Origin: Bryobacterales bacterium KBS 96
Lineage (GTDB): Bacteria > Acidobacteriota > Terriglobia > Bryobacterales > Bryobacteraceae
DNA: 64,000 nt
Direction of reading: 5' to 3'
Assembly: GCA_000381625.1 (NCBI GenBank)
Contig: KB906767.1
Coordinates: forward strand, 2,520,629-2,584,628
In this document: positions 1 through 64,000 of the stretch, one piece after another
How the letters are laid out: the number at the start of each line of letters is the position of its first letter
How positions within the stretch are numbered: position 1 is the first letter of the stretch
Made by a program: the position numbers and the translations under genes
The notes under the pieces: generated by a model
What the model was told of the DNA's origin: nothing
The model's database searches: none
Seen by the model: only the letters and a program-made list of their open reading frames with translations

Positions 1-723
1 CGCATGGAGCCGGACATTCCGCTGCTGGTGCCTGAAGTGAACGCGGACCATCTTTCCATTTTGAAGGCGCAGCAGCAGAACCGCGGCTGGAAGGGTACGA
101 TCGTAACCAACCCGAACTGTTCGACGGTTGTACTGACCATGGCGCTTGCGCCGATGACGCAGTTTGGCATCAACCTCGTGATTGCGTCCACGATGCAGGC
201 CGTTTCGGGCGCTGGCTATCCCGGAGTGCCTTCGATGGACATTCTTGGGAATGTGATACCGCACATCGGCGGCGAAGAAGAGAAGATGCAGCAGGAAACG
301 CAGAAGATCCTCGGCGCCGTAAAAAACGGACGGTTCTTGCCGCTCGGGGCGCGCGTGAGCGCTCATTGCAACCGAGTTGCGGTGGTGGACGGCCACCTCG
401 TAGCGGCCTCCGTCGAGCTTGTGGAGAAGCCCTTGCTGGCCGATGTCATCAACGCGATCCAACAGTTTCGGGGCGTGCCCCAGGAACGGAAACTACCCAG
501 CGCTCCGTGCCGTCCCGTGATCTACATGCCGGAGCAGGATCGTCCGCAGCCGCGCCGCGACGCCCCGCGAGAGAACGGCATGAGCGTGTTTGTGGGGCGT
601 TTGCGCGAGTGTCCGGCGCTCGATTACAAGTTTGTCGCTTGTGGCCATAACACGATCCGCGGCGCGGCCGGGGCGGCCGTGCTGAACGCCGAACTCATGG
701 TTTCAGAAGGCCTGATCGATTGA
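1..723 (+). CDS. asd: Aspartate-semialdehyde dehydrogenase, C-terminal part (5' end outside window)
   Basis: Converts L-aspartyl-4-phosphate to aspartate semialdehyde, the branch point to lysine, threonine and methionine. The reading frame is open at base 1, so the N-terminal NADP-binding part is missing from the window; the ATG at base 4 is internal. The active-site cysteine lies in NPNCST (Cys codon at 118-120), and the substrate/catalytic region shows SGAGYPGVPS, IGGEEEK and a downstream RVAVVDGH motif with the catalytic histidine. The GYPGVPS and GGEEEK motifs place it in the archaeal/fungal-type Asd subfamily rather than the E. coli type. It is followed after 10 bp by lysC, so it is probably part of the lysine operon. 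Identity is secure; only length and start are unknown. Confidence 0.95.
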   Translation, partial: RMEPDIPLLVPEVNADHLSILKAQQQNRGWKGTIVTNPNCSTVVLTMALAPMTQFGINLVIASTMQAVSGAGYPGVPSMDILGNVIPHIGGEEEKMQQETQKILGAVKNGRFLPLGARVSAHCNRVAVVDGHLVAASVELVEKPLLADVINAIQQFRGVPQERKLPSAPCRPVIYMPEQDRPQPRRDAPRENGMSVFVGRLRECPALDYKFVACGHNTIRGAAGAAVLNAELMVSEGLID

Positions 724-733
724 GAGGCCGCCG

Positions 734-2101
734 ATGATTGTGATGAAGTTCGGCGGGACTTCCGTCGAGTCGAGCGAGGCCATCGAGCGTGTTACCTGCA
801 TTGTCCAACGCGAGCGGCGGCGGCATCCGGTCGTTGTGGTATCCGCGATGGGCAAGACGACCAACAAACTGCTGCTAGCCGCAAGAGAAGCAGCAGCGGG
901 ACGGCGCGATCAGGCTCTGAGCATCGTCGACGAGCTGCGCACGCATCACCTGATCGAAGGACTCGCGCTGGCCGGACCCGCAGCCGCGGAATTGGACAGA
1001 TACATTCGCACGCATTTCGAATGGCTGGACGAACTAGTGAAAGGGATTTCGATTGTCGGCGAATTGTCGCCGCGGTCGACGGATGCCATCGCGAGCGTGG
1101 GCGAGCGGCTGTCGAGCCTGATTGTGGGCTATGCGTTTCGAGCCGCCGGAATTCCCGCGCAACAAATGGATTCACGCCAGTTCATCATCACCGACGACAG
1201 CTTCACGCAGGCTCAGCCGATATTCGAAGAGATCTATCCGCGATTGCGGGACCGCATTGCGCCGGCAGCGGAGGAATCGGTCGTTGTAATGGGCGGTTAT
1301 ATCGGATCGACGCGCGATGGGCAGACGACGACTCTGGGACGCGGCGGCTCCGACTATTCCGCCTCAATTATCGGCGCCGGCATCGGCGCGGAAGAGATTC
1401 AAATCTGGACCGACGTCGATGGAATGCTGACGACCGATCCACGAATTGTTCCCGGCGGCCGCCGCGTCAAGCAGATCACCTTTGCCGAAGCGGCCGAGCT
1501 TGCTTATTTCGGCGCGAAGGTTCTACATCCAGCCACGGTTGCGCCGGCTGTCGAGAAGAACATTCCGGTGCTGATTCTGAATTCGCAGAGGCCGGATGTG
1601 ACGGGCACCCGCATCACCGCCGAGCCGGCGCCGTCCACGAATCCGGTGAAATCCATCTCATGCAAGCGGGATATCACGGTGCTGAATATCCGGTCGACGC
1701 GGATGCTTCTGGCCCACGGATTTCTGCATCGCATATTCGAGATCTTCGATCGCTTTCACACGAGCGTCGATATGGTCTCCACTTCCGAGGTCAGTGTGTC
1801 GCTCACGATCGACCATACGGAACATCTCCGTGAGATTTGCGGCGAGCTTCGGCAATTTTCCGACGTCAGCGTGGAAACGGGGCAGGCCATTGTATGCCTT
1901 GTCGGTGAAAACATTCGCCACACGCCCGGTATTGCCGGCCGCGCGTTTCAGGTGCTTCACGACAAGAATATTCGTATGATTTCCCAAGGAGCGTCGCTGC
2001 TGAATCTGGGCTTCGTTATCGCGGAGCAGGACCTGGTTTCCGCCGTGACCGCTCTGCATACGGAATTCTTCTCGAAGCTCGATCCGAATATTTTCGATTG
2101 A
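734..2101 (+). CDS. lysC: Aspartate kinase, monofunctional
   Basis: Phosphorylates L-aspartate with ATP, the first committed step of the aspartate family. The 455-residue protein begins with the kinase signature KFGGTSVES (residues 5-13), carries the GRGGSDYSA nucleotide/substrate motif and TDVDGMLTTDPR in the middle, and ends in about 140 residues expected to form two ACT domains, the usual site of lysine or threonine feedback inhibition. No homoserine dehydrogenase domain is attached. It lies between asd and dapB; the TTG start of dapB overlaps its TGA stop. This suggests translational coupling and a dedicated lysine/diaminopimelate operon. Which effector binds the ACT domains cannot be read from the sequence. 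Confidence 0.96.
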   Translation: MIVMKFGGTSVESSEAIERVTCIVQRERRRHPVVVVSAMGKTTNKLLLAAREAAAGRRDQALSIVDELRTHHLIEGLALAGPAAAELDRYIRTHFEWLDELVKGISIVGELSPRSTDAIASVGERLSSLIVGYAFRAAGIPAQQMDSRQFIITDDSFTQAQPIFEEIYPRLRDRIAPAAEESVVVMGGYIGSTRDGQTTTLGRGGSDYSASIIGAGIGAEEIQIWTDVDGMLTTDPRIVPGGRRVKQITFAEAAELAYFGAKVLHPATVAPAVEKNIPVLILNSQRPDVTGTRITAEPAPSTNPVKSISCKRDITVLNIRSTRMLLAHGFLHRIFEIFDRFHTSVDMVSTSEVSVSLTIDHTEHLREICGELRQFSDVSVETGQAIVCLVGENIRHTPGIAGRAFQVLHDKNIRMISQGASLLNLGFVIAEQDLVSAVTALHTEFFSKLDPNIFD

Positions 2102-2826
2102 ATATGCCAACTGACACCAACAAGAAACTCGCGCTGATCGGTTACGGCAAAATGGGCCGGCTGATCGAGCAATTGTCGCCGCAATTCGGCTTCGACGTGG
2201 TGCTGCGGTTGGACGCGCCGGAGAATGAACACGGTGAAGGCATCACGGCCGGCTCATTCAATGGCGTTGATGTCGCGATCGAGTTCTCAATGCCCGAGAC
2301 GGCTCCGGTGAACCTGATGCGGCTTGCCGAACTGCGAGTGCCGGCCGTAACCGGAACGACCGGGTGGCTCAACAGATTGGACGAAGTGCGATCAGTCGTG
2401 GAGAAGCGCCAATCCGGACTTGTCTGGAGTCCGAATTTCTCGACAGGAGTGGCTGTGTTCCGGCGCTTAACGGCGCTCGCCGCTGAACTGTTGCGCGACG
2501 AGACTTCTTATGGCGCATGGGCTTGGGAGATTCATCACGATCAGAAGAAGGACGCGCCTTCCGGCACGCTGCTGCATCTGGTGGAAGCGATGAAAGATGC
2601 AGGCTACGCGCGCGCCATTGACGTCGGCTCGAATCGCGCGGGCATGCATCCGGGAACGCATGAGATCGGGTTCGATTCGGCCGCCGACACCATCACGCTG
2701 CGGCACACGGCGCGCAGCCGGGAAGGGTTCGCACGAGGGGCGCTGAAATCGGCTCAGTGGATCATCGGCCGCACCGGCGTGCACACGTTCGAAGAAGTTC
2801 TTTTCGGCGAAGGCGGCAAATCTTAG
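2098..2826 (+). CDS. dapB: 4-hydroxy-tetrahydrodipicolinate reductase
   Basis: Reduces the DapA product to tetrahydrodipicolinate with NAD(P)H. Visible motifs are the N-terminal dinucleotide loop GYGKMGR, the VTGTTGW strand, SPNFSTGVAVFRRL, and the catalytic EIHHDQKKDAPSGT segment (general acid His and substrate Lys). At about 242 residues it is shorter than the E. coli enzyme (273), typical of the short DapB forms. The frame opens with TTG at 2098 overlapping the lysC stop; an ATG two codons later (2104) is an equally good start and neither has a strong ribosome-binding site, consistent with coupling to lysC. The next gene starts 9 bp after the stop. Confidence 0.95.
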   Translation: MNMPTDTNKKLALIGYGKMGRLIEQLSPQFGFDVVLRLDAPENEHGEGITAGSFNGVDVAIEFSMPETAPVNLMRLAELRVPAVTGTTGWLNRLDEVRSVVEKRQSGLVWSPNFSTGVAVFRRLTALAAELLRDETSYGAWAWEIHHDQKKDAPSGTLLHLVEAMKDAGYARAIDVGSNRAGMHPGTHEIGFDSAADTITLRHTARSREGFARGALKSAQWIIGRTGVHTFEEVLFGEGGKS

Positions 2827-2835
2827 GAGATGACT

Positions 2836-3726
2836 ATGTTCACTGGTTGTGGGACGGCGCTGGTTACGCCTTTCCGTCAAGATGAAAGTCTCGACGAAGC
2901 GACCCTGCGCAACCTTGTGCGGCGGCAGATCGAAGCGGGCATAAACTTCCTGGTCCCCTGCGGCACAACAGGCGAGAGCCCGACGCTCGACTACACCGAG
3001 CATTTGCGCGTCGTTGAGATCGCGGTGGAGGAGGCCAACGGGAAGGTGCCGGTCCTCGCGGGCGCGGGCGGCTACAACACCAAGAAAGTCATTTCGCTCG
3101 TTCGCGATCTTGAAAAATTGAAGATCAGCGGCATTCTTTCGGTTACGCCTTACTACAACAAGCCGACGCAGGATGGGCTCTATCAGCATTACAAAGCAAT
3201 CGCCGAATCGACGCCGCTGCCCGTCATCGTATACAGTGTGCAGTCGCGCACCGGCGTCAACGTCGAGCCCGCGACTCTGGTGCGTCTCGCGGAATTGAAG
3301 AACATCGCCGGTGTGAAAGAAGCGTCGGGCAACATAGGCCAGATGGCTAAGATTCTAGCGAGTGTTCCGGATACGTTCGCGGTATTGTCGGGAGACGATG
3401 CCGTAACGCTTCCGTTGATTTCGCTGGGAGGACGCGGCATCATCTCGGTGGCTTCCAATCAGATTCCGGCCGAGATGAGCCAGCTTGCGGCGGCGGCCCT
3501 CCGAGGCGATTTCGAAACGGCGCGCCGGTTCCAACGCAAGTATCAGGATTTGATGGACGTGAATTTTATCGAATCGAATCCCCAGCCCGTGAAATATGCG
3601 ATGTCCCTGATGGGACTGCTGGCGCCTATCTGGCGGCTGCCGATGATTGCGCCACAGCCCGTATCGAAGCAGAAGATCGAATCGGTATTGCGGAACTCGG
3701 GTCTGCTCGGAGGCGCGCAGCGGTGA
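2836..3726 (+). CDS. dapA: 4-hydroxy-tetrahydrodipicolinate synthase
   Basis: Condenses pyruvate with aspartate semialdehyde through a Schiff-base lysine. The TIM-barrel signatures are present: [23 protein letters not shown], the Schiff-base region GVKEASGN and SGDDA. I chose ATG 2836 over ATG 2830 because AGGAG (2825-2829) touches the first ATG but sits 6 nt before the second, giving [13 protein letters not shown], which matches the family's usual N-terminus. One oddity: the loop normally read as YNVPxRTG is YSVQSRTG here; the catalytic Tyr and the Arg are kept but the Asn-Val-Pro core is changed. It overlaps dapD by a few bases. Confidence 0.95.
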
Positions 3727-4580
3727 TGCAGGCGGCCGAACAGGTGGAATTACAACACAGAATTGAGCAGTTATTCGATAGTCGCCCGGATTCGTACTCC
3801 GACGCGAATCGCCGGCTTTTCGAAGGTTTTCGCGATCTCTTGAATCGGGGGCTGGTGCGTTCGGCGGAGCCGGATGCCGCGCAACCGACGGGCTGGCGCG
3901 TGAATGCATGGGTGAAGAAGGGTATTCTACTCGGGTTTCGCATTGGCGGCATTGTCGAGATGCCCGGCGCCATTCAGCAATTTTTCGATAAGAACACATA
4001 CCCGGTGAAGCGATTCACAGTGAACAGCGGCGTGCGCATTGTGCCGGGTGGTTCGAGCGTGCGCGACGGCTGCTATGTCGGCCGCGGCGTGACGTGCATG
4101 CCGCCGATGTATATCAACGTGGGCGCCTATGTGGACGACGGCACGATGGTCGATTCTCATGCGCTCATCGGAAGCTGCGCGCAAATCGGAAAAAACTGCC
4201 ACATCTCGGCGGCGTCACAGATCGGGGGAGTCCTGGAACCCGTCGGAGCGCTGCCCGTTGTCATTGAAGATAATGTGCTGATCGGCGGCAACTGCGGCGT
4301 GTACGAAGGCACGGTTGTGAAAGCCCGCGCCGTCTTGGGTACCGGCACGATTCTGAACCGCTCGACGCCGGTGTACGACCTGGTGCGCGGCGTCGTTCAC
4401 CGCGCGACGGACGACCAGCCGCTAGTCATCCCGGAAGAAGCCGTGGTGGTTGCCGGCTCTCGCGCAATTCAACACGGGCCTGGCAAGGACTGGGGCATCT
4501 CTCTGTATACGCCGGTGATCGTGAAGTATCGCGACCAGGGCACGGAGACGAAGGTACAGTTGGAAGATTTGTTGCGGTAA
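3723..4580 (+). CDS. dapD: Tetrahydrodipicolinate N-succinyltransferase
   Basis: Transfers succinyl from succinyl-CoA to tetrahydrodipicolinate, committing this organism to the succinylase branch of diaminopimelate synthesis. The 285-residue protein has a helical N-terminal region and a central left-handed beta-helix of hexapeptide-type repeats (about residues 100-230), with recognisable [24 protein letters not shown] and GGVLEPVGA segments. Length is close to E. coli DapD (274). The start is GTG 3723 or ATG 3726, both overlapping the dapA stop. It is the last gene of the run. dapC and dapE, needed next in this branch, are not in the window, and lysA is 36 kb away. Confidence 0.95.
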
Positions 4581-4701
4581 CAGAAACCTCCGTTCTTACC
4601 GTAGTCAAACCGTTGACCTCGACATGGAGCGGGAGGGGCGAAACACGCCAGCATACAGGCTCGTACTGGAAGTACCTCAATCCATCTCAGGTAATTCTGG
4701 G

Positions 4702-4729
4702 CTGACAACGCTTAATCCTTCTGTATAAC
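4702..4729 (+). promoter_or_regulatory. Sigma-70-like promoter before the POTRA gene
   Basis: CTGACA (4702-4707), a 16-bp spacer and TATAAC (4724-4729) resemble a housekeeping promoter. The expected transcription start is near 4736-4737, downstream of the TTG that opens the frame at 4731. This argues that translation begins at GTG 4740 and that the message is nearly leaderless. It also separates the envelope cluster from the lysine operon. Confidence 0.5.
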
Positions 4730-4739
4730 ATTGCATGAC

Positions 4740-5330
4740 GTGCCTGGCAGAATTGTAAATTGGACTGTCGTTTCGCTATCGATATTGTTATATTTTTCGC
4801 TAATAGCTGTATCTCAGAACCGCCCAAACTCGGAAGGCGAAAAGCTGGTGCGGTTGGACAAAATTGAAATTCGCGGCACGCGGCTACCAGCCGATTCAAT
4901 CGTTCGACTCTCCGGCCTGACAATTGGGCAGCGTGTAAATAACGGTGTCGTCAACGCTGCCTGCCATAAGATCACCTCCACCGGTCTGGTGAAGAGCATT
5001 GATTATGGCTACGATTCGTACCCGGACCGCGAAGGCGTCGTTCTCGCCCTCACACTGGTTGATGAAGGCCCGCTATTTCCATCGAAAATCGAACCTGAAA
5101 AGGAAGAGCTGCATCTCTGGCAACTGCTTCAATCCGCAGATCCTCTTTTCACTCGTGAATTGCCCCGCACCGAAAGAGCCCTCAATTACTACAGTGCGAA
5201 TATCGAGCGCTGCCTTAAATCCGAGGGACACGACGACGAGTACGCGTCACCCGTGGTTGTTGCCGACGCCAATGGTAATCCTAGTGAGATCGTTTTTCGC
5301 ATCGCTCACTACAAACAAGTGCGCCGTTGA
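4740..5330 (+). CDS. Exported single-POTRA-domain protein (paralogue A)
   Basis: A roughly 196-residue protein with a hydrophobic N-terminal segment (VVSLSILLYFSLIAVS) that should act as signal peptide or anchor, then one POTRA-type domain: LDKIEIRGTRL, a helical stretch, STGLVKSIDYGY and a VVLALTLVDEGP strand, the pattern seen in BamA/ShlB-family POTRA repeats. The last ~85 residues resemble the matching part of the larger POTRA protein encoded at 6843 (hydrophobic/Trp-Leu spacing and a YY..NIERCL / YARTVEQYL helix), so this looks like a shortened paralogue. There is no beta-barrel. POTRA domains usually bind unfolded outer-membrane proteins; the role of a free-standing one is unknown. The start is inferred from the promoter. 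Confidence 0.7.
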   Translation: MPGRIVNWTVVSLSILLYFSLIAVSQNRPNSEGEKLVRLDKIEIRGTRLPADSIVRLSGLTIGQRVNNGVVNAACHKITSTGLVKSIDYGYDSYPDREGVVLALTLVDEGPLFPSKIEPEKEELHLWQLLQSADPLFTRELPRTERALNYYSANIERCLKSEGHDDEYASPVVVADANGNPSEIVFRIAHYKQVRR

Positions 5331-5381
5331 GTTTCGCTGACGTGAATCCTTGCACTGCGAACTACTTTCTTGGGGTGGTTG

Positions 5382-6794
5382 ATGAAGACTTTGAGTTTTA
5401 TCAGTTGGCTTGCGTGCGCTCAGGTTTGCTGCCTCGGAACGGCTGCAGTGATAGAGCCGCCAATCCTTATCAATAAGGTCGAGCCCGACTACCCGGGTTT
5501 AATATCTGCATATATCGTCGATGTCACCACTGTTGAGATGACGGTTGCGGAGGACGGCATTCCGTTCGCATTGAATGCATCGGAAGAACTCCCGGACGAG
5601 GTTGTGACGGCACTCTCGCAATGGCAATTTCGCCCAGGAAAGAAGGACGGCCGAGATACGGCATTTGACATCAAATTGACAGTTCCAGTTCGTCGTGCGA
5701 TCACACCGACGCTGGAAGCATCGTACAGGCTTTCATGGTGGCCAAGCGGTGAACTACTGAAGCTTATGGAAACAGGCCGTCGAATGACTCCGGACGAGGC
5801 TATTCGGATCGAGAAGCGCCTGAAAAAGCTCAACGACCCGGCCGAGGAACGCACCAAACTTCTCGAATGTTACACAGCCCAAAGCGCCTCGGAAACAACG
5901 CGGGCGGCGCGCAATGCGCAGATCATCTGGCTAATTCAGAACCACCCCGATTCGGAAATTCTAGGAAGCCCGGTGGCAGTTATCAACGCCGCCGGGGAAC
6001 CATTAGCAGATCCGAAGGCGAGCGCGCAAGCCGAGGCAGTGTGGCTCCAACGAATTGCCAAAGATCGTGGCGATTTCAAGATTCTGGGGTACGCGATGAA
6101 TTTTCTACGGGTTGCTGATCCGACGAAGGCGGCAGAAATTCTGCTTGGATGCAAGGGTTGGCCGAAATCGGCGCTGTGGCTGGGCAACGAATACGGTTTA
6201 GGGGCCATCGGAGTAACGGGATTACTTCCCACTACCGGCCAGCCGATTATCCACGCAGACGATCATGTATCTGAATTTTCAATCGCCGCACGAACGGCGC
6301 TTCTGGCCTCAACCGATGCCAAGGTGGTTCTGTCGGGCCTTGCCGCGGTGACCTCGACAGGCCGGGCGCTTGCGGCGCAAAATCACCTGCCGTCAGGATA
6401 TTCGGAGTTCTGTGAAACGCTTCTTCAACATGCGAAGCAGCTTTATCCGAAAACGTCATTCGTCTGCGACGTATCCGGTGACAAAGACCAGGTTGGGCTT
6501 GCCGGTCCGACGTCCGGTAGGCACGTAACTCCTGCCCGGCTGATAAAAAAAGTTCAACCAAAGTACCCTCCCGCGGCAGAACGGAGTGGTGTTCAGGGAG
6601 TTGTCAAGCTTTCGGCTCTTATCAACAAACAGGGGCAAATTGAAGACCTCGAATTTCTGAGTGGCCCGTTGGTTTTCTATGTCTCCGCTCGAAGCGCGGT
6701 TAGCCATTGGGAGTACGAGCCGACCAAAGTAGACGAGAATCCAATCACAGTAAGGACCACGATCACCGTGAACTATTTCATGAGAGGACACTGA
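5382..6794 (+). CDS. Periplasmic protein with two TonB C-terminal-like domains (paralogue A)
   Basis: About 470 residues. ATG 5382 is preferred over the upstream TTG because GGGG (5372-5375) lies 6 nt before it and the protein then begins with a clean signal peptide (MKTLSFISWLACAQVCCLG). The first domain (about residues 25-110) and the last (about 385-470) both show the TonB C-terminal pattern: KVxPxYP near the start, a VxxDGxP or NKQGQI turn, then a WxFxP or WEYEPTK strand. Between them are about 270 residues of mainly helical sequence I do not recognise. It lacks the N-terminal membrane helix plus proline-rich linker of a working TonB, so energy transduction is unlikely; a periplasmic binding or assembly role is an inference. 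Confidence 0.72.
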   Translation: MKTLSFISWLACAQVCCLGTAAVIEPPILINKVEPDYPGLISAYIVDVTTVEMTVAEDGIPFALNASEELPDEVVTALSQWQFRPGKKDGRDTAFDIKLTVPVRRAITPTLEASYRLSWWPSGELLKLMETGRRMTPDEAIRIEKRLKKLNDPAEERTKLLECYTAQSASETTRAARNAQIIWLIQNHPDSEILGSPVAVINAAGEPLADPKASAQAEAVWLQRIAKDRGDFKILGYAMNFLRVADPTKAAEILLGCKGWPKSALWLGNEYGLGAIGVTGLLPTTGQPIIHADDHVSEFSIAARTALLASTDAKVVLSGLAAVTSTGRALAAQNHLPSGYSEFCETLLQHAKQLYPKTSFVCDVSGDKDQVGLAGPTSGRHVTPARLIKKVQPKYPPAAERSGVQGVVKLSALINKQGQIEDLEFLSGPLVFYVSARSAVSHWEYEPTKVDENPITVRTTITVNYFMRGH

Positions 6795-6842
6795 AGAAGC
6801 AGATGGTTTTGTCATATTTTTTGAGCTATCCTGCGAAGCAAT

Positions 6843-7871
6843 ATGGTGCGTATTTCTCTCGTAATTTGCTTTATTTTCTGTTGGATTTGTTGCTTTTTAG
6901 CGCAAGCCGCCAATTTACCGATAGGTTCCGTAGCGGTGAAGGGCACGAGTCTGAATCAGGCCGCTCTTCTTAGAGCGCTGGGGCTTAAACCTGGTCAATC
7001 CGTCGCTGCCTCCGATCTACAGGCCGCAGCTGATCGTTTGATCCATACCGGCCTGTTCGCCAGCGTTAATTATCGTTATGACTATTCCGCCGCGCAACAC
7101 AGCTACTCGGTTGTCTTCTCGGTAGAGGAGCCGACCGAGTTCTCGGCTGTTCGATTGGATCTCGGCGGCATCGACGAGGCGGCGCTCTGGGCGTATCTTG
7201 AAACCCACGGGCCGGCTTATCACCAGAAGGCGCCGCCCTCCGTGGAAGCCCAGGATCTCTATGCGCGCACAGTCGAGCAATATCTTTCGAGCATTGGAAG
7301 GCCGATGCCGGTCGTACTGAAATCGTTTTCCGGCAGTTTCCGCGAAGGCGCTATGTCCGCTGTTGTGATACAGGCGAAGAACCTTCCTCGCGTCCATACA
7401 ATCGCAATTCATGGCGTAACACGAATTCCGGACGGTCGCATCCAGCAAGCGCAGCAGTCGCTCGCGGGCATTGAATACTCGCGACTTACATTTCCGACGG
7501 CCCTGTTAGCTTCGCTCAGTGTCGATTGTGAAGACCTCGGATTGCTTCGGCCCAAAGTAGAGGATGTTCACGTGATCGTGGGCTCGGTTCAAACCGTCGA
7601 CCTCGACGCAACCATAGATGAGGGGCCTGTCTATCATTTCGGAGCAATCGAGGTAACGGACGCTCCCGCTTTAGACGAAAAGCTGAATCGAACATTCGAC
7701 AAGCTCGCGGGCAGAGTGGCTAGTATGCGCGACTTTATGCGGCTCGCGCTCTCGGTGGATCACGATCTGGAAGGCCGCGGATTGACCGTCAGCCGGGGCT
7801 ACGAAACGGAACTGAACGAACAGCAATGCACGCTCAGCCTGCACGTTCACGTACGCCACAAGAAAACATAA
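6843..7871 (+). CDS. Exported multi-POTRA protein without beta-barrel (paralogue B)
   Basis: 342 residues with a strong signal peptide (ISLVICFIFCWICCFLAQA). The N-terminal POTRA domain is clear (IGSVAVKGTSL, GLKPGQSV, TGLFASVNYRYDY, SVVFSVEEP). Two further strand-helix-strand units follow: one around VHTIAIHGVTRIPDGRIQ and one beginning FGAIEVTDAPALDEKL. No C-terminal barrel strands are visible. The first half aligns by eye with the smaller POTRA protein at 4740, and each is followed by a TonB-C-domain gene, so the region looks like a duplicated two-gene unit. It probably sits in the periplasm and may contact outer-membrane proteins or their assembly machinery; that role is inferred from the fold only. 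Confidence 0.72.
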   Translation: MVRISLVICFIFCWICCFLAQAANLPIGSVAVKGTSLNQAALLRALGLKPGQSVAASDLQAAADRLIHTGLFASVNYRYDYSAAQHSYSVVFSVEEPTEFSAVRLDLGGIDEAALWAYLETHGPAYHQKAPPSVEAQDLYARTVEQYLSSIGRPMPVVLKSFSGSFREGAMSAVVIQAKNLPRVHTIAIHGVTRIPDGRIQQAQQSLAGIEYSRLTFPTALLASLSVDCEDLGLLRPKVEDVHVIVGSVQTVDLDATIDEGPVYHFGAIEVTDAPALDEKLNRTFDKLAGRVASMRDFMRLALSVDHDLEGRGLTVSRGYETELNEQQCTLSLHVHVRHKKT

Positions 7872-7901
7872 GAATCCGCAGAGCCAAGTTGGGATTCCAG
7901 C

Positions 7902-8945
7902 ATGTTTCCGATTCTTGTTTTAATTGCGTTGCTAGCGGTTGGGCAAATTTCTACAGGCAGTGCGCCTGCGAAAGATGAAGGCGTGTTGCGAATAGGCCCC
8001 GGCATCACGCCTCCCAAAATCAAGATAAAACGCGCGCCAAACTATTCGAGAGAGGCGGAAAAGGCAAGGATTCAGGGTACTTGCATACTGGACATCGTCA
8101 TCGATGAACAAGGCATGCCAACGAATATCTCAGTACTGAGTCCAATCGGTTTCGGGCTCGACGAAAAAGCTGTGGAAGCTGTTTCTACATGGCGATTCAA
8201 GCCTGCTACAAAAGACGACAAGCCGGTCAAAGTAGAGGCTACGGTCGAGGTCAACTTCCGATTCCTAGGAGCCTATTTCGATGCGAAAACCGAAAGGAAG
8301 AGAGCGGAGTTCAATGTCCTGGTCTCGAATTTGGATAAGCAACCCAATCGCAAACCCACCGACAAACAGATGGAAACGATTCGAAAACTAGCCGAGGCGA
8401 AATACGCTCCGGGGGAATTCCTGTTGGGTTTGTGGGAGCTTTCAGGAGATAACGCGCCCAAGAATGAGAGAGACGGGCTTGCGCTCTTGAAGTCCGCAGC
8501 CGGCAAGAACTATGCGCCCGCGATATTCTTTCTCGGCAAGATGCAGATGGCCGGCGCATTGGTTCCGAAGAATGCCGACGAGGGCTTAATGCAGATCAAG
8601 GATGCAGCGATCTTGGGGAACGCAAACGCTCAAGAGTTATTGGGAAGCAAGTACCAATTCGGAAATGGCGTTGAGCGAGACATCGAAAAGGCTAAAAGGT
8701 ACTTCCGGCTCTGCGCGGCATCGGGAACACCGGAATGCCAACTCTCGCTGGCAAAGCTGCTCTTAAGCGAGCCAGACCGCACCGAACCGCAGTTTCTGCA
8801 GGGGATCGCCTGGCTCCGCCTCGCCGCAGGCCACGGGTCAACCGAAGCGAAAAAGTTGGCGGATGTGGAGGCTGCGCATCTCGATGAGGGCCAGAAGAAA
8901 TGGGTGTCTCGACTGGAACAACAGCTCGAACAGCCTCGACGCTGA
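7902..8945 (+). CDS. Exported TonB-C-domain protein with Sel1-like repeats (paralogue B)
   Basis: 347 residues: a signal peptide (MFPILVLIALLAVGQIS), a TonB C-terminal-like domain at about residues 35-125 (YSREAEKARIQGTCILDIVID, GLDEKAVEAVSTWRFKP, VEVNFRF), then Sel1/TPR-like helical repeats (about 165-335) with the typical A-x-L-G...Y..G..V..D..KA..Y...AA pattern, for example LLGSKYQFGNGVERDIEKA. It therefore combines a TonB-like fold with a protein-protein interaction solenoid. It lies 30 bp after the multi-POTRA gene, probably in the same transcript. It has no transmembrane anchor or proline-rich spacer, so a classical TonB role is unlikely. Confidence 0.75.
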   Translation: MFPILVLIALLAVGQISTGSAPAKDEGVLRIGPGITPPKIKIKRAPNYSREAEKARIQGTCILDIVIDEQGMPTNISVLSPIGFGLDEKAVEAVSTWRFKPATKDDKPVKVEATVEVNFRFLGAYFDAKTERKRAEFNVLVSNLDKQPNRKPTDKQMETIRKLAEAKYAPGEFLLGLWELSGDNAPKNERDGLALLKSAAGKNYAPAIFFLGKMQMAGALVPKNADEGLMQIKDAAILGNANAQELLGSKYQFGNGVERDIEKAKRYFRLCAASGTPECQLSLAKLLLSEPDRTEPQFLQGIAWLRLAAGHGSTEAKKLADVEAAHLDEGQKKWVSRLEQQLEQPRR

Positions 8946-9037
8946 GGTGTATAAAAGATTGCCAAGAAAAGCAGGAATTCTCTGCTCAATACCGCCTGAA
9001 CGCAACCCGCGCCTCCAGTGTCGCAACATAGTAGACA

Positions 9038-9997
9038 ATGCAAACGACACTCGGCATCTTGGAAGCAGTCCTCCTGATTTTGGTCATTTTGGTTGCACTA
9101 GCCGTTTTGGCGACAGCGATGCTCGCGCTAATACGGCTGCTGAAGAGCAAACGGGGCGGTAAACGGCGTCACGACTCGGAGTTGGACCTTGTCCACTTGG
9201 ACAAGGATCTGGCCGATCGCGTCCACGAAGTAAGGCGCAGCCTCTTGCCCGAGAAACAACGGAAGAAATTTCCTAAGGAGAAGGACGACAAGTCTTACGA
9301 CAGTACGGTATTCGTTCTCGACTTTAACCCCGGCCTAAGAGCTCACGAGGTCGATACGCTCCGCAAGGAGATCGACATTATCGTTCAGGTCGCTACACCC
9401 AAAGACGAAGTGGTCGTGCGCATCGACTCTCCCGGAGGCACGGTTAACGGATATGGCCATGCCGCTTCTCAACTGTTGAGAGTACACGGCGCCGGCATTC
9501 CGCTCACCATTTGCGTGGATGAGGTGGCCGCGTCGGGCGGCTATATGTGCGCGGCAGTGGCGGACAAGATTGTCGCATCGCCATTCGCTTATATCGGATC
9601 GATTGGGGTGGTGGCGGGAATGCCAAATTTCGTCGGGCTCATGAAAAAGATCGGCATACGGTATGTGGAGCTCACGGCCGGTGAAAATAAGCGCACCCTC
9701 ACCCCATTCTCGGAACCCACACCACAGAAGGAAGCGATCGAACTGGAGCGCCTGGAAGCGATTCACAACGCTTTCAAGAACCTGATCAAACAGCGTCGTC
9801 CGAATCTCGACATTGACAAAGTGGCCGACGGAAATTACTGGCTCGCCGTGGACGCAAAAGAATTGGGCCTTGTCGACATCATTCAAACCAGCGATGAATA
9901 CCTGATCGAGCAGTCCAAAGCGAATCGCCGCGTGCTGAAAGTCAGTTGCAAGCGAGAGAAAAAGCAGATTTCGAAATTGCTGGATGCGCTTGACTGA
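9038..9997 (+). CDS. sohB: SohB-like signal-peptide-peptidase family S49 protease
   Basis: 319 residues. One N-terminal membrane helix (about residues 7-34) and a basic stretch precede an S49 protease domain. The catalytic serine is in EVAASGGYM (Ser166) and the general-base lysine in AGENKRT (Lys218), the same Ser-Lys dyad as E. coli SohB. RIDSPGGTV, YIGSIGVVAGMPNF and the C-terminal GLVDIIQTSDEY are also SohB-like. It probably degrades membrane or signal-peptide fragments on the periplasmic face. It follows the POTRA/TonB-C genes by 92 bp on the same strand, which suggests but does not prove a joint role in envelope quality control. A short hairpin plus T-run lies just after it. Confidence 0.9.
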   Translation: MQTTLGILEAVLLILVILVALAVLATAMLALIRLLKSKRGGKRRHDSELDLVHLDKDLADRVHEVRRSLLPEKQRKKFPKEKDDKSYDSTVFVLDFNPGLRAHEVDTLRKEIDIIVQVATPKDEVVVRIDSPGGTVNGYGHAASQLLRVHGAGIPLTICVDEVAASGGYMCAAVADKIVASPFAYIGSIGVVAGMPNFVGLMKKIGIRYVELTAGENKRTLTPFSEPTPQKEAIELERLEAIHNAFKNLIKQRRPNLDIDKVADGNYWLAVDAKELGLVDIIQTSDEYLIEQSKANRRVLKVSCKREKKQISKLLDALD

Positions 9998-10013
9998 ACC
10001 GCGCGAGCGCCGG

Positions 10014-10679
10014 CTACTGTAAACGCGCTGTAGGCGCCGCGCGGCGTTTTTTTTCAGCAACCAGCCGGACGATATGGCTCTTGCGGCCCGGCGCCCAGTC
10101 GGCTTCCCCCAGTAGGTCTTCATAACTGAGAATTCGGAAATCGCCGAAGTCCCGAATTAGCTCGTTTGGCTGAAACATAAAGCTTTGCGTTCCGGCAAAG
10201 CCCTCAATGACGACCAGGCCACCGGGCTTTAATGGATCGTGAATGCGTTCGACACTACGAGGCTTCGAAGTGCGATACCAGGCATGTACGTAAAAGAGCG
10301 TGATCAGATCCCATCGATTGCGGCCGAGATCGTATTGATCGAGTCCGTCGAGCACCGCATTCAACTTGACTCCGAGTTGAGCCGCGCGATCCTTCGCCTG
10401 CGAGATGGCGACATTGGAAAGATCGACGCCTGTCACCTGCCAGCCCTGCTGTGCCAGATAAATCGCATTTCGCCCTTGCCCCATGCCGAGATCGACCGCG
10501 AGGCCGGGCTTTCGATCGCGAATGGCATCTACCAATAGCCGGCTCGGCTTGTGGTTGAATTCAGTCCGTAAGTCGCCGAACTTGCCGTTCCAGAAATCCC
10601 GGTCACTCGTATCCGCCCTTTGGGAACTTGCCAGTCCGGCCATGGCCAACAAACAGAACAGTGCGGCGGCGATTCGCAT
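10014..10679 (-). CDS. Class I SAM-dependent methyltransferase-fold protein with a signal peptide
   Basis: 221 residues. Motif I of class I methyltransferases is clear (AVDLGMGQGRNA), followed by the acidic strand VTGVDLSNVAI and a motif IV-like WDLITLFYVHAW and LKPGGLVVIEGF, so the Rossmann methyltransferase fold is well supported. The start gives an N-terminus MRIAAALFCLLAMAGLASS that looks like a cleavable signal peptide, with no later in-frame methionine before the domain. SAM is not normally available in the periplasm, so export would be unusual; an N-terminal membrane anchor facing the cytoplasm would be the alternative. Substrate unknown. It stands alone, convergent with sohB and downstream of a TPR gene on the same strand. 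Confidence 0.75.
   Translation of the reverse strand: MRIAAALFCLLAMAGLASSQRADTSDRDFWNGKFGDLRTEFNHKPSRLLVDAIRDRKPGLAVDLGMGQGRNAIYLAQQGWQVTGVDLSNVAISQAKDRAAQLGVKLNAVLDGLDQYDLGRNRWDLITLFYVHAWYRTSKPRSVERIHDPLKPGGLVVIEGFAGTQSFMFQPNELIRDFGDFRILSYEDLLGEADWAPGRKSHIVRLVAEKKRRAAPTARLQ
10034..10054 (+). terminator. Possible rho-independent terminator after sohB
   Basis: CGCC-GCGC-GGCG (10035-10046) followed by eight T residues (10047-10054). The stem is short but GC-only and the T-run is long. The site overlaps the 3' end of the convergent methyltransferase gene, where the T-run encodes lysines on the other strand. Confidence 0.5.
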
Positions 10680-10697
10680 GGCACGATTCTAGCTTGT

Positions 10698-11603
10698 TCA
10701 CTGCTGTAGTGTACGCGACCTCTCCATCATCGTCTTGGCCTCCTCCGTCCGGCCCATGGCGAACAGCGTTCGTCCCAGAAGATAGGTTGCCGAATAGTTA
10801 CGCGGATCGAGCGCCAACGCGCTACGCAGGAACTTCTCGGCATTTGAATAATCGCCTGTTTTGAAATAGCACTTTCCAAGCAAAATGAATGGCCCGCTAA
10901 AGTTCTGATTCAACCAGATGGCGCGCTGCAGATTAGGGATCGCCAAATCCCAGTGTTCCTGGCGCGCATACGCGTCGCCCAGTCTGTACCATGCCATGTA
11001 ATAGTTCGGATCGACAGCGAGTTCCTTGCGCAGTTCGCCGATGCCTTCGTCCAGACGCCCGCGAAAGATCGCCATCTCAGCCAATAGGAAATGCGCTTGT
11101 GGGATTTTCGGATCGATTGCTAGCGCACGATTCACTTCGTCGACGGCTCGCTCGGTAAATTCTTTCTTGATCAGCATTTGTCCTGTCAGAAGATGAGCGG
11201 CGGCCGATTCCGGATTTACTCCGAACAGCTCGGCGAACGCCCGGACGCTTCCCGCTTCATCTCCAGCCTGAAGGCGCGCATAGCCGAGCATGTAATTGCG
11301 CTCGTTGGTCGAAGGCGCTTTTTCGAGCCACGGTATTGCCTTCGGCGCTTGCGACAGCATGAAATAGCTCTGGCCGATCATCAGCATCGATTCGCGATAC
11401 TCGGCCGAATCGGGCGCCTCCGCCTTGGACGACTGTTCGAGGGCAGCAATGGCTTCGTTATATTTATGTTGGTTGTAAAGCTCCACACCGTGCCGGTGCG
11501 CCGCGTCCGCCGCGCCAAACCAAAACAGAAGCGCGCAGACGAGGGGGAGCATATTGAAAAGTATAATGAGTGCGTAGCGAATGCTCCGCGGTTTTCTCCT
11601 CAT
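10698..11603 (-). CDS. Membrane-anchored TPR protein
   Basis: 301 residues: a basic N-terminus followed by a hydrophobic helix (about residues 10-31) and then roughly seven tetratricopeptide repeats, with typical units such as YNQHKYNEAIAALEQ, ALAIDPKIPQAHFLLAE and ALDPRNYSATYLLGRTLF. TPR arrays bind proteins; no enzymatic domain is present. The start at 11603 overlaps the divergent TPR gene (ATG 11581) by 23 bp; a second methionine at 11552 would remove the overlap and still leave a membrane helix, so the true start is uncertain. It lies 18 bp upstream of the methyltransferase gene on the same strand and may be co-transcribed with it. Confidence 0.82.
   Translation of the reverse strand: MRRKPRSIRYALIILFNMLPLVCALLFWFGAADAAHRHGVELYNQHKYNEAIAALEQSSKAEAPDSAEYRESMLMIGQSYFMLSQAPKAIPWLEKAPSTNERNYMLGYARLQAGDEAGSVRAFAELFGVNPESAAAHLLTGQMLIKKEFTERAVDEVNRALAIDPKIPQAHFLLAEMAIFRGRLDEGIGELRKELAVDPNYYMAWYRLGDAYARQEHWDLAIPNLQRAIWLNQNFSGPFILLGKCYFKTGDYSNAEKFLRSALALDPRNYSATYLLGRTLFAMGRTEEAKTMMERSRTLQQ
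11562..11567 (+). promoter_or_regulatory. Perfect TATAAT -10 element before the rightward TPR gene
   Basis: TATAAT lies 14 bp before ATG 11581, giving an expected transcription start near 11574 and a very short leader. No convincing -35 is seen at 17 bp. If used, it lies inside the longer version of the divergent TPR gene and supports the shorter start (11552) for that gene. Confidence 0.4.
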
Positions 11604-12822
11604 CCTGTTCGGTTGCGGTTTCGTGCTGTCACAAAGCGCACAAAGGCTTCAGCGGCTTGAATCGGAAGCCCGGCAGGCGCTTTCTGCCCGCGATGCAGCG
11701 GGCGCGCTGGCTAAATTTCAGGAATTGGCAAAACTCTCGCCGAAAACGGCCGCTTTCCCGGATGAGATCGGGTTCATTCTGGCAGCCATGAATCGCACCC
11801 CCGAGGCAATCTCGTATTTTCGGCACGCAGTGGAACTCGATCCGAATTTTGCTCAGGCCTACTATCACCTGGGCGTTGCTCTATGGCTAACCCAGCAGAC
11901 CGACCCGGCCATGCGCGCGCTGCAGAAGGCGACGGAACTTGCGCCGGATGAAGGCGATTACCGCTTCCGGCTCGGTAGCGCCTACGAACAGACCGGCTAC
12001 TATGACGACGCCATTCGTGAACTGCAGGCAGCGAGTAAGCAACTGCAGAACAACGCCGCGGTTTGGCAGACGCTCGCATCGGCGTACCAGGCCGCGGGAA
12101 AGCTGGCTGAATCTCGCGACGCCTATAAAAGGGCGGTCGACCTGGACCCCAAGAACATAGATCTACGAAACAGCTATGGCACCGCACTCGTCAATACCCG
12201 CGAGCCGGATGCCGGGCTGGCGCAATACAAGGCAGTCCTTGAGCAGGATCCGAGCAATCTTCTGGCTAAAGCCAACATCGGATTTGCCTACATTCAGAAG
12301 GGTGAAATCGAGAGTGCGATCAAGCAGCTCACGGCGGTTACCGGCGAGCACCCGGAACTGGCTGTCGCGCACTATGATCTCGGCGTGGCTTACAAGCAGA
12401 AGGACGATTTGAGGGATGCGCAAACCGAGTTGGAGAAATCCATCCAACTGGCGCCCGGCCTGACAGAAGCGCACTATACCCTCGGCATTATTTACTGGCA
12501 GTCGGGCGATTTCGAAAAAACGATCGGGCAGATGAGGACGGCCGTTCAGCAGCGGCCGGAGTACGCGCAGGCCTGGTATATACTCGGGACCGCACTGAAG
12601 CAAAAAGGAGAGATGGTCGCGGCAGTGGATGCCCTGCGAAAATCGATTTCACTTGACGGCTCCGACCCCGGTCCCTACAACACGCTGGCGCTTATTCTGC
12701 GGCAGAAGGGCGACCGGGAGGGGGCGAAAGCTGCGTTCGCCAAAGCAGCCGAAATAAAGCGGACAGCGGAGCAGAAGCAAGCGGATATGCTGCGCCAAGG
12801 GCCGGCGCACGATTTGCGTTGA
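11581..12822 (+). CDS. Secreted TPR-repeat protein
   Basis: 413 residues with a signal peptide (MLRGFLLILFGCGFVLS) and about eleven continuous tetratricopeptide repeats covering residues 25-395, for example AVELDPNFAQAYYHLGVAL, AVDLDPKNIDLRNSYGTAL and LAPGLTEAHYTLGIIYW. The N-terminal part (ARDAAGALAKFQELAKLSP) is like the TPR proteins frequently found in acidobacterial secretomes. No other domain is visible. It is divergent from another TPR gene and is followed by a glycosyltransferase after a 168-bp gap, so an operon link to the latter is doubtful. Likely a periplasmic scaffold. Confidence 0.85.
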   Translation: MLRGFLLILFGCGFVLSQSAQRLQRLESEARQALSARDAAGALAKFQELAKLSPKTAAFPDEIGFILAAMNRTPEAISYFRHAVELDPNFAQAYYHLGVALWLTQQTDPAMRALQKATELAPDEGDYRFRLGSAYEQTGYYDDAIRELQAASKQLQNNAAVWQTLASAYQAAGKLAESRDAYKRAVDLDPKNIDLRNSYGTALVNTREPDAGLAQYKAVLEQDPSNLLAKANIGFAYIQKGEIESAIKQLTAVTGEHPELAVAHYDLGVAYKQKDDLRDAQTELEKSIQLAPGLTEAHYTLGIIYWQSGDFEKTIGQMRTAVQQRPEYAQAWYILGTALKQKGEMVAAVDALRKSISLDGSDPGPYNTLALILRQKGDREGAKAAFAKAAEIKRTAEQKQADMLRQGPAHDLR

Positions 12823-12990
12823 ATTCCGTACTGGATTTGCAATTTACTGAACATTTACAGGGTCGGTCATCAATCATAGTAAAATTGCATTCAGGCGGCG
12901 CCATGCAAAGACGTGCCGTGTAGTCCAGCCGAGGCGCAGTGTCCTTCGGCTTTGTAGGAGTGAATCCGCATATCGAACTGGGAACAAGTC

Positions 12991-14286
12991 GTGGAGACCT
13001 CAGACCTCGTGGAGCCGCTCCTGCCGTCCGGCAGTAGCGCGCCGGCATCGCGAGTGCGAATTCTGTACGTCCACTCGGGTGACGATCTGATTCGCGGCAG
13101 CGAACGCGTGCTCTTGGATCTCATCAGGAATCTCGACCCCAACCGGTTTGAGCCGATTGTCTGGTGCGATAGCCGCGCCCTGGCCGACAAAGTCAGGAGC
13201 TACGGCGTGACGGCATATCAAAACCGCTTTTGTATTCTGCTTGGCCGCGCGGCGCCATGGTTCGATGTGTTCCGGTATTCGTGGCTCATCCGTACCGGTT
13301 TACAAATCGTCAAGCGCCACGATATCAAGTTGATTCACGCCAACGCCGGCGGCACCGCGCAATGGACCATACCTCTGGCGCGCACCGCTAGAGTGCCAAT
13401 GCTGGTCCACCTCCATGTGCTCGATCCGCGGTTCAGACGTTACAAACTCGGGCTCCATCAGGCGCCGCTGACGGTCGGTTGTTCAAAGGCCGTGGTGCGC
13501 CCGCTCATTGAGGATGGTGTTCCAGAGGCGCGAACCCGAGTTATCTACAACGGTCTGAATCCACTTCGCCTGGAGGGGGGCGATGCACATGGCCTGCGCG
13601 CAAGCCTGGGCATCAAGCCGGATGCGGTCGTTACTACGGCAGTTGCCGCGCTGATCCGCCTGAAAGGCCTCGACCTGGCGATCCGGGCGCTGACCTGCCT
13701 GCCGCCAGGCACACCTGAACTGCACCTGATCATCGTGGGAGAAGGCGAAGAACGGCACGCATTGGAGCATCTTGCGCGCCGATTGGGTGTTCAACAGCGG
13801 GTCCATTTGATCGGGCAGCGGAGCGACGTCGGAGCCATCTACCGGGACGCGACCGATATCGCGGTGCTCCCTTCGAGAAGGGAAGCCTTCGCCTTGGCCG
13901 CGGCGGAAGCGGGATTGGAGCGGTTGCCCGTGGTTGCCGCGCGGGTAGGTGGAATTGAGGAAGTGGTTCTCGAAGGCAAAACAGGTTTCTTGGTTAAACC
14001 GGAGTCTCCGTCGGCCTTGGCGCAGGCTTTGCACCGCTTGGCGCTCCATCCGGAGGAACGTCGCCGCATGGGCAAAGAAGGCCGAGCGTGGGTGCTGAAC
14101 CATTTCACACTCGACCAGATGATGGAATCGTTTCAGGCCGAATACGAGCGCATGGTTTCGGAACCGGCGGATAGGTTTGGATGGAGAGGACTGTGGACCG
14201 GCGCCGGTCCCTATTGGCAGTTGTTTCGTGGCTTACGCGGGCGTGATGCCCGGAACTCCAAAGCATCATCCGGCGAAGATCGGTGA
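12991..14286 (+). CDS. Glycosyltransferase, GT4-like (GT-B fold)
   Basis: 431 residues from a GTG start. The N-terminal acceptor domain begins VRILYVHSGDDLIRGSERV with the glycine-rich loop of GT-B enzymes; the C-terminal donor domain has IVGEGEERHALE, RVHLIGQRSDV and the E-x7-E type motif EAFALAAAEAGLERLPVVA, followed by GGIEEVV...GKTGFLV. These mark a family-4 (retaining) sugar-nucleotide transferase. Donor and acceptor cannot be told. No export or polymerase genes are nearby, so it may serve lipid or exopolysaccharide glycosylation alone. A weak promoter (TTTACA 12854-12859, 17 bp, TAGTAA 12877-12882) lies upstream, suggesting its own transcript. Confidence 0.9.
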   Translation: METSDLVEPLLPSGSSAPASRVRILYVHSGDDLIRGSERVLLDLIRNLDPNRFEPIVWCDSRALADKVRSYGVTAYQNRFCILLGRAAPWFDVFRYSWLIRTGLQIVKRHDIKLIHANAGGTAQWTIPLARTARVPMLVHLHVLDPRFRRYKLGLHQAPLTVGCSKAVVRPLIEDGVPEARTRVIYNGLNPLRLEGGDAHGLRASLGIKPDAVVTTAVAALIRLKGLDLAIRALTCLPPGTPELHLIIVGEGEERHALEHLARRLGVQQRVHLIGQRSDVGAIYRDATDIAVLPSRREAFALAAAEAGLERLPVVAARVGGIEEVVLEGKTGFLVKPESPSALAQALHRLALHPEERRRMGKEGRAWVLNHFTLDQMMESFQAEYERMVSEPADRFGWRGLWTGAGPYWQLFRGLRGRDARNSKASSGEDR

Positions 14287-14291
14287 GCCGC

Positions 14292-15590
14292 CTAGCTAGC
14301 TTTCATTACGTGAAGTGCTTCTATTTTCGAAAGTATCGGGACGCCTTTGCTCACTTTGACCCGCAGCACGGCCTCAAAGGGGCCAATGTTGCGGTCGGGG
14401 CTGCCGCTCACTTTCCGAAGCAACTCCCTTAGGCGGTCTGGGTTGCAAACAAATTCGACGGCCGCCTGCGTACCGAAAGTTGTGGTTCCGGCCAGGATCA
14501 GAACTGCCCGGCGCGCGTTCCGGACCATGCCCATCACGGCGTAATCTTCGGTAACAGGCAAGCCCGGACTCGCTTTGAATGTCCGGGGTTCGCCCGGCTG
14601 CGGATGTACGTTTACGATTATCAAATCGCCGATGCGGCCGGACGCGCCGGTCTGGCGGAAAATGAAATCTTGACTGATCGGGAGATCGCGGAGCGTCAGA
14701 TTCTCGGAAGGCGATCCAACGAAAATCAGGTCGTTGCTCTGCGCGTCGTCGAATGTCAGCAGCCGCCCGCGCTTTACGCGCAACGGGCTGTGCAGAGCGC
14801 TGAAGACATAATCGATATCGTGTATCGCCATTACCTCGCCGACCCCGGTGTAGTGATCGAGAATAGCGTCCTTCGGATCGGAAGGCTGCAGGTACCGCAT
14901 TCCGCTCTCCGGACGGCCGATGAATTCCGCGTTGCTGTAAACGATGATCGGGCCATCGTTGTCGCGGCAGAACCCGCCCCAGAAGTGCTTCAGTGTCATC
15001 AGGTCGGCCCCTTGAATGCCTTCGGCCTTCAGCATGGCGCGCCAGTTCGCCGCGGGAGTAGCATAGCGGGCCCAGAGAAGCACCAATGCCGCAATCACGG
15101 CCAGCGCGGCTCCCGAAAGGATTATCCAGGTCTGACTCCGGGGTTGCGCCGGGACGGAGGCGGCCGCAACCGCCGCTCCGCCGCCATTCTCCGGATCGTT
15201 GCGAGCATGAAAAGACAGCAGGTAAGCGCCTTTGGGAATCTCAATCAGGAATTCATCCCGGCTGCCGAGCGTACTGTAATACTCCGACAGTTTCGAACGC
15301 AGCCTGCCAGTCTGCACCCGAACCGTGGAATCGAGTTTCGGATCGAACTCATGAGAGCGTCCGAAGACTTCGGTTGCGATCCGATACTCCTTAGTAGAAG
15401 TACCAGGGTGCTCGACCGCTTCATTTGCGAGGTAACGAAGCAACCGGCATAGCGCGTCGGAGCCATGAAGGATCGGGCTGGCGGCGATTTTGTCCACTTG
15501 CCGCATCAAAGGCGTGCTCGCCCCCTGCGCAGACCCTGTAACACTCATTAACATCAGCGTAACAGCGGCCTTCTTTTCCTTCAAGAACAA
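14292..15590 (-). CDS. Membrane-anchored winged-helix-like regulator
   Basis: 432 residues. Residues ~30-125 match the DNA-binding module common in acidobacterial one-component regulators (IAASPILHGSDALCRLLRYL, TSTKEYRIATEVFGR, DSTVRVQTGRLRSKLSEYY, IEIPKGAYL), resembling ToxR/CadC-type winged helices. A transmembrane helix follows (TWIILSGAALAVIAALVLLWA), then ~240 residues that should be periplasmic and may sense a signal. The open frame begins with TTG 15590; ATGs at 15554 or 15548 are equally likely starts and leave the domain intact. It is divergent from the TonB-dependent receptor, which makes that gene its most likely target. Palindromes in the shared intergenic region fit this. Confidence 0.75.
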   Translation of the reverse strand: MFLKEKKAAVTLMLMSVTGSAQGASTPLMRQVDKIAASPILHGSDALCRLLRYLANEAVEHPGTSTKEYRIATEVFGRSHEFDPKLDSTVRVQTGRLRSKLSEYYSTLGSRDEFLIEIPKGAYLLSFHARNDPENGGGAAVAAASVPAQPRSQTWIILSGAALAVIAALVLLWARYATPAANWRAMLKAEGIQGADLMTLKHFWGGFCRDNDGPIIVYSNAEFIGRPESGMRYLQPSDPKDAILDHYTGVGEVMAIHDIDYVFSALHSPLRVKRGRLLTFDDAQSNDLIFVGSPSENLTLRDLPISQDFIFRQTGASGRIGDLIIVNVHPQPGEPRTFKASPGLPVTEDYAVMGMVRNARRAVLILAGTTTFGTQAAVEFVCNPDRLRELLRKVSGSPDRNIGPFEAVLRVKVSKGVPILSKIEALHVMKAS

Positions 15591-15601
15591 TCAGTTAGAT
15601 C

Positions 15602-15611
15602 CCGTTAACGG
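15602..15611. promoter_or_regulatory. Palindrome CCGTTAACGG in the regulator/receptor intergenic region
   Basis: A perfect 10-bp palindrome just upstream of the leftward regulator gene. With the longer inverted repeat 52 bp to the right it is a candidate operator for the membrane-anchored regulator or for autoregulation. Confidence 0.35.
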
Positions 15612-15663
15612 TTTCAAACCCCATCGAACTTCCGAATAGTAGAAAAGCGTCACACACTAGGCC

Positions 15664-15684
15664 ATTCCTACTTGGTGTAGGAAT
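15664..15684. promoter_or_regulatory. 8-5-8 inverted repeat upstream of the TonB receptor
   Basis: ATTCCTAC-TTGGT-GTAGGAAT is a perfect inverted repeat located 97 bp before the receptor start. It is AT-richer than its surroundings and has no T-run after it, so an operator is more likely than a terminator. Confidence 0.45.
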
Positions 15685-15780
15685 TAACACTTCGTGGTGG
15701 TTGTGGTGTGCTTCGGCGGCTAGAGGCCCCCGAAAGCGCAAAAGATAAGTGCTTCAGAGGTTCGCTTCCAAGGAGAAGTC

Positions 15781-18700
15781 ATGACTAGGTTAGGTAAGAA
15801 GCCGTGGGTGGGATTCCTAGCGGCAGCCGTTCTGCTGTTATGTCTGTCCGGAACGGCATCGGCTCAACAGGTTTTCGGCAGCATCTATGGCACGGTCACC
15901 GATAAGACGGGCGGCGCCGTCGCCAATGCAAAAGTCACGATCAGCGACGTCAACAAAGGGACAAAGTTCGAGGTGACGACGAATGAGTCCGGAAACTACA
16001 CAAAGGGCCAACTGATACCAGGAACCTATAAGGTGCAGGTTGAGGCTCCTGGATTCCAGACCGCGGTTTCGAATGCGATTACAGTCAACGTGGACCAAGC
16101 GGCGCGCTTTGACGCCGCCATGAACGTGGGCGATGTCACCCAGCAGGTTGAGGTTACGGCGGCGGCGCCCCTGCTGCAAACCGACAGAGCGGACGTGGCG
16201 CAGACGTTTAGTTCCAAACAGCTTCAAGAGCTGCCGAACATCGGTCGTAATGTTCAGTCATTTGTGCTGCTGAACCCGGGCGTGGTCAAACTGCCCTGGC
16301 AGCATGCGTCGTCTGAAAATCCGCAAGGCAGCGTTCAGACAATGGTGAACGGTCAGTATTTCGACAGCACGGGATACGAACTCGACGGAACCGTGAATCA
16401 GGATCCGATCCTGGGCATTATCGTGATTAATCCCACCATGGATTCGGTCAACGAAGTCAAACAGGCGAATCAGGATTACGACGCGGAGTTCGGCTACATG
16501 GGAGCGGGCCTATTGACCTACTCGACCAAATCCGGCTCGAACGATTTTCACGGCGGCGCGTTCGAATATCTTTTCATCAACACTCCAGGCTTTCAGGATT
16601 TTGGCCGCAATCCGTTCAATGAAACGACGGTTCCGACCACACATCAAAACCAGTTCGGAGGCTCGATCGGCGGTCGAGTTATCAAAGATAAACTCTTCTT
16701 CTTCGCCGACGCTCAATTGACCCGAAATCACCAAGGCGGGTCCTTGCTGACAACGGTTCCGACGGCCGCTGAGCGGAACGGGGATCTCAGCGACTGGCTT
16801 ACAGGAACCGGCTCCAAGATCTACGATCCAAGGACGGGCGCCGCTGACGGATCTGGCCGGACGCCCTTCGCGGGCAACCTGATTCCAACGGACAGGCTAA
16901 ATCCTCAGGCACAGGCTCTTCTGAAATTCTTTCCGTTACCCAATTCGAATGCGCAGGGCACGGTGTTTCGGAACAATTACACGACCAGCGGCACCGATAT
17001 CATCACCGCCAATCAGTGGAATACGCGTTGGGATTATTACCTCAACGATAAGAACTCGCTCTTCGGGCGGTATAGCTACGCCGGTTTCACGCAGGATGCG
17101 CCTCCCGCCTTCGGCTTTGACGTCGGCGGCCCGAGTTTCCCGACGTTCGCGTTTGGCGGACATTCCGATACCCTGAACCAGAGCGTTGCGATCGGCTGGA
17201 CACACACTGCAAGTCCAACTCTGATCAACGAGTTTCGATTCGGCTACATGCGATATCACGTAGTAGTGACACCAGGCGGGATTGGCAGCAGTCCGGCCAA
17301 GGACGCGGGCATTCCCGGGTTGAATCTGGACAATTTTTATTCGTCCGGCATGCCGAATATCTACATCCACGAACCGGGCGGCGGCGACCAGGGCGTTGGC
17401 GGCACGAGCCAGCTTGGTTACGGTCTCAGCAACAATCGTTGCAACTGTCCGCTGACGGAGTTCGAGCGGCAATTCCAGTTTGTGGACAACGTGACGAAAA
17501 TTTCCGGTAACCACAGCTTTAAACTGGGCGCCGACATCCGATATGCCATGAATTTGCGGGTGCCCAGCGATAATCACCGTTCTGGCGAACTGCAATTTGA
17601 GCCGGAATATACGAGTATCCTGGGATCCGACGGAAAACCGTCGGGCGGGCTAGGACTCGCGTCGTATCTTTTGGGCCAAGTGACCGATTTCAGCCGGTAC
17701 GTCAGCAGCAGTACGAACGCGCAGGAGCGGCAAAAGCGCCTTTTCTGGTATGCACAGGATACCTGGCGTCCAACCTCAAAGCTAACCATCAACTACGGCC
17801 TGCGCTGGGAAATGGTGTTCCCCGAAACCGTGAATGAGCGGGGCAATGGCGCCGAACTGGATCTGGCGACCGGGAACCTTGACGTTTTTGGCGTCGGTTT
17901 AATTTCCGACCATGGCTACCAATCCATGAATTGGAAGGAGTTCGCTCCCCGGTTAGGTGTCGCTTACCAACTCACTCCCAAAACCGTCCTGCGAGCCGGT
18001 TATGGATGGTCGTATAGTCTTGGAACGTTCGGCTCGACCTTCGGCCACAACGTGACGCAGAATCCACCTGTTCTGGCCAATCAAAGCTTAAACCGGCCGA
18101 ATCCATTCAGCGGCGTATTCTCGCTCGTTAATGGCCCGCCGACTTTGAATCCGGTTGTCGTCAGCCCGGAAGGCACGACTCCATGCCCGATTGGAGTCGA
18201 CTGTAAGACGCGCCCCGGCATTTTCACCATGCCGGTAGTCTATGCTTACAACGCCACGGTTGAGCAACAGGTGACGAACAAGATTGCCGTGTCGGTTGGT
18301 TATGTCGGCAATCAAGGTCGCCATGGTCCGCTGGGGACCAGTCAAAGCTTTAACGCGAATGAGCCAATCCTGATTCCGGGCGTTTCAAACTCCAATCAGA
18401 ATTTGGGCCGGCCATTTTTCGCGAAGTACGGCTGGACGCAGAACATCGACAACTACTGCAATTGCGCCAACAACCGCTACGATTCGCTCCAGGCCTTAGT
18501 CAAGATCAATGCCTGGAGCGGCTATACGGTGCAAGGCAACTTTACATATCAAATCTCCCAGGGCGACGGCTTCGGCAGCGATCAGAGTTATACGTTCCTG
18601 TACGATCGCCCGCTTGGATGGGGATACGGCGACAACATTCCTCACCGGCAATTCACGCTTGCCCAGAACTACGACATTCCGTTTGGACGTGGACGGAGAT

Positions 18701-19221
18701 TTGGAAGCAATGTGAACCGGTTTGTCGATTTCACGCTAGGCGGGTGGAATATAGCGGGAATCACGACGTATTACAGCGGCATTCCCTTCAACCCCAGCCT
18801 TGGCAGCACACACACGGCCCCGGTTGGTCCAAACGACCGGCCGAACAAAGGCAGCGGCGATCCCTACAAGGGCGCACAGGGAAATCGCAATCAGTGGTTT
18901 CTAGGAACAACTGTCGAAGCGATTGAGGCTGGCAACGGCGGCGCATGGGCGCTGCCCGCGACAAACACGTTCGGAAATTATCCAATCAACCAGCTCTACG
19001 GGCCCTTGTTCATCAACCAGGATATTTCTCTGTCGAAGAGCTTTGCCGTCACCGAGCGCTGGCGGTTTACGCTGCGCGGCGATGCGAGCAATGCTTTCAA
19101 TCACGCAAACCTCGGGTCGCCGAACAACAATATTCTCGACCCCAAGGCGGGCCAGATTACGTCGCTCGTCGGCACATACCAGATGCGGCGTCTGCAATTC
19201 TCCGGAACCATCAATTTCTAG
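15781..19221 (+). CDS. TonB-dependent outer-membrane receptor, Oar-like, with carboxypeptidase-regulatory domain
   Basis: 1146 residues. A signal peptide ending near ASAQQ is followed by a carboxypeptidase-regulatory-like Ig fold (residues ~32-115, starting FGSIYGTVTDKTGGAV), a TonB plug (about 125-235, LLQTDRADVAQTF to the NEVKQANQDYDAEFGYMG segment) and a large barrel ending in an aromatic C-terminal strand (LQFSGTINF). This architecture is the expanded Oar/TonB receptor family of Acidobacteriota. Cys-containing loops (RCNCP and YCNCANNRY) may form disulfides. AAGGAG sits 6 nt before the ATG. The ligand is unknown; the family is often linked to glycans or peptides. Expression is probably controlled by the divergent membrane-anchored regulator, and a terminator follows the gene. 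Confidence 0.93.
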   Translation: MTRLGKKPWVGFLAAAVLLLCLSGTASAQQVFGSIYGTVTDKTGGAVANAKVTISDVNKGTKFEVTTNESGNYTKGQLIPGTYKVQVEAPGFQTAVSNAITVNVDQAARFDAAMNVGDVTQQVEVTAAAPLLQTDRADVAQTFSSKQLQELPNIGRNVQSFVLLNPGVVKLPWQHASSENPQGSVQTMVNGQYFDSTGYELDGTVNQDPILGIIVINPTMDSVNEVKQANQDYDAEFGYMGAGLLTYSTKSGSNDFHGGAFEYLFINTPGFQDFGRNPFNETTVPTTHQNQFGGSIGGRVIKDKLFFFADAQLTRNHQGGSLLTTVPTAAERNGDLSDWLTGTGSKIYDPRTGAADGSGRTPFAGNLIPTDRLNPQAQALLKFFPLPNSNAQGTVFRNNYTTSGTDIITANQWNTRWDYYLNDKNSLFGRYSYAGFTQDAPPAFGFDVGGPSFPTFAFGGHSDTLNQSVAIGWTHTASPTLINEFRFGYMRYHVVVTPGGIGSSPAKDAGIPGLNLDNFYSSGMPNIYIHEPGGGDQGVGGTSQLGYGLSNNRCNCPLTEFERQFQFVDNVTKISGNHSFKLGADIRYAMNLRVPSDNHRSGELQFEPEYTSILGSDGKPSGGLGLASYLLGQVTDFSRYVSSSTNAQERQKRLFWYAQDTWRPTSKLTINYGLRWEMVFPETVNERGNGAELDLATGNLDVFGVGLISDHGYQSMNWKEFAPRLGVAYQLTPKTVLRAGYGWSYSLGTFGSTFGHNVTQNPPVLANQSLNRPNPFSGVFSLVNGPPTLNPVVVSPEGTTPCPIGVDCKTRPGIFTMPVVYAYNATVEQQVTNKIAVSVGYVGNQGRHGPLGTSQSFNANEPILIPGVSNSNQNLGRPFFAKYGWTQNIDNYCNCANNRYDSLQALVKINAWSGYTVQGNFTYQISQGDGFGSDQSYTFLYDRPLGWGYGDNIPHRQFTLAQNYDIPFGRGRRFGSNVNRFVDFTLGGWNIAGITTYYSGIPFNPSLGSTHTAPVGPNDRPNKGSGDPYKGAQGNRNQWFLGTTVEAIEAGNGGAWALPATNTFGNYPINQLYGPLFINQDISLSKSFAVTERWRFTLRGDASNAFNHANLGSPNNNILDPKAGQITSLVGTYQMRRLQFSGTINF

Positions 19222-19254
19222 AGAATTTCGCATACTTAGGAAAACCCAACACGA

Positions 19255-19288
19255 GGCCGGCAAAAAACGCCGGCCCCGTTCATTTTTG
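19255..19288 (+). terminator. Rho-independent terminator after the TonB receptor
   Basis: Stem GGCCGGC / GCCGGCC (19255-19261 and 19269-19275) with a 7-nt A-rich loop, then CCGTTCATTTTT. It lies between two convergent genes. The A-rich loop and weak reverse tail make it less effective for the cytochrome transcript arriving from the right. Confidence 0.75.
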
Positions 19289-20257
19289 TGCCGTCGTGCC
19301 AGTCCTTACGATGCGGATATCGTGATCGGTGAAGCGCAGCGTTTGTCCGAGTTGCACTTCCGGCATGTGGCAGCCGATGCAGTTGGCGGTCTGCTGCCGC
19401 CGAACATGAGCCAGACCTGCATGGCAGCCCAGGCATTTGCCGTTGTAATAACCAGGATCGTTCCGGAGCGCGTCTTGGTGCGCGACGTGGCAGGTTGTGC
19501 AGGACAGCTTGCCTGACGCAAAGCACTTGCTCTTCATCAATCGCAATGGCTGAAAGCGGATGGTCTCGAGGGCGTTGCCGCCCGGCGCCGGTTCCACCCT
19601 GTGGCATTGACCGCAGAATCGCACCTGGGCTTCCGCGCCAACCTTCCCGGGATTGAATGGCGCGCCACGGCCGAGCGCATGCTCGTTTGCGCCGGGGTGG
19701 CATTTCAGGCACTGTACTCCTGGCGTGAACGATTTCAAATCGCTGCTGACCGACGTCGCATGGCAGTTCAGGCAATCGTGCAAATCTCTTTTGCTCCAGG
19801 TGCGCCCGAGGGCGGCTTCGGCGTTTGCCGAAGCCCCGGGATCGTCGCCAACCGTAACTCCATACCGTTTTAATTGCGGGAAATAACTGACCCGGTGTTG
19901 AGCGATCCCCGCATGGGTTTCCACGAGCGGGGTCTGTCCCTGTTCGCCGGCTCCAATAACCCACCGGATGAACCCTTGTGCTTCGTCCAGTCCGCGCACC
20001 GTTGTCACGGCAATGCCGTTGTCCACTGGCCGGTAATCGAAGAGATATCCGCCGTTCGATTCAGAAAGAGGATGATCGGGCAGATTCCGCGCGAAGGCGC
20101 TCTGAAGGGCGGGGACAACGGCATGCGCCATTCGCGTTTGCGCATGGGCCTCGGCTTCCTTCGGGTGACAAGCCGCGCAGCGCGGAACAGCCGCCGCTAC
20201 CGGGAGGACGGCAACCAATGCCAATCCCGTTATCCTTCCCGCCCTTGTCATAACCAT
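19280..20257 (-). CDS. Exported heptahaem c-type cytochrome
   Basis: 325 residues with an N-terminal signal peptide (ITGLALVAVLPVAAAV) and seven CxxCH haem-binding motifs (CAACH, CLNCH, CLKCH, CGQCH, CTTCH, CLGCH, CIGCH), in the DmsE/NrfB-like multihaem style with paired motifs toward the C-terminus. It should be a periplasmic electron carrier. The ATG follows the TAG stop of the upstream cytochrome-parvulin gene with no gap, so the two are surely co-transcribed and probably translationally coupled. Both carry seven haems with similar spacing near the end (...CHMPEV versus ...CHMPDA), so they may be paralogues or partners of one redox complex. The electron donor and acceptor are unknown. Confidence 0.9.
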   Translation of the reverse strand: MVMTRAGRITGLALVAVLPVAAAVPRCAACHPKEAEAHAQTRMAHAVVPALQSAFARNLPDHPLSESNGGYLFDYRPVDNGIAVTTVRGLDEAQGFIRWVIGAGEQGQTPLVETHAGIAQHRVSYFPQLKRYGVTVGDDPGASANAEAALGRTWSKRDLHDCLNCHATSVSSDLKSFTPGVQCLKCHPGANEHALGRGAPFNPGKVGAEAQVRFCGQCHRVEPAPGGNALETIRFQPLRLMKSKCFASGKLSCTTCHVAHQDALRNDPGYYNGKCLGCHAGLAHVRRQQTANCIGCHMPEVQLGQTLRFTDHDIRIVRTGTTAQK

Positions 20258-22177
20258 CTACCTTGCCGATTGCGACGCGATCAACTTCGGATCGATCTTT
20301 GCCGCCAGCGCCGTCTCGCGATTCGCTTCGTTTACTTTGCCTTCGTTTTGCAGAGCGATGCCGAGACTCCAATGCAAGGACGCGCTCAGAGGATCTACGT
20401 TGATGCCCTCGCGATACACGCGGATCGCCTCACTCAATTGGCCGCTCGAAATAAGCGCTCCACCGAGATTCAGATAGACCTGAGCCAGATCGGGTTGAAT
20501 CGCGAGCGCCCGCCTGTATTCCGCAATGGCGCCGGATGTGTTGTCGAGCGCTTCGTCGGCAATCCCCAAGTTGAAATGCACGCCGGCGTCTTCCGGGTAA
20601 AGCCGGGCCGCCAGTTTCAAAATCGCTCCTCCCGTTTGCGAATTGCCCGCCTCGCCGTACGTAATTCCCAGGAAGGTCAGCGCCCGCAGCAAATGGGGAT
20701 AAATCTTAAGCGCTTCAAGAAGTTCGCTTGCGGATTGCCGATGCTCGCCCTCCGATCGAAGGTCCATGGCTTTGTTGAATCGCGATTCGGCCTCTTCCCG
20801 GAAATTACGCGGCAACCGCTGCAGGATAAAATACCGCCCACCGGCCGGGACCACCGGGGAAATCTCACCGGGCACAAGCGCAAGAGCGGCCTTCGCCCAG
20901 TCTGGATTGAGTTGCGTGGCAGTCAAATCGCCCAAGAATCCGCCATTGGTCGAGGAAGTTTTGTCAATGGAATTAGACCGTGCAAGCTCAAAGAAAGAAC
21001 CGCCGGACGCAAGCCGCCGGCGAATTGTGTCCGCCGCACCTTTATCGTCGACTGCGATCATGCGCAGGAACAGATGCTTCGGTGTAACGGTGGTGCGCCA
21101 CGCGGCCTGTACGGGAGGCGATTTGACGTGTTGTTCCGGATGAACGCGTATCCAGTGGTCTGCAACCGTCAGCGGACTCTTCTTCGCGTCCGGCATATGG
21201 CACCCGACACAGCCTGTCTGCCGGTTCACCGGACAGAGGCCCGCATGGCCCGCCACGCGCCCGTTATGGCACTGTAGGCAGGTCTTCTCCGATCGAACCA
21301 CCAGGGCGGCGCGAGGGGCGTCCCGGTGCGGATCGTGACAGCTTGTGCAGGCGATCTGGCCGCCGCTTTGCCGCCAGCATTCGCTGTTCTTTAGGGCCGT
21401 GACCTGGTCCGAGATAAGTAGATCGTCCGGTAGTGGGTCTTGCACGATGCTGAAGCCGGAATGGCATTGCGCGCACGGCCGCATTCGATCGGCCACCGGG
21501 AGTTTCTCCGGATTCAGGATAGCCAAGTCGCGCGACTTCTTTCCGAGGGCAGCAAGGTGCGCCTGCCCCGGGCCATGACAGCTTTCACAGGTAACGCCTA
21601 TGTCTACATGTGTTCCACGCGCGCGCGGCTGCCCATGGCATGTGAGGCACTTCCGCTCGAATTGCGGGCTGAGAACCCGGCCGAACGCAGTTTCGTAGGT
21701 GAGGGGCTTCTGTTCGGGAAATCCCGGCGAACGCTCCAGCCGGTTCGCCGGGGCATAGTGCAGGTAGCGGCCTTCGACCAGAGGCGCGCGACCTAACTTC
21801 AATCCACCGACGTCGGGTACCCGAAAGAGAAAGCTGATGCCGTGCCGCATGCCGCCCATAGTGGTCTCGACAGGAAAATCGAACGCATTCGGGCCAGGCA
21901 TCTTCACTTCATAGTGGAAGCCTTGCGCCGTTCGCCGCACCAGATAGGCGATCGATGGGGCCGGCCCTTCCGTGTATGATTCGGAATAGTCAACGGGCAA
22001 CTGCTTCGCGACGCCGCCCTGCCAGGTTTGCGCCATGGCCGTGTGGGTCTGCGTCGCCGCAATGTTTTTATGACAGCCGGCGCAAACATCCCGTCCAACA
22101 TAACCGGCTGGTTGGGCGCTGCTCCCGGCAAAACACGCAAGTGGCGCCAGTGACAGCAGGAGAGCGAAAAACCTCAT
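20258..22177 (-). CDS. Heptahaem cytochrome c fused to parvulin-type PPIase and TPR repeats
   Basis: 639 residues in three parts. After a signal peptide, residues ~30-340 hold seven CxxCH motifs (first cysteines near 32, 177, 197, 235, 277, 300, 323). Residues ~365-456 look like a parvulin (PpiC) rotamase domain: LFLRMIAVDDKGAADTIRRR, GGSFFELARSNSIDKTSS, NGGFLGDL and LVPGEISPVV...YFILQRL. Residues ~460-630 are about five TPRs (for example ALAIQPDLAQVYLNLGGAL). The fusion puts a chaperone/prolyl-isomerase and a docking solenoid on a periplasmic electron carrier. A role in haem-protein folding or in assembling the adjacent cytochrome is a reasonable guess, not shown. It is first in a two-gene operon. 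Confidence 0.88.
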   Translation of the reverse strand: MRFFALLLSLAPLACFAGSSAQPAGYVGRDVCAGCHKNIAATQTHTAMAQTWQGGVAKQLPVDYSESYTEGPAPSIAYLVRRTAQGFHYEVKMPGPNAFDFPVETTMGGMRHGISFLFRVPDVGGLKLGRAPLVEGRYLHYAPANRLERSPGFPEQKPLTYETAFGRVLSPQFERKCLTCHGQPRARGTHVDIGVTCESCHGPGQAHLAALGKKSRDLAILNPEKLPVADRMRPCAQCHSGFSIVQDPLPDDLLISDQVTALKNSECWRQSGGQIACTSCHDPHRDAPRAALVVRSEKTCLQCHNGRVAGHAGLCPVNRQTGCVGCHMPDAKKSPLTVADHWIRVHPEQHVKSPPVQAAWRTTVTPKHLFLRMIAVDDKGAADTIRRRLASGGSFFELARSNSIDKTSSTNGGFLGDLTATQLNPDWAKAALALVPGEISPVVPAGGRYFILQRLPRNFREEAESRFNKAMDLRSEGEHRQSASELLEALKIYPHLLRALTFLGITYGEAGNSQTGGAILKLAARLYPEDAGVHFNLGIADEALDNTSGAIAEYRRALAIQPDLAQVYLNLGGALISSGQLSEAIRVYREGINVDPLSASLHWSLGIALQNEGKVNEANRETALAAKIDPKLIASQSAR

Positions 22178-22207
22178 CCAGATCCTAAGGAAAAGCCTAC
22201 CTCATTG

Positions 22208-22251
22208 GTGGGGACGGACCCTATTTTTGCCCTCGTCGTGGGGACGGACCC
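22208..22251. repeat. Two direct copies of a GTGGGGACGGACCC repeat
   Basis: GTGGGGACGGACCC occurs at 22208-22221 and again at 22238-22251, 30 bp apart, in the 179-bp gap between two leftward genes. Short GGGGACGGACCCC units are known as dispersed intergenic (REP-like) sequences in several soil bacteria; no transposase is nearby. Confidence 0.6.
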
Positions 22252-22356
22252 CATCTCGCGGCGTGAGGCGACGTTACATAGCCCAGAATTTCCTGGGTAA
22301 AGGCGGAGTGATCAGAATAGTAGAGGTATATACCCCGGGATATTGCCCGTGCGGCT

Positions 22357-23562
22357 TTAGACAATCTCTTCGGTTTGCGGATCCCAGCGCAGCGTCTGCT
22401 TGTGGCGGTAGCTATCCACGGCCATCCGGCAAGCGATAGAAACACGGAATCCCAAATCGAACGGGCAGTTCGTTTCTTTACCGGACCGGATGCAATCGAG
22501 GAAGTTCTGCATGTGAGCCCGCGGCGGAGTCACCGTACTCCCGACAAGCGCTTCCGCTTGCGGCCGATTCACTTTCTCCGGCGTATAGCGAATCTGCGCA
22601 CTTTTGAAGATCGTTCCGTCGCTACCAAGCACGTTTTCCGCCATCCCGAGATTGGCATTTCCAAACCCGGAAATCCAACTGAACAGCAGATCTTCCGGCT
22701 GTTCCATTGAGACGTTCATCGTATCCGGAACTTCGCGGCCATCGCGCCAGAGATACAGACCGCCGGTCATGGTAACGGCCCTGGGAATCTGTAGCCCGAG
22801 CACCTTATACCAGAAAGACACCTGGTGGGACATGTTTTCGTAGACGTTGCCGCCGGAATAATCCCAAAAGAAGCGCCAGTTCCGGTAGCGGTTGGCATCG
22901 AATGGGATGTTCGGAGCCTCGCCCAAAAACTTCTGCCACAGGATATTTTCGACCGTCATGCCCGGATACACGGGTCTCGACCATTGCGGCTTCCCGTGCG
23001 GCGTATTGCGGTACATCGTCGCATCAATGGCGGTGATGCGGCCAAGTTTCCCATCCTGCAGGAACGCATGTGCATCCGCGACCTGCCCGAACGAGCAGCT
23101 TTGATGGCCGACCTGAACGGCCTGCCTACCTTTGACCGGCAGCCACGCGGCGCGCATGCGCTTGGCATGCTCGACGGTAAACGCCATGGTCTTTTCCTGA
23201 TAGACATGCTTGCCGGCGTGAATCGAATCGACGAAATGCTGGCAGTGGAGATGCTGGGGCGTAGCAATCAGGACGGCATCGATGCTTTTGTCATCAAGCA
23301 TCTGGCGATGATCCATATAGGTTTTTGCGCCGGGGATATCGGCCTTCGCCTTTTCCAATCGCTCCGAATATATATCTGTAACGGCAACGAATTCAGTACT
23401 CGGACAGCCTATCGCTTCCCGGGCGATCGCACTGCCGCGGTCGCCGTAACCGATAATGCCGAGACGGACACGCTCGTTTGCGCCCAATACTTTGGCGGGC
23501 ACCGCCGCAAGGCTGCTCAGGCTGCCGGCCATCTGGCCTAGAAATGCACGTCGGGAACTCAT
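22357..23562 (-). CDS. Tat-exported Gfo/Idh/MocA-family oxidoreductase
   Basis: 401 residues. The N-terminus has a twin-arginine signal (SSRRAFLGQMAGSLSSLA) and the NAD(P)-binding Rossmann domain begins VRLGIIGYGDRGSA, with ATPQHLHCQH and the EKTMA segment (EKP in most relatives; the second-position Lys is kept but Pro is changed to Thr). The C-terminal half is the mixed alpha/beta substrate domain. Such exported, cofactor-carrying Gfo/Idh proteins are common in Acidobacteria and Planctomycetes and act on sugars or cyclitols; this one cannot be assigned a substrate. It stands alone, flanked by a repeat-bearing gap and a CDF transporter gene on the same strand 100 bp away. Confidence 0.88.
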   Translation of the reverse strand: MSSRRAFLGQMAGSLSSLAAVPAKVLGANERVRLGIIGYGDRGSAIAREAIGCPSTEFVAVTDIYSERLEKAKADIPGAKTYMDHRQMLDDKSIDAVLIATPQHLHCQHFVDSIHAGKHVYQEKTMAFTVEHAKRMRAAWLPVKGRQAVQVGHQSCSFGQVADAHAFLQDGKLGRITAIDATMYRNTPHGKPQWSRPVYPGMTVENILWQKFLGEAPNIPFDANRYRNWRFFWDYSGGNVYENMSHQVSFWYKVLGLQIPRAVTMTGGLYLWRDGREVPDTMNVSMEQPEDLLFSWISGFGNANLGMAENVLGSDGTIFKSAQIRYTPEKVNRPQAEALVGSTVTPPRAHMQNFLDCIRSGKETNCPFDLGFRVSIACRMAVDSYRHKQTLRWDPQTEEIV

Positions 23563-23662
23563 GAGTACTTCTGGGGAGTTACGGCAAGTGTAGCACTGCG
23601 GGCTAGGCGCTGGGCGAAGGCATCCAGCACGTAAAAGCCAATCCTAAGGTAACGACCGCTGG

Positions 23663-24586
23663 CTATTGTCCGTGATCGTGCGCCGGCGCCGCTTGATTCA
23701 TATGACAGCCATGGTCGGATAGGGAACAGGGCACATGCTCAAATTGGATGGTCGTGTGATAAATGCCGAAGCCACAAAGAACCTGGTTCAGGCGCTCCAG
23801 GATGCGATTGCTCTCCGAGGGCGGCATATCCTCGATCAGCACATGTGAGCTGAGCGCGTGGGTTTTCGTGCCCAGACTCCATATATGCAGATCGTGAACT
23901 TCGAGCACGCCTGTGACGGCGCCCATCGCGTCGGTGACCTGGCTCAGGTACATACCGCGGGGCAGACCTTCGAGCAGAATATTGAGCGACTCGCGAGTGA
24001 TCTCCCAGGCACTGTAGACAATCAGAAGACCAATGGCGATCGAGAGGATCGGGTCGACGTAAGTCCAGCCTGTGTAGTAAATGACGATCGCGCCCACGAA
24101 AATCGCAATCGCGCCCAATGCATCGCCCGCCATGTGAATGAACGCGGCGCGCAAATTCAGATCGTCCTTCTGCCCGCGATGCAAAGCGGCCATGATCGCC
24201 ACATTCACGATCAGCGCTCCAATCGAGACCCACATCATCATGCCCTCGTTCACGGGCTCGGGCTGGATGAAGCGTTTACCAGCTTCCCAGAAGATAAACA
24301 GCGAAATGATAAGAAGGGTGAGCGAGTTGACGAAGGCAGCCAGCACTCCGGCGCGTTGATAGCCATACGTGCGCGCCTGGTCGGCGGGTTTGGCTTGCCA
24401 GTAGAAGCCCACCGCGGCGAGCAGGAGCGCTAACGCGTCAGTGAAATTGTGACCGGCGTCCGACAGCAGGGCCAGACTGCCGGAGTAAAGGCCCGCCCAC
24501 ACCTCGAACGCGGTGAACAGCAGCGTTGCGAGCAACGAAAGCCGCAGAACCGAACCAGTCCCACTGGCATGGCTATGGTTGTGCAA
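23663..24586 (-). CDS. Cation diffusion facilitator (CzcD/ZitB-like) metal exporter
   Basis: 307 residues, six membrane helices and a cytoplasmic C-terminal domain. The metal-site motifs of the Zn-CDF subfamily are present: SDAGHNFTD in TM2 and HMAGDALG in TM5. The His-rich N-terminus (HNHSHAS) and the HDHGQ tail fit Zn/Co/Cd binding. The frame starts with TTG 24586, with AGGAGAGG 9 nt upstream on the same strand, so this rare start is credible. The gene is divergent from a peroxiredoxin with only 38 bp between the starts, so their promoters must overlap or share control. Function: proton-driven efflux of Zn2+-type cations. Confidence 0.93.
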   Translation of the reverse strand: MHNHSHASGTGSVLRLSLLATLLFTAFEVWAGLYSGSLALLSDAGHNFTDALALLLAAVGFYWQAKPADQARTYGYQRAGVLAAFVNSLTLLIISLFIFWEAGKRFIQPEPVNEGMMMWVSIGALIVNVAIMAALHRGQKDDLNLRAAFIHMAGDALGAIAIFVGAIVIYYTGWTYVDPILSIAIGLLIVYSAWEITRESLNILLEGLPRGMYLSQVTDAMGAVTGVLEVHDLHIWSLGTKTHALSSHVLIEDMPPSESNRILERLNQVLCGFGIYHTTIQFEHVPCSLSDHGCHMNQAAPAHDHGQ

Positions 24587-24624
24587 TGGATCCGGCCTCT
24601 CCTTTCAATTTACGATAGAGTGAG

Positions 24625-25077
24625 ATGCCAATTCTGTCCTGGTTGCTTTCGGAGCCAATCGCGGTCGGGGAACACGCGCCCGATTTCACGCTGCGGGATC
24701 AGGAAGGCCGTGACGTCACTCTAGGCGATTTCCGCGGCCGTAAGAACGTGGTCCTGGTGTTTTATCCGGGCGACGACACAAGCGTCTGTACGAAACAGCT
24801 TTGTGAATTCAGAGATGACTGGCAAGCTGCCCGAGCCAAAGATACGCTTGTCTTCGGTATGAACCCGCAAAGCGCCGAGAGCCACCGGAAGTTCGCCGGG
24901 AAGTATCAATATCCGTTTCCGCTGCTGGTGGACACAGGGAAGAAAGTAGCGGCACAGTACCATGCCAGCGGCCTTATTGTGAAGCGAACGGTGTATCTCG
25001 TCGGTAAATCCGGCAGGATCCGATTTGCGCGCCGCGGGAAGCCCGCGCCGGAGGAAGTGCTTAAAGCCGCGGAGTAA
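24625..25077 (+). CDS. Peroxiredoxin (AhpC/Bcp type)
   Basis: 150-residue thioredoxin-fold peroxidase. The peroxidatic cysteine is in [15 protein letters not shown] (Cys55) with a second cysteine five residues later (Cys60), the Bcp arrangement in which Cys60 can act as an atypical 2-Cys resolving residue. [13 protein letters not shown] and [15 protein letters not shown] fix the fold. It reduces hydroperoxides using thioredoxin-like donors. The next gene (thiE-like) starts 4 bp after the stop, so the two are co-transcribed although their tasks seem unrelated. Confidence 0.92.
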
Positions 25078-25081
25078 CCTG

Positions 25082-25717
25082 ATGAAACTGCCGCCGCTTT
25101 ACCCGATTCTCGACACAACTATACTCGAATCTCACGGCTTTGCTGTCCTTGAGTCGGCGCGTACGCTGATTGCGGCCGGGGTTCGTATTCTCCAATATCG
25201 CCACAAGCGTGAATTCACCCAGGGCCGGTACGACGAGGCCGCCCAGATCGCGGAAGAATGCCGCTCGGCGGGCACGGAGTTTGTTATCAACGACAGAGCC
25301 GATTTCGCACGGCTGCTAAATACCGGCCTGCATATCGGTCAGGACGATCTTTCGCCCCAGGCAGCACGGCAGGTCCTCGGCCGCGAGCGTCTCCTGGGCT
25401 TTTCAACACACAACCAATCGCAATTAAGAACCGCCGCCCAGTCTCCGGCCGATTACCTCGCACTTGGACCGATGCATGCCACCGTCTCGAAGGAAAAACC
25501 GGACCCTATCGTCGGCGTGGCCGAACTGGCGCGACTGCGCAAACTGACCGACAAGCCACTTGTGGCGATTGGCGGAATCACCGTCGAGAATGCCCGCGAG
25601 ATCCTGGCGGCCGGAGCCGATTCCGTGGCGGTCATCTCGGGGCTTTTGCCGGATTGGCCGGATTCGCGGATTCTGAGCGCAAGGGTACACGAATGGCTCA
25701 ATGCGACCAAGCAGTAA
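25082..25717 (+). CDS. thiE: Thiamine-phosphate synthase
   Basis: Joins the thiazole and pyrimidine halves to give thiamine phosphate. 211-residue TIM barrel from ATG 25082 (MKLPPLYPILD), which follows the peroxiredoxin stop by 4 bp. Motifs of ThiE are in order: ILQYRHK (pyrophosphate/substrate), FVINDRADFA, LHIGQDDLS, GFSTHNQSQL, YLALGPMHATVSK, LVAIGGITVENA and VAVISGLL. It could be the TenI paralogue, but TenI usually lacks the NDR and GQxDL pair kept here. No TPP riboswitch or other thi gene is seen in the window. Confidence 0.88.
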   Translation: MKLPPLYPILDTTILESHGFAVLESARTLIAAGVRILQYRHKREFTQGRYDEAAQIAEECRSAGTEFVINDRADFARLLNTGLHIGQDDLSPQAARQVLGRERLLGFSTHNQSQLRTAAQSPADYLALGPMHATVSKEKPDPIVGVAELARLRKLTDKPLVAIGGITVENAREILAAGADSVAVISGLLPDWPDSRILSARVHEWLNATKQ

Positions 25718-25796
25718 CGGACGAAAGGTTTCTACTCCACGGCGCTTGTGTTATCTTCGCTGTTAACTCAGAGCGGTATGCGTGTCTCTAGCATGT

Positions 25797-25881
25797 GCGC
25801 TGATAACTGCGGCTCCGTTGAGGACCTCGGCAAAAACGTCCGCTCCTTTACGGTCGCGGTTCAGTGCCGGGGAGACAGCGC
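25797..25881 (+). promoter_or_regulatory. Candidate structured RNA leader before the APC permease
   Basis: In the 228-bp gap before the transporter, GCGCTG (25797-25802) can pair with CAGCGC (25876-25881), closing an 85-nt domain. Inside, ACTG pairs with CAGT and GGAC(N12)GTCC forms a hairpin. The layout, ending about 64 bp before the start codon of a transporter, is riboswitch-like, but it matches none of the classes I know by sequence. The rest of the gap shows nothing else. Confidence 0.35.
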
Positions 25882-25945
25882 CTTATCAATTTTGGTGGGC
25901 CACAGGTTATGAAGCGCTCCGGACAGGACGACGTGAGGTGAGTAT

Positions 25946-27430
25946 TTGAGTTTATTTGCAATTAAGCCCTTGGAAAGCATCCTCGCGCAGGCTGGGGATG
26001 CCGAGCACTCGCTGAAGCGCACTCTAGGGCCATTCTCGCTAGTCGCCTTGGGCATCGGCGCCGTGATTGGCGCCGGCATCTTCACCTTGACCGGCCAGGC
26101 CGCCGGAGACCACGCCGGACCGGCAATCGTTCTTTCGTTTATTATTGCGGCGATCGGCTGCGGATTTGCGGGACTCTGCTACAGCGAATTCGCAACCATG
26201 ATTCCGATTGCCGGCAGCGCCTACACGTACGCTTACGCCACGATGGGCGAGTTGATGGCATGGATCATCGGATGGGATCTGGTCATGGAATACGCCATTG
26301 GCGCCGCCACGGTCTCGGTAGGCTGGTCCGGGCACGTGCTGGACCTGATGAGCAGATTCGGCGTTGCCATTCCACCGCGCCTGGCTGCATCACCGTTCGA
26401 AATGGTACGGCTCGCCGATGGCACAAGCGTACACGGCATTGCCAATATCCCCGCACTCCTCATCATCATTGTCATTTCCTTTATCCTGGTCGGAGGCATC
26501 AAGGAATCGGCAACAGTCAATTCCATCATCGTGGTTTTGAAAGTGTCGGTCGTTATATTCTTCATTCTCATTGGCTGGGCGTACATGAATCCGGCAAACC
26601 ACACTCCCTTTATTCCGGCAAACACGGGGAGCTGGGGCCATTTCGGATGGAGCGGCGTGCTGCGCGGGTCGGGCGTTATCTTTTTCGCCTATATCGGTTT
26701 TGACGCGGTCTCGACGGCCGCACAGGAAGCGAGTAAGCCGAAACGCGACATGCCCATCGGCATCATCGGTTCGCTGGTGGTCTGCACGATTCTTTTTGTC
26801 TTATATGCCTACGTCTTAACAGGCGTGGTGAATTATAAGGATTTCATGGATCCGCGCTACCATGCTGCGCCCATCACGGCCGCGCTGGCAAGAATGCCCT
26901 ATCCGATATTGAGCATTGCGATGGACATGGCGATTATCGCCGGGCTTACGTCGGTTATGTTGGTGATGCTGCTCGGTCAGAGCCGCGTGTTTTATTCGAT
27001 GTCGCGCGATGGATTGCTGCCGCGCGTATTCTCCGACATTCATCCCAAGTTCCGCACCCCGTGGCGCTCCAACCTGCTTATGATGTGTTTTGTCGGGGTC
27101 TTTTCCGCGCTTGTGCCCATCAGCATACTTGGCGAGATGACGAGCATCGGAACGTTGTTTGCGTTCGTGATCGTCTGCATTGGCATTATGGTCATGCGGC
27201 GCACACGCCCCGACGTTCCCAGGGCATTCAAGACGCCGCTGGTTCCGCTTGTTCCCATACTCGGAATCCTTTTCAATTTCCTCATGATCTTCGCTCTCGG
27301 AGTAGCCAATTGGCTCCGGCTATTCATCTGGCTGGCGATCGGTCTCGCCATCTACTTTGGATATAGCCGCTATCACAGCAAACTGGGCGCCGTGCTATCG
27401 GAAAAGCCGGCTCCCTCGCTTGGAGACTGA
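25946..27430 (+). CDS. APC-superfamily amino acid permease (CAT-like)
   Basis: 494 residues, about 12 membrane helices. The family signature is at the start of TM1: LGIGAVIGAGIFTLTGQAA, followed by GLCYSEFATMIPIAGSAYTYAYATMGELMAW, split here as GLCYSEFATMIP and GSAYTYAYAT. TM6-7 carries FFAYIGFDAVSTAAQE. This matches the cationic amino acid transporter (YfnA/CAT) branch. The TTG start is supported by GAGGTG 5 nt upstream. It imports amino acids by proton symport or exchange; the substrate cannot be read. A structured leader candidate precedes it. Confidence 0.93.
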   Translation: MSLFAIKPLESILAQAGDAEHSLKRTLGPFSLVALGIGAVIGAGIFTLTGQAAGDHAGPAIVLSFIIAAIGCGFAGLCYSEFATMIPIAGSAYTYAYATMGELMAWIIGWDLVMEYAIGAATVSVGWSGHVLDLMSRFGVAIPPRLAASPFEMVRLADGTSVHGIANIPALLIIIVISFILVGGIKESATVNSIIVVLKVSVVIFFILIGWAYMNPANHTPFIPANTGSWGHFGWSGVLRGSGVIFFAYIGFDAVSTAAQEASKPKRDMPIGIIGSLVVCTILFVLYAYVLTGVVNYKDFMDPRYHAAPITAALARMPYPILSIAMDMAIIAGLTSVMLVMLLGQSRVFYSMSRDGLLPRVFSDIHPKFRTPWRSNLLMMCFVGVFSALVPISILGEMTSIGTLFAFVIVCIGIMVMRRTRPDVPRAFKTPLVPLVPILGILFNFLMIFALGVANWLRLFIWLAIGLAIYFGYSRYHSKLGAVLSEKPAPSLGD

Positions 27431-27487
27431 GGGGATACGGGACAACCCGCGCGCTCGTGCGGCAGCTCCGTTTCCAGGTTTTCTAAA

Positions 27488-27787
27488 GTGGCATCGACAG
27501 ACTCCCCAGATGGGACAATAGTCGCGTTGATGTCGATCTACGACGAACGCAAAGAAGATCTCGAAAGATTCGAGTTCATGATGGGCCCGGACCGAGGCCG
27601 CCTCGCCGTAACGCTCGATCTGATCACGGATGCACTGGTGCTCGTGGGGCAACACGGCGTCTATTGCCAAAGCGCCCGGCAGCTCGGTAAACCGGCCATG
27701 GACATCCAAATCATCTCGAAAAGTTTGACCGACGCGAAAGAGCTCGTAGTGAGCGTGATGGAGCAGTTGAAGAACAATGGTCGTTAA
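27488..27787 (+). CDS. Small hypothetical protein
   Basis: 99 residues from a GTG start; no known motif. It is a soluble, mixed alpha/beta sequence with a hydrophobic central part (RLAVTLDLITDALVLVG) and a helical, charged C-terminus. Codon use and lack of a better frame make it a likely gene. It follows the permease by 57 bp on the same strand and is convergent with the MBL hydrolase. Confidence 0.5.
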   Translation: MASTDSPDGTIVALMSIYDERKEDLERFEFMMGPDRGRLAVTLDLITDALVLVGQHGVYCQSARQLGKPAMDIQIISKSLTDAKELVVSVMEQLKNNGR

Positions 27788-27807
27788 GGCCGGCTCACGA
27801 GACCACC

Positions 27808-28440
27808 TTACAATCCTCTCAGGAACGGATTGCATTCCTTCTCGCGGCCAATCGTCGTGAGCGCGCCGTGTCCCGGCACAACCACGGTTTCGTCCGGCAA
27901 TAAGAGAAGCCGCGTTTTGATGGATGAGAGAATTTGCCACGAATCGCCGCCCGGTAAATCGGTCCTTCCGATGGAATCTTTAAACAACGTGTCGCCGGCC
28001 ACGAGCTTCCGCTCGGTGGGAATGTAGAGACTGATGCTGCCCGGAGTATGCCCCGGCGTTTCCATCACATGAAATTCAGCTTCGTTGAGACGGAGCGAGA
28101 CGGAATCGCGGGCGTCCATATCCACATCCACGCGCTCAGGCGGAGCCACTCCCAACCATCGCGCCTGCACGTCGAGCATCGTTAGCGATTCCTGATCGCT
28201 GGGATTCATGTAAACCGGCGCGTTGGTGTTCTCTTTCAGCAATTTTGCGCCGGCAACATGATCGATGTGAGCATGCGTGATCACAATCGCTTTCACCCGA
28301 AGCCCATGCCGTTCGAGGATGCTTTCGATTTCGCCGATATTGCCGCCGGGATCGACAACAATGGCCTCGCGGGTCTGTTCGTCGCCGAAAATAGAACAGT
28401 TGCATTGCAAGAGGCCGACGGGCAGAATTTCGTGGATCAT
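27808..28440 (-). CDS. MBL-fold metallo-hydrolase (glyoxalase II-like)
   Basis: 210 residues. The dinuclear zinc motif THAHIDHVAG (HxHxDH) is complete, with further ligands in METPGHTPGSIS, LVAGDTLF and the C-terminal VPGHGALTTIG. Size and the short C-terminus match the YcbL/type II glyoxalase-like group, which hydrolyses S-lactoylglutathione or related thioesters, rather than full glyoxalase II. It lies 59 bp from a divergent membrane protein gene. Substrate uncertain. Confidence 0.88.
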   Translation of the reverse strand: MIHEILPVGLLQCNCSIFGDEQTREAIVVDPGGNIGEIESILERHGLRVKAIVITHAHIDHVAGAKLLKENTNAPVYMNPSDQESLTMLDVQARWLGVAPPERVDVDMDARDSVSLRLNEAEFHVMETPGHTPGSISLYIPTERKLVAGDTLFKDSIGRTDLPGGDSWQILSSIKTRLLLLPDETVVVPGHGALTTIGREKECNPFLRGL

Positions 28441-28499
28441 CCAGTCCAGTCTATCCGGGAAGCGAGCGGGTTAAGGAAGCGCAGGCATATCCTGGGCAT

Positions 28500-28946
28500 A
28501 TGAACAACGTCTTTTTAGCGGTACTTATGCGGTTCCTGCATATCGGATCGGTAGTGGGCCTGATCGGGGGAGCCATCTACTCGCGCTCGGTCCTGACACC
28601 GGTGTTGAATGCACTCCCCGAACCGGAGCGAGCACGTGCCGCGGAAGGCGCACAAGCCAGGTTCCGCACGCCATTGTTCGTGCTGCTCGCACTGATTATC
28701 CTGTCGGGCATCTATAACTTTCTGGCGGGACCGCACCATTCACAGCAGTGGCAGATCTGGTTCGGGATCAAGATGCTTCTGGTGCTGCACATTCTTGCCG
28801 CCGCCATTCTTTGGGCAACATCTCCTTACGGTGACGTAACGGTGGGAGGTAAAGGTAAGCGGCGTCTCGCGAGTGTCTGCATTTCCGGACTGCTCGTTAT
28901 CCTCATCGGCGCCTACCTTCATTACCTGACGGGCCGGGGCTTATAA
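28500..28946 (+). CDS. Four-helix integral membrane protein
   Basis: 148 residues with four predicted membrane segments (about 8-28, 60-80, 88-108, 125-143). The first carries MRFLHIGSVVGLIGG with a histidine, and the third LVLHILAAAILW with another, an arrangement seen in small membrane proteins related to CopD/haem-binding families; haem or metal binding is possible but unproven. It is divergent from the MBL hydrolase and 55 bp upstream of ygfZ. Confidence 0.65.
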   Translation: MNNVFLAVLMRFLHIGSVVGLIGGAIYSRSVLTPVLNALPEPERARAAEGAQARFRTPLFVLLALIILSGIYNFLAGPHHSQQWQIWFGIKMLLVLHILAAAILWATSPYGDVTVGGKGKRRLASVCISGLLVILIGAYLHYLTGRGL

Positions 28947-29001
28947 CAGGCTCACTTCCTGAGATTTGGCGCATCAAAAGAATACAGAGGACAGAAGAGT
29001 A

Positions 29002-29937
29002 ATGAACGGATACGAACAGTTGCGCGAAAGCGCGGCTTGGATCGACACGTCGAATTACGGGGAAATCCGTGCGACTGGCGAGGATCGAGCCCGGCTACTG
29101 AATGCAATGGCAACCAACGACATTAAGAGTCTGGATCCCGGAGAGGGATGTTATAGCTTCTTCCTGAACGCGCAAGGCCGCATTCTCGGAGACGCCGTCA
29201 TCTTCAACCTGGGCGAATCGCTGCTCATCCATACCGAGCCGGAGACGCGGCCGAAGTTGCAGGAGCATATCGAAAAGTACATCATTGCCGACGACGTGAC
29301 ATTGTCGGACGAGACCGAGCAATGGGCCACCATCGGCCTGGAAGGACCGGAGAGCGCCGAGAAGCTAAAGGCAATCTCAGCCACTCTGCCAAACCGCGAC
29401 TTCGGCGTCGCTCTATGGGGCGGGGGCTTCGTAGCAAAAATCTCCGCCACTGGCGCTCCAGGTTACCGCATGTTCTGCCCGGCAACCCAGCATTCCCATC
29501 TGGTTGACACCCTGAAAACCGCGGGATTGGAACAGGCCGATGGCGAGGCGATGAATATCGTGCGTCTTGAGCACGGAAAGCCCCGCTATGGCGTGGATAT
29601 TACGGAGCGTTATCTCACGCAAGAGACTAACCAAATGCATGCCGTATCTTTCAGCAAAGGCTGCTATCTTGGACAGGAAATTGTCGAGCGCGTGCGATCC
29701 CGCGCCCAGATACACCGCGTACTGACGTCCGTGCGCGTCAATTGCCGCGTCGCGCCAGTCCCGGGAACCAAGCTGAAGGTGGACGGCAAGGATGTTGCCG
29801 AGATCACCTCGGCCGCGTTTTCCCCAGCCCTGAATGAAGTCGTCGCTCTTGCGTATGTTCGCGTCGAGCAGGTGCAGGCCAAGAGCGAGATGGTGGTGGA
29901 CAACACCATGCCGATCCGGACCGCGTATATCCCATAG
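29002..29937 (+). CDS. ygfZ: Folate-binding Fe-S cluster repair protein YgfZ
   Basis: 311 residues from ATG 29002; the TTG 36 bp upstream is less likely. It has the GcvT-like fold with the YgfZ hallmark KGCYLGQEIVER (Cys221), and the N-terminal GEDRARLLNAMATNDIK region. YgfZ uses tetrahydrofolate in assembly or repair of Fe-S enzymes such as MiaB. No glycine-cleavage genes are nearby, and the KGCYxGQE motif excludes GcvT itself. It stands in a short rightward run after the small membrane protein. Confidence 0.92.
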   Translation: MNGYEQLRESAAWIDTSNYGEIRATGEDRARLLNAMATNDIKSLDPGEGCYSFFLNAQGRILGDAVIFNLGESLLIHTEPETRPKLQEHIEKYIIADDVTLSDETEQWATIGLEGPESAEKLKAISATLPNRDFGVALWGGGFVAKISATGAPGYRMFCPATQHSHLVDTLKTAGLEQADGEAMNIVRLEHGKPRYGVDITERYLTQETNQMHAVSFSKGCYLGQEIVERVRSRAQIHRVLTSVRVNCRVAPVPGTKLKVDGKDVAEITSAAFSPALNEVVALAYVRVEQVQAKSEMVVDNTMPIRTAYIP

Positions 29938-29978
29938 GAAGGCGGAATACAGCAGACAGGAGCGGCAGGGGGGCGGCC

Positions 29979-30788
29979 CTATTTCGCCGCTACGCTTGCC
30001 GTCTCCGCGCCAGGCATTGCGAATGCCGGAGCGGCGAGCGGCTTCTCGGCTCCACGATGGCAGGTGTAACACTGCACCTTCGGATGTCCCTTGAAGTTCT
30101 GCTGGTCGATGCTAGCCACCATTTTGATCATCTCGCGGGCGGCTTTCTTCTCTTTCTTATCATCCGAATCGAAATGCCCCTCAATGTGGCATTTCTCGCA
30201 TTTCGCGCCAAGAGACGCGCTGAAATAATGCATGGTATCGATGAAGCGGGATGCCGGTAGATCCTTCAGGATCTGCACGTTCTTAAAGTGCTCGCCGGCT
30301 GTCTGCTCAGGCTGGCGTAGCGGGTCGCCGGCTGCGTCCGGCTGCCTCTCGAACACAACAGTTTGCGTCCGCTCCTTCCCGTTCATGCTGGCCGTGCTTT
30401 GGACTTCCAGGGTTTTGCCGTCGGATGAGAGTTTGTAACTCTCTGAAATCGCGGTCGGGCGCTCCCCAGCGACTTGCGAACTGATGGACAGCGCGTCTCC
30501 ATCGAGCCTCGCGCGGCTCTTCATCGGCAACCCATGATATTCGTTCTTGCTCTCAGTTCCTGTCGTGTTGTAAGCGACAGAGGAGCGGTATTCGCCGTGG
30601 TGGTCCGTGACCCCACTGGTGATCTTCAATATCGCGCCTTGCTTGTCAACGATCATGAGTTCGCTGGAAGGGGGCGGCCCGGCGAACTTGCTCTTTGCCA
30701 GATCGGCTTTCCAAACGCCGGTAAACTCGGGGGTCTGAGCCGGCAGAAGACAGGCAGCGAAAAGGAGGACTCCGAAGCGAAGTTGCAT
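29979..30788 (-). CDS. Exported dihaem cytochrome: lipocalin-like domain plus reaction-centre-type cytochrome c domain
   Basis: 269 residues. A signal peptide (FGVLLFAACLLPAQ) precedes a ~130-residue beta-rich domain of the kind that recurs in acidobacterial secreted proteins (GVWKADLAKSKFAGPPPSS, SSDGKTLEVQS). The C-terminal ~110 residues match the photosynthetic reaction-centre cytochrome c subunit family: EHFKNVQILKDLPASRFIDT, FSASLGAKCEKCHIEGHF, KKAAREMIKM and VQCYTCHRG, giving two CxxCH haems. The organism shows no photosystem here; in Acidobacteria this domain is used as a general periplasmic electron carrier. It stands alone downstream of the stress-island genes. Confidence 0.88.
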   Translation of the reverse strand: MQLRFGVLLFAACLLPAQTPEFTGVWKADLAKSKFAGPPPSSELMIVDKQGAILKITSGVTDHHGEYRSSVAYNTTGTESKNEYHGLPMKSRARLDGDALSISSQVAGERPTAISESYKLSSDGKTLEVQSTASMNGKERTQTVVFERQPDAAGDPLRQPEQTAGEHFKNVQILKDLPASRFIDTMHYFSASLGAKCEKCHIEGHFDSDDKKEKKAAREMIKMVASIDQQNFKGHPKVQCYTCHRGAEKPLAAPAFAMPGAETASVAAK

Positions 30789-30825
30789 AGATGACCAGCG
30801 AAGTTTGACAGATGGAATACTCGCT

Positions 30826-30843
30826 TGTCAATCGACATTGACA
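30826..30843. promoter_or_regulatory. 7-4-7 inverted repeat upstream of the dihaem cytochrome
   Basis: TGTCAAT-CGAC-ATTGACA, perfect, 38-55 bp before the cytochrome start, with a further TTGACA half-site at 30805-30810. It has the size and position of an operator. Confidence 0.4.
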
Positions 30844-30872
30844 CAATGTATTCCTCTGATTGAAGCTTCTGG

Positions 30873-31055
30873 TCAAGATGCGCCGCTACACTCCGTGTCA
30901 TTTTTCATTAGATAAGGCGTCGTTTGTTGTTTTTTCCGCGCGAGATCCTCCTCGACCGTCTCCAAATCGCCCTCCGCCTGTGACGGAACCGGGCGCATAT
31001 CGGCGGCCCGTTTGTTGTCTTGCGATTTCGTGTCCTGTTGATTTGTGTCTGTCAT
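30873..31055 (-). CDS. Small hydrophilic hypothetical protein
   Basis: 60 residues from an ATG at 31055 with GGGG 4 nt upstream; a longer frame reaching 31103 is less likely. The sequence is Lys/Asp/Gln-rich (TDTNQQDTKSQDNKRAADM), without hydrophobic core, and is probably disordered. It follows the baeRF gene by 47 bp on the same strand and resembles the short hydrophilic product at 32951 in composition. Real but function unknown. Confidence 0.45.
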   Translation of the reverse strand: MTDTNQQDTKSQDNKRAADMRPVPSQAEGDLETVEEDLARKKQQTTPYLMKNDTECSGAS

Positions 31056-31102
31056 AAATCCCCGTTCCCCCTCCCGTGTAAACGGCCATACCACTGCCAG
31101 CA

Positions 31103-32314
31103 TTAGAATCTCAACACTGCCGCGAGGCCCGACCCGTTGGGCATCTTGCTATTTGGGGCTACAAGAACCTGTCCGCCGTGCAGAATCGCCTGTACGGAAG
31201 CATCATTCAGCAGATCTTCCTCCTCGGGAGCACCATCGCTTCTGACCTTGACGGCATGCGCCATCTCGTCGACGCGCCCCATCCGCTCGATAGAATCGGA
31301 GACCAGCAGGATGCGGATGCGCCCGTCGTGAGCGGCCATTACAACGTCCTTCACGCCGTGAATCGCGAGCCGCCCCCCCACATTTCGCTGGTATTCTTCG
31401 ATAGCGCGTTCTACCTTCCGTTCATAGCGCTTTTCTATTGCCGCCAGCGCCCGGGCGTGCATTTCACCGCCCTTCAGGCTGTTGGGGGCGCCCTGGACCG
31501 CGTCTTCGACAATGTTTGGATATCTTGTAAGCGACCGGTAGAGGGCCAATACATGGTCCACGCCGGCAAGCACCACTGGCTCCGATTTCTCTCGAAGGGT
31601 TTCGCCGAGAGCACGGTCGATCTGCCGGAAGAAATGCGCGAGGAACTCATCGTGGTCTTCCAGGCCGGCGCCAGTGCCGAACATTACGCCTTTGGAACTC
31701 CCGGACGAAGGACCTGCCGTGCTCCTGTTATCGCGAACGTGATCCGGCTTCTCTTCATTCATAAACGCATCGAAGTTCGTCGGAACGCCACCCGCGAGTG
31801 TCGTCTGCTCCGAACTGGCTGCCGTGCAGCGGAGCAGCCGGACGTCGTTTTGGCTGAGAGCGAGAATATAGAAGACGCGCTCGCGAGAAAAGTAGGGAAG
31901 CAGAGGACGAATATAAAAGTGAGGTCCGGCCACCGCCCGTTCGGTGGGCCGATGGTCGAGCCAAATTCTCTCGAATACGTCCGGCGCACGAAATACGGCA
32001 ACTCCACGACCGTGCGCCTGATCCGGTTGATAAATGCTCCACCAATCGGAAATGGAGTCGAGCAGCGGGCGCGCTTCCGTTCCGCGACGTTCCACTTGGG
32101 ACGCTAGGCGCTTGATGCATTCCTTCCACCGCAACTCGTACTGGCCTTCATCGGACCTGCTCAACGACAGCGGCGCATACACGCTTAAACACGGCCCGCG
32201 GGCGTCAAGCAGCCCCTTTAGATCGTTCGCCTCAAGAAAGCTGGTTAGCTCCTTTGTGTCCATACGCTTAGAGGACACTCTCGGAGATCCTTCAGTTACG
32301 GAATCTCTGGCCAT
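31103..32314 (-). CDS. Bacterial archaeo-eukaryotic-release-factor-like (baeRF family 3) protein
   Basis: 403 residues. The sequence follows the baeRF pattern: an N-terminal LKGLLDARGPCLSVYAPL strand, WKECIKRLASQVERRG helix, GRGVAVFRAPDVFERIWL, then HFYIRPLLPYFSRERVFYILALSQNDVRLLR, and a C-terminal L7Ae-like part with DVVMAAHDGRIRILLVSD and GGQVLVAPNSKMP. Bacterial relatives of eRF1/aRF1 lack the stop-codon-reading motifs and are proposed ribosome-rescue or ribosome-modifying factors; none is biochemically settled. GGGAG 4 nt before ATG 32314 supports the start. It lies 13 bp downstream of a PA2169-like gene, in an apparent stress operon. Confidence 0.78.
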   Translation of the reverse strand: MARDSVTEGSPRVSSKRMDTKELTSFLEANDLKGLLDARGPCLSVYAPLSLSRSDEGQYELRWKECIKRLASQVERRGTEARPLLDSISDWWSIYQPDQAHGRGVAVFRAPDVFERIWLDHRPTERAVAGPHFYIRPLLPYFSRERVFYILALSQNDVRLLRCTAASSEQTTLAGGVPTNFDAFMNEEKPDHVRDNRSTAGPSSGSSKGVMFGTGAGLEDHDEFLAHFFRQIDRALGETLREKSEPVVLAGVDHVLALYRSLTRYPNIVEDAVQGAPNSLKGGEMHARALAAIEKRYERKVERAIEEYQRNVGGRLAIHGVKDVVMAAHDGRIRILLVSDSIERMGRVDEMAHAVKVRSDGAPEEEDLLNDASVQAILHGGQVLVAPNSKMPNGSGLAAVLRF

Positions 32315-32327
32315 TCAACTCCCGCTT

Positions 32328-32786
32328 TCAGCGTGCGCTACGTGCCGCCGGGCTGCCGGATCGTAGTTGTTCCACGGTAGACCGAATGACGTTTAACTGG
32401 CGTTCAACGATAGTTCTTAACTCGGTAGGCATTTCCGCTTCCAGCGCTCTTTCAAAATGCTTCATCGTTGATTCTTCGCCGTCAGCGCAATTACTGCGGA
32501 AAGATGCATCGTCTTTTGGCCGGATGCGCGCCTCGAGATCTACCCAACCCTGATGAAGAATTCCACCGGCTGTTCCACCCTGGGATGGTTGCCCGCCAAG
32601 CCTCGTAATTTCGTCAGCCAGGATGTTCGAGAAATGCAGCCGCTGCGCCGAGATATCCGTGAACCACTTTCTGAGCTCGTCGCTGTGAACTCCTTTCGCG
32701 GCTTTTCCAAACCCCTCCCAACTGTCATTGCATGCCGAAGCTAACTTGTTGAGAATCCGCGTCAGTGCCTCTGTGTCTTGTGCCAT
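32328..32786 (-). CDS. PA2169-like four-helix-bundle (DUF2383) stress protein
   Basis: 152 residues from ATG 32786; AAAGGGA precedes it, and the frame continuing upstream has no good start. The protein is all helical (TEALTRILNKLASACNDSWEGFGKA, split into two parts; then LRKWFTDISAQRLHFSNIL and GGILHQGWVDLEARI), the ferritin-like helical bundle seen in PA2169/DUF2383 proteins. The usual GxxHxGW metal-like element survives as GGILHQGW. The family is induced by stress in other bacteria and its biochemical role is open. It begins a leftward operon with the baeRF gene and is divergent from the small-protein/fasciclin/zinc-finger genes. Confidence 0.75.
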   Translation of the reverse strand: MAQDTEALTRILNKLASACNDSWEGFGKAAKGVHSDELRKWFTDISAQRLHFSNILADEITRLGGQPSQGGTAGGILHQGWVDLEARIRPKDDASFRSNCADGEESTMKHFERALEAEMPTELRTIVERQLNVIRSTVEQLRSGSPAARSAR

Positions 32787-32824
32787 GCTGTTCCCTTTCG
32801 CTGTCCTGCCCGGGGCGCTCGCAC

Positions 32825-32840
32825 GGAAAGTTCGCTTTCC
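32825..32840. promoter_or_regulatory. 6-4-6 inverted repeat in the divergent stress-gene promoter region
   Basis: GGAAAG-TTCG-CTTTCC, perfect, 39 bp upstream of the leftward operon and 111 bp upstream of the rightward one. It could be an operator or a small mRNA hairpin. No confident promoter boxes were found in this 164-bp gap. Confidence 0.3.
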
Positions 32841-32950
32841 TACGCGTGTGACTTCCACCGGAGTGAAAGGTTTCCGTAACGGCGGAACGGCGGGCTTGCA
32901 GAAGGTAACGGAATCCGCCGCACCCGGGTCATCCAAGTGGAGGTATTGCG

Positions 32951-33211
32951 ATGGACAGAAATACTTCGTTCCCGGATTCGGACGAATCGGCCCGCAACAA
33001 ACATGCTCCGGATATTGAAGAGCAAATCACCGACGATCTGGAGGAAGGCGCGGACCTGCAAACCTCGCATAAAACCGGAAAGCATTCTTCCGCCATGAAG
33101 CTCAGCGCATCGCGTCCGGAGCCGAAGAGAGGCCGTGGAGCCGTTCCTGTCGACGGCGCTCACGGATCCGACGATGAGGGCGTCGATCTTTCGAGAGAGG
33201 ACCATGAGTAA
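32951..33211 (+). CDS. Small hydrophilic hypothetical protein
   Basis: 86 residues, strongly hydrophilic (DRNTSFPDSDESARNKH, SDDEGVDLSREDHE), probably disordered. GGAGG at 32939-32943 lies 7 nt before the ATG, so translation is well supported. Its last codons overlap the fasciclin gene start (ATGAGTAA), implying coupled translation. No family recognised. Confidence 0.6.
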   Translation: MDRNTSFPDSDESARNKHAPDIEEQITDDLEEGADLQTSHKTGKHSSAMKLSASRPEPKRGRGAVPVDGAHGSDDEGVDLSREDHE

Positions 33212-33662
33212 CCAGGAAGGCATCAGCCTTGACCAGACGGCCAATCCCGGAATTGACGAGAAGCTTGCCACGACCGGAATGCTGGAGACGCTAGCCGAGC
33301 TCGGCGACTGCTCCGCGATACTGGGCCTCATCAACTCCGCCGGCCTCGGCTGGATGCTCGATCGAGTGGGCCTTCAGACGTTCTTCGCGCCTGCAAACGA
33401 CTCGCTCGCTGGATTCGACGGTGACGCCCAAAGTGTGGAGCGACTGCTCTCGCGGCAGATGGTGGATGGAGCGGCGAAATCAGAGGATCTGCGCCATGAA
33501 CGTAAGGTGACGGCAATGAGCGGCGACCATTTCCCCGTGCACTCGGACGAACATGGGCTGCGGATCGGTGAGGCGAGAATAGTCAGGGCAGACGTGGCCT
33601 GCACCAACGGCGTGATTCACGTGGTGGATGGCTTGCTTATCGGGCGTCTGTCGCCAAAGTAG
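33204..33662 (+). CDS. Fasciclin (FAS1) domain protein
   Basis: 152 residues from ATG 33204, overlapping the preceding small gene by 8 bp. The FAS1 fold is supported by the H1 box FFAPANDSLAG, a central helical part, and the H2-like ending ARIVRADVACTNGVIHVVDGLLI. There is no signal peptide, unlike most bacterial fasciclins, which are secreted adhesion proteins, so it may act in the cytoplasm or use another export route. It is in the rightward stress operon ahead of the zinc-finger gene. Confidence 0.85.
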   Translation: MSNQEGISLDQTANPGIDEKLATTGMLETLAELGDCSAILGLINSAGLGWMLDRVGLQTFFAPANDSLAGFDGDAQSVERLLSRQMVDGAAKSEDLRHERKVTAMSGDHFPVHSDEHGLRIGEARIVRADVACTNGVIHVVDGLLIGRLSPK

Positions 33663-33678
33663 TTAGGAAGGAAAGATT

Positions 33679-33909
33679 ATGCCAACTCCCGCCGGTCCAG
33701 AAACGAACCAGTTTCGCTGCAATGCGTGCGGACGTTATTTCAATACAGAGATGGAATTGAAACAGCACGAGCCTGAGTGCCGGGCCGCGAAAGTCGCGAC
33801 AGACGAAGCCGCCCGGGAATTGCGCGAACAGGATCGCAAACCGCATCAACCAAACGATGCCGAATCGAAGGAGCATCCGTTCCAGCACGGCACGCGCCCA
33901 CCGCAATAG
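33679..33909 (+). CDS. Small C2HC zinc-finger protein
   Basis: 76 residues. An N-terminal finger reads FRCNACGRYFNTEMELKQH followed by EPEC, giving ligands Cys14, Cys17, His30 and Cys34 (C-x2-C-x12-H-x3-C), very like a eukaryotic C2H2 finger with the last His replaced by Cys. The C-terminal half is charged and disordered. The start has a weak AAGGAAAG site upstream. It may bind nucleic acid or protein; nothing more can be inferred. It follows the fasciclin gene by 16 bp. Confidence 0.7.
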   Translation: MPTPAGPETNQFRCNACGRYFNTEMELKQHEPECRAAKVATDEAARELREQDRKPHQPNDAESKEHPFQHGTRPPQ

Positions 33910-34003
33910 GGCGACGGCGCACAAGTGAAGTTCCGAAATCGCTCGCGGTTTGCGCGAAGGCAGCAGCGTACAATCGGAGCTCTCCTGATACGATTCGTAG
34001 AAC

Positions 34004-36778
34004 ATGGACGATCGGAGAGTTCATTCCGCCCGACGGCGCACCGGTCCGCTTGTCATCGCCATTTGCGTTATCGTGGTGCTGATATTCGGACGCCTGTTCG
34101 CCTCTACCTTGCTCGATTTCGAGTGGTGGAAGGAAGTTCACCAGCTCGATACCTGGGTCAACCTCCTGCTCTACGGCGTGCTGCCAATTGCCCTCGCGGC
34201 AATTCTTCTGTTTGCCGCGTTTATCGTGGCATGGAGACGTGGCCTGGCCCGCGGCTCGGTGTATCACCGGGCGGATAATCCGCTGGCGTTACGGCTGGCC
34301 CTGCTTGGTCTGCTTGTGCTCGCCGTTATCGCGGCAAACGCGACCATCGATTCATGGACCGTCGTCCGCTTCTTTGGCGGAATGCGTATTCCCGCCGGCA
34401 AAGCTTCCTACATCGACCCGATCTTCGGCAAATCGCTCCGGTTTTATTTCTTCCAGTTGCCGTTCTATAACGTTCTGCTCCGGGTGTTGCTCACCGGCAC
34501 ACTGCTTTCGCTCGTCATCTACTGGATCAGCGCGCATTTTCACGATTTGATGGACCGGCTCTCGCACCCTCCCGCCGGCGGAGGCATCGACTTTCAGGGC
34601 CTGTCTTTTGGCGGGGCATTCGATTCCAGGTTCATCCGGATTGGAGCGGCCGTTCTTCTGGTGGCGCTGGCATTTGAATTCTACTTTAGCCGCTATGACT
34701 TCTTGTTCGAAGATCACGGAGCTTATCTGCTCGGAGTCGATTATGTTGCCGACCACATTGCCCTTCCGCTGCAGTGGTTGATGATCGTGGCCGCAATTGT
34801 AGCCGCGGTGTTGGTGCTCGTCCGGCGAGCCAAACTGGCGCTGCTTTTGCTGCTGGTTCTGCCGGTCCGCTATTTCATTCCCGGACTCGTCGGCAGTTTG
34901 TACGTACGCCCTAATGAGCTGGCGCTGCAGCGGCCATACATCGCACACCATATCGAAGCCACGCGCTCGGCCTATGGACTGAACAGCAACGTTAAGGAAA
35001 CGACGCTCGACGCCAAGGCGGAAATACCAATCGACTATGCCAAACACAAACCGTTGCTAGACAATGTGCGGCTGTGGGATTGGAAAGCGTTCCACGACAC
35101 GGTTTCGCAAATTCAGCCGCTTCGTCCTTACACTTACCTCGACAGCGACATCGATCGCTACCAGATCGACGGCGCACTTCGACAGGTGTTGCTTACACCC
35201 CGTGAACTGGACATACCGCAGTTGGGGGACGCAGCGCGCCGGTGGATCAATCCGCACCTGATCTACACGCACGGTTACGGCATTGTCATGGCGGAGGCAA
35301 ACCGCATTACGGCGGATGGCCTGCCGATGCTCTTCGTTCGGGACGCTCCGCCAGAAGTGACGACGCCCAGCCTAAAGTTCACGCGCCCCCAACTCTACTA
35401 CTCCGAAGCAGACCAGGAACCTGTTTTCGTTGCGACTTCACAGCCGGAGTTCGACTACCCTTCGGGCGAGGAGAATGTGCATACGCGCTACACCGGCAGC
35501 GGCGGGTTCCCGATCTCTCCGCTGGTTCGCGTTGCGGCCGCGGTGAGCTATGCCGATCCGAATATTCTGCTGACCGACTATTTCACGTCCAGCAGCCGGA
35601 TGATGATTCACCGCCGCATTCTGGAACGCCTTTCGACAATGGCCGGTTTCTTGAACTGGGACCAGGATCCTTACCTTGTGCTCACGAAAGATGGCCATTT
35701 GGTGTGGATCGCGGACGGCTATATGACGTCGTCCGCTCATCCCTATTCGCGAGAGCTTAACGTAGGCGGCATGGGGACGGTGAACTACATGCGCAACTCG
35801 GTCAAAGCGACCGTCGACGCATATACAGGTGAGACGCACCTGTATGTTTTCGATCCGGCCGACCCTCTGATTCAAGCGTACTGGCAGCTCTTTCCGCACC
35901 TTCTGCAGCCTGAATCCGCGATGCCGCCCGACATTCGCGCACATGCCCGTTATCCTGAAACGCTGTTCAGCGTGCAAGCGGAAATCTATCGTGCTTTTCA
36001 CATGCGCGATCCCGAGGCGTTCTACAATCGCGCCGACCTGTGGGATATCGCTACTACGAGCACTGCGACCGGCGGCGTAACGGCAGCGGTAAAGCCGACA
36101 TATGTGGTCGCCACAATGCCTGGTGAGGACACACCGGAGTTTCTTCTGCTGATGCCCTTCACGCCGGCAAACAAAGACAACCTGATCGGCATGATGCTGG
36201 CGCGCTGCGACGGCCCGAATCTCGGACAGCTCGTGTTCCAGCAGCTCGGAAAGCAGAACATCGTCTATGGGCCGAAACAGATTGAATCCTTCATCAACCA
36301 GGATCAGACAATCGCGAAAGATTTGACGCTCTGGAACCAACAGAGCTCGGAGGTGCTGCGCGGCCAGATCCTGGTGCTACCGATTGATAACAGCTTTTTG
36401 TACGTTGAGCCGATCTATATCCAGGCTAGCGGCGCGCGCATGCCGCAGTTGAAAAAAGTTGCGCTGGCCATGGGCAATCGCCTGGCGTATGCCAATACCT
36501 ACGATGAGGCGCTGGCATTGCTAATCGCTCAGACCGGCGGACAGCCAGGTCCGCTACAGCTCCCCGGCGAGCAGCAAGTCACCGGACAGCCCGGGACTAC
36601 GCCGAATCAGGCGGCTCCGGCGGCAATTGCGGCCGTGGTGCAGACAGCGCAGCAGAATCAGGAAAGGCTCCGACAATTGCACGACCACTTCGACCGCTAC
36701 CGCCAGCTAAACTCGCAAGGCAAGTTCGCCGAAGCGGGTAAAGAGCTGGAGGCCATCCAGCAACTGTTGAAACAGTGA
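34004..36778 (+). CDS. UPF0182 (COG1615) large membrane protein
   Basis: 924 residues. About seven membrane helices fill the first ~300 residues (PLVIAICVIVVLIFGRLF and others), followed by a ~600-residue extracytoplasmic or cytoplasmic domain with family-typical strings such as ARRWINPHLIYTHGYG, GSGGFPISPLVR, LSTMAGFLNWDQDPYLV and the C-terminal GNRLAYANTYDEALALL, plus a Gln-rich linker and coiled-coil end. The family is conserved in actinobacteria, cyanobacteria and Acidobacteria; its function is unknown. It has its own start 94 bp after the zinc-finger gene and ends 13 bp from a convergent gene. Confidence 0.92.
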   Translation: MDDRRVHSARRRTGPLVIAICVIVVLIFGRLFASTLLDFEWWKEVHQLDTWVNLLLYGVLPIALAAILLFAAFIVAWRRGLARGSVYHRADNPLALRLALLGLLVLAVIAANATIDSWTVVRFFGGMRIPAGKASYIDPIFGKSLRFYFFQLPFYNVLLRVLLTGTLLSLVIYWISAHFHDLMDRLSHPPAGGGIDFQGLSFGGAFDSRFIRIGAAVLLVALAFEFYFSRYDFLFEDHGAYLLGVDYVADHIALPLQWLMIVAAIVAAVLVLVRRAKLALLLLLVLPVRYFIPGLVGSLYVRPNELALQRPYIAHHIEATRSAYGLNSNVKETTLDAKAEIPIDYAKHKPLLDNVRLWDWKAFHDTVSQIQPLRPYTYLDSDIDRYQIDGALRQVLLTPRELDIPQLGDAARRWINPHLIYTHGYGIVMAEANRITADGLPMLFVRDAPPEVTTPSLKFTRPQLYYSEADQEPVFVATSQPEFDYPSGEENVHTRYTGSGGFPISPLVRVAAAVSYADPNILLTDYFTSSSRMMIHRRILERLSTMAGFLNWDQDPYLVLTKDGHLVWIADGYMTSSAHPYSRELNVGGMGTVNYMRNSVKATVDAYTGETHLYVFDPADPLIQAYWQLFPHLLQPESAMPPDIRAHARYPETLFSVQAEIYRAFHMRDPEAFYNRADLWDIATTSTATGGVTAAVKPTYVVATMPGEDTPEFLLLMPFTPANKDNLIGMMLARCDGPNLGQLVFQQLGKQNIVYGPKQIESFINQDQTIAKDLTLWNQQSSEVLRGQILVLPIDNSFLYVEPIYIQASGARMPQLKKVALAMGNRLAYANTYDEALALLIAQTGGQPGPLQLPGEQQVTGQPGTTPNQAAPAAIAAVVQTAQQNQERLRQLHDHFDRYRQLNSQGKFAEAGKELEAIQQLLKQ

Positions 36779-36791
36779 GGGCGCACGGGCG

Positions 36792-38999
36792 CTAATCGTT
36801 CGCGTCTTGCGAAAATAGCTCCGACCGGTCGACGTGCTCGCCGCGGAACATCACGTAGGTCACGCGCTCCAGGTTTGATATATCTTCGAGCGGGTTTCCT
36901 TCAACCATAATCAGCGTCGCATCGCGCCCAGGCTGAATCGATCCGATATGGGCGCTGGCGTGGAGCGCTTGCGCCGCATTGAAAGTAGCCGCCCGAAGCG
37001 CAACTCCGGTTGGGATGCCAGCTTGCACCCATAACTCCAACTCATGCTGCACAGTTGGGCCGTGAATCACTAACAAGTGACCGGCATCCGAGCCCGCGAT
37101 CAGCGTATCTCCCGCCTTCCAGGCGGTCAGCAAATTCGCCTCTGCGATGTCGAGCGCACGGCTGAAATCCACACCGTTGGATTCGTCTGCCCCGCCCGCG
37201 TTTCCGAGAATGGCTTGTGTCGAATCGAGTAGCGACTTGGGGGCTACTTGCTGAACAAGTGACCGGCCGAGCAGTGTCATTTGATGCCGCTGAACGTCGC
37301 GTGCCGCTTCGGCCGCGCTCAGCGCCGGATTATAGGCGATGCCATTGCGGCGGATCTGCTCGAACAACGCGGCGGGGATCGCAGCTCGCATCGAGCCGTA
37401 CTCAATCGTGCTGGTTGCCGCAGCGATGGCTTCCTGAACGTCGCGCAAATCGCCGGTGTGCGTGGCTGACGGCAAGCCATCCGCCTTTGCCTGCTGAACG
37501 ATGGCATCGTAAACGCGCGTGTCCATCCGGTTGAAAAGCGCGCCCGCCGTTCCCGCGTCGAGAACGGCCTTGATGCAGTTCACGCCGTTGTTTTTCAGAC
37601 TGTCAACCTGTACACGTGCTTCTTCAGGCGATTTCGGCGTACGGACCGTTTCCGCGAGGAACGTCTGCCGCATGCTCTGCGGAAGGACCTGGGCATACTC
37701 CGTGCCGTGCCCGCCTTTGGTGGTGAACATCGGCCCGCAAGCAAACAACTGAGCGCCCAGATATTCCCCGGAATTGACCGCCTGTCGCAGCGCAAGCGAT
37801 GTGTCCAGGGCGTCACCAGTGCTGCGAACCGCCGTAACTCCGCTATAGAGATAGGCCGCCAGCTCGCGCCTTTGCGTGCCCTTTTTCGCGTAGTCCGATA
37901 CATTGCGGTACACGCCGCCCGGCATATTCAGATGAACGTGCATATCGATCAGCCCGGGCAGCAGCGTTTTACCCGAGGCGTCCACCACGGTCGCGTTAAA
38001 CGATTTGGTTTCCGCGGGGGCCGGATCGAATACTTGCGCGATCTTGCCGCCGCGTATGAGAACGGCTCCATTCACAATCACGCGGCCATCGCCGACGAAA
38101 ATCCGCGCGTTTTGGAAAAGCACGGTTTCGTTCCGGCGCATGTTACGCGCCAGAATTTTATCCTGCTGAAGATTCTTTTCACTCTTGACCTGGTAAAGCC
38201 CCATCAGAAGGAAGGGTGCGAGCACGCCGAGTATCCACAATTTCGCGCTTCCCGCGATTTTCTCTTCTTTCTCCCAGCGGAAGAGTTTCACCCCGATAAA
38301 AAGAGAGACAACCAACGTTACGATCAGGCCCGTCATCGGTAGCCAGTTCGAGACAAGGCTTCCGCGCGCAAGGAACATCGACTGCATGCCCTGAAATAGA
38401 TAAGTGGCGGGGATGAATTGCGAGAAGATTTGCAGCCAGTGCGGAAAAAACTGGAGGGGGAAAGTCGCGCCGCTGAGAAAGAGCATTGGCAGATAAAGAA
38501 TCTGCGTGACGATCTGGCCTTCCTGCGCGGAATTGACGACCGCGGCGATGATCATGCCCACTGCGCGAAATGCCAGCAAACCCAGGCAAACGAACAAAAT
38601 GAAATCGATGGTGCGCTCCGGAAGCGGCATACGCGCCCAGATATGGCCGACCGCAAGCACCACGAACACTATCGGAATGAAGCTGACCAAGCCGGCAACC
38701 ATGGACGCAACAATGATGGGCGCCGGGCCGACGGGAGCCACCTTGAAGCGGCGCAGTATATTCGTCTCACGGTCTTGCACAGCGCGCATTCCGGCTCCGA
38801 AAAAGCCGCTGCCGAGCACACCCAGAACCAGGACCATGTTGACGACCTGCGCCATGCCGCCGGGGTTCTTCGAGCCGCCGAAGGCCACGGCAAAAATCAC
38901 GAAGAACATCAACGGGAAGAAAAAATTAAAAAATAGAACTGTCCGGTCACGGCCCATCAGCCGCAGATTGGAGCGGATCTGCGCAATGTACGGCTTCAT
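36792..38999 (-). CDS. ABC-2-type permease fused to an amidohydrolase
   Basis: 735 residues in one open frame. Residues ~1-260 are an ABC-2 exporter permease with six or so membrane helices (ETNILRRFKVAPVGP, LSGATFPLQFFPHWLQIFSQ, FIPATYLFQGM), and a further helix near 253 leads into an imidazolonepropionase-like amidohydrolase (~295-735): LPGLIDMHVHL with the HxH metal pair, CIKAVLDAG with the bridging Lys, SATHTGD with the next His, and GSDAGH with the catalytic Asp. The second-His motif usually written IEHG is IEYG here, so one metal ligand is lost. GxIQPGRDATL and NPLEDISNL complete the fold. It overlaps the ATPase gene by 4 bp (ATGA). The amidohydrolase should face outside or inside depending on helix parity; substrate unknown. 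Confidence 0.88.
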   Translation of the reverse strand: MKPYIAQIRSNLRLMGRDRTVLFFNFFFPLMFFVIFAVAFGGSKNPGGMAQVVNMVLVLGVLGSGFFGAGMRAVQDRETNILRRFKVAPVGPAPIIVASMVAGLVSFIPIVFVVLAVGHIWARMPLPERTIDFILFVCLGLLAFRAVGMIIAAVVNSAQEGQIVTQILYLPMLFLSGATFPLQFFPHWLQIFSQFIPATYLFQGMQSMFLARGSLVSNWLPMTGLIVTLVVSLFIGVKLFRWEKEEKIAGSAKLWILGVLAPFLLMGLYQVKSEKNLQQDKILARNMRRNETVLFQNARIFVGDGRVIVNGAVLIRGGKIAQVFDPAPAETKSFNATVVDASGKTLLPGLIDMHVHLNMPGGVYRNVSDYAKKGTQRRELAAYLYSGVTAVRSTGDALDTSLALRQAVNSGEYLGAQLFACGPMFTTKGGHGTEYAQVLPQSMRQTFLAETVRTPKSPEEARVQVDSLKNNGVNCIKAVLDAGTAGALFNRMDTRVYDAIVQQAKADGLPSATHTGDLRDVQEAIAAATSTIEYGSMRAAIPAALFEQIRRNGIAYNPALSAAEAARDVQRHQMTLLGRSLVQQVAPKSLLDSTQAILGNAGGADESNGVDFSRALDIAEANLLTAWKAGDTLIAGSDAGHLLVIHGPTVQHELELWVQAGIPTGVALRAATFNAAQALHASAHIGSIQPGRDATLIMVEGNPLEDISNLERVTYVMFRGEHVDRSELFSQDAND

Positions 39000-39922
39000 G
39001 CTTCGCGAAGCCTCTTGCCCGTGAGCTCAATAAACACATCTTCGAGCGTCGGCCGCTTCAGATGGATATCGGTCAACTGGAGTCCTTCGGAATCAATCCA
39101 TTTGAGAAGATCCGCGATGGTTCTGGCGGGGTTGGCGGATTTAACCGTGACTTGCCTCCGGTTCGCGCCTGTGATGTATTCATGATCGCCAAGCGGGAGC
39201 TGCTCCAGCCGCATGGGACGGTCGGTTGCGATGTCTATGATCGAGTGACCCAACGTTCGTTGCTGGATTTCACGGGGAGTGCCCACTTCGATAATCCGGC
39301 CGTCGTCAATGATCGCCACGCGATCGCAGAGGCGCTCGGCCTCTTCGATGTAATGCGTGGTCAGCAGAATCGTTCGTTTGTCCTGCTTCAATTCAAGTAT
39401 CAGGTTGTGAATCTCCAGCCGGACTTGCGGGTCGAGTCCGGTGGTCGGCTCATCGAGAAACAGCAGCGCGGGATCGTTCAGTAAAGCCAGAGCAAGCGCC
39501 ACTCGCTGCTTCTGACCTCCGGAAAGAGACGAATACAGGGCGTCGCGTTTTTCCCAGAGTTGCAGGCGCTTCAGTAATTTGTTGCGATCGATATGCCGGC
39601 TATAGAAGGCGTCGAACAGCTCCAACGCTTCGCGCACCTTCATTTTGTCGGGCAGGTTCGTGGCCTGCAGACAGACGCCGATACGCTCCTTTATCTTCTT
39701 CACCTGCGTGGCGGGATCGAATCCGAGCACCGAAACCGCTCCCGATGTACGCGGGCGGAGGCCTTCGAGGATTTCTATCGTGGTTGTTTTTCCCGCGCCG
39801 TTCGGACCGAGTAAGCCGAACACTTCACCCGCACGCACCTGCAAGTCGATGCCGCGCACCGCTTCCACGCTCCCGTAGGATTTGCGCAACTCTTCGACCG
39901 CGATAGCAGAATCCGCTTGCAT
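38996..39922 (-). CDS. ABC transporter ATP-binding protein (DrrA/CcmA-like)
   Basis: 308 residues: Walker A GPNGAGKTT, Q-loop GVCLQATNL, signature LSGGQKQRVALAL, Walker B LLFLDEPTTGLD and H-loop LTTHYIEEAE. The ~90-residue C-terminal tail is typical of the DrrA-type ABC-2 export ATPases. It is the first gene of a two-gene operon whose second gene is the permease-amidohydrolase fusion, overlapping by 4 bp. The pair is a complete minimal ABC-2 exporter if the permease dimerises. Drugs, glycolipids or polysaccharides are usual substrates of this class. Confidence 0.95.
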   Translation of the reverse strand: MQADSAIAVEELRKSYGSVEAVRGIDLQVRAGEVFGLLGPNGAGKTTTIEILEGLRPRTSGAVSVLGFDPATQVKKIKERIGVCLQATNLPDKMKVREALELFDAFYSRHIDRNKLLKRLQLWEKRDALYSSLSGGQKQRVALALALLNDPALLFLDEPTTGLDPQVRLEIHNLILELKQDKRTILLTTHYIEEAERLCDRVAIIDDGRIIEVGTPREIQQRTLGHSIIDIATDRPMRLEQLPLGDHEYITGANRRQVTVKSANPARTIADLLKWIDSEGLQLTDIHLKRPTLEDVFIELTGKRLREA

Positions 39923-39979
39923 GCCGTCAGATCAGTATGCCCGATTCGGCGGGAAATCGCAGCGTTCGAGACCAGACTT

Positions 39980-40507
39980 TCAACGTTCCGATAGCGTTTT
40001 GAGACAGGCACGGCAGAACGCAGGCAGATCCTCGGGCTTGCGCGAAGTCACCAGATTTTTATCGACCACGACTTCTGCGTCTTCCCAATTGGCGCCCGCA
40101 TTCACAACGTCGTCTTTGATGGCGAAGAATGAAGTGGCGCGGCGGCCTTTCAGCAGGCCATGAGCCGAACAGAGCACCCAGGGTCCATGGCAAATGGCGG
40201 CAACGAGCTTCCCGGCATCGTCCATATGCTTCACAAACAAATTTGCTTTCGGATGCCGCCGGATCCTGTCCGGCGCAAACCCGCCGGGCACAACCACGCC
40301 GTCGTAGTCGGATACCGAGAGTTCGTCGTAACTCTTGTCGGCCTTGGCCGGGTAGCCATGTTTGCTGGTGTACGTTTCGCCCGATTCCGCCGCCGCAAAC
40401 ACAACGTTTATGCCCGATTCCTGAAAGCGCAGATACGGATACCAGACCTCCAGCTCCTGATAGGCATTGTCAATGAAAACGACAACTCGCTTGTCCGATA
40501 GTTCCAT
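39980..40507 (-). CDS. DJ-1/PfpI family protein
   Basis: 175 residues. The nucleophile-elbow motif AAICHGPWV has the conserved Cys106-His107 pair, with the partner Glu18 in NAYQELEVWYP, as in PfpI/YhbO proteins (protease, deglycase or chaperone activities are reported for the family). VVVPGGFAPDRIRR is the oxyanion region. It is probably a stress-related cytoplasmic hydrolase. It lies 57 bp upstream of the ABC transporter operon on the same strand. Confidence 0.92.
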   Translation of the reverse strand: MELSDKRVVVFIDNAYQELEVWYPYLRFQESGINVVFAAAESGETYTSKHGYPAKADKSYDELSVSDYDGVVVPGGFAPDRIRRHPKANLFVKHMDDAGKLVAAICHGPWVLCSAHGLLKGRRATSFFAIKDDVVNAGANWEDAEVVVDKNLVTSRKPEDLPAFCRACLKTLSER

Positions 40508-40543
40508 AAGTCTATGGTACGAATCCCACGAATCGTCACGGCA

Positions 40544-41806
40544 TTATTGCAGGAGGTCTTCGCCTCGAATCAGATCTTCAAACGTTTCCCGCCGGCGAGC
40601 GACATGCACACGGGAGCCATCGACCAGCAATTCGCAAACGCGGGGACGTGAGTTGTAGTTCGACGACAAGACAAATCCGTATGCTCCCGCCGTGCGAATC
40701 GCCAGAAGGTCGCCGGAGCCGGCTTCAGGCAATTCCCTGCCCCTCGCAAAAAAGTCTCCTGTTTCACATACAGGGCCGACAATATCCGCCGTCAGATGCC
40801 CGGCATCCAGCCTCTTCACGACTGGAACGATTTCATGATGTGCCTGGTAGAGCGTCGGCCGGATGAGATCGTTCATGGCCGCATCGACAATGACAAAATT
40901 CTTTTGGCCGTTCCTCTTAGTAAACAGAACCTTCGTGAGCAGAATGCCGGCCTCGGCAACGATGGATCTCCCGGGTTCCAACAGCAGGCGCAGGTCCTCG
41001 CCTGCAAGGCGTTCGCGGAGACCGGAAATGAAATCGGAGACCGAAACGCCGTGTTCGGCGCCGCGATAGGGAACGCCGAGTCCGCCACCTAAATCGAGTT
41101 CGCGGATCGGCACACCTGAGCGTTTCAGCCGGCGCACCAGCGCCAGAACCTTTTCGGCCGCTTCCCATAGGGGTTTGAGATCGAGCAATTGGGAGCCAAT
41201 GTGGCAACTGACGCCTTCAGGACGGATTCCCGGCAGCTTCATCGCACATTCATAGAGCGATTCCACCAATCCAATGTCGGCGCCGAATTTATGTTCCCGC
41301 AGACCTGTCGAGATGTATGGATGAGTGATCGCGTCAACATCCGGATTGACGCGGAACGCGACCGATATACAGGTATTCACCTTGGAGGCGATCTCGGAGA
41401 GGAGATGCAGTTCCGCTTCCGATTCGCAATTGAAGCTATGAATGCCGTTTTCAATCGCGTATCGAACATCTTCGGCCGTTTTGCCCACTCCCGAAAAGAC
41501 GACCGCATCGGCGCGGGCGCCTGCTTTCAAAACACGAAACAACTCGCCTGCCGAAACGATGTCAAAACCAGCGCCGAGCCGCGCCAGAGTTTGAAGGACA
41601 GCCAGGTTGGAATTTGCCTTTACCGCATAGCAGATCCGATGAGAAATACCGGCCAGAGCCTCTTCGTAAGCACGGTATTTCGTTTCGATCCCGCGCTTCG
41701 AATAGACATAGGCAGGCGTGCCGTGAATGGCGGCTATCTCAGTTAGGTTTACGTCTTCGCAGAAAAGCGTACCGGCGCGGTACTGGAACTCAGAATCGGT
41801 TAGCAT
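40544..41806 (-). CDS. lysA: Diaminopimelate decarboxylase
   Basis: Last step of lysine synthesis: meso-diaminopimelate to L-lysine. 420 residues from ATG 41806 (MLTDSEFQYRAGTLFCEDV), the start matching family length; an upstream extension to 41842 is not needed. The PLP lysine is in CYAVKANSN, with FDIVSAGEL, CHIGSQL, LDLGGGLGVPY, EPGRSIVAEAG and the active-site cysteine motif GPVCETGDFF. It is separated from the asd-lysC-dap operon by 36 kb and is followed on the same strand by the DJ-1 gene. Confidence 0.96.
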   Translation of the reverse strand: MLTDSEFQYRAGTLFCEDVNLTEIAAIHGTPAYVYSKRGIETKYRAYEEALAGISHRICYAVKANSNLAVLQTLARLGAGFDIVSAGELFRVLKAGARADAVVFSGVGKTAEDVRYAIENGIHSFNCESEAELHLLSEIASKVNTCISVAFRVNPDVDAITHPYISTGLREHKFGADIGLVESLYECAMKLPGIRPEGVSCHIGSQLLDLKPLWEAAEKVLALVRRLKRSGVPIRELDLGGGLGVPYRGAEHGVSVSDFISGLRERLAGEDLRLLLEPGRSIVAEAGILLTKVLFTKRNGQKNFVIVDAAMNDLIRPTLYQAHHEIVPVVKRLDAGHLTADIVGPVCETGDFFARGRELPEAGSGDLLAIRTAGAYGFVLSSNYNSRPRVCELLVDGSRVHVARRRETFEDLIRGEDLLQ

Positions 41807-41875
41807 GTGGACGGAACAGCGGGGGCAGTGCCCCAATATCACTCTACGTTTCGAAGCATCCTAGATTTCCGGGCT

Positions 41876-41895
41876 CGCCGAGACAAGTCTCGGCG
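41876..41895. repeat. Palindromic element CGCCGAGAC-AA-GTCTCGGCG
   Basis: Perfect 9-2-9 inverted repeat in the 165-bp gap between the PP2C gene and lysA. There is no T-run, so a terminator is doubtful. It could be a dispersed palindromic repeat or an operator for lysA. The same gap also has GAGAG-CA-CTCTC near 41931. Confidence 0.5.
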
Positions 41896-41971
41896 CTGCA
41901 GACACAAGTATCCGCGCCACAAGCGAGAGCACTCTCTCACTGGTACGCGCGAGCCCGCGCCGGAACTTTCA

Positions 41972-43723
41972 TTAAAGCACTCTCAACGCGATGAGGGTCT
42001 GGTCGTCGGTGAGGGGATTCGTCCCACGGAACTTATCGATATCGGCGAAGATACTTTGCACCAATTCCTGCGGCGGCAGTTGGCCGGATTTCTTCAGCCT
42101 GCGCACCAGGCGGTCGCGTCCAAAATCCTTATCGCCATTTCCCAGTTGGTCTTCGATGCCGTCGGAATACAGCAAGACCAAATCGCGCGGCTGCGTCTGA
42201 AAACGGATCTCGTCATAATCGCGATCGTCCAACAGGCCGAGCGGCACGCCTTCGAGAATCGGATCGATGATCCCGCCTTCGCGCCAGATTGTCGGCGGCA
42301 GCGCGCCCGCGTTCGACATCGTAAGTGTCCGGCTCCTGCTTTCCCAGTGCATCAGCAGCAACACAACGTATTGCGCATCGACTTTCCGTTCGAGCAACGC
42401 CTCGTTAAGCAGTTTCATCAGTTGTGCGGGGCCGCGGCGGCGCGGCGCCAGGATGCGCAACAAGCCCGAAACCAAGGCGCCGTAAAGAGCGGCGGCGGCG
42501 CCCTTCCCACTGACATCCCCGAAAGCGATCAGCGCGTATTGGTCGCCATGCTCGAAGAAATCGTAAAGATCGCCGCTGATTTCGCGAGCCGGGCGGGATT
42601 TCAACCCTATCTCGAGTCCGGCGATCTCCGGCGCGATTCGAGGCGCCAAAACGTATTGCAATTTGCGCGCCGCCTGCAGATCGTCCTGCATGCGTTGTTC
42701 GCGCTGCGCCAGTTCTTCGTAGAGCCGGGCGTTCTCAACCGAACTGGCAATTTGTGGGGCCAGCAGCGAAAGCGCGCGAACATGATCTTCCGTGAAGAAG
42801 CCAAGCTTTGTACTTTCGAGATCCATGACGCCGATCACGCGATCTTGAAGAACCAGCGGGACGGCTACTTCCGACCGCACATCCCGATGAGAAACGATGT
42901 AGCGTGGATCGGACAACACATCGGCCACGCGCACTGGTTCGCGCGAATGCACGGCGGCTCCGACCACGCCTTTTCCAAGCTCGATATTCTCCATGCTGAC
43001 CCGCTGATCGTAGCGCTGGCTGAACCGGTGGCGCAGCAGATCCTGATCGCGATCCACCAGAAAAATGCTAAACGCATCGAAAGCAATGAGCGCGCGGACG
43101 GTGCTCGCAATTTTTGTCAGTAGCTCATCCAAATCGAGGATAGAGCTGAATTCCTGCGACAGATGCGCAAGGACGCGCAGCATCCGGTTCTGCCGCTCCA
43201 CGCGGCGGTAAAGCCGCGCGTTGTCGATGGATACCGCGATGCGAGTCGCAATCAGCGTGAGCAACGCCCGGTCTTCCTCGGAAAACGCATTCTGCCGCGT
43301 CGATTGAACGTCGATCACGCCGACCAGTTTTCCACGCGCCATCATGGGCACCGCCAGTTCAGCCCGAACGGCATCCACCGCGCTCAGGTACCGCGGGTCC
43401 GCGCGCACATCGCCCGCCAGCACCGCTTGCTTTGTGGCGGCCGCGGCGCCGGTTAAGCCTTCTCCAAGCGGGATGGTCAGGTTACGGGTGATCTCATCTC
43501 TAAATCCGATCGAATAGCGAATACGAAGCGTGCCCGCCTTTTCGTTATAAAGAAGGATCGCAAAGAGGTCATGCGGAATCACTTCCTTCACGATTTCCGC
43601 AACATTCGCAAGAAGTTTGTCGAGATCCAGAGTGTCGGAGGTGACCTGGCCCACTTCGAGCAGAAAATCCAGCAGTTCGGCCCGCTCACGGAAGCGAACT
43701 GGTGTTTTGCGCGTGGATGCCAT
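41972..43723 (-). CDS. GAF-GAF-PP2C (SpoIIE/RsbU-type) phosphatase
   Basis: 583 residues: two GAF domains (about 15-170 and 185-340), a short coiled coil (AQREQRMQDDLQAARKLQ), then a SpoIIE-type PP2C phosphatase (about 365-583) with EISGDLYDFF, IAFGDVSGKGAAAAL and LYSDGIEDQ, which include the metal-binding Asp residues. Such proteins dephosphorylate anti-anti-sigma or anti-sigma antagonists after sensing small ligands or redox through GAF. No anti-sigma genes are adjacent. Its ATG overlaps the deoC stop by one base, so it is co-transcribed with deoC. Confidence 0.93.
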   Translation of the reverse strand: MASTRKTPVRFRERAELLDFLLEVGQVTSDTLDLDKLLANVAEIVKEVIPHDLFAILLYNEKAGTLRIRYSIGFRDEITRNLTIPLGEGLTGAAAATKQAVLAGDVRADPRYLSAVDAVRAELAVPMMARGKLVGVIDVQSTRQNAFSEEDRALLTLIATRIAVSIDNARLYRRVERQNRMLRVLAHLSQEFSSILDLDELLTKIASTVRALIAFDAFSIFLVDRDQDLLRHRFSQRYDQRVSMENIELGKGVVGAAVHSREPVRVADVLSDPRYIVSHRDVRSEVAVPLVLQDRVIGVMDLESTKLGFFTEDHVRALSLLAPQIASSVENARLYEELAQREQRMQDDLQAARKLQYVLAPRIAPEIAGLEIGLKSRPAREISGDLYDFFEHGDQYALIAFGDVSGKGAAAALYGALVSGLLRILAPRRRGPAQLMKLLNEALLERKVDAQYVVLLLMHWESRSRTLTMSNAGALPPTIWREGGIIDPILEGVPLGLLDDRDYDEIRFQTQPRDLVLLYSDGIEDQLGNGDKDFGRDRLVRRLKKSGQLPPQELVQSIFADIDKFRGTNPLTDDQTLIALRVL

Positions 43724-44433
43724 TAGAGAGCGCCCGGTGAAGAAGCAATCGCTCCTTCCGATTTTTTGACGATGTTGACACCGGCGCTCGATCCGATCCG
43801 GGTTGCGCCGGCGGCAAGCATTTCCCGCGCAGACGCCAACGTGCGAATCCCTCCGGACGCCTTCACGCCCGCCCGGTCGCCTACAGTCTGCCGCATCAAC
43901 CAGACATCCGCAGCCGTCGCGCCGCCTCCTGAAAATCCAGTAGACGTCTTGACGAAGTCCGCTCCGGCTTCCATCGCAAGCCGGCAGGCGCGCACTTTCT
44001 GCTGGTCGTTGAGCAGGCTTGTTTCTAGGATCACTTTTAACAAACCGCCATTGCCCCGCACTACTTCGGCAACGTCTGATATGTCCTTGTGAACCAAATG
44101 GTGCGCGCCGTCACGTAGCGCGCCGATGTTGAGAACCATGTCGATCTCGATGGCCCCCTGCTCGCCGGCAATTCCGGCCTCATAGACCTTCGTTCGCGTA
44201 GTGTTGGCGCCCAGTGGGAACCCCACCACGGTACAAACACGCGCTCCCGATCCCGCAAGCAGGTTTGCGGCGAGCGTAACCCAGCACGGGTTGACGCAGA
44301 CCGCGGCAAAACCGAACTCCGCCGCCTCTTCGCAGACGCGTGTTATATGCTCCGCCATGGCGTCAGGCTTCAGTAACGTGTGATCGATGACCGCTGCAAG
44401 GCTGCGCGCTTCAGAAAGAATTGGTTGGGTCAC
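43723..44433 (-). CDS. deoC: Deoxyribose-phosphate aldolase
   Basis: Cleaves 2-deoxyribose-5-phosphate to glyceraldehyde-3-phosphate and acetaldehyde. TIM-barrel motifs: [38 protein letters not shown], the Schiff-base Lys in FVKTSTGFS and the second Lys in GVKASGGIR. The frame is open far upstream to 44643, but starts beyond 44490 would run into the divergent glcD-like gene; GTG 44433 gives a 236-residue protein of normal length, with TTG 44460 as alternative. It is the first gene of a pair with the PP2C phosphatase. Confidence 0.92.
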
Positions 44434-44500
44434 AAGATCCGGCAGGTGCGTGGAGAACAAGACGGCAGCCCGTATTCCCCACGGTTCCACAAGAATATCA

Positions 44501-44524
44501 TGCGGCGCCGCCCTGCGCGCCGCA
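44501..44524. promoter_or_regulatory. 8-8-8 inverted repeat between deoC and the GlcD-like gene
   Basis: TGCGGCGC (44501-44508) and GCGCCGCA (44517-44524) form a perfect inverted repeat with an 8-bp spacer in the divergent intergenic region. Being GC-only, it may be chance. Confidence 0.3.
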
Positions 44525-44544
44525 GTAGACGTTATTGTAAAAGC

Positions 44545-45921
44545 GTGATCGCCCCTCCTCTTGCGGCAACCCCGTACCTTGAAGATGCCTCGGGTTACCG
44601 AGGCGAAGCCGAGCAGGCGTTCGCTCCCTCCGATGTGCAGCAACTTCAGGAAATCGTGCTGGCTGCCTCAGCAAACAAGATCCCGCTGACCGTCGCCGGA
44701 GCGGGCACCGGCCTCACCGGAGCGCGCGTCCCGCATGGTGGATGGATTGTTTCGATGGAGCGCTTCCGCCAGCTCAAAATCGAAAATGGGAAAGCGATCT
44801 GCGGCGCCGCCGTTTCTCTACAGGAAATGCAGCAGGCAGCGAACAAGACCGGGCAGTTCTTTGGCCCGAATCCAACGGAATACTCGGCCTCCATTGGCGG
44901 CATTATTGCCACAAACGCGGGAGGCGCTCGCGGCTTCCGCTTCGGGTCGGTGCGCCGGCATGTGCTCTCGCTGGAGGTGACGTTTGCCGACGGACGCACG
45001 GTCCGCTTCCGGCGCGGCGAACGCGTGAACTTCCCCATTCAAACGATACGCAGCCCCGCCACTACGAAGAACTCGGCTGGCTATTTTCTCGAGCCGGACG
45101 TGCAATGTGTGGATTTGCTCGCCGGCAGCGAAGGAACGCTCGGCATCATCAGCGAGGCTGAGTTGCAGCTTTTTGCCGTTCCGCCCGCAATTCTTGGAGG
45201 CGTCGTCTTCTTCCCAACTGACGAAGATGCACTCAATGCCGTGGATGCCTGGAGAACTGCGCCGGGGCTGCGGCTTCTCGAATATATGGACGGGCCATCG
45301 CTCGATTTATTGAGGCCGCTGCAGACCGGTATTCCGGCGAAAGCTCAAGCCGCGCTGCTGATTGAGCAGGATCTCCAATCGCAAAACGATGAAGAAGTAG
45401 ACCGCTGGGTGGAGAGGCTTGCTCAACACCACGCGTTCGAAAACGAATCCTGGTTCGGCTTCTCGGCAGCCGAGCGCGAGCGTTTCGCCGAGTTCCGCCA
45501 TATGCTGCCGGCGATGATCGTCGATCGCGTCCGCCGCAACGGCTGGCCGAAGTTCGGAAGCGATTTTGCGGCGCCCATCGACCGCGGCCGCGATCTGCTT
45601 GCCTATTACCGGCAGCGCGGCGATGAAGTGTTGCCTGGGCAGTACGTCATTTTCGGCCACATCGGGGATGCGAATGTTCACGTGAATCTGCTGCCGGCGA
45701 CCGCTGAGCAGGCACAGCGGGGAGAGGAGATGATGACCGATTTCGCGCGTTACGCGGTGTCGCTCGGAGGAACTGTAGCCGCCGAGCACGGCATCGGCAA
45801 GACGAAAATCGATCTGCTGAAGTTGATGTACAGCGAGGCCGAGATTGGGGCGATGCGCGATGTCAAGCGCCGCCTTGATCCCGATTGTCTGTTGGGACGA
45901 GGAACGATTTTCCCGGTGTGA
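44545..45921 (+). CDS. FAD-linked oxidase, GlcD/D-lactate dehydrogenase family
   Basis: 458 residues from GTG 44545. The N-terminal FAD-binding (PCMH) domain has [19 protein letters not shown] and [26 protein letters not shown]; the C-terminal FAD_oxidase_C domain has [14 protein letters not shown] (metal/substrate His) and [10 protein letters not shown]. It oxidises a 2-hydroxy acid such as glycolate or D-lactate; no GlcE/GlcF partner is adjacent. It is divergent from deoC with a 111-bp shared region. Confidence 0.92.
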
Positions 45922-45952
45922 GTTCAGGCACGCGTTATGCTACCGCGCAGGT

Positions 45953-46258
45953 TCAATCCTCGTCTCTGTGCAGGATGTGATCGAGTTGCAGGATATCCCC
46001 ACGAAACGCGCACTCGTCTTCGGCCTCGCCCACATCAGTTTGCCAGGACCGCGTAATCTCCGCTAGCAATTCGTTCTCGCCGTCAAGAAGGCCGTCAAGT
46101 TCGCCGCTGTGCGCCTTCAGTGCTGCGCCGAGGGCAAGCAAATCTCTGCCCCCGCGATCCAGGTCTTTCGGAATCAAATCGCCCGGATCGAAATCCTCAT
46201 CGTCCTGGCTGGGCAATAGCAACCCATCCAAGGAATCGTCGAAGGAATCCGACGCCAT
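45953..46258 (-). CDS. Small acidic hypothetical protein
   Basis: 101 residues, very acidic (DDSLDGLLLPSQDDEDFDPGD, here split: DDSLDGLLLP and QDDEDFDPGD), mostly helical in the centre (ALGAALKAHSGELDGLLDGENELLAEI). No known domain, no signal peptide. It is convergent with the GlcD-like gene and lies 63 bp downstream of araD on the same strand, so it may be carried on the arabinose transcript by read-through. Confidence 0.5.
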   Translation of the reverse strand: MASDSFDDSLDGLLLPSQDDEDFDPGDLIPKDLDRGGRDLLALGAALKAHSGELDGLLDGENELLAEITRSWQTDVGEAEDECAFRGDILQLDHILHRDED

Positions 46259-46321
46259 ATATTATTGGCGAGAAAAGAATCTGCGCCATTCATCTTAATT
46301 TATAGCGTGTTTCGAAATATT

Positions 46322-47020
46322 TCAATCTTTGCGCTGGCCATAATACGCCGCGCTGCCATGTTTACGAAGGAAGTGCTTATCGCGCAAATGGTCCGGCAGC
46401 GGCTCGGCATGGGCATTGATCGACACAGTGAGGTACGCCATGTGCGCAATCTCCTCCACAATCACAGCCGTGTGCGCGGCATCCGCCGGCGTAGTTCCCC
46501 AGCAGAATGGGGCATGGCCGGCGACAAGGATGGCCGGCGTTTCGATTGGATTCAGATTCGCGAAGCGCCGGACGATCGCGGCCCCGGTATTTAATTCGTA
46601 GTCGCTTTGAATTTCTTCGACCGGCATCGGATCGGTAACCGGAATGGGCCCGCGGATGTAATCGGCGTGGGTGGTGCCCAGACAGGGAATGTCCCTTCCA
46701 GCTTGCGCCCAAGCCGTCGCAAACCGGGAATGCGTGTGGATAATGCCGCCTATTGTTGGAAAACCGCGATACAGCGCAAGATGCGTAGGCAGGTCGGAGG
46801 ACGGCCGCAGCGCGCCTTCCACGATTTTCCCGTTGAGATCGGTAACGACAAGCTGATCCGGCATCATCGCATCATAAGGGACTCCGCTCGGTTTGATCAC
46901 GCACAATCCGCGCTCCCGATCGAAGCCGCTCGCATTCCCAAACGTATAAAGCACCAGCCCGCGGCGAACAATCTCGAGGTTGGCCTCCAGGACCTCTTCC
47001 CGTAGCGCTTTCAAATTCAT
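46322..47020 (-). CDS. araD: L-ribulose-5-phosphate 4-epimerase
   Basis: 232 residues, collinear with E. coli AraD: LREEVLEANLEIV, TFGNASGFDRERGLCVIKPSGVPYD (read as TFGNASGFDRERG and CVIKPSGVPYD), the zinc ligands in GGIIHTHSRFATAWAQAG, LGTTHADYI and the GHAPFCWG His. It converts L-ribulose-5-phosphate to D-xylulose-5-phosphate. Its ATG overlaps the araB stop by 4 bp (ATGA). Last enzyme gene of the pentose operon. Confidence 0.95.
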   Translation of the reverse strand: MNLKALREEVLEANLEIVRRGLVLYTFGNASGFDRERGLCVIKPSGVPYDAMMPDQLVVTDLNGKIVEGALRPSSDLPTHLALYRGFPTIGGIIHTHSRFATAWAQAGRDIPCLGTTHADYIRGPIPVTDPMPVEEIQSDYELNTGAAIVRRFANLNPIETPAILVAGHAPFCWGTTPADAAHTAVIVEEIAHMAYLTVSINAHAEPLPDHLRDKHFLRKHGSAAYYGQRKD

Positions 47021-48603
47021 TGCGAATTTCTCACTTGATGAGCGATCCTGCGCAGCTCAGGCAGGACATCGCCAACTGCCACCGGCTCCGATCCCTTGCA
47101 GCCAAAACCGAAGTAGAGCTTGCGGTAGAGCGCGTACAACTCGTTATAAACTTTGATGCTACCGATCTCTGGCTGAAATACGCGGTGCGGCGGACAGAGC
47201 TTCTTTTGTGCCTCTTCGATTGTTTTGAACGCGCCGGCCGCGAGGAACGCGAAAATCGCCGAACCCAGGCTAGTCACGTCGCCCTGTGGCACGAGGATGG
47301 GCTTGTTCAGCACGTTGGCGTAGACCTGATTCAACGTCTCGTTGCGCTTTGGAATGCCGCCGCCGTTAATGAGCCGGTTGATCAACGCCCCATGCTTTTC
47401 CATTCGATCGAGAATGATGCGTGTGTGGAACGCGGTGCCTTCAATTGCCGCGAATAGCTCATCTTCCGCGGTATGCGCCAGATTCCAGCCGAGCGTGACG
47501 CCGCCCAGCTCAGGGTTCACTAACACCGTGCGGTCACCGTTGTCCCAGGTCAGCCGCAGCAGGCCAGTTTCGCCGGCGCGGAATTTATCGAGTTCGCCCG
47601 CAAGCTGTCCGGCGTTGGTTCCGGCGCGGCGCGCGATCGCTTCGAACATGTCGCCGACCGCCGAAAGCCCGGCTTCGACGCCGGTGTACTCGGGATGCAC
47701 CGAACCCGGAACCACGCCGCAAACGCCGGGGATCAATTCCGGTCTCGCGCTGACGCCGATGATGCACGTTGAGGTGCCGATCACGTTAACCAGATCGCCC
47801 AGAGCCACGCCTGCGCCCACGGCGTCCCAATGCGCATCGAATGCGCCGACGGGAATCGGAATCCCCGCGGATAATCCAAGCTGCTCCGCGCATTCCGGCG
47901 ACAGGTGGCCGGCAATTTGATCGGAGGTCTGATACCGCCCCTGCAGCTTTTCTCGAACGCCCTTGAACAGCGGATCTACCTTGACCAGAAACTCTTCGGG
48001 CGGCAAGCCGCCTAGAGACTCGTTCCAAAGCCATTTGTGTCCCATCGCGCAGACACTTCGCGGCGCCTGCGCCGGGTCTTTGATGCCGCAAAGCACAGCC
48101 GCCACCAGATCGCAGTGCTCGAACGCCGAAACAAGGCGATCGCGCTTCTCAGGGTTGTGCCGCAACCAGTGCAGCAGTTTCGAGAAGCCCCACTCGGACG
48201 AATACGCTCCGCCGCACCATTCAATCGCCTGCAGCCCGTATTCGTGCGCCTTCCGTGTGATCTCCGCCGCTTCGCGCCAGGAGCGATGGTCGCACCACAG
48301 GTAATATTCATCGAGCGGAACAAGATTTTCGCCAACAGGCACAACACTCGACCCGGTTGTATCGAGCGCGATGGCGGCAATCTTTTTACCATCCACTTTG
48401 GCGTCCGAGAGAGCGCGCCGGGTGGCGGCCATTAACGCCTGCATATGGTCGTCGTGGCTCTGGGTCGCGTGGTCCGGATCGCCTTTTTTGCGATGCAACG
48501 GGTATTCGGCGACGCCCGCGCCGAGCCTTCCCTTATCGCTATCGAAAATCGAGACGCGAACGTTAAGAGTTCCGAAATCGACGCCGGCGACGATGGTTCC
48601 CAT
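47017..48603 (-). CDS. araB: L-ribulokinase (FGGY kinase)
   Basis: 528 residues from ATG 48603; a TTG-led extension to 48639 overlaps the isomerase gene and is less likely. FGGY-fold features: VAGVDFGTLNVRVSIFD at the N-terminus, IALDTTGSSVVPV, MGHKWLWNESLGGLP, GAFDAHWDAVGAG, and the C-terminal NGGGIPKRNETLNQVYANVL, all in the AraB pattern. It phosphorylates L-ribulose. ATG follows the isomerase stop by 11 nt; the araD gene overlaps its end. No strong ribosome-binding site, so coupling is likely. Confidence 0.94.
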   Translation of the reverse strand: MGTIVAGVDFGTLNVRVSIFDSDKGRLGAGVAEYPLHRKKGDPDHATQSHDDHMQALMAATRRALSDAKVDGKKIAAIALDTTGSSVVPVGENLVPLDEYYLWCDHRSWREAAEITRKAHEYGLQAIEWCGGAYSSEWGFSKLLHWLRHNPEKRDRLVSAFEHCDLVAAVLCGIKDPAQAPRSVCAMGHKWLWNESLGGLPPEEFLVKVDPLFKGVREKLQGRYQTSDQIAGHLSPECAEQLGLSAGIPIPVGAFDAHWDAVGAGVALGDLVNVIGTSTCIIGVSARPELIPGVCGVVPGSVHPEYTGVEAGLSAVGDMFEAIARRAGTNAGQLAGELDKFRAGETGLLRLTWDNGDRTVLVNPELGGVTLGWNLAHTAEDELFAAIEGTAFHTRIILDRMEKHGALINRLINGGGIPKRNETLNQVYANVLNKPILVPQGDVTSLGSAIFAFLAAGAFKTIEEAQKKLCPPHRVFQPEIGSIKVYNELYALYRKLYFGFGCKGSEPVAVGDVLPELRRIAHQVRNSQ

Positions 48604-48614
48604 GTTGAAGTCCG

Positions 48615-50033
48615 TTATTGGTGCCAATAAATGTCCCAATCCAGGTAACGTGTTGCCGCTTCATAGACAACGCCGCTGACGGGAGCTAAATTCGCAGCGA
48701 CGTGATGCTCAAAGCCGCGTTCGCAGATGAACCGGAGTAAATCCTGCATTTTCGGGATCTCCACGACTCCGGCGCCACCAAAGGTTTCGAGCGGATCGTT
48801 CGTGAATTGGCCGTCGCCCACATACCCGCGAATCCTGCCGGTCAGATCGTCGGTAGAGAAACGCGCGTAACTCATCGGCGCCGCTTTCACACGGCCGACG
48901 CAGGTGCCAAACGTATTCTCTTTACCCACCGTCCCGGCGATAATCTGCTGAAAGTCCATCTTTACGTCCGCGAAAAAGTGCTTCGGCAGGTTACTGCAGT
49001 GGAAGCACACGGCCTTATTAGGATCGTCGCCATAGTTGTTGTTCCAATCGAGCAAAGCACTCGGCGTGCCGGAGGCGAGACGCAGCGCATGCATTCCGAC
49101 CACGCCGCAAATGTCTACCTCGCAGGCGCTCGACATCAACTCGTTACTCATCATGCTCATCAGCGTGCATGGTACGACGCCGAAGTATTCTTCGAGCGAA
49201 GTCCAGCACTGAACCGCGCTGATGGCGACTTCCGTTTCCTCCATCCAGCCGTCGACCACCGCTCCGAGCTTCGCCATCTTCATCAATGCCGATGATGGCG
49301 TGCTGCCGGTATCCACGTATGCCTTGATCGCGGAGAGCTTGCCTTGCGCGGCAGGATCGTCGTCTTTCATGCGATCGATGCGGCCCAGAATTTCAGAGAG
49401 GTCAATCGGAATGATGGAAATTCCGGAATTCTCCAGCAGTTTCTCGCTGTAGCGGACCGTGTTGAATGCCGCGGGCCGGGCGCCGATGGAGCCGACGCGC
49501 AGATTTCTCATGCCGCGAACCACACGACACACGCTGATGAACCACGTCAGGTCTTTCGCGAATTCTTCAGACTTCGGCGCTTCCGTGTGCAACGTCGTCA
49601 GCGAATATGGGATGCCGTATTGCCGGAGATTGTTGCAGGCCGACATCTTGCCGCAAAAGCTGTCGCGGCGGTCGCGGATCGACATGCGTGACGGCGTATC
49701 CGGGGTAGCCTGGATCAATACCGGAACGCGCAGATCCGCGAGCCGCAGCGTGTCGGCGATGGCGCGTTCGTCGCCGAAGTTCGGCAGGGTCACGATCACC
49801 CCATCGATGTCGTCGCGATGAGCGCGAAACAGTTGGGCACATTTCCTAGCTTCTTCGTGCGTTTCCACGGCGCCGAATTTCGAATCGCCCGGCGAGAGCG
49901 CGACCACCTTCACTCCAGCGGCCTCGAGCACCGCAATCATTTCCGCGCGGCCCTCGGCGGCCAAATGGTCGGGGAAAAAGCCACGGTTACCGACAATCAG
50001 ACCGAATGTCGTTTTCTTTTGCTTAGTAGGCAT
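48615..50033 (-). CDS. Sugar isomerase, L-fucose/L-arabinose isomerase superfamily
   Basis: 472 residues. It shows the FucI/AraA-like Rossmann N-terminus (FGLIVGNRGFFPDHLAAEG, VIVTLPNFGDERAIAD) and C-terminal barrel features (VAISAVQCWTSLEEYFGVVPC, SACEVDICGVVGMHAL, CFHCSNLPKHF), including the Glu/Asp metal-ligand region. It is closer to the COG2407 group than to classical E. coli AraA, which lacks the CxVD motif. Its place before araB and araD implies it supplies L-ribulose from L-arabinose in this pathway; a different pentose or fucose-type sugar cannot be excluded. Its ATG directly abuts the TAA of the small membrane protein gene, with AAGGAA 8 nt upstream. Confidence 0.85.
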   Translation of the reverse strand: MPTKQKKTTFGLIVGNRGFFPDHLAAEGRAEMIAVLEAAGVKVVALSPGDSKFGAVETHEEARKCAQLFRAHRDDIDGVIVTLPNFGDERAIADTLRLADLRVPVLIQATPDTPSRMSIRDRRDSFCGKMSACNNLRQYGIPYSLTTLHTEAPKSEEFAKDLTWFISVCRVVRGMRNLRVGSIGARPAAFNTVRYSEKLLENSGISIIPIDLSEILGRIDRMKDDDPAAQGKLSAIKAYVDTGSTPSSALMKMAKLGAVVDGWMEETEVAISAVQCWTSLEEYFGVVPCTLMSMMSNELMSSACEVDICGVVGMHALRLASGTPSALLDWNNNYGDDPNKAVCFHCSNLPKHFFADVKMDFQQIIAGTVGKENTFGTCVGRVKAAPMSYARFSTDDLTGRIRGYVGDGQFTNDPLETFGGAGVVEIPKMQDLLRFICERGFEHHVAANLAPVSGVVYEAATRYLDWDIYWHQ

Positions 50034-50255
50034 TTATTTATTCCTTCGCGGAAAGAAGCGAAAAGTGTAGAAAGCTCCCATTAGCAAGACAAACGCCCCC
50101 CACCAGATGGCCGCATGCAAATTCGCGAGCACCACCGGATGCGCCGGAGGATGGAACAGGTGATAGACGCCCGCGCTCAGAATGATAATTCCGTAAACGA
50201 GCAGCAGCACGCCAATGAAGAACCAGATTGAGATCAGACCTTTGCCTTCAACCAT
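50034..50255 (-). CDS. Small two-helix membrane protein
   Basis: 73 residues with two membrane segments (WFFIGVLLLVYGIIILSAGVYHL, read as WFFIGVLLLVYGIIIL; and AAIWWGAFVLLMGAFYTFRF) separated by a His/Pro loop (HLFHPPAHPVVLAN). It sits between the symporter and isomerase genes in the same operon, separated from the former by 24 bp, so it may be an accessory subunit of the symporter. No known family. Confidence 0.65.
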   Translation of the reverse strand: MVEGKGLISIWFFIGVLLLVYGIIILSAGVYHLFHPPAHPVVLANLHAAIWWGAFVLLMGAFYTFRFFPRRNK

Positions 50256-50279
50256 TGTTTTTCTACCGAGTCATCGCTT

Positions 50280-51992
50280 CTACCAAAAAATAATGTTCAA
50301 AGCCACAAAGAGCACGGCGACCGCTCCGGCCCAGAAAACCGGCCGTTGATAAAGCCGCAGATGCCCCTCGGATGGCAATTTTGTACAGCCATACACCAGC
50401 CCCTCCAACTCCGCTTCGAGCATGGGTTTCGTCAGCAGGCTGATCACAACCGTGACGATCACGCAAATGAGCCAGGACCATAACGCGCGATACATATCCT
50501 CCGCCATCGTTTTTGCGTAAGGAGACAGGGCTATGTACCGAAGCGCGGACGGATCGATTTTCACCCACAGCCACATGCTGAACGACGAAACTGTGCCGCA
50601 CAGCAGCCCCCAGAAACCTGCCGGGCCGGTGGTTCGCTTCCAAAGCATTCCCAGAATCACGGTTCCAAACAGCGGGGCAATGAAGATACTGAACAGCGCC
50701 TGCACATAATCCATGATGCTCGCGGACTGCATCACCATGTACGCGGTTCCGATGCTGACCAGAACGCCGATCACGGTCGTCCACCGGCCCATCTTTACGT
50801 AATGCTCATCCGTCGCGTTCTTATTCATCAGGGCGCGATAGATGTCATAGGTCCACACCGTCGTGAAGGCGCTGACATTGCCCGCCATACCGGACATAAA
50901 GCCCGCGATCAGCGCCGTAATACCGAGTCCGAGCAGCCCCGGCCCACAATAACGTGCCAGCATCAGCGGCAGAACTTCGTTATAAGAATGCAAATTTCCG
51001 GTGGCCTGCGCCGCTCCCACCAGATGCTCCGGCAGCACGGCCAAACCGAGGAGACCCGGCAAAATCACAATAAACGGAATGCAGATCTTGAAGGCGGCGC
51101 CAATGATCGGGGCCATCTTGGACGAACGTAGATCGCGCGCGGTCAACACCCGCTGCACAACGAGGAAGTCCGTCGTCCAATAGCCAAACGAAATCACGCA
51201 TCCCAGGCCGAAAACAATGCCGGTCCAGTGAATGCCCATCGGGTTGCTCCGGAAAGAGCCGAGGCCACTCCACAGATGCGTGTAATCCTGCGCCGGAAAA
51301 TTGGCATGAATGCGCTGCACCATGCCGCTCCAGCCGCCCGCCTCGATCAGCCCGACAACCGAAGTGACAATCGCCCCAAGCCAGATGAGAAAAAATTGCA
51401 GGACTTCGTTAAATATGGCGGAGCGCAAGCCGCCCAACACAACGTAGACCGCAACGGTGAGCGACGAAACCCAGACGCTGAAGTTGATATCCCAGCCGAG
51501 GATGACCTTCAACACAATTGCCATCGCGTACATATTGACGCCGCTCATTAACACGGTCATGAAGCCGAAGGTGATGGCGGAAAGCGCCCGCGCTGGTTCC
51601 CCGAAGCGCAATTTGAGATAGCCTGGCACCGAATGCGTCTTCGAAATGTAATAAAACGGCATCATGATGAGACCGAGAAACAGCATGGCGGGGATAGCGC
51701 CGATCCAGTACCAATGCGTCGCGAGAATGCCGTATTGATAGGCGGAAGCCGCCCAGCCCATCATTTCGAGCGAACCGAGGTTTGCCGCTACAAAACTCAG
51801 TCCCGCGATCCACGCCGTCATCTCGCGGCCGGCCAGAAAGAAGTCTTCTCCGGTGCCTGAAAAGCGCTTCAAATAGAAGCCGATACCGATCACCATCGCG
51901 AAGTACAGAACGATGATGGCGATATCGACTGGGCTTAAGGAGATCAGCTTCCCTGAAGCGGCCTGAAACAAAAGGGCGGCGGGTGCGAGCAT
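50280..51992 (-). CDS. Sodium:solute symporter (SSS family), probable sugar importer
   Basis: About 570 residues from ATG 51992 (preceded by GGAAAG); the frame opens further upstream but the promoter and operator lie there. Fourteen or so membrane helices of LeuT-fold type: PVDIAIIVLYFAMVIGIGFY, TGEDFFLAGREMTAWIAG, GVNMYAMAIVL, GYWTTDFLVVQRVLTARD and ITALIAGFMSGMAGNVSAFTTV carry SSS signatures. It resembles SglT-type sugar transporters. As the first gene of the operon with isomerase, kinase and epimerase, it most likely brings in the pentose with Na+. Confidence 0.92.
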   Translation of the reverse strand: MLAPAALLFQAASGKLISLSPVDIAIIVLYFAMVIGIGFYLKRFSGTGEDFFLAGREMTAWIAGLSFVAANLGSLEMMGWAASAYQYGILATHWYWIGAIPAMLFLGLIMMPFYYISKTHSVPGYLKLRFGEPARALSAITFGFMTVLMSGVNMYAMAIVLKVILGWDINFSVWVSSLTVAVYVVLGGLRSAIFNEVLQFFLIWLGAIVTSVVGLIEAGGWSGMVQRIHANFPAQDYTHLWSGLGSFRSNPMGIHWTGIVFGLGCVISFGYWTTDFLVVQRVLTARDLRSSKMAPIIGAAFKICIPFIVILPGLLGLAVLPEHLVGAAQATGNLHSYNEVLPLMLARYCGPGLLGLGITALIAGFMSGMAGNVSAFTTVWTYDIYRALMNKNATDEHYVKMGRWTTVIGVLVSIGTAYMVMQSASIMDYVQALFSIFIAPLFGTVILGMLWKRTTGPAGFWGLLCGTVSSFSMWLWVKIDPSALRYIALSPYAKTMAEDMYRALWSWLICVIVTVVISLLTKPMLEAELEGLVYGCTKLPSEGHLRLYQRPVFWAGAVAVLFVALNIIFW

Positions 51993-52044
51993 ATTGGTTT
52001 CGAAGTCTTTCCTGGAAGCATACAGCACGGCCTTTTGAAGCCTC

Positions 52045-52058
52045 TGTAATCGCTTGCA
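52045..52058 (-). promoter_or_regulatory. LacI/GalR-type operator of the pentose operon
   Basis: On the minus strand the 14-mer reads TGCAAGCGATTACA, close to the LacI/GalR-family consensus with a central CG (TGnnAnCGnTnnCA). It lies just downstream of the -10 element, at about +4 to +17, where a bound repressor would block transcription. The divergent-family LacI gene is next door. Confidence 0.7.
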
Positions 52059-52067
52059 GCCTAGACG

Positions 52068-52097
52068 ATAATAGGGGCGGGCACAACACGCTGTCAA
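52068..52097 (-). promoter_or_regulatory. Sigma-70 promoter of the pentose operon
   Basis: On the minus strand TTGACA (52097-52092), an 18-bp spacer and TATTAT (52073-52068): a near-consensus promoter between the LacI gene stop and the symporter start. Transcription should begin near 52061 and give a leader of about 70 nt. Confidence 0.75.
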
Positions 52098-52120
52098 GCA
52101 ATGCCACGCGCGGGAGCTAG

Positions 52121-53116
52121 CTATTCTTTCGCCGGACCGGTCGATTCCCTGAGGACAAATTCCGGTTCAATCACGATTTCGCGACCCGCCTGGCGCTGTT
52201 TCCCCGTCTCCGGCGCCAAGGTCTGGAAAACCATGCGGCCAATGGCGTCGCGTGGAATATGCAAGGTTGTCAGCGCCGGTGAGCAGTATTCCGACAGCTT
52301 GATATTGTCGAAACCCGTCACGGAAACATCCTGAGGGACGCGGAGTTTTTGCTCACGCAACTCGCGCAGGACGCCCAGGGCCATGAAGTCGTTCACGCAG
52401 ACAATGGCGGTCGGGTCGAAACTGGAAGCCAGAATTTCTCTCGCCGCCTCGCGGCCACCTTCCAGCCCGTCGACATTCGCCGCAATGGTCCATTTGACCT
52501 GCGCATGACGCGCGACCGCTTTCCGGAACGCCTTCTCCCTCACGCTGATTGGTCCGAGCCTTGAATGGTGGCTGACGAAAGCCATCCGGCGGTGGCGCAA
52601 GTCATTGAGGTAATCCACAGCTTTTTCGATGCCCCGCGCGTAATCCACTTTAATGTTCGATATGTTCTGTCTGGGCGTGCCGACGTCGTAGAAAACAATC
52701 GGTATTTTGCTGTCCGTCAGTTCGGCGATCAGGTCGGAATCCATCTCCGAAACAATGACGGCCAAGCCCGCCACCCGCCGCCCGATCATCAAGCGAATGC
52801 TGTTGACAAGATGGTCGGCGCGGTAATCCGTATTGGCGATAACCATTTCGAAACCATTGCTCCGGGCATCCCGTTCGGCGGCTTTATAGATGTCGAAGAA
52901 GAACGGATTCTCCATGTTCGAAACGATCATTCCGATCGTGCGGTTCTGGCCGCCCGCCAGGCTGCGGGCGTGCAAATTGGGATGATATTTCAGCTCCTCG
53001 ACGGCCTTCAGCACCCTGGTCCGGGTAGAGTTCTTCACGGGACCGACGTTGTTCAGTACGCGAGAGACGGTTGCGGTTGACACCTTCGCGCGCTTTGCCA
53101 CTACTTCCAAGTTCAT
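52121..53116 (-). CDS. LacI-family transcriptional regulator
   Basis: 331 residues. The helix-turn-helix and hinge are classic (LEVVAKRAKVSTATVSRVLN and AVEELKYHPNLHARSLAGG); the rest is a periplasmic-binding-protein-like sugar sensor (IGMIVSNMENPFF, SVTGFDNIKLSEYCSPALTTL). It most likely represses the downstream pentose operon through the operator at 52045 and responds to the pentose or a pathway intermediate. AAGGAG lies 13 nt before the ATG. It has its own promoter, so it is not part of the operon transcript start. Confidence 0.95.
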   Translation of the reverse strand: MNLEVVAKRAKVSTATVSRVLNNVGPVKNSTRTRVLKAVEELKYHPNLHARSLAGGQNRTIGMIVSNMENPFFFDIYKAAERDARSNGFEMVIANTDYRADHLVNSIRLMIGRRVAGLAVIVSEMDSDLIAELTDSKIPIVFYDVGTPRQNISNIKVDYARGIEKAVDYLNDLRHRRMAFVSHHSRLGPISVREKAFRKAVARHAQVKWTIAANVDGLEGGREAAREILASSFDPTAIVCVNDFMALGVLRELREQKLRVPQDVSVTGFDNIKLSEYCSPALTTLHIPRDAIGRMVFQTLAPETGKQRQAGREIVIEPEFVLRESTGPAKE

Positions 53117-53151
53117 GAGCCGAAAGGCACTCCTTGTGGAATGATTCTTGT

Positions 53152-53180
53152 ATTATCGCGTCTGGAGCAAATCGTGTCAG
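53152..53180 (-). promoter_or_regulatory. Promoter of the LacI-family regulator
   Basis: Minus strand CTGACA (53180-53175), 17-bp spacer, GATAAT (53157-53152), about 36 bp before the start codon. Each box differs from consensus by one base. Confidence 0.55.
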
Positions 53181-53306
53181 TAACAGGACAGTGACTGGAG
53201 CCCCCGGAGATCAGGGGTTCGTTTGGGCAAACCAATGAGAGACCACAGGGCTCCGCAAGCATCTTACTCCTCTTCAAAACGGGTAGAGAATGGATAAGGA
53301 GTTGCA

Positions 53307-53783
53307 ATGCAAATTGAACTGCTCGTCAATGGACGGATCCATCGGGTCGATACCGATCTCGAACGCAGTCTGCTGAACGTCCTTCGGGAAGATCTGGACC
53401 TCACCGGTACGAAGTATGGCTGCGGCGAAGGAGAATGCGGCGCCTGCACGGTCCTGCTAGACGGGCAGCCGGCGCGATCCTGCCTTACCCCCGCCAACGC
53501 CGCCGCCGGCAAACCCATCACGACCATCGAGGGGCTGGAAAAGGATGGAGCGCTGCACCCGCTTCAGCAGGCATTCCTCGACGCAGACGCGCTGCAATGT
53601 GGATATTGCACGTCCGGAATGATTCTCGCCGGCGCGGCCCTTCTCCAAAAGAATTCTTCACCCCAACCGGATGACATTATTCACGCTATGCAGGGAAACA
53701 TCTGCCGCTGCGGGACATACCCAAGAATTATTCACGCGATCCAATCGGCTGCGGCTTCGATGAAACGAGGCGAACATGTCTGA
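53307..53783 (+). CDS. [2Fe-2S] subunit of an aldehyde/xanthine-dehydrogenase-type molybdenum hydroxylase
   Basis: 158 residues. The plant-type ferredoxin cluster motif GCGEGECGACTVLLDG and the second cluster motifs LQCGYCTSGMILAG and GNICRCGTYPRI give both [2Fe-2S] centres. This is the small subunit of two-subunit enzymes such as isoquinoline 1-oxidoreductase (IorA). AAGGAG is 6 nt before the ATG. The next gene overlaps its end by 8 bp. It has no signal peptide and should be exported together with the large subunit. Confidence 0.93.
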   Translation: MQIELLVNGRIHRVDTDLERSLLNVLREDLDLTGTKYGCGEGECGACTVLLDGQPARSCLTPANAAAGKPITTIEGLEKDGALHPLQQAFLDADALQCGYCTSGMILAGAALLQKNSSPQPDDIIHAMQGNICRCGTYPRIIHAIQSAAASMKRGEHV

Positions 53784-55860
53784 CGCTGTGTTCGAAAAAC
53801 TTGCGGCGCTCACACCCGATCGCCGGTCCTTTTTAAAGGCACTCGGCGGCGGACTCACATTTCTGCTAACCTTCGAGGCGGATGCTCAGGAATCCGGTGC
53901 AAACGGCCACCACGGCCGGGGCCATTCACTGCCGGAGAACATCTCCGCCTGGCTGCATATCGGCGAGGACAATACCATCACGGTATTCACCGGTAAGGTC
54001 GAAGTGGGACAGAACGCCCGGACGGCGCTGACCCAAGCAGTCTCCGAAGAATTACGTACGCCGCCGCAGGCCATTCGCCTCGTGATGGGCGACACGGACC
54101 GGACGCCCTTCGACATGGGCACTTTCGGCAGCCGGACAACGCCGACCATGGCGCCACAGTTACGGCGGGCGGCGGTCGCGGCGCGTGAAACTCTTCTCGA
54201 TCTCGCTGCCCGTCGGTGGAAGGTGGGTGCGTCCAGCCTTGAGGCCGCAAATGGTTGCGTGCGCAATCCAGCCACGGGCAAGACGATCAGTTTCGGCGAG
54301 TTGACCAAAGGGCAGAGTTTCGTCCAAAGCATCGGCCCGGTCAAGGTGGACAAGCCGCTTAGCCGGTCGCTCGCGAAGGTCGACGGCCGCGATTTCGTTA
54401 CTGGCAAGCATCGATTCACGGCGGATCTGAAGCGGCCCGGAATGCTTTATGGCGGTATTTTGCGCCCGCCCGCATTTCACGCAACGGTCTCATCGCTCGA
54501 CACGTCCACGGCGGAAAAGCTGCCAGGTGTTCACGTGGTTCACGATGGCGATTTTATTGGGGTAACAGCCCCGAATTCCTTGGCCGTCACCCGCGCGCTG
54601 GCAGCCATCAAAGCCACCTGGAAAACCGAGCCACAGCCATCGAACAAAAACCTCTTTGAATATCTAAAGGCGAACCCCGACGGGGACGCAGCGAGTGAGG
54701 TTGTCCGCTCAAGCGTGATTGCAGTGGATGGAAATCGGCCCCAGTTGTGGACCACTTACCACATTTCCTATATCGCCCACGTACCGCTTGAACCCCGGGC
54801 GGCAGTGGCAGAGTGGAACGGCTCGAAACTGACGGTTTGGACCGGCACGCAGCGCCCGTTTGGCGTCCGAAGCGAACTAGCGGAAGCGTTTCATCTTCCT
54901 GAGGAATCTGTTCGCGTTCTTGTTCCGGATACCGGGTCGGCGTATGGCGGCAAACACACCGGAGAATGCGCGGTGGAAGCGGCCACTCTCGCGAAAGCGG
55001 TGGGTCGTCCGATCAAACTTGTGTGGACCCGTGAAGAAGAGTTCACGTGGGCGTATTTCCGCCCGGCGGGCGTCATTGAGATTCGCAGCGCGGTGGGAAA
55101 AGACGGGCGCATCACCGCCTGGGAGTTTCACAATTACAATTCCGGCGCGTCCGGCATTACGATGCCCTACGACGTCCCGAACCAGGAGATCGTGTATCAC
55201 CCCTCGCGTTCGCCGCTGCGGCAGGGGTCCTATCGGGGGCTTGCCTCAACTGCCAACAATTTCGCTCGCGAGTCGCACATGGACGATTTGGCTCGCGCAG
55301 CCGGCCTCGATCCCCTCGCATTCCGCTTGAAAAATTTGACGAATCAACGTCTGCGCGCTGTGCTCACAGCCGCTGCGGAACGCTTCGGATGGGGTCGCGC
55401 CAAAGTGGGGGCGAATCGGGGTGCGGGGCTTGCCTGCGGGACGGAAAAGGGCGGTTACGTCGCGACTTGCGCTGAGATTTCGGTAGATCCTGACACCAGA
55501 AACGTGAAAGTAGAGCGCGTCGTAACGGCTTTCGAATGCGGCGCCATCGTCAACCCGGATCAATTGAAAAATCAGGTGGAGGGAGCGGGCCTTATGGGGC
55601 TCGGCGGCGCACTATTCGAGGCTATCCAGTTCGCGAACGGAAGAATCCTGAACCCGAAGCTCTCTGAATACCGAGTGCCCCGTTTTTCGGATCTGCCAGC
55701 CCTCGAAACGATACTTCTCAACCGCCGCGATCTCGATTCGTCCGGCGCCGGCGAGACTCCCATTATGGCGATTGCCCCCGCCATCGGAAACGCCATCTAT
55801 GACGCCCTGCAGATCAGGGTGCGGGCCCTACCCATGGCTCCGCATATTGTGCGTGGATAA
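53776..55860 (+). CDS. Molybdopterin-binding large subunit (isoquinoline 1-oxidoreductase beta-like), Tat-exported
   Basis: 694 residues. A twin-arginine signal (PDRRSFLKALGGGLTFLL) precedes the two-lobed xanthine-dehydrogenase-like molybdenum domain: VEVGQNARTALTQAVSEEL, GDTDRTPFDMGTFGSRTTP, VPDTGSAYGGKHTGE, GSYRGLASTANNFARES and the catalytic Glu-bearing GAGETPIMAIAPAIGNA. It hydroxylates an aldehyde or N-heterocycle in the periplasm. It overlaps the [2Fe-2S] gene by 8 bp. No FAD subunit is present, so electrons likely go to a cytochrome, as in the Ior/Tat-exported group. Substrate unknown. Confidence 0.93.
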   Translation: MSDAVFEKLAALTPDRRSFLKALGGGLTFLLTFEADAQESGANGHHGRGHSLPENISAWLHIGEDNTITVFTGKVEVGQNARTALTQAVSEELRTPPQAIRLVMGDTDRTPFDMGTFGSRTTPTMAPQLRRAAVAARETLLDLAARRWKVGASSLEAANGCVRNPATGKTISFGELTKGQSFVQSIGPVKVDKPLSRSLAKVDGRDFVTGKHRFTADLKRPGMLYGGILRPPAFHATVSSLDTSTAEKLPGVHVVHDGDFIGVTAPNSLAVTRALAAIKATWKTEPQPSNKNLFEYLKANPDGDAASEVVRSSVIAVDGNRPQLWTTYHISYIAHVPLEPRAAVAEWNGSKLTVWTGTQRPFGVRSELAEAFHLPEESVRVLVPDTGSAYGGKHTGECAVEAATLAKAVGRPIKLVWTREEEFTWAYFRPAGVIEIRSAVGKDGRITAWEFHNYNSGASGITMPYDVPNQEIVYHPSRSPLRQGSYRGLASTANNFARESHMDDLARAAGLDPLAFRLKNLTNQRLRAVLTAAAERFGWGRAKVGANRGAGLACGTEKGGYVATCAEISVDPDTRNVKVERVVTAFECGAIVNPDQLKNQVEGAGLMGLGGALFEAIQFANGRILNPKLSEYRVPRFSDLPALETILLNRRDLDSSGAGETPIMAIAPAIGNAIYDALQIRVRALPMAPHIVRG

Positions 55861-55882
55861 CGCGCTAGTGGGAAGCCCCCAG

Positions 55883-55955
55883 AAACCGTATCGGATGAAC
55901 GGATCGCACATGAGGCGATGAAAATCTTGAGTCTGAGCCGGAGGCGTAAGCGACC
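55883..55955. repeat. Dispersed intergenic repeat, copy 1
   Basis: About 73 bp sharing roughly 80% identity with 63220-63294; shared blocks are CGGATCGCAC, GGCGATGAAA and GCGTAAGCGACC. The remainder of the 203-bp gap (to 56063) shows nothing else. Confidence 0.7.
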
Positions 55956-56063
55956 CACCGGCGAAGCTCGAACAATCGAAGCGAACCATGGCAGTTCGCC
56001 TGGGCTCGCTCACGCTCCCTGCTCAGTTTCGCGGTTGCAGCCGCCGGGAGCCGGTTACTCAGG

Positions 56064-56597
56064 CTACATGGCTTTAATCAGCGCGGAGACTTGGGTGTTC
56101 TCCCAGGACATCGTCAATGTCGCCGAGTTCCCAGACGCCGGCTTCAGCGAGATGGTGAACTCTTCCACCGGCGAGCTCAATTTCGTGACTTTCATCTGCG
56201 TGCGGCCGAGATCTTTAGAGGAATCGTAGCTGAACGCGCCCCATTGATCGGCAGTCTTGTTGACGATCAGGGTCCAGTGGTCGTTCTCCGGAATCGTGAA
56301 GAGCGCATAGCTGCCTTTCGGTACTTTCAGATCGCCGATCGTCAGATCGGCGCCGGTGGTCAGCTTAGTCGCTTCATCCGCTCCCGTGCGCCAAACTTGT
56401 CCGAACGGCGCCAAACTACCGCCGACCGCTTTCCGCCCGCGAAGAGAGGGGCGACCATAGGTAATCGTAATCTTATTTCCGTTGAGCGTGATGGACGTGC
56501 TCTCGTGCGGGCTCTTCCGCTGCTCTTGTTGGGCGCTCAACCCAAAACTCGCGGCGGCCAGCAATCCCAGAATCGCCAGAAAATTTCTTTTGGACAT
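56064..56597 (-). CDS. DUF2911 domain protein, secreted
   Basis: 177 residues with a signal peptide (LAILGLLAAASFGLSAQ). The DUF2911 pattern is complete: ITITYGRPSLRGRKAVGG, APFGQVWRTGADEATKL, LKVPKGSYALFTIPENDHWTLIVNK. The domain is a periplasmic beta fold of unknown function abundant in Acidobacteria and Bacteroidota. It stands alone, convergent with the molybdenum hydroxylase operon. Confidence 0.9.
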   Translation of the reverse strand: MSKRNFLAILGLLAAASFGLSAQQEQRKSPHESTSITLNGNKITITYGRPSLRGRKAVGGSLAPFGQVWRTGADEATKLTTGADLTIGDLKVPKGSYALFTIPENDHWTLIVNKTADQWGAFSYDSSKDLGRTQMKVTKLSSPVEEFTISLKPASGNSATLTMSWENTQVSALIKAM

Positions 56598-56710
56598 AAT
56601 TCCTCCCGAAGCTTCTCAAGTGTATTACGTTCAAGCGATGCCGACGTACCGAACCGGCTCGCGATTCCAACGCCCCAGCCTCCGATGGTAAACTGTGAAT
56701 TCCTGCTAGT

Positions 56711-56787
56711 GGGCTCTTAGCTCAGTTGGTTAGAGCGCCTCCCTGACACGGAGGAGGTCGGATGTTCGAGTCATCTAGAGCCCACCA
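56711..56787 (+). tRNA. tRNA-Val (anticodon GAC), CCA encoded
   Basis: 77 nt with a full cloverleaf: acceptor GGGCTCT / AGAGCCC, D-arm with TAGCTCAGTTGG, anticodon stem CCTCC / GGAGG around loop CTGACAC (anticodon GAC), T-arm GGATG / CATCT around TTCGAGT, discriminator A and encoded CCA. No integrated element or duplicated tRNA end is seen nearby. Confidence 0.93.
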
Positions 56788-56862
56788 TTCACCCCTCGGG
56801 CCTTCGCAAAATCCCGCATCGTTCTCCGAACTTCTGTTAGTCTTTAGATAATTCAGGGGCAA

Positions 56863-57153
56863 ATGCAGATCCGAATCCGTATTCGGTGGACGAAGCCGGG
56901 TGAGGCCTATCGGCGGCGAAAGCAACTGATCGCTCTGGGCTTGGCCACGCTGCTGGCGCCAGCAGCTCTTACCGCGTTCACAATGGCTTTCTGGCGAGTT
57001 GCCGCGGACATGCGCTGGACCGGCGCATTCGTCATTTCGAGCGGCTTATTCTCCCATTGGCAAGTCTGGCTCGCCACGGCCGCGATCCTTCTGTTGTTTG
57101 CGTCAGCGCTGAACCGCTTTGGCGGCGGCAGCGGCGAAACAATTTCCCAATAG
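56863..57153 (+). CDS. Small two-helix membrane protein (paralogue 1)
   Basis: 96 residues; basic N-terminus and two membrane helices (IALGLATLLAPAALTAFTMAFW as two parts, and WQVWLATAAILLLFASAL). The end FSHWQVWLATAAILLLFASALNR parallels LSNWIIWLSLAILLHLAAHILRR in the next gene. No known family; unknown role. Confidence 0.55.
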   Translation: MQIRIRIRWTKPGEAYRRRKQLIALGLATLLAPAALTAFTMAFWRVAADMRWTGAFVISSGLFSHWQVWLATAAILLLFASALNRFGGGSGETISQ

Positions 57154-57265
57154 TTTTCTCTTGCATCGGGGCATTTTGTCGATAAGGAAATTTCCTCCCC
57201 CGGCGCTTCGGTAACTTTCGGCATTCCGAGTGCATCAAAATTCCCAGAGAACAGGGGTACAAATC

Positions 57266-57604
57266 ATGTCGGAGCCTCGTACAGTGGTGAAAGTCGAACA
57301 TGTCCATCCGGTGAGCGCCTGGATGGCGGCTTTTTCGCAGAGCAGCGCCGCTGGACTGTCGCGCACGGGCGCTTGGGCGGCCAATACGGCCCAGCAATTC
57401 GGTTCGATCGTTGCGGTCCTGATGGGACCGGCGGTCCTTTCCGTGTATGCGTTCGCGCTTTGGAGTCTCACGTCCGAACTAGGCTGGACCGATTCGTTCC
57501 CCTTCAGCGCCGGCCCTCTATCCAACTGGATAATCTGGCTCTCTCTTGCGATTCTGCTTCACCTGGCCGCACATATTCTGCGCCGTCAGATGAACCGCGA
57601 GTAA
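57266..57604 (+). CDS. Small membrane protein (paralogue 2)
   Basis: 112 residues from ATG 57266. A soluble N-terminal part (EPRTVVKVEHVHPVSAWM) precedes two membrane helices (VAVLMGPAVLSVYAFALWSL and WIIWLSLAILLHLAAHIL). The second helix and its Trp/Arg flanks resemble the preceding gene's product, so these are probably tandem paralogues. They lie between the tRNA and a rhomboid gene on the same strand. Confidence 0.55.
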   Translation: MSEPRTVVKVEHVHPVSAWMAAFSQSSAAGLSRTGAWAANTAQQFGSIVAVLMGPAVLSVYAFALWSLTSELGWTDSFPFSAGPLSNWIIWLSLAILLHLAAHILRRQMNRE

Positions 57605-57752
57605 ATTCGCCCGGCCGCAAACGGCTCGTCGCCATCGCCGTTCACTCCTCCACGCCGGGCGCCGCCAGCGGCTACTTCACCCGGCGCCTCATTCTTGACG
57701 GCAAATCCTCCGAACTTTGCTATTCTCGGAGTCAGAGGACCCCCCTCCAGCG

Positions 57753-58502
57753 ATGGCTTTCAGTTCGCGCTCTTATGCGAGTCGGTATATCCCGTCGAAT
57801 CGCTTCCCTGTTGGTCTGAAATGGCTGCTGATCACCAATGTCGGCATTTTCGTCATTTGGTATTTCGCAGTCACGGCGGGAACTGGCGGTTTCTTCCGTA
57901 ATTTCTATCTGATACCGTCGCAAGTCGTTACGACGTTTGCCCTTTGGCAGGTCGTGACCTACATGTTTTTCCACGCCGGCTTCGGCCACATCCTGTGGAA
58001 CATGTTCACGCTCTGGATGTTCGGCGTTGAACTGGAGCGGCTCTGGGGAACTCGCAAATTTCTCCGTTTCTATTTCGCATGCGGCATCGGCGCGGCCGTT
58101 ACGGTCATCATCATCAATTACCTGTTCGGGGATCCGAACGTCGCCACCCTCGGATCGTCGGGAGCGATCTACGGAATCTTGATGGCCTATGCCCTGTTAT
58201 TTCCCGACAGTATTGTACTCTTCGGGTTCCTGATTCCCATCAAAGTAAAGTATTTCGTTCTCATCATGGGCGCGATCGTGTTCATGAGCTCGTTCCACAG
58301 TTTCGGATCGGGCATAAGTGAGGTTGCCCATCTGGGAGGCCTGGTTGTCGGCTTTTTCATGCTGCGCGGCCGCTGGCTGCAAGGTAGGATTCAGAAACCG
58401 ATTGAGCGGGAATTTAAAGATTGGAAGCTGCGCCGGGCTCGTAAGAAGTTTGAGGTTTATCTACGCAAGCAGGACTCCGATCGTGATCGCTGGACACACT
58501 AA
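57753..58502 (+). CDS. Rhomboid-family intramembrane serine protease
   Basis: 249 residues from ATG 57753. Six membrane helices with the catalytic GSSGAIYGI (Ser) and SEVAHLGGLVVGF (His) of rhomboid proteases and the HAGFGHILWNMFTLWMFG segment with its conserved His/Asn. It cleaves membrane-protein substrates within the bilayer. The C-terminus is a basic cytoplasmic tail. It is followed by the VWFA gene after 25 bp on the same strand. Confidence 0.93.
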   Translation: MAFSSRSYASRYIPSNRFPVGLKWLLITNVGIFVIWYFAVTAGTGGFFRNFYLIPSQVVTTFALWQVVTYMFFHAGFGHILWNMFTLWMFGVELERLWGTRKFLRFYFACGIGAAVTVIIINYLFGDPNVATLGSSGAIYGILMAYALLFPDSIVLFGFLIPIKVKYFVLIMGAIVFMSSFHSFGSGISEVAHLGGLVVGFFMLRGRWLQGRIQKPIEREFKDWKLRRARKKFEVYLRKQDSDRDRWTH

Positions 58503-58527
58503 CGGTTCCGACCGGAGCTAAGGATAC

Positions 58528-59685
58528 ATGGCCATGAAAAGTCGTAATTTGATCAGTGGCATTCTGGCGGTGGCGCTTGCCGCCGGCCTGCTCCCGGTTG
58601 CCGGCGCATTCGCGCAGGAGGGCCCGCAGTCACCGTCATCGGAAACCGTCGCAAAGCCGAAAAAGCAACCGCCGTCGCAGAATCCGGACCAGCAACAGCA
58701 GAACCAGGGCGAAATTCCCTCTCAGTACAAGAAAGAGAAGGGCAAAGCCGACGAAGGGTCTCCCACATTCCGGGCGGACGCCACCACCGTCACTGTTCCG
58801 GTATCTGTTCTGGATCAGAAGGGGCGATTCATTCCGAACATTCCGCAGGGATACTTCCGCGTTCTCGAGGACGGCGTGCCGCAGCACATCAGCGGATTCG
58901 CCAAAGGCGAGGCGCCCCTGACGGTTTGCATGCTAATCGAATTCAGCGGGCAATTCCAGCAGTATTGGAGCTGGGGCTGGTCCGATACCCTGAATGCGGC
59001 GTATGGATTCATCAGCACATTGAAACCGGACGACAACATTGCCGTCGTGGCTTACGATCTGAAGGAAACCATTCTCTCCGACTTCACCACCGACCGGCGT
59101 AAAACTCAGGAAGCACTGGCGCGGCTGAGAATCCCCGGATTCAGCGAATCGAACGAGTATGATGCCGTAACGGACATGGCGGATCGCATGTCGGGCATCG
59201 ACGGGCGCAAGGCGATTCTTCTCATTACATCCGGAATCGACACGTTCAGCAAGCTCACCTACGACAAGGCCCGCAGGTCGTTGCAATCGTCCGGAGTGCC
59301 GGTCTATTCGATCAGCATTCTTCAGGTTGCCCGGGAACTCGCCGATGCCAGAGGCGCAATGGGCCCCATCGCGCGGCTGGATTTTCTGCAGGCCGACAAT
59401 GTTTTGCGGACATTCGCGAAGGAGACGGGCGGCGAAGCGTTCTTCCCCCGTTTCCAGGGCGAATTGCCCGGAATCTTCCGCCAACTTTCGGATGCGCTTC
59501 GGAACCAGTACACGCTTGCCTATCACCCGTCGAACGTGGCGCGCGACGGCAAGTACCGGAAGATCAAAGTGGACCTCGTCAATCCTTCGACGGGTGAGCC
59601 GCTGAAGGTCGTCGAGAATGGCAAGGCCATCAAATATCAGATTCTTGCGAAGGCTGGATACAACGGACCCCGCTCCGTTGAGTAG
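58528..59685 (+). CDS. VWFA-related acidobacterial-domain protein
   Basis: 385 residues: a signal peptide, a Pro/Gln-rich linker (about residues 31-75), then the acidobacterial VWFA-related domain (TIGR03436-like): TVTVPVSVLDQKGRFI, GYFRVLEDGVPQHISGF, TVCMLIEFSG, a MIDAS-like variant, and ILLITSGIDTFSKLTYD. The canonical DxSxS MIDAS is replaced by EFSGQ at the first position, so metal-dependent binding may be lost. The protein is secreted; ligands unknown. Start is ATG 58528 or 58534. Confidence 0.88.
   Translation: MAMKSRNLISGILAVALAAGLLPVAGAFAQEGPQSPSSETVAKPKKQPPSQNPDQQQQNQGEIPSQYKKEKGKADEGSPTFRADATTVTVPVSVLDQKGRFIPNIPQGYFRVLEDGVPQHISGFAKGEAPLTVCMLIEFSGQFQQYWSWGWSDTLNAAYGFISTLKPDDNIAVVAYDLKETILSDFTTDRRKTQEALARLRIPGFSESNEYDAVTDMADRMSGIDGRKAILLITSGIDTFSKLTYDKARRSLQSSGVPVYSISILQVARELADARGAMGPIARLDFLQADNVLRTFAKETGGEAFFPRFQGELPGIFRQLSDALRNQYTLAYHPSNVARDGKYRKIKVDLVNPSTGEPLKVVENGKAIKYQILAKAGYNGPRSVE
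59661..59680 (+). terminator. Hairpin at the 3' end of the VWFA gene
   Basis: CAACGGA-CCCCGC-TCCGTTG overlaps the last codons and is followed by AGTAGGGGTTTT. A second hairpin, CCGGGC / GCCCGG (59699-59717), lies between this gene and the convergent M50 gene and may serve both. Confidence 0.45.
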
Positions 59686-59731
59686 GGGTTTTCGAAGTCC
59701 GGGCCGGAGATGCCCGGCTTCCATTTGGCAC

Positions 59732-60778
59732 TCAGAATCCTGCTCGCAAGGCGTTGGCCTGTATCAGTATCCACCAGTCGAACAAGCCGAGCGCAACCAT
59801 CAGTCCGATGAAGTAATAGGCTGTCGAATGGCTTGATTGCTGCGGAAAATCCTTCTTCAGCAACACCCGGTAACCGGCGCCCAGCGCGATAAACAGGAAC
59901 ATAAACTCGCTCAGGAAAAACCATAACGCGAGCGAAACAATCAAAACCGCTAGGCGCTCCTGCCGCCCTAGCGCCGCAAAGGCCGAGCCCCCATCGAATA
60001 TGAATATGGGGATCAAGTTGAATACATTGATGAACGCGCCCACGTGCGCGATGGCGAGCCAGATGCCGCTACCCGTGGCTGCGTACACCATGTACGAGGC
60101 AATCGCGGCGACGAATCCGTATAGCGGCCCTGCCAGCGAAATGCGCGCGCGCACTTCCGGATCGACGTTCAAGCCGCCGCGCCAACTGACGTATGCGCCC
60201 AACCCTGGGATGAACATGGGCGCGTTCGCCTGAAATCCATAGCGCCGCACTGTAACGTAATGCCCCATCTCATGTATGAAGATGGAGCCGGCAAACCCGA
60301 TCGCGAACCACCAGCCGTAGAGCGCCCAGTAGATACCCACGAAACCGGCAATACTGAGGATGGCTTTCAGATTGGTCAGACCGAGCAGCAGAATTTTGCC
60401 TTTGGCCAGGAACAGCAAGGCCACGGTCTTGATCTTCATGAGAAACGCGAGGGCGATGCCGATCGGCCCTAACTTCTTTGCGGTTTTCGCGGACGAGTGG
60501 CGCGACTCGATTGCCTTCACCGGTTGTGCCGGCGCGGATAGCTGCCCCGCCAGTTGAGCCACTCTTGCCACAAGCTGCGGCGGAGGCGTGCTTCCACCGG
60601 ACAAATGGAAGCTCAGCGTGGTCAGCGCCTGAAACAACGGAGCGCGGACAGGCGACGACTCGGGCAGAAGATGTGCGGCGGCGATCAGCGCGTCGCGCGC
60701 GGGCGGCAAATCGTTGCGCGCGATCATCTGGAGTGCAAACGCACTAAGCTCCCCGATGCGGCCCTGGGTTTCCGTCAC
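59732..60778 (-). CDS. M50-family (site-2-type) membrane metalloprotease
   Basis: 348 residues. The zinc motif HEMGH (His169, Glu170, His173) lies at the end of a membrane helix, with the third ligand region NLIPIFIFDGGSA about 95 residues later (Asp in FDGG). An N-terminal cytoplasmic helical part precedes it. It should cleave membrane proteins in the bilayer. It is convergent with the VWFA gene. Confidence 0.9.
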   Translation of the reverse strand: MTETQGRIGELSAFALQMIARNDLPPARDALIAAAHLLPESSPVRAPLFQALTTLSFHLSGGSTPPPQLVARVAQLAGQLSAPAQPVKAIESRHSSAKTAKKLGPIGIALAFLMKIKTVALLFLAKGKILLLGLTNLKAILSIAGFVGIYWALYGWWFAIGFAGSIFIHEMGHYVTVRRYGFQANAPMFIPGLGAYVSWRGGLNVDPEVRARISLAGPLYGFVAAIASYMVYAATGSGIWLAIAHVGAFINVFNLIPIFIFDGGSAFAALGRQERLAVLIVSLALWFFLSEFMFLFIALGAGYRVLLKKDFPQQSSHSTAYYFIGLMVALGLFDWWILIQANALRAGF

Positions 60779-60899
60779 CCCTTTAGTCTATCGGGACAAC
60801 AGCCGCCCTGCGATCCACGCCGCCGCACCAAGTCGGATATTGTAGAAAAGGAGCCCAGCGAACGATCCGCTCCGGCATAAAGCGATAAGGTGGAAGACA

Positions 60900-62684
60900 A
60901 TGGAACACTCGCATGAACCCATGGCGAACGTGGATTTCAATACGGTTTATGACGCGATAGTCGTGGGATCGGGCGCCGCCGGAGGCATGGCCACCTATGT
61001 ACTGGCCAAACATGGCCTGAAGGTGCTGCTGCTCGAAGCCGGCAAAAAGCAGGACCTTACCAAAGAGTTGCACTCCATGCAGTGGCCCTACGATCATCCG
61101 CGTCGCGGCGAGATGCCTCAAAGCGACCATGCGCTGAACTTCAACGAATACACTTTCCGTAAATCGCCCTATGCCAAGGGTATGAATTACAACCATGTCT
61201 ATTCGTACGTCCAGAACTGGGGCGGCTCGGATTATTCCAAGAACATTGTCGTCGACGAAAAGGACAATCCCTATTCGGGCACCAGCTATGCCTGGGTACG
61301 AGCGCGTCTGCTCGGCGGCAAGACTGCTATTTGGGGACGGCTCGCGCTCCGCCTGTCGGACTACGATTTCAAAGCGGCGTCCCGCGACGGCTTCGGGATG
61401 GATTGGCCGATCTCCTACAAAGACATCGAGCCCTACTACGACAAGGTGGATTTATTTCTGGGAATCTCGGGGCATAAAGAAAACTTGCCTTGGCTTCCGG
61501 ACAGCATTTTCCAGCGCGAACTCAAGTTGAATCCCGCCGACATGCTGTTGCGCGAAAGCTTGAAAAAAATGGACCGGACGCTGACACCCTACCGGGCGGG
61601 CGTCACCACGGACGGTCTGAAGCACAACCATTACCGGAGCCGCTGCTTCGGGCGAGGCGCCTGCAACCGGCACGTCGGCGGCTGCGATATCCACGCTGCA
61701 TTCGATTCGCCCACCGGCGTCATCTATCCGGCAATGGACACCGGCAACGTCACACTGCGCACCAATGCCACGGTGTATGAAGTAACCGTCGACCCGAATA
61801 CCGGTAAAGCAAGCGGTGTTTCGTTCATCGATAGCGAAACGAAGAGGACCTATAAGGCCAAATCGAAAATCGTCGTCCTAGGGGCTTCGACGCTCGAATC
61901 CGCGCGCCTGCTGCTTCTGTCCAAATCCCGCCAGCACCCGAACGGCCTGGCCAACTCCAGCAATCACGTTGGGCATAACTTCTGCGAGCACATCATGGGC
62001 CCCGGCATCACGGGCTTAGTGAAAGATCTTGTCGGAAAGCCCCGGACGCTCGACGACGGCCATCCCGGCGGATTTTATGTGCCGCGCTTCCGCAATCTGA
62101 AAACGAAAAATCCAAAATTCATCCGCGGATATGGTTTCGAGGGCGGCAGCGGCTGCACCATGATACCCGGTAACGCTATGTCGACGCCGGGCTTCGGCGC
62201 GGCCCGGAAGAAGAAAGTTCGCGACGAGGCCGGCGCCTTCATCGACATGGGCGCTTTTGGCGAAGTGCTGCCGCGCTATGAGAACTATGTCGAGATCGAC
62301 CCTAACATAAAGGACCGCTGGGGCATCCCGGTTCTGAAGTTCAATTACAAGTTCGGTCCCAACGAGAAGGCGATGGCGAAGGATATGGCCGATTCAGCTC
62401 AGGAAATGTTCGAAGAGGCAGGCATTGAAATCGTCTCGTTGAACCGCGAAATCCTGACCGAAGGCTGGTCGATTCACGAACTCGGCACTTCCCGCATGGG
62501 CAACGACCCGAAGACGAGCGTGCTGAATCAATTTCAGCAGGCGCACGACGTGCCGAATCTTCTCGTTGTGGACGGCAGCAGCCACGTCAACGCGTCATGC
62601 CAGAACCCGACCTGGACGATCATGGCGCTTGCCTGGCGGTCCTGCGATCATATTGCGGACAAACTGAAGAAGGGAGAGGTCTAA
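60900..62684 (+). CDS. GMC-family FAD oxidoreductase (gluconate 2-dehydrogenase-like large subunit)
   Basis: 594 residues. The FAD-binding loop is VVGSGAAGGMATYVLAKHG and the GMC C-terminal region shows HELGTSRMGNDPKTSVL and VDGSSHVNASCQNPTWTIMALAWR, containing the catalytic His/Asn pair. There is no signal peptide. It should oxidise a sugar or alcohol and is probably exported with the Tat-bearing small subunit encoded 3 bp downstream. Confidence 0.93.
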   Translation: MEHSHEPMANVDFNTVYDAIVVGSGAAGGMATYVLAKHGLKVLLLEAGKKQDLTKELHSMQWPYDHPRRGEMPQSDHALNFNEYTFRKSPYAKGMNYNHVYSYVQNWGGSDYSKNIVVDEKDNPYSGTSYAWVRARLLGGKTAIWGRLALRLSDYDFKAASRDGFGMDWPISYKDIEPYYDKVDLFLGISGHKENLPWLPDSIFQRELKLNPADMLLRESLKKMDRTLTPYRAGVTTDGLKHNHYRSRCFGRGACNRHVGGCDIHAAFDSPTGVIYPAMDTGNVTLRTNATVYEVTVDPNTGKASGVSFIDSETKRTYKAKSKIVVLGASTLESARLLLLSKSRQHPNGLANSSNHVGHNFCEHIMGPGITGLVKDLVGKPRTLDDGHPGGFYVPRFRNLKTKNPKFIRGYGFEGGSGCTMIPGNAMSTPGFGAARKKKVRDEAGAFIDMGAFGEVLPRYENYVEIDPNIKDRWGIPVLKFNYKFGPNEKAMAKDMADSAQEMFEEAGIEIVSLNREILTEGWSIHELGTSRMGNDPKTSVLNQFQQAHDVPNLLVVDGSSHVNASCQNPTWTIMALAWRSCDHIADKLKKGEV

Positions 62685-62687
62685 CTC

Positions 62688-63197
62688 ATGGCGGACGATT
62701 TCAAACGCCGCGATTTATTCCGGCTGACGGCCGGCGGTCTTCTCGTAGCGGGCCTCGGGAAAGCCGAGACGCCCGTCTTTTTCACGAAGGACGAGTACGC
62801 GGCGGTGGACGAACTGATGGAAACCATCATCCCGACGGACGATCACTCTCCGGGCGCGAAAGCCGCGGGCTGCGCCGCCTACGTCGACAGGCAACTTGCC
62901 GAATCCTTTGGCGACAAAGAGAAACACGAATGGCGCGAGGGCCTGAAACTGCTGGAAGCCCGCTGCCAGAAGAAGTTTGACAAGAATATCGCCGGCATCA
63001 CGCCGCATCAGCGCATCGAGTTGCTCGAAGAGGTTTCAAAAGACGAAGAGCATCCCAAGGGGCCTGAAGAGAAGTTCTTCAATGTTCTGAAAGGCGCCAC
63101 CGCGTTCGCGTATTACAGCTCGACCATCGGTATTCACAAAGAAATAAATTACAAAGGCAATGTGTACCTGCAGGAATTTGTGGGCACAGCGCTGTAG
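62688..63197 (+). CDS. Gluconate 2-dehydrogenase subunit 3-like protein, Tat signal
   Basis: 169 residues. The N-terminus has a twin-arginine signal (KRRDLFRLTAGGLLVAGLG), then the small-subunit helical fold with DELMETIIPTDDHSPGAKAAG, typical of gluconate 2-dehydrogenase subunit 3 (pfam GADH small). It gives export and stability to the GMC subunit. The usual cytochrome c third subunit is not adjacent. The start lies 3 bp after the GMC stop. Confidence 0.9.
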   Translation: MADDFKRRDLFRLTAGGLLVAGLGKAETPVFFTKDEYAAVDELMETIIPTDDHSPGAKAAGCAAYVDRQLAESFGDKEKHEWREGLKLLEARCQKKFDKNIAGITPHQRIELLEEVSKDEEHPKGPEEKFFNVLKGATAFAYYSSTIGIHKEINYKGNVYLQEFVGTAL

Positions 63198-63219
63198 TTC
63201 CTGCTGCGCTGAATTTTCG

Positions 63220-63294
63220 AAATCGCATCGGATGGGCGGATCGCACGCTGAAGGCGATGAAAGCATTGAATCCGAGCCGAAAGCGTAAGCGACC
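63220..63294. repeat. Dispersed intergenic repeat, copy 2
   Basis: 75 bp, about 80% identical to 55883-55955, in the same orientation. Both copies follow the last gene of a rightward redox-enzyme operon. Confidence 0.7.
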
Positions 63295-63383
63295 ATGCCC
63301 CCTGGTGTAGGTCGACAAAGTTCGGATAACTCTCAAACTTTGGAGAGAGCGGCGAACGTGAGCGCAATACGGTTTAATTAAGC

Positions 63384-63432
63384 GGGCGAGGCATGCCTCG
63401 CCCCTACAAAAACTACGAACCTTGTGTAGGGG
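63384..63432. repeat. Palindromic repeat element
   Basis: GGGCGAGGCATGCCTCGCCC (63384-63403) is a perfect 20-bp palindrome. It overlaps CCCCTACA (63401-63408), which is inverted as TGTAGGGG at 63425-63432. Such units are typical of small mobile or REP-like repeats. Confidence 0.65.
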
Positions 63433-63583
63433 CCGGGTATGCTCGGCTCAATGTAAGGCGCTACTCCGTTACTTGTTGTTCCTCACGAACTGAGCAGCTA
63501 GGCGCTGGATAGCCCGCCGCAGTGTCATCTCGCTCATAATTTAAAAACTCTCACCAGCTAAAACTCAGCTCGTAGCTGCCAAG

Positions 63584-63643
63584 CAACGGATGAATCCCGT
63601 TCGGGAAGCAGGCTCGCCGTTGGGCTTGCTCTGCCTGTAAGCC
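63584..63643 (+). promoter_or_regulatory. Candidate structured RNA leader
   Basis: CAACGG (63584-63589) pairs with CCGTTG (63617-63622), enclosing a TCCC/GGGA hairpin; next to it GGCTT (63623-63627) pairs with AAGCC (63639-63643). It lies just upstream of the repeat-protein gene and could be a riboswitch or attenuator; no known class matched. Confidence 0.3.
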
Positions 63644-63710
63644 GTAAACCATACGTGTCTCGTTTCGGAGGACTCTTGTTCAGAAAACGCTTGTTATCGC
63701 ATCGGCGGCG

Positions 63711-64000
63711 GTGGCGGGAAGCGCCTTAGCTCTTGCTGGAAACGGCGTGCATCCAGTGGATTTTGACGGCGACAGCAAAGCGAGATATCGCGGTGCTCCG
63801 TCCTTCAAACGGCACGTGGTACCTTCAAGCAACCACGGCAGGCTACTCGGAGCATGTATGGGGCGATATTTCGGTTCCCGGCGATTACGACGGGGATGGC
63901 AAGGCGGATTTTGCCGTCTTCCGGCCGTCCAATAACACCTGGTACATCGCTCCGACCTCTTCGGGGGCGTATGCGTTGGGATTTGGAGTGCCTACCGATT
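63711..64000 (+). pseudogene. FG-GAP/VCBS-like repeat protein, frameshifted and cut by the window end
   Basis: From 63781 the frame reads RDIAVLRPSNGTWYL and GDYDGDGKADFAVFRPSNN, then WYIAPTSSG: two FG-GAP/VCBS-like beta-propeller repeats with Ca-binding DxDxDG. The preceding matching part (VDFDGDSK, about 63757-63780) is in another frame, so one extra base near 63780 splits the gene. Upstream, LVIASAAVAGSALALA looks like a signal peptide in that first frame, but no standard start precedes it; GGAGG at 63667-63671 points to TTG 63676 in a third frame that stops soon. Either a true pseudogene or assembly error; the rest lies beyond the window. Confidence 0.6.

Follow-up and report, generated by a model that had tools for sequence, protein, structure and literature searches.

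Two-gene ABC-2 (type V) exporters of the DrrAB kind consist of an ATPase gene followed by a gene for a six-helix ABC-2 permease, an organization shared by the locus described here, whose permease differs in adding a seventh transmembrane helix (TM7) and, at the C-terminus, a domain of 446 residues derived from an enzyme. A hydrolase is also fused to an exporter in the peptidase-containing ABC exporters (PCATs), in which a papain-like C39 peptidase faces the cytoplasm on a transporter of another type, whereas the present hydrolase is a metallo-amidohydrolase predicted to lie outside. The fused domain resembles the Xaa-Pro dipeptidase / Xaa-Arg carboxypeptidase clade (2qs8, 3mtw Cc2672, ADH3, and LlADH) in fold (Z 41-44 against 2qs8, 3mtw, and ADH3), and the ligand motifs align. 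However, the three clade members aligned stand alone and have complete ligand sets, while our domain is tethered to a permease, has a tyrosine (Y534) in place of one ligand, and carries the fusion-specific residues W657, R285, and R289. Secreted Acidobacteriota amidohydrolase-CIA30 proteins (L134 and others) carry a homologous hydrolase domain preceded by a signal peptide or anchor, but are unfused to a permease and have mostly intact metal ligands; CIA30 also occurs on a permease in another family (Pfam; L129, L130, and L136). Molinate hydrolase (4wgx, 4ub9) has a related fold (Z 37), one substituted metal ligand, and one metal per monomer, but the ligand lost is an Malpha His and not the Mbeta His, and the enzyme is a homotetramer without a permease (PMC4407906). 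In searches of an open-access library, we found no description of an ABC-2 exporter joined to an enzyme of this class.

The locus lies within a 64,000-nucleotide stretch of DNA (hereafter referred to as the window) from a soil bacterium, and encodes an exporter of two genes with the enzyme on the permease:

38996-39922, minus strand: ATP-binding exporter subunit, 308 aa, first of the two genes (ABC_tran, E = 2.1e-30; DrrA1-3_C)
36792-38999, minus strand: fusion gene, 735 aa, ABC-2 permease, TM7, and amidohydrolase domain (735 codons, single open frame)
38262-38999, minus strand: six-helix ABC-2 (type V) transmembrane domain, residues 1-246 (PF01061, fold comparison)
38181-38252, minus strand: TM7, beyond the canonical transmembrane domain, residues 250-273 (model; hydropathy peak at residue 260)
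38133-38177, minus strand: linker helix, residues 275-289, with the fusion-specific R285 and R289 (predicted model)
36795-38132, minus strand: prolidase-type amidohydrolase domain, residues 290-735 (Z 43-44 against 9kov, 2qs8, and 3mtw)

As the sequence-only reading had proposed, one open frame of 735 aa joins permease and amidohydrolase, with both Pfam domains in one protein (ABC2_membrane, residues 8-209, E = 9.8e-26; Amidohydro_1, residues 345-722, E = 8.6e-25), and the fusion is coupled to its ATPase, the two genes overlapping by 4 nt. The junction falls at about residues 250-290 (window 38130-38252, minus strand), and the AlphaFold2 model of the fusion protein had a pLDDT of 90.5 and a pTM of 0.86. 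The permease half can be assigned to the ABC-2 / type V exporters on its Pfam score (ABC2_membrane, 91 bits against a cut-off of 26.9), on its predicted six-helix fold (residues 1-246; best Z 21.9 against the ABCH-9C transmembrane domain, 17-19 against ABCG, NosY, and KpsM), and on a cognate ATPase with an intact nucleotide-binding set (GPNGAGKT as Walker A, LSGGQ as the signature motif, LLFLDEP as Walker B, and TTH as the H-loop). Among NCBIfam models, drrA scored highest with the ATPase (267 bits, cut-off 312), and for the permease half the top transporter model was drrB (TIGR01247; 59.8 bits, cut-off 223.05), so that by profile score the permease is related to DrrB, yet is no DrrB by the NCBIfam standard. 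In the predicted model, the canonical transmembrane domain ends at about residue 246 and TM7 comes next; a TM7-like segment was also seen by eye in the enzyme-less permeases L132, L133, L135, L143, and L144.

The enzyme half had been described from sequence as imidazolonepropionase-like, a label that does not hold: Z was 31-32 for that assignment versus 43-44 for prolidase-type structures, and hutI scored 48.2 bits against a cut-off of 298.15. By model and profile comparison, the domain is nearest to the Xaa-Pro dipeptidases (Z 43.2 against 2qs8 and 43.0 against 3mtw; profile E = 1.9e-47 against 2qs8), and shares the clade's composite beta-sandwich and (beta/alpha)8 barrel; the fusion scored 177 bits with the Xaa-Pro dipeptidase model NF051886, below the cut-off of 500. 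Most stand-alone homologues read as beginning with signal peptides or anchors (N-termini, by eye).

Searching for the architecture among relatives, we found that 92 of 150 family genomes (its own included) matched from the permease through at least residue 356, a count that includes G130, whose junction carries an in-frame TAG, as well as some matches truncated where contigs end. Of 217 named loci, the best 80 were all single-frame fusions with one open frame of at least 700 codons, and by title comprised 67 Acidobacteriota and 13 Verrucomicrobiota. An assembly artefact is ruled out because the same single frame recurs across many genomes and, by their titles, in two phyla. Separate genes were likewise rejected as the rule, since none of ten hydrolase-less permease loci (L088, L089, L130-L133, L135, L136, L143, and L144) had an amidohydrolase tblastn match within 8.8-10.8 kb. 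The sequence-only reading had named two results that would undo it, separate genes in all relatives and an IEYG motif that is merely a lone sequencing error; neither applies, because a true single-frame fusion is conserved across the family, and the histidine concerned is substituted in other relatives too. In one locus, L055, an in-frame TAG separates the permease and enzyme halves. Some relatives lack the hydrolase domain altogether (e.g., L088, L089, and L135), and the domain is therefore not essential to the pump. The hydrolase domains of L128/L129 and L110 fell outside, or weakly beside, the main clade, and a single fusion origin was not rejected for them (AU test, p = 0.147 and 0.212). 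Matches through permease and enzyme were found in 2 of 39 genomes of the L128/L129 family (two more were cut by contig ends) and in 1 of 100 genomes of the class of L110, namely L110 itself.

The positions that bear on catalysis are as follows:

37932-37940, minus strand: HxH motif, H354 and H356, intact (ligand alignment)
37569-37571, minus strand: K477, intact, expected bridging (carboxylated) lysine (ligand alignment)
37458-37460, minus strand: H514, intact, beta-5 metal ligand (ligand alignment)
37398-37400, minus strand: Y534, codon TAC, replacing His as the beta-6 metal ligand (all 20 aligned stand-alone homologues have His)
37086-37088, minus strand: D638, intact, beta-8 catalytic aspartate (ligand alignment)
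37350-37709, minus strand: residues 431-550, the barrel segment missing in 19 relatives (occupancy of at most 0.20 per ten-residue block)

Alignment of the metal ligands bore out the earlier observation of IEYG (residues 532-535) in place of the usual IEHG: the window copy lacks the full set of HxH, K, H, H, and D only at Y534, where a beta-metal His is expected, and retains the other five of six positions (H354, H356, K477, H514, and D638). The mononuclear site suggested from the sequence may apply to this copy. Tyrosine at 534 was seen in the window genome only (80 family fusions and the best 80 of 217 named loci), while other relatives have Q, G, R, S, or N there; the sole genus-mate compared, L147, has His at this position but carries H356R. 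Since other relatives are substituted at position 534 and a different ligand is lost in the genus-mate, ligand loss is common in the family. Indeed, among 80 aligned family fusions, 46 keep all six ligands, 16 have a full or nearly full barrel with losses, and 18 are barrel-deleted, whereas in 20 aligned stand-alone homologues each ligand is kept in 18-20. By alignment, then, substituted metal ligands are common in the fused family. On a permease tree of 137 rows, we counted at least 19 changes between intact and broken and at least 8 between deleted and full states, by parsimony on one quick tree with weak forks, counts that cannot separate gain from loss. Ligands were intact in 74 of the best 80 of 217 named loci; intact sets dominate these top-scoring loci, and catalysis therefore matters in many lineages.

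The fusion-specific residues R285, R289, L294, Q584, P648, W657, and E721 are retained in barrel-deleted members as well, R285 and R289 occurring in 97-100% of 114 full-barrel fusions and in 100% of 19 barrel-deleted ones. Between the window copy and L147, omega was 0.099 for the permease and 0.095 for the enzyme domain. This equal constraint on the two halves would fit an active enzyme too. Domain omega was 0.089-0.19 for intact pairs (9 of 10 pairs computable) and 0.065-0.43 for 11 broken pairs, in 10 of which it lay above that of the permease plus TM7; these are simple NG86 estimates, and among the broken pairs domain dS was at least 1.0 in 6 of 11 and members were shared between pairs. Judged from these substitution rates, the hydrolase domain stays under purifying selection, broken copies included. 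In the barrel-deleted and multi-ligand-loss relatives, essential catalytic residues have been lost from a domain that is still constrained; the window copy has lost one ligand of six.

Taken together, we lean towards an exporter with an outside-facing hydrolase domain that has a second, non-catalytic role and has become a pseudoenzyme many times, the window copy being probably crippled. The commonest and probably ancestral state would be a metal-dependent amide hydrolase tethered at the pump exit, likely trimming amides that have been exported, for instance N-acyl amino acids or small peptides, as the activities of the enzyme family suggest. The second role, independent of catalysis, may be substrate binding, or shaping or gating of the outer face, and we propose that the metal site and mid-barrel could be lost many times, with the rest held by purifying selection, because this role needs no catalysis. 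The binding role that had been offered for the domain on the strength of IEYG gains support from the recurrent loss of ligands and half-barrels under such selection. Because its beta-metal site has lost a ligand, the window domain most likely has little activity or none, and would be retained for the non-catalytic role.

A less likely account, though one that deserves consideration, is that the window domain is a still-active one-metal enzyme, in which Y534 drops the beta metal, the HxH motif, H514, and D638 hold a single ion, and the domain hydrolyses an exported amide outside the membrane, like mononuclear members of the superfamily. Five of the six ligands are intact, domain and permease are equally constrained in the comparison with L147, and mononuclear members such as molinate hydrolase (Z 37) do exist. 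Molinate hydrolase, however, retains the Mbeta His pair and loses an Malpha His, the opposite of the window copy (PMC4407906); moreover, the genus-mate is broken at a different ligand (H356R), and broken ligands recur in the fused family while being rare in stand-alone homologues (one position, 2 of 20).

In the topology that we adopted for the two-gene type V exporter, TM7 would carry the chain outside the cytoplasmic membrane to the prolidase-type domain. The earlier suggestion that the exporter exports the product of the enzyme sits uneasily with the predicted outside position of the domain. Against the adopted topology, lysines and arginines abound in the segment that follows TM7 (mean 5.4 versus 2.2 D+E) and the TM4-5 loop, expected inside, has no K or R, both contrary to the positive-inside rule. 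These same charges, together with the short hydrophobic stretch of TM7, would favour a cytoplasmic domain acting as a sensor or in a step before export, but we regard this as improbable: the canonical six-helix domain is complete at about residue 246 and another hydrophobic helix then follows, and stand-alone homologues mostly read as secreted or anchored outside (N-termini, by eye). It is equally improbable that Y534 is a sequencing or assembly error in an ordinary, intact tethered hydrolase; although TAC is one transition from the His codon CAC and the tyrosine is confined to the window genome, with His in the genus-mate, this genome is in 2 contigs and 96.7% complete, position 534 is replaced elsewhere too, and the genus-mate lost another ligand.

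An ATPase of the same cluster was present in 79 of 81 loci, at a median position directly upstream, and in 51 of 53 further loci. No operon that would name the substrate was found, as no same-strand neighbour cluster other than the ATPase exceeded 15 of the 81 loci, the largest being PfpI-like (15 of 81, Pfam) and lysA-like (14 of 81, by reading). Bigger opposite-strand clusters around the 81 loci seem to be reading-frame shadows cast by the gene pair. A role in anti-phage defence was rejected: no PADLOC model matched the fusion; the ATPase matched 13 models, which we take as generic ATPase similarity.

These results suggest that the enzyme half, often broken yet kept, became a working part of the pump. 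A new exporter design, in which a type V pump carries an outside, enzyme-derived lid that began as a cargo-processing enzyme and repeatedly became a dead binding or gating module, is a tentative proposal that we hold short of probable. If it is true, the family would form a natural series from the full enzyme through single-ligand mutants (the window copy) and half-barrels to no domain at all. One pump occurs among relatives in intact, point-mutated, half-deleted, and domain-free versions, and the role of an enzyme domain on a transporter after catalysis is lost is therefore directly testable; the same series allows study of the repeated origin of pseudoenzymes from one fusion.

The fused gene and its partner are laid out as follows:

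36792..38999, minus strand: fusion gene, 735 residues, stop-free open frame
38996..39922: ABC ATPase gene, 308 residues, open frame

The two genes overlap by 4 bases in a genome of 6.69 Mb (2 contigs), and the one 735-residue protein holds both Pfam domains, ABC2_membrane (residues 8-209) and Amidohydro_1 (residues 345-722), confirming the sequence-only reading of a permease and an amidohydrolase in a single frame next to an ATPase gene. The AlphaFold2 model of the fusion (81 sequences; pLDDT 90.5, pTM 0.86) has helices at 250-273 (TM7) and 275-289, with the hydrolase starting at about residue 290. A UPF0182 family membrane protein (924 aa, 34004-36778) is convergent with the fusion gene.

We further compared the predicted folds with known structures. 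When residues 1-290 were folded alone, their first 246 residues matched type V transmembrane domains, to which TM7 is an addition, and the best permease match was insect ABCH-9C (Z 21.9), a lipid-bound exporter with a ceramide-containing structure, followed by ABCG, NosY and KpsM (Z 17-19). For the whole model, the best Foldseek matches were the Xaa-Pro dipeptidase 2qs8 (E 2.2e-26) and the carboxypeptidase Cc2672 (3mtw, E 6.0e-25). The domain had been described as imidazolonepropionase-like, a label that does not stand, since imidazolonepropionases reached only Z 31-32 against 44.3 for 9kov, 43.2 for 2qs8 and 43.0 for 3mtw. A profile search concurred (2qs8, E 1.9e-47), its alignment matching the HxH, Lys, His, IEHG His and Asp positions to those of 2qs8 itself.

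The canonical type V transmembrane domain has its end in the cytoplasm, and with TM7 as one further crossing the hydrolase would lie outside the membrane. Mean charges at the N-terminus (3.6 K+R vs 1.0 D+E), the TM2-3 loop (4.0 vs 2.2) and the TM6-7 loop (5.8 vs 3.0) fit this topology, whereas the positive stretch past TM7 (5.4 vs 2.2) and the lack of any K or R in the TM4-5 loop run counter to it. Also in its favour, by eye, enzyme-free permeases (L132, L133, L135, L143, L144) have a TM7-like segment, and most stand-alone homologues begin with signal peptides or anchors.

The architecture recurs among relatives. Within the family, 92 of 150 genomes (the window's own included) have a match that takes in the permease and reaches residue 356 or beyond, one broken by an in-frame TAG and several ending at contig ends; two have the permease half alone, and a comparable permease match was absent, among the matches listed, from 56. 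At locus L055 (2058-4271), an in-frame TAG separates the TM7 part from the hydrolase part, reflecting gene fission or a base error. Outside the family, the class sample (200 genomes) held full fusions only in L128, L129 and one 9%-contaminated genome, and the phylum sample (247 genomes), the window aside, only in L110. Permease-based patterns run against named genomes picked up 217 relatives, and the best 80, score-ranked and hence biased to full-length forms, were all single-frame fusions (identity 46-87%). By title these are nearly all metagenome bins, 67 from Acidobacteriota, including 26 titled Bryobacteraceae, Bryobacterales or Solibacter, and 13 from Verrucomicrobiota (Chthoniobacterales, Spartobacteria; contigs L181, L185, L190, L192, L194, L199-L201, L204, L205, L207, L218 and L222). 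In a permease tree (permease and TM7 only; 147 rows, single tree, quick method), the 13 Verrucomicrobiota rows and two window-family members form one group (SH-aLRT 99) within the diversity of Acidobacteriota fusions, and this nesting suggests lateral transfer, unless the bins are mislabelled. We found no report of a permease-amidohydrolase fusion in the open-access literature searched, though one may exist in print.

Other domains occur on the same permease. In another family of the class, L128 and L129 join permease, TM7, amidohydrolase and CIA30, and the three relatives examined, L130, L131 and L136, carry a CIA30-like domain after TM7 without the hydrolase (Pfam-confirmed in L129, L130 and L136; read from sequence in L128 and L131). 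A small genome from another class of the phylum encodes a distant permease-amidohydrolase fusion (L110:361-2565; 24-26% identity) with the full set of six ligands, the only one among 100 genomes sampled in its class. TM7 looks like an old mounting point where outside domains are added and lost. Secreted or anchored amidohydrolases (L109/L134, L137, L138, L141, L145, L146) also bear an extra C-terminal domain, CIA30-like by reading and Pfam-confirmed in L134 only.

The window's ligand positions are H354, H356, K477, H514, Y534 and D638, and alignment upheld the tyrosine noted earlier in place of the beta-6 His; in further relatives the same position is Q, G, R, S or N. The only genus-mate (L147; two genomes in the genus) has Arg at 356 and His at 534. 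Among 82 aligned family rows (window included; domain present in 80, absent in 2), HHKHHD is complete in 46, at least one ligand is lost from a full or nearly full barrel in 16, and the middle of the barrel is gone in 18; all six are kept in 74 of the best 80 of 217 named loci. Each ligand is retained by 18-20 of 20 stand-alone homologues drawn from closer matches with long-branch rows removed, so that the difference from the fusions is suggestive. H514 and Y534 are separated by 19 residues, in agreement with the Mbeta-site pair Hisc-X18-25-Hisd described in PMC4407906. Among readings of the window copy, we rank highest a domain that is crippled and non-catalytic, with an active one-metal enzyme next and a base error at Y534 last.

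Both halves of the fusion are under purifying selection, with omega between the window and L147 standing at 0.099 for the permease, 0.095 for the hydrolase and 0.051 for TM7 plus linker; intact pairs, our yardstick (n = 10), gave hydrolase values of 0.089-0.19 (9/10 computable). Across 11 broken pairs (some sharing a member; NG86, domain dS at least 1.0 in 6), omega was 0.065 to 0.43 in the domain against 0.019 to 0.27 in permease plus TM7, and higher in the domain in 10; the domain, though still constrained, is therefore in many cases more relaxed than the permease. On the permease tree, gain and loss being indistinguishable, intact and broken states changed at least 19 times among 137 domain-bearing rows, and deleted and full states at least 8 times. 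The 19 barrel-deleted members (18 from the family sample plus L142) mostly lack residues 431-550 and retain the sandwich and the first and last strands; all six ligand positions, conserved columns in 96 intact members, are mostly gone. R285, R289, L294, Q584, P648, W657 and E721, conserved in fusions, rare in stand-alone homologues and retained after barrel deletion, are candidate permease contacts.

Dipeptides and N-acyl amino acids are substrates of the 2qs8/3mtw clade, and because the permease also resembles lipid-bound ABCH-9C, our best guess is that the cargo would be amphiphilic, either an N-acyl amino acid or a peptide. In intact members the hydrolase domain, predicted to lie outside, would cleave an exported amide, and a non-catalytic role of the domain, in binding or gating, may outlast catalysis.
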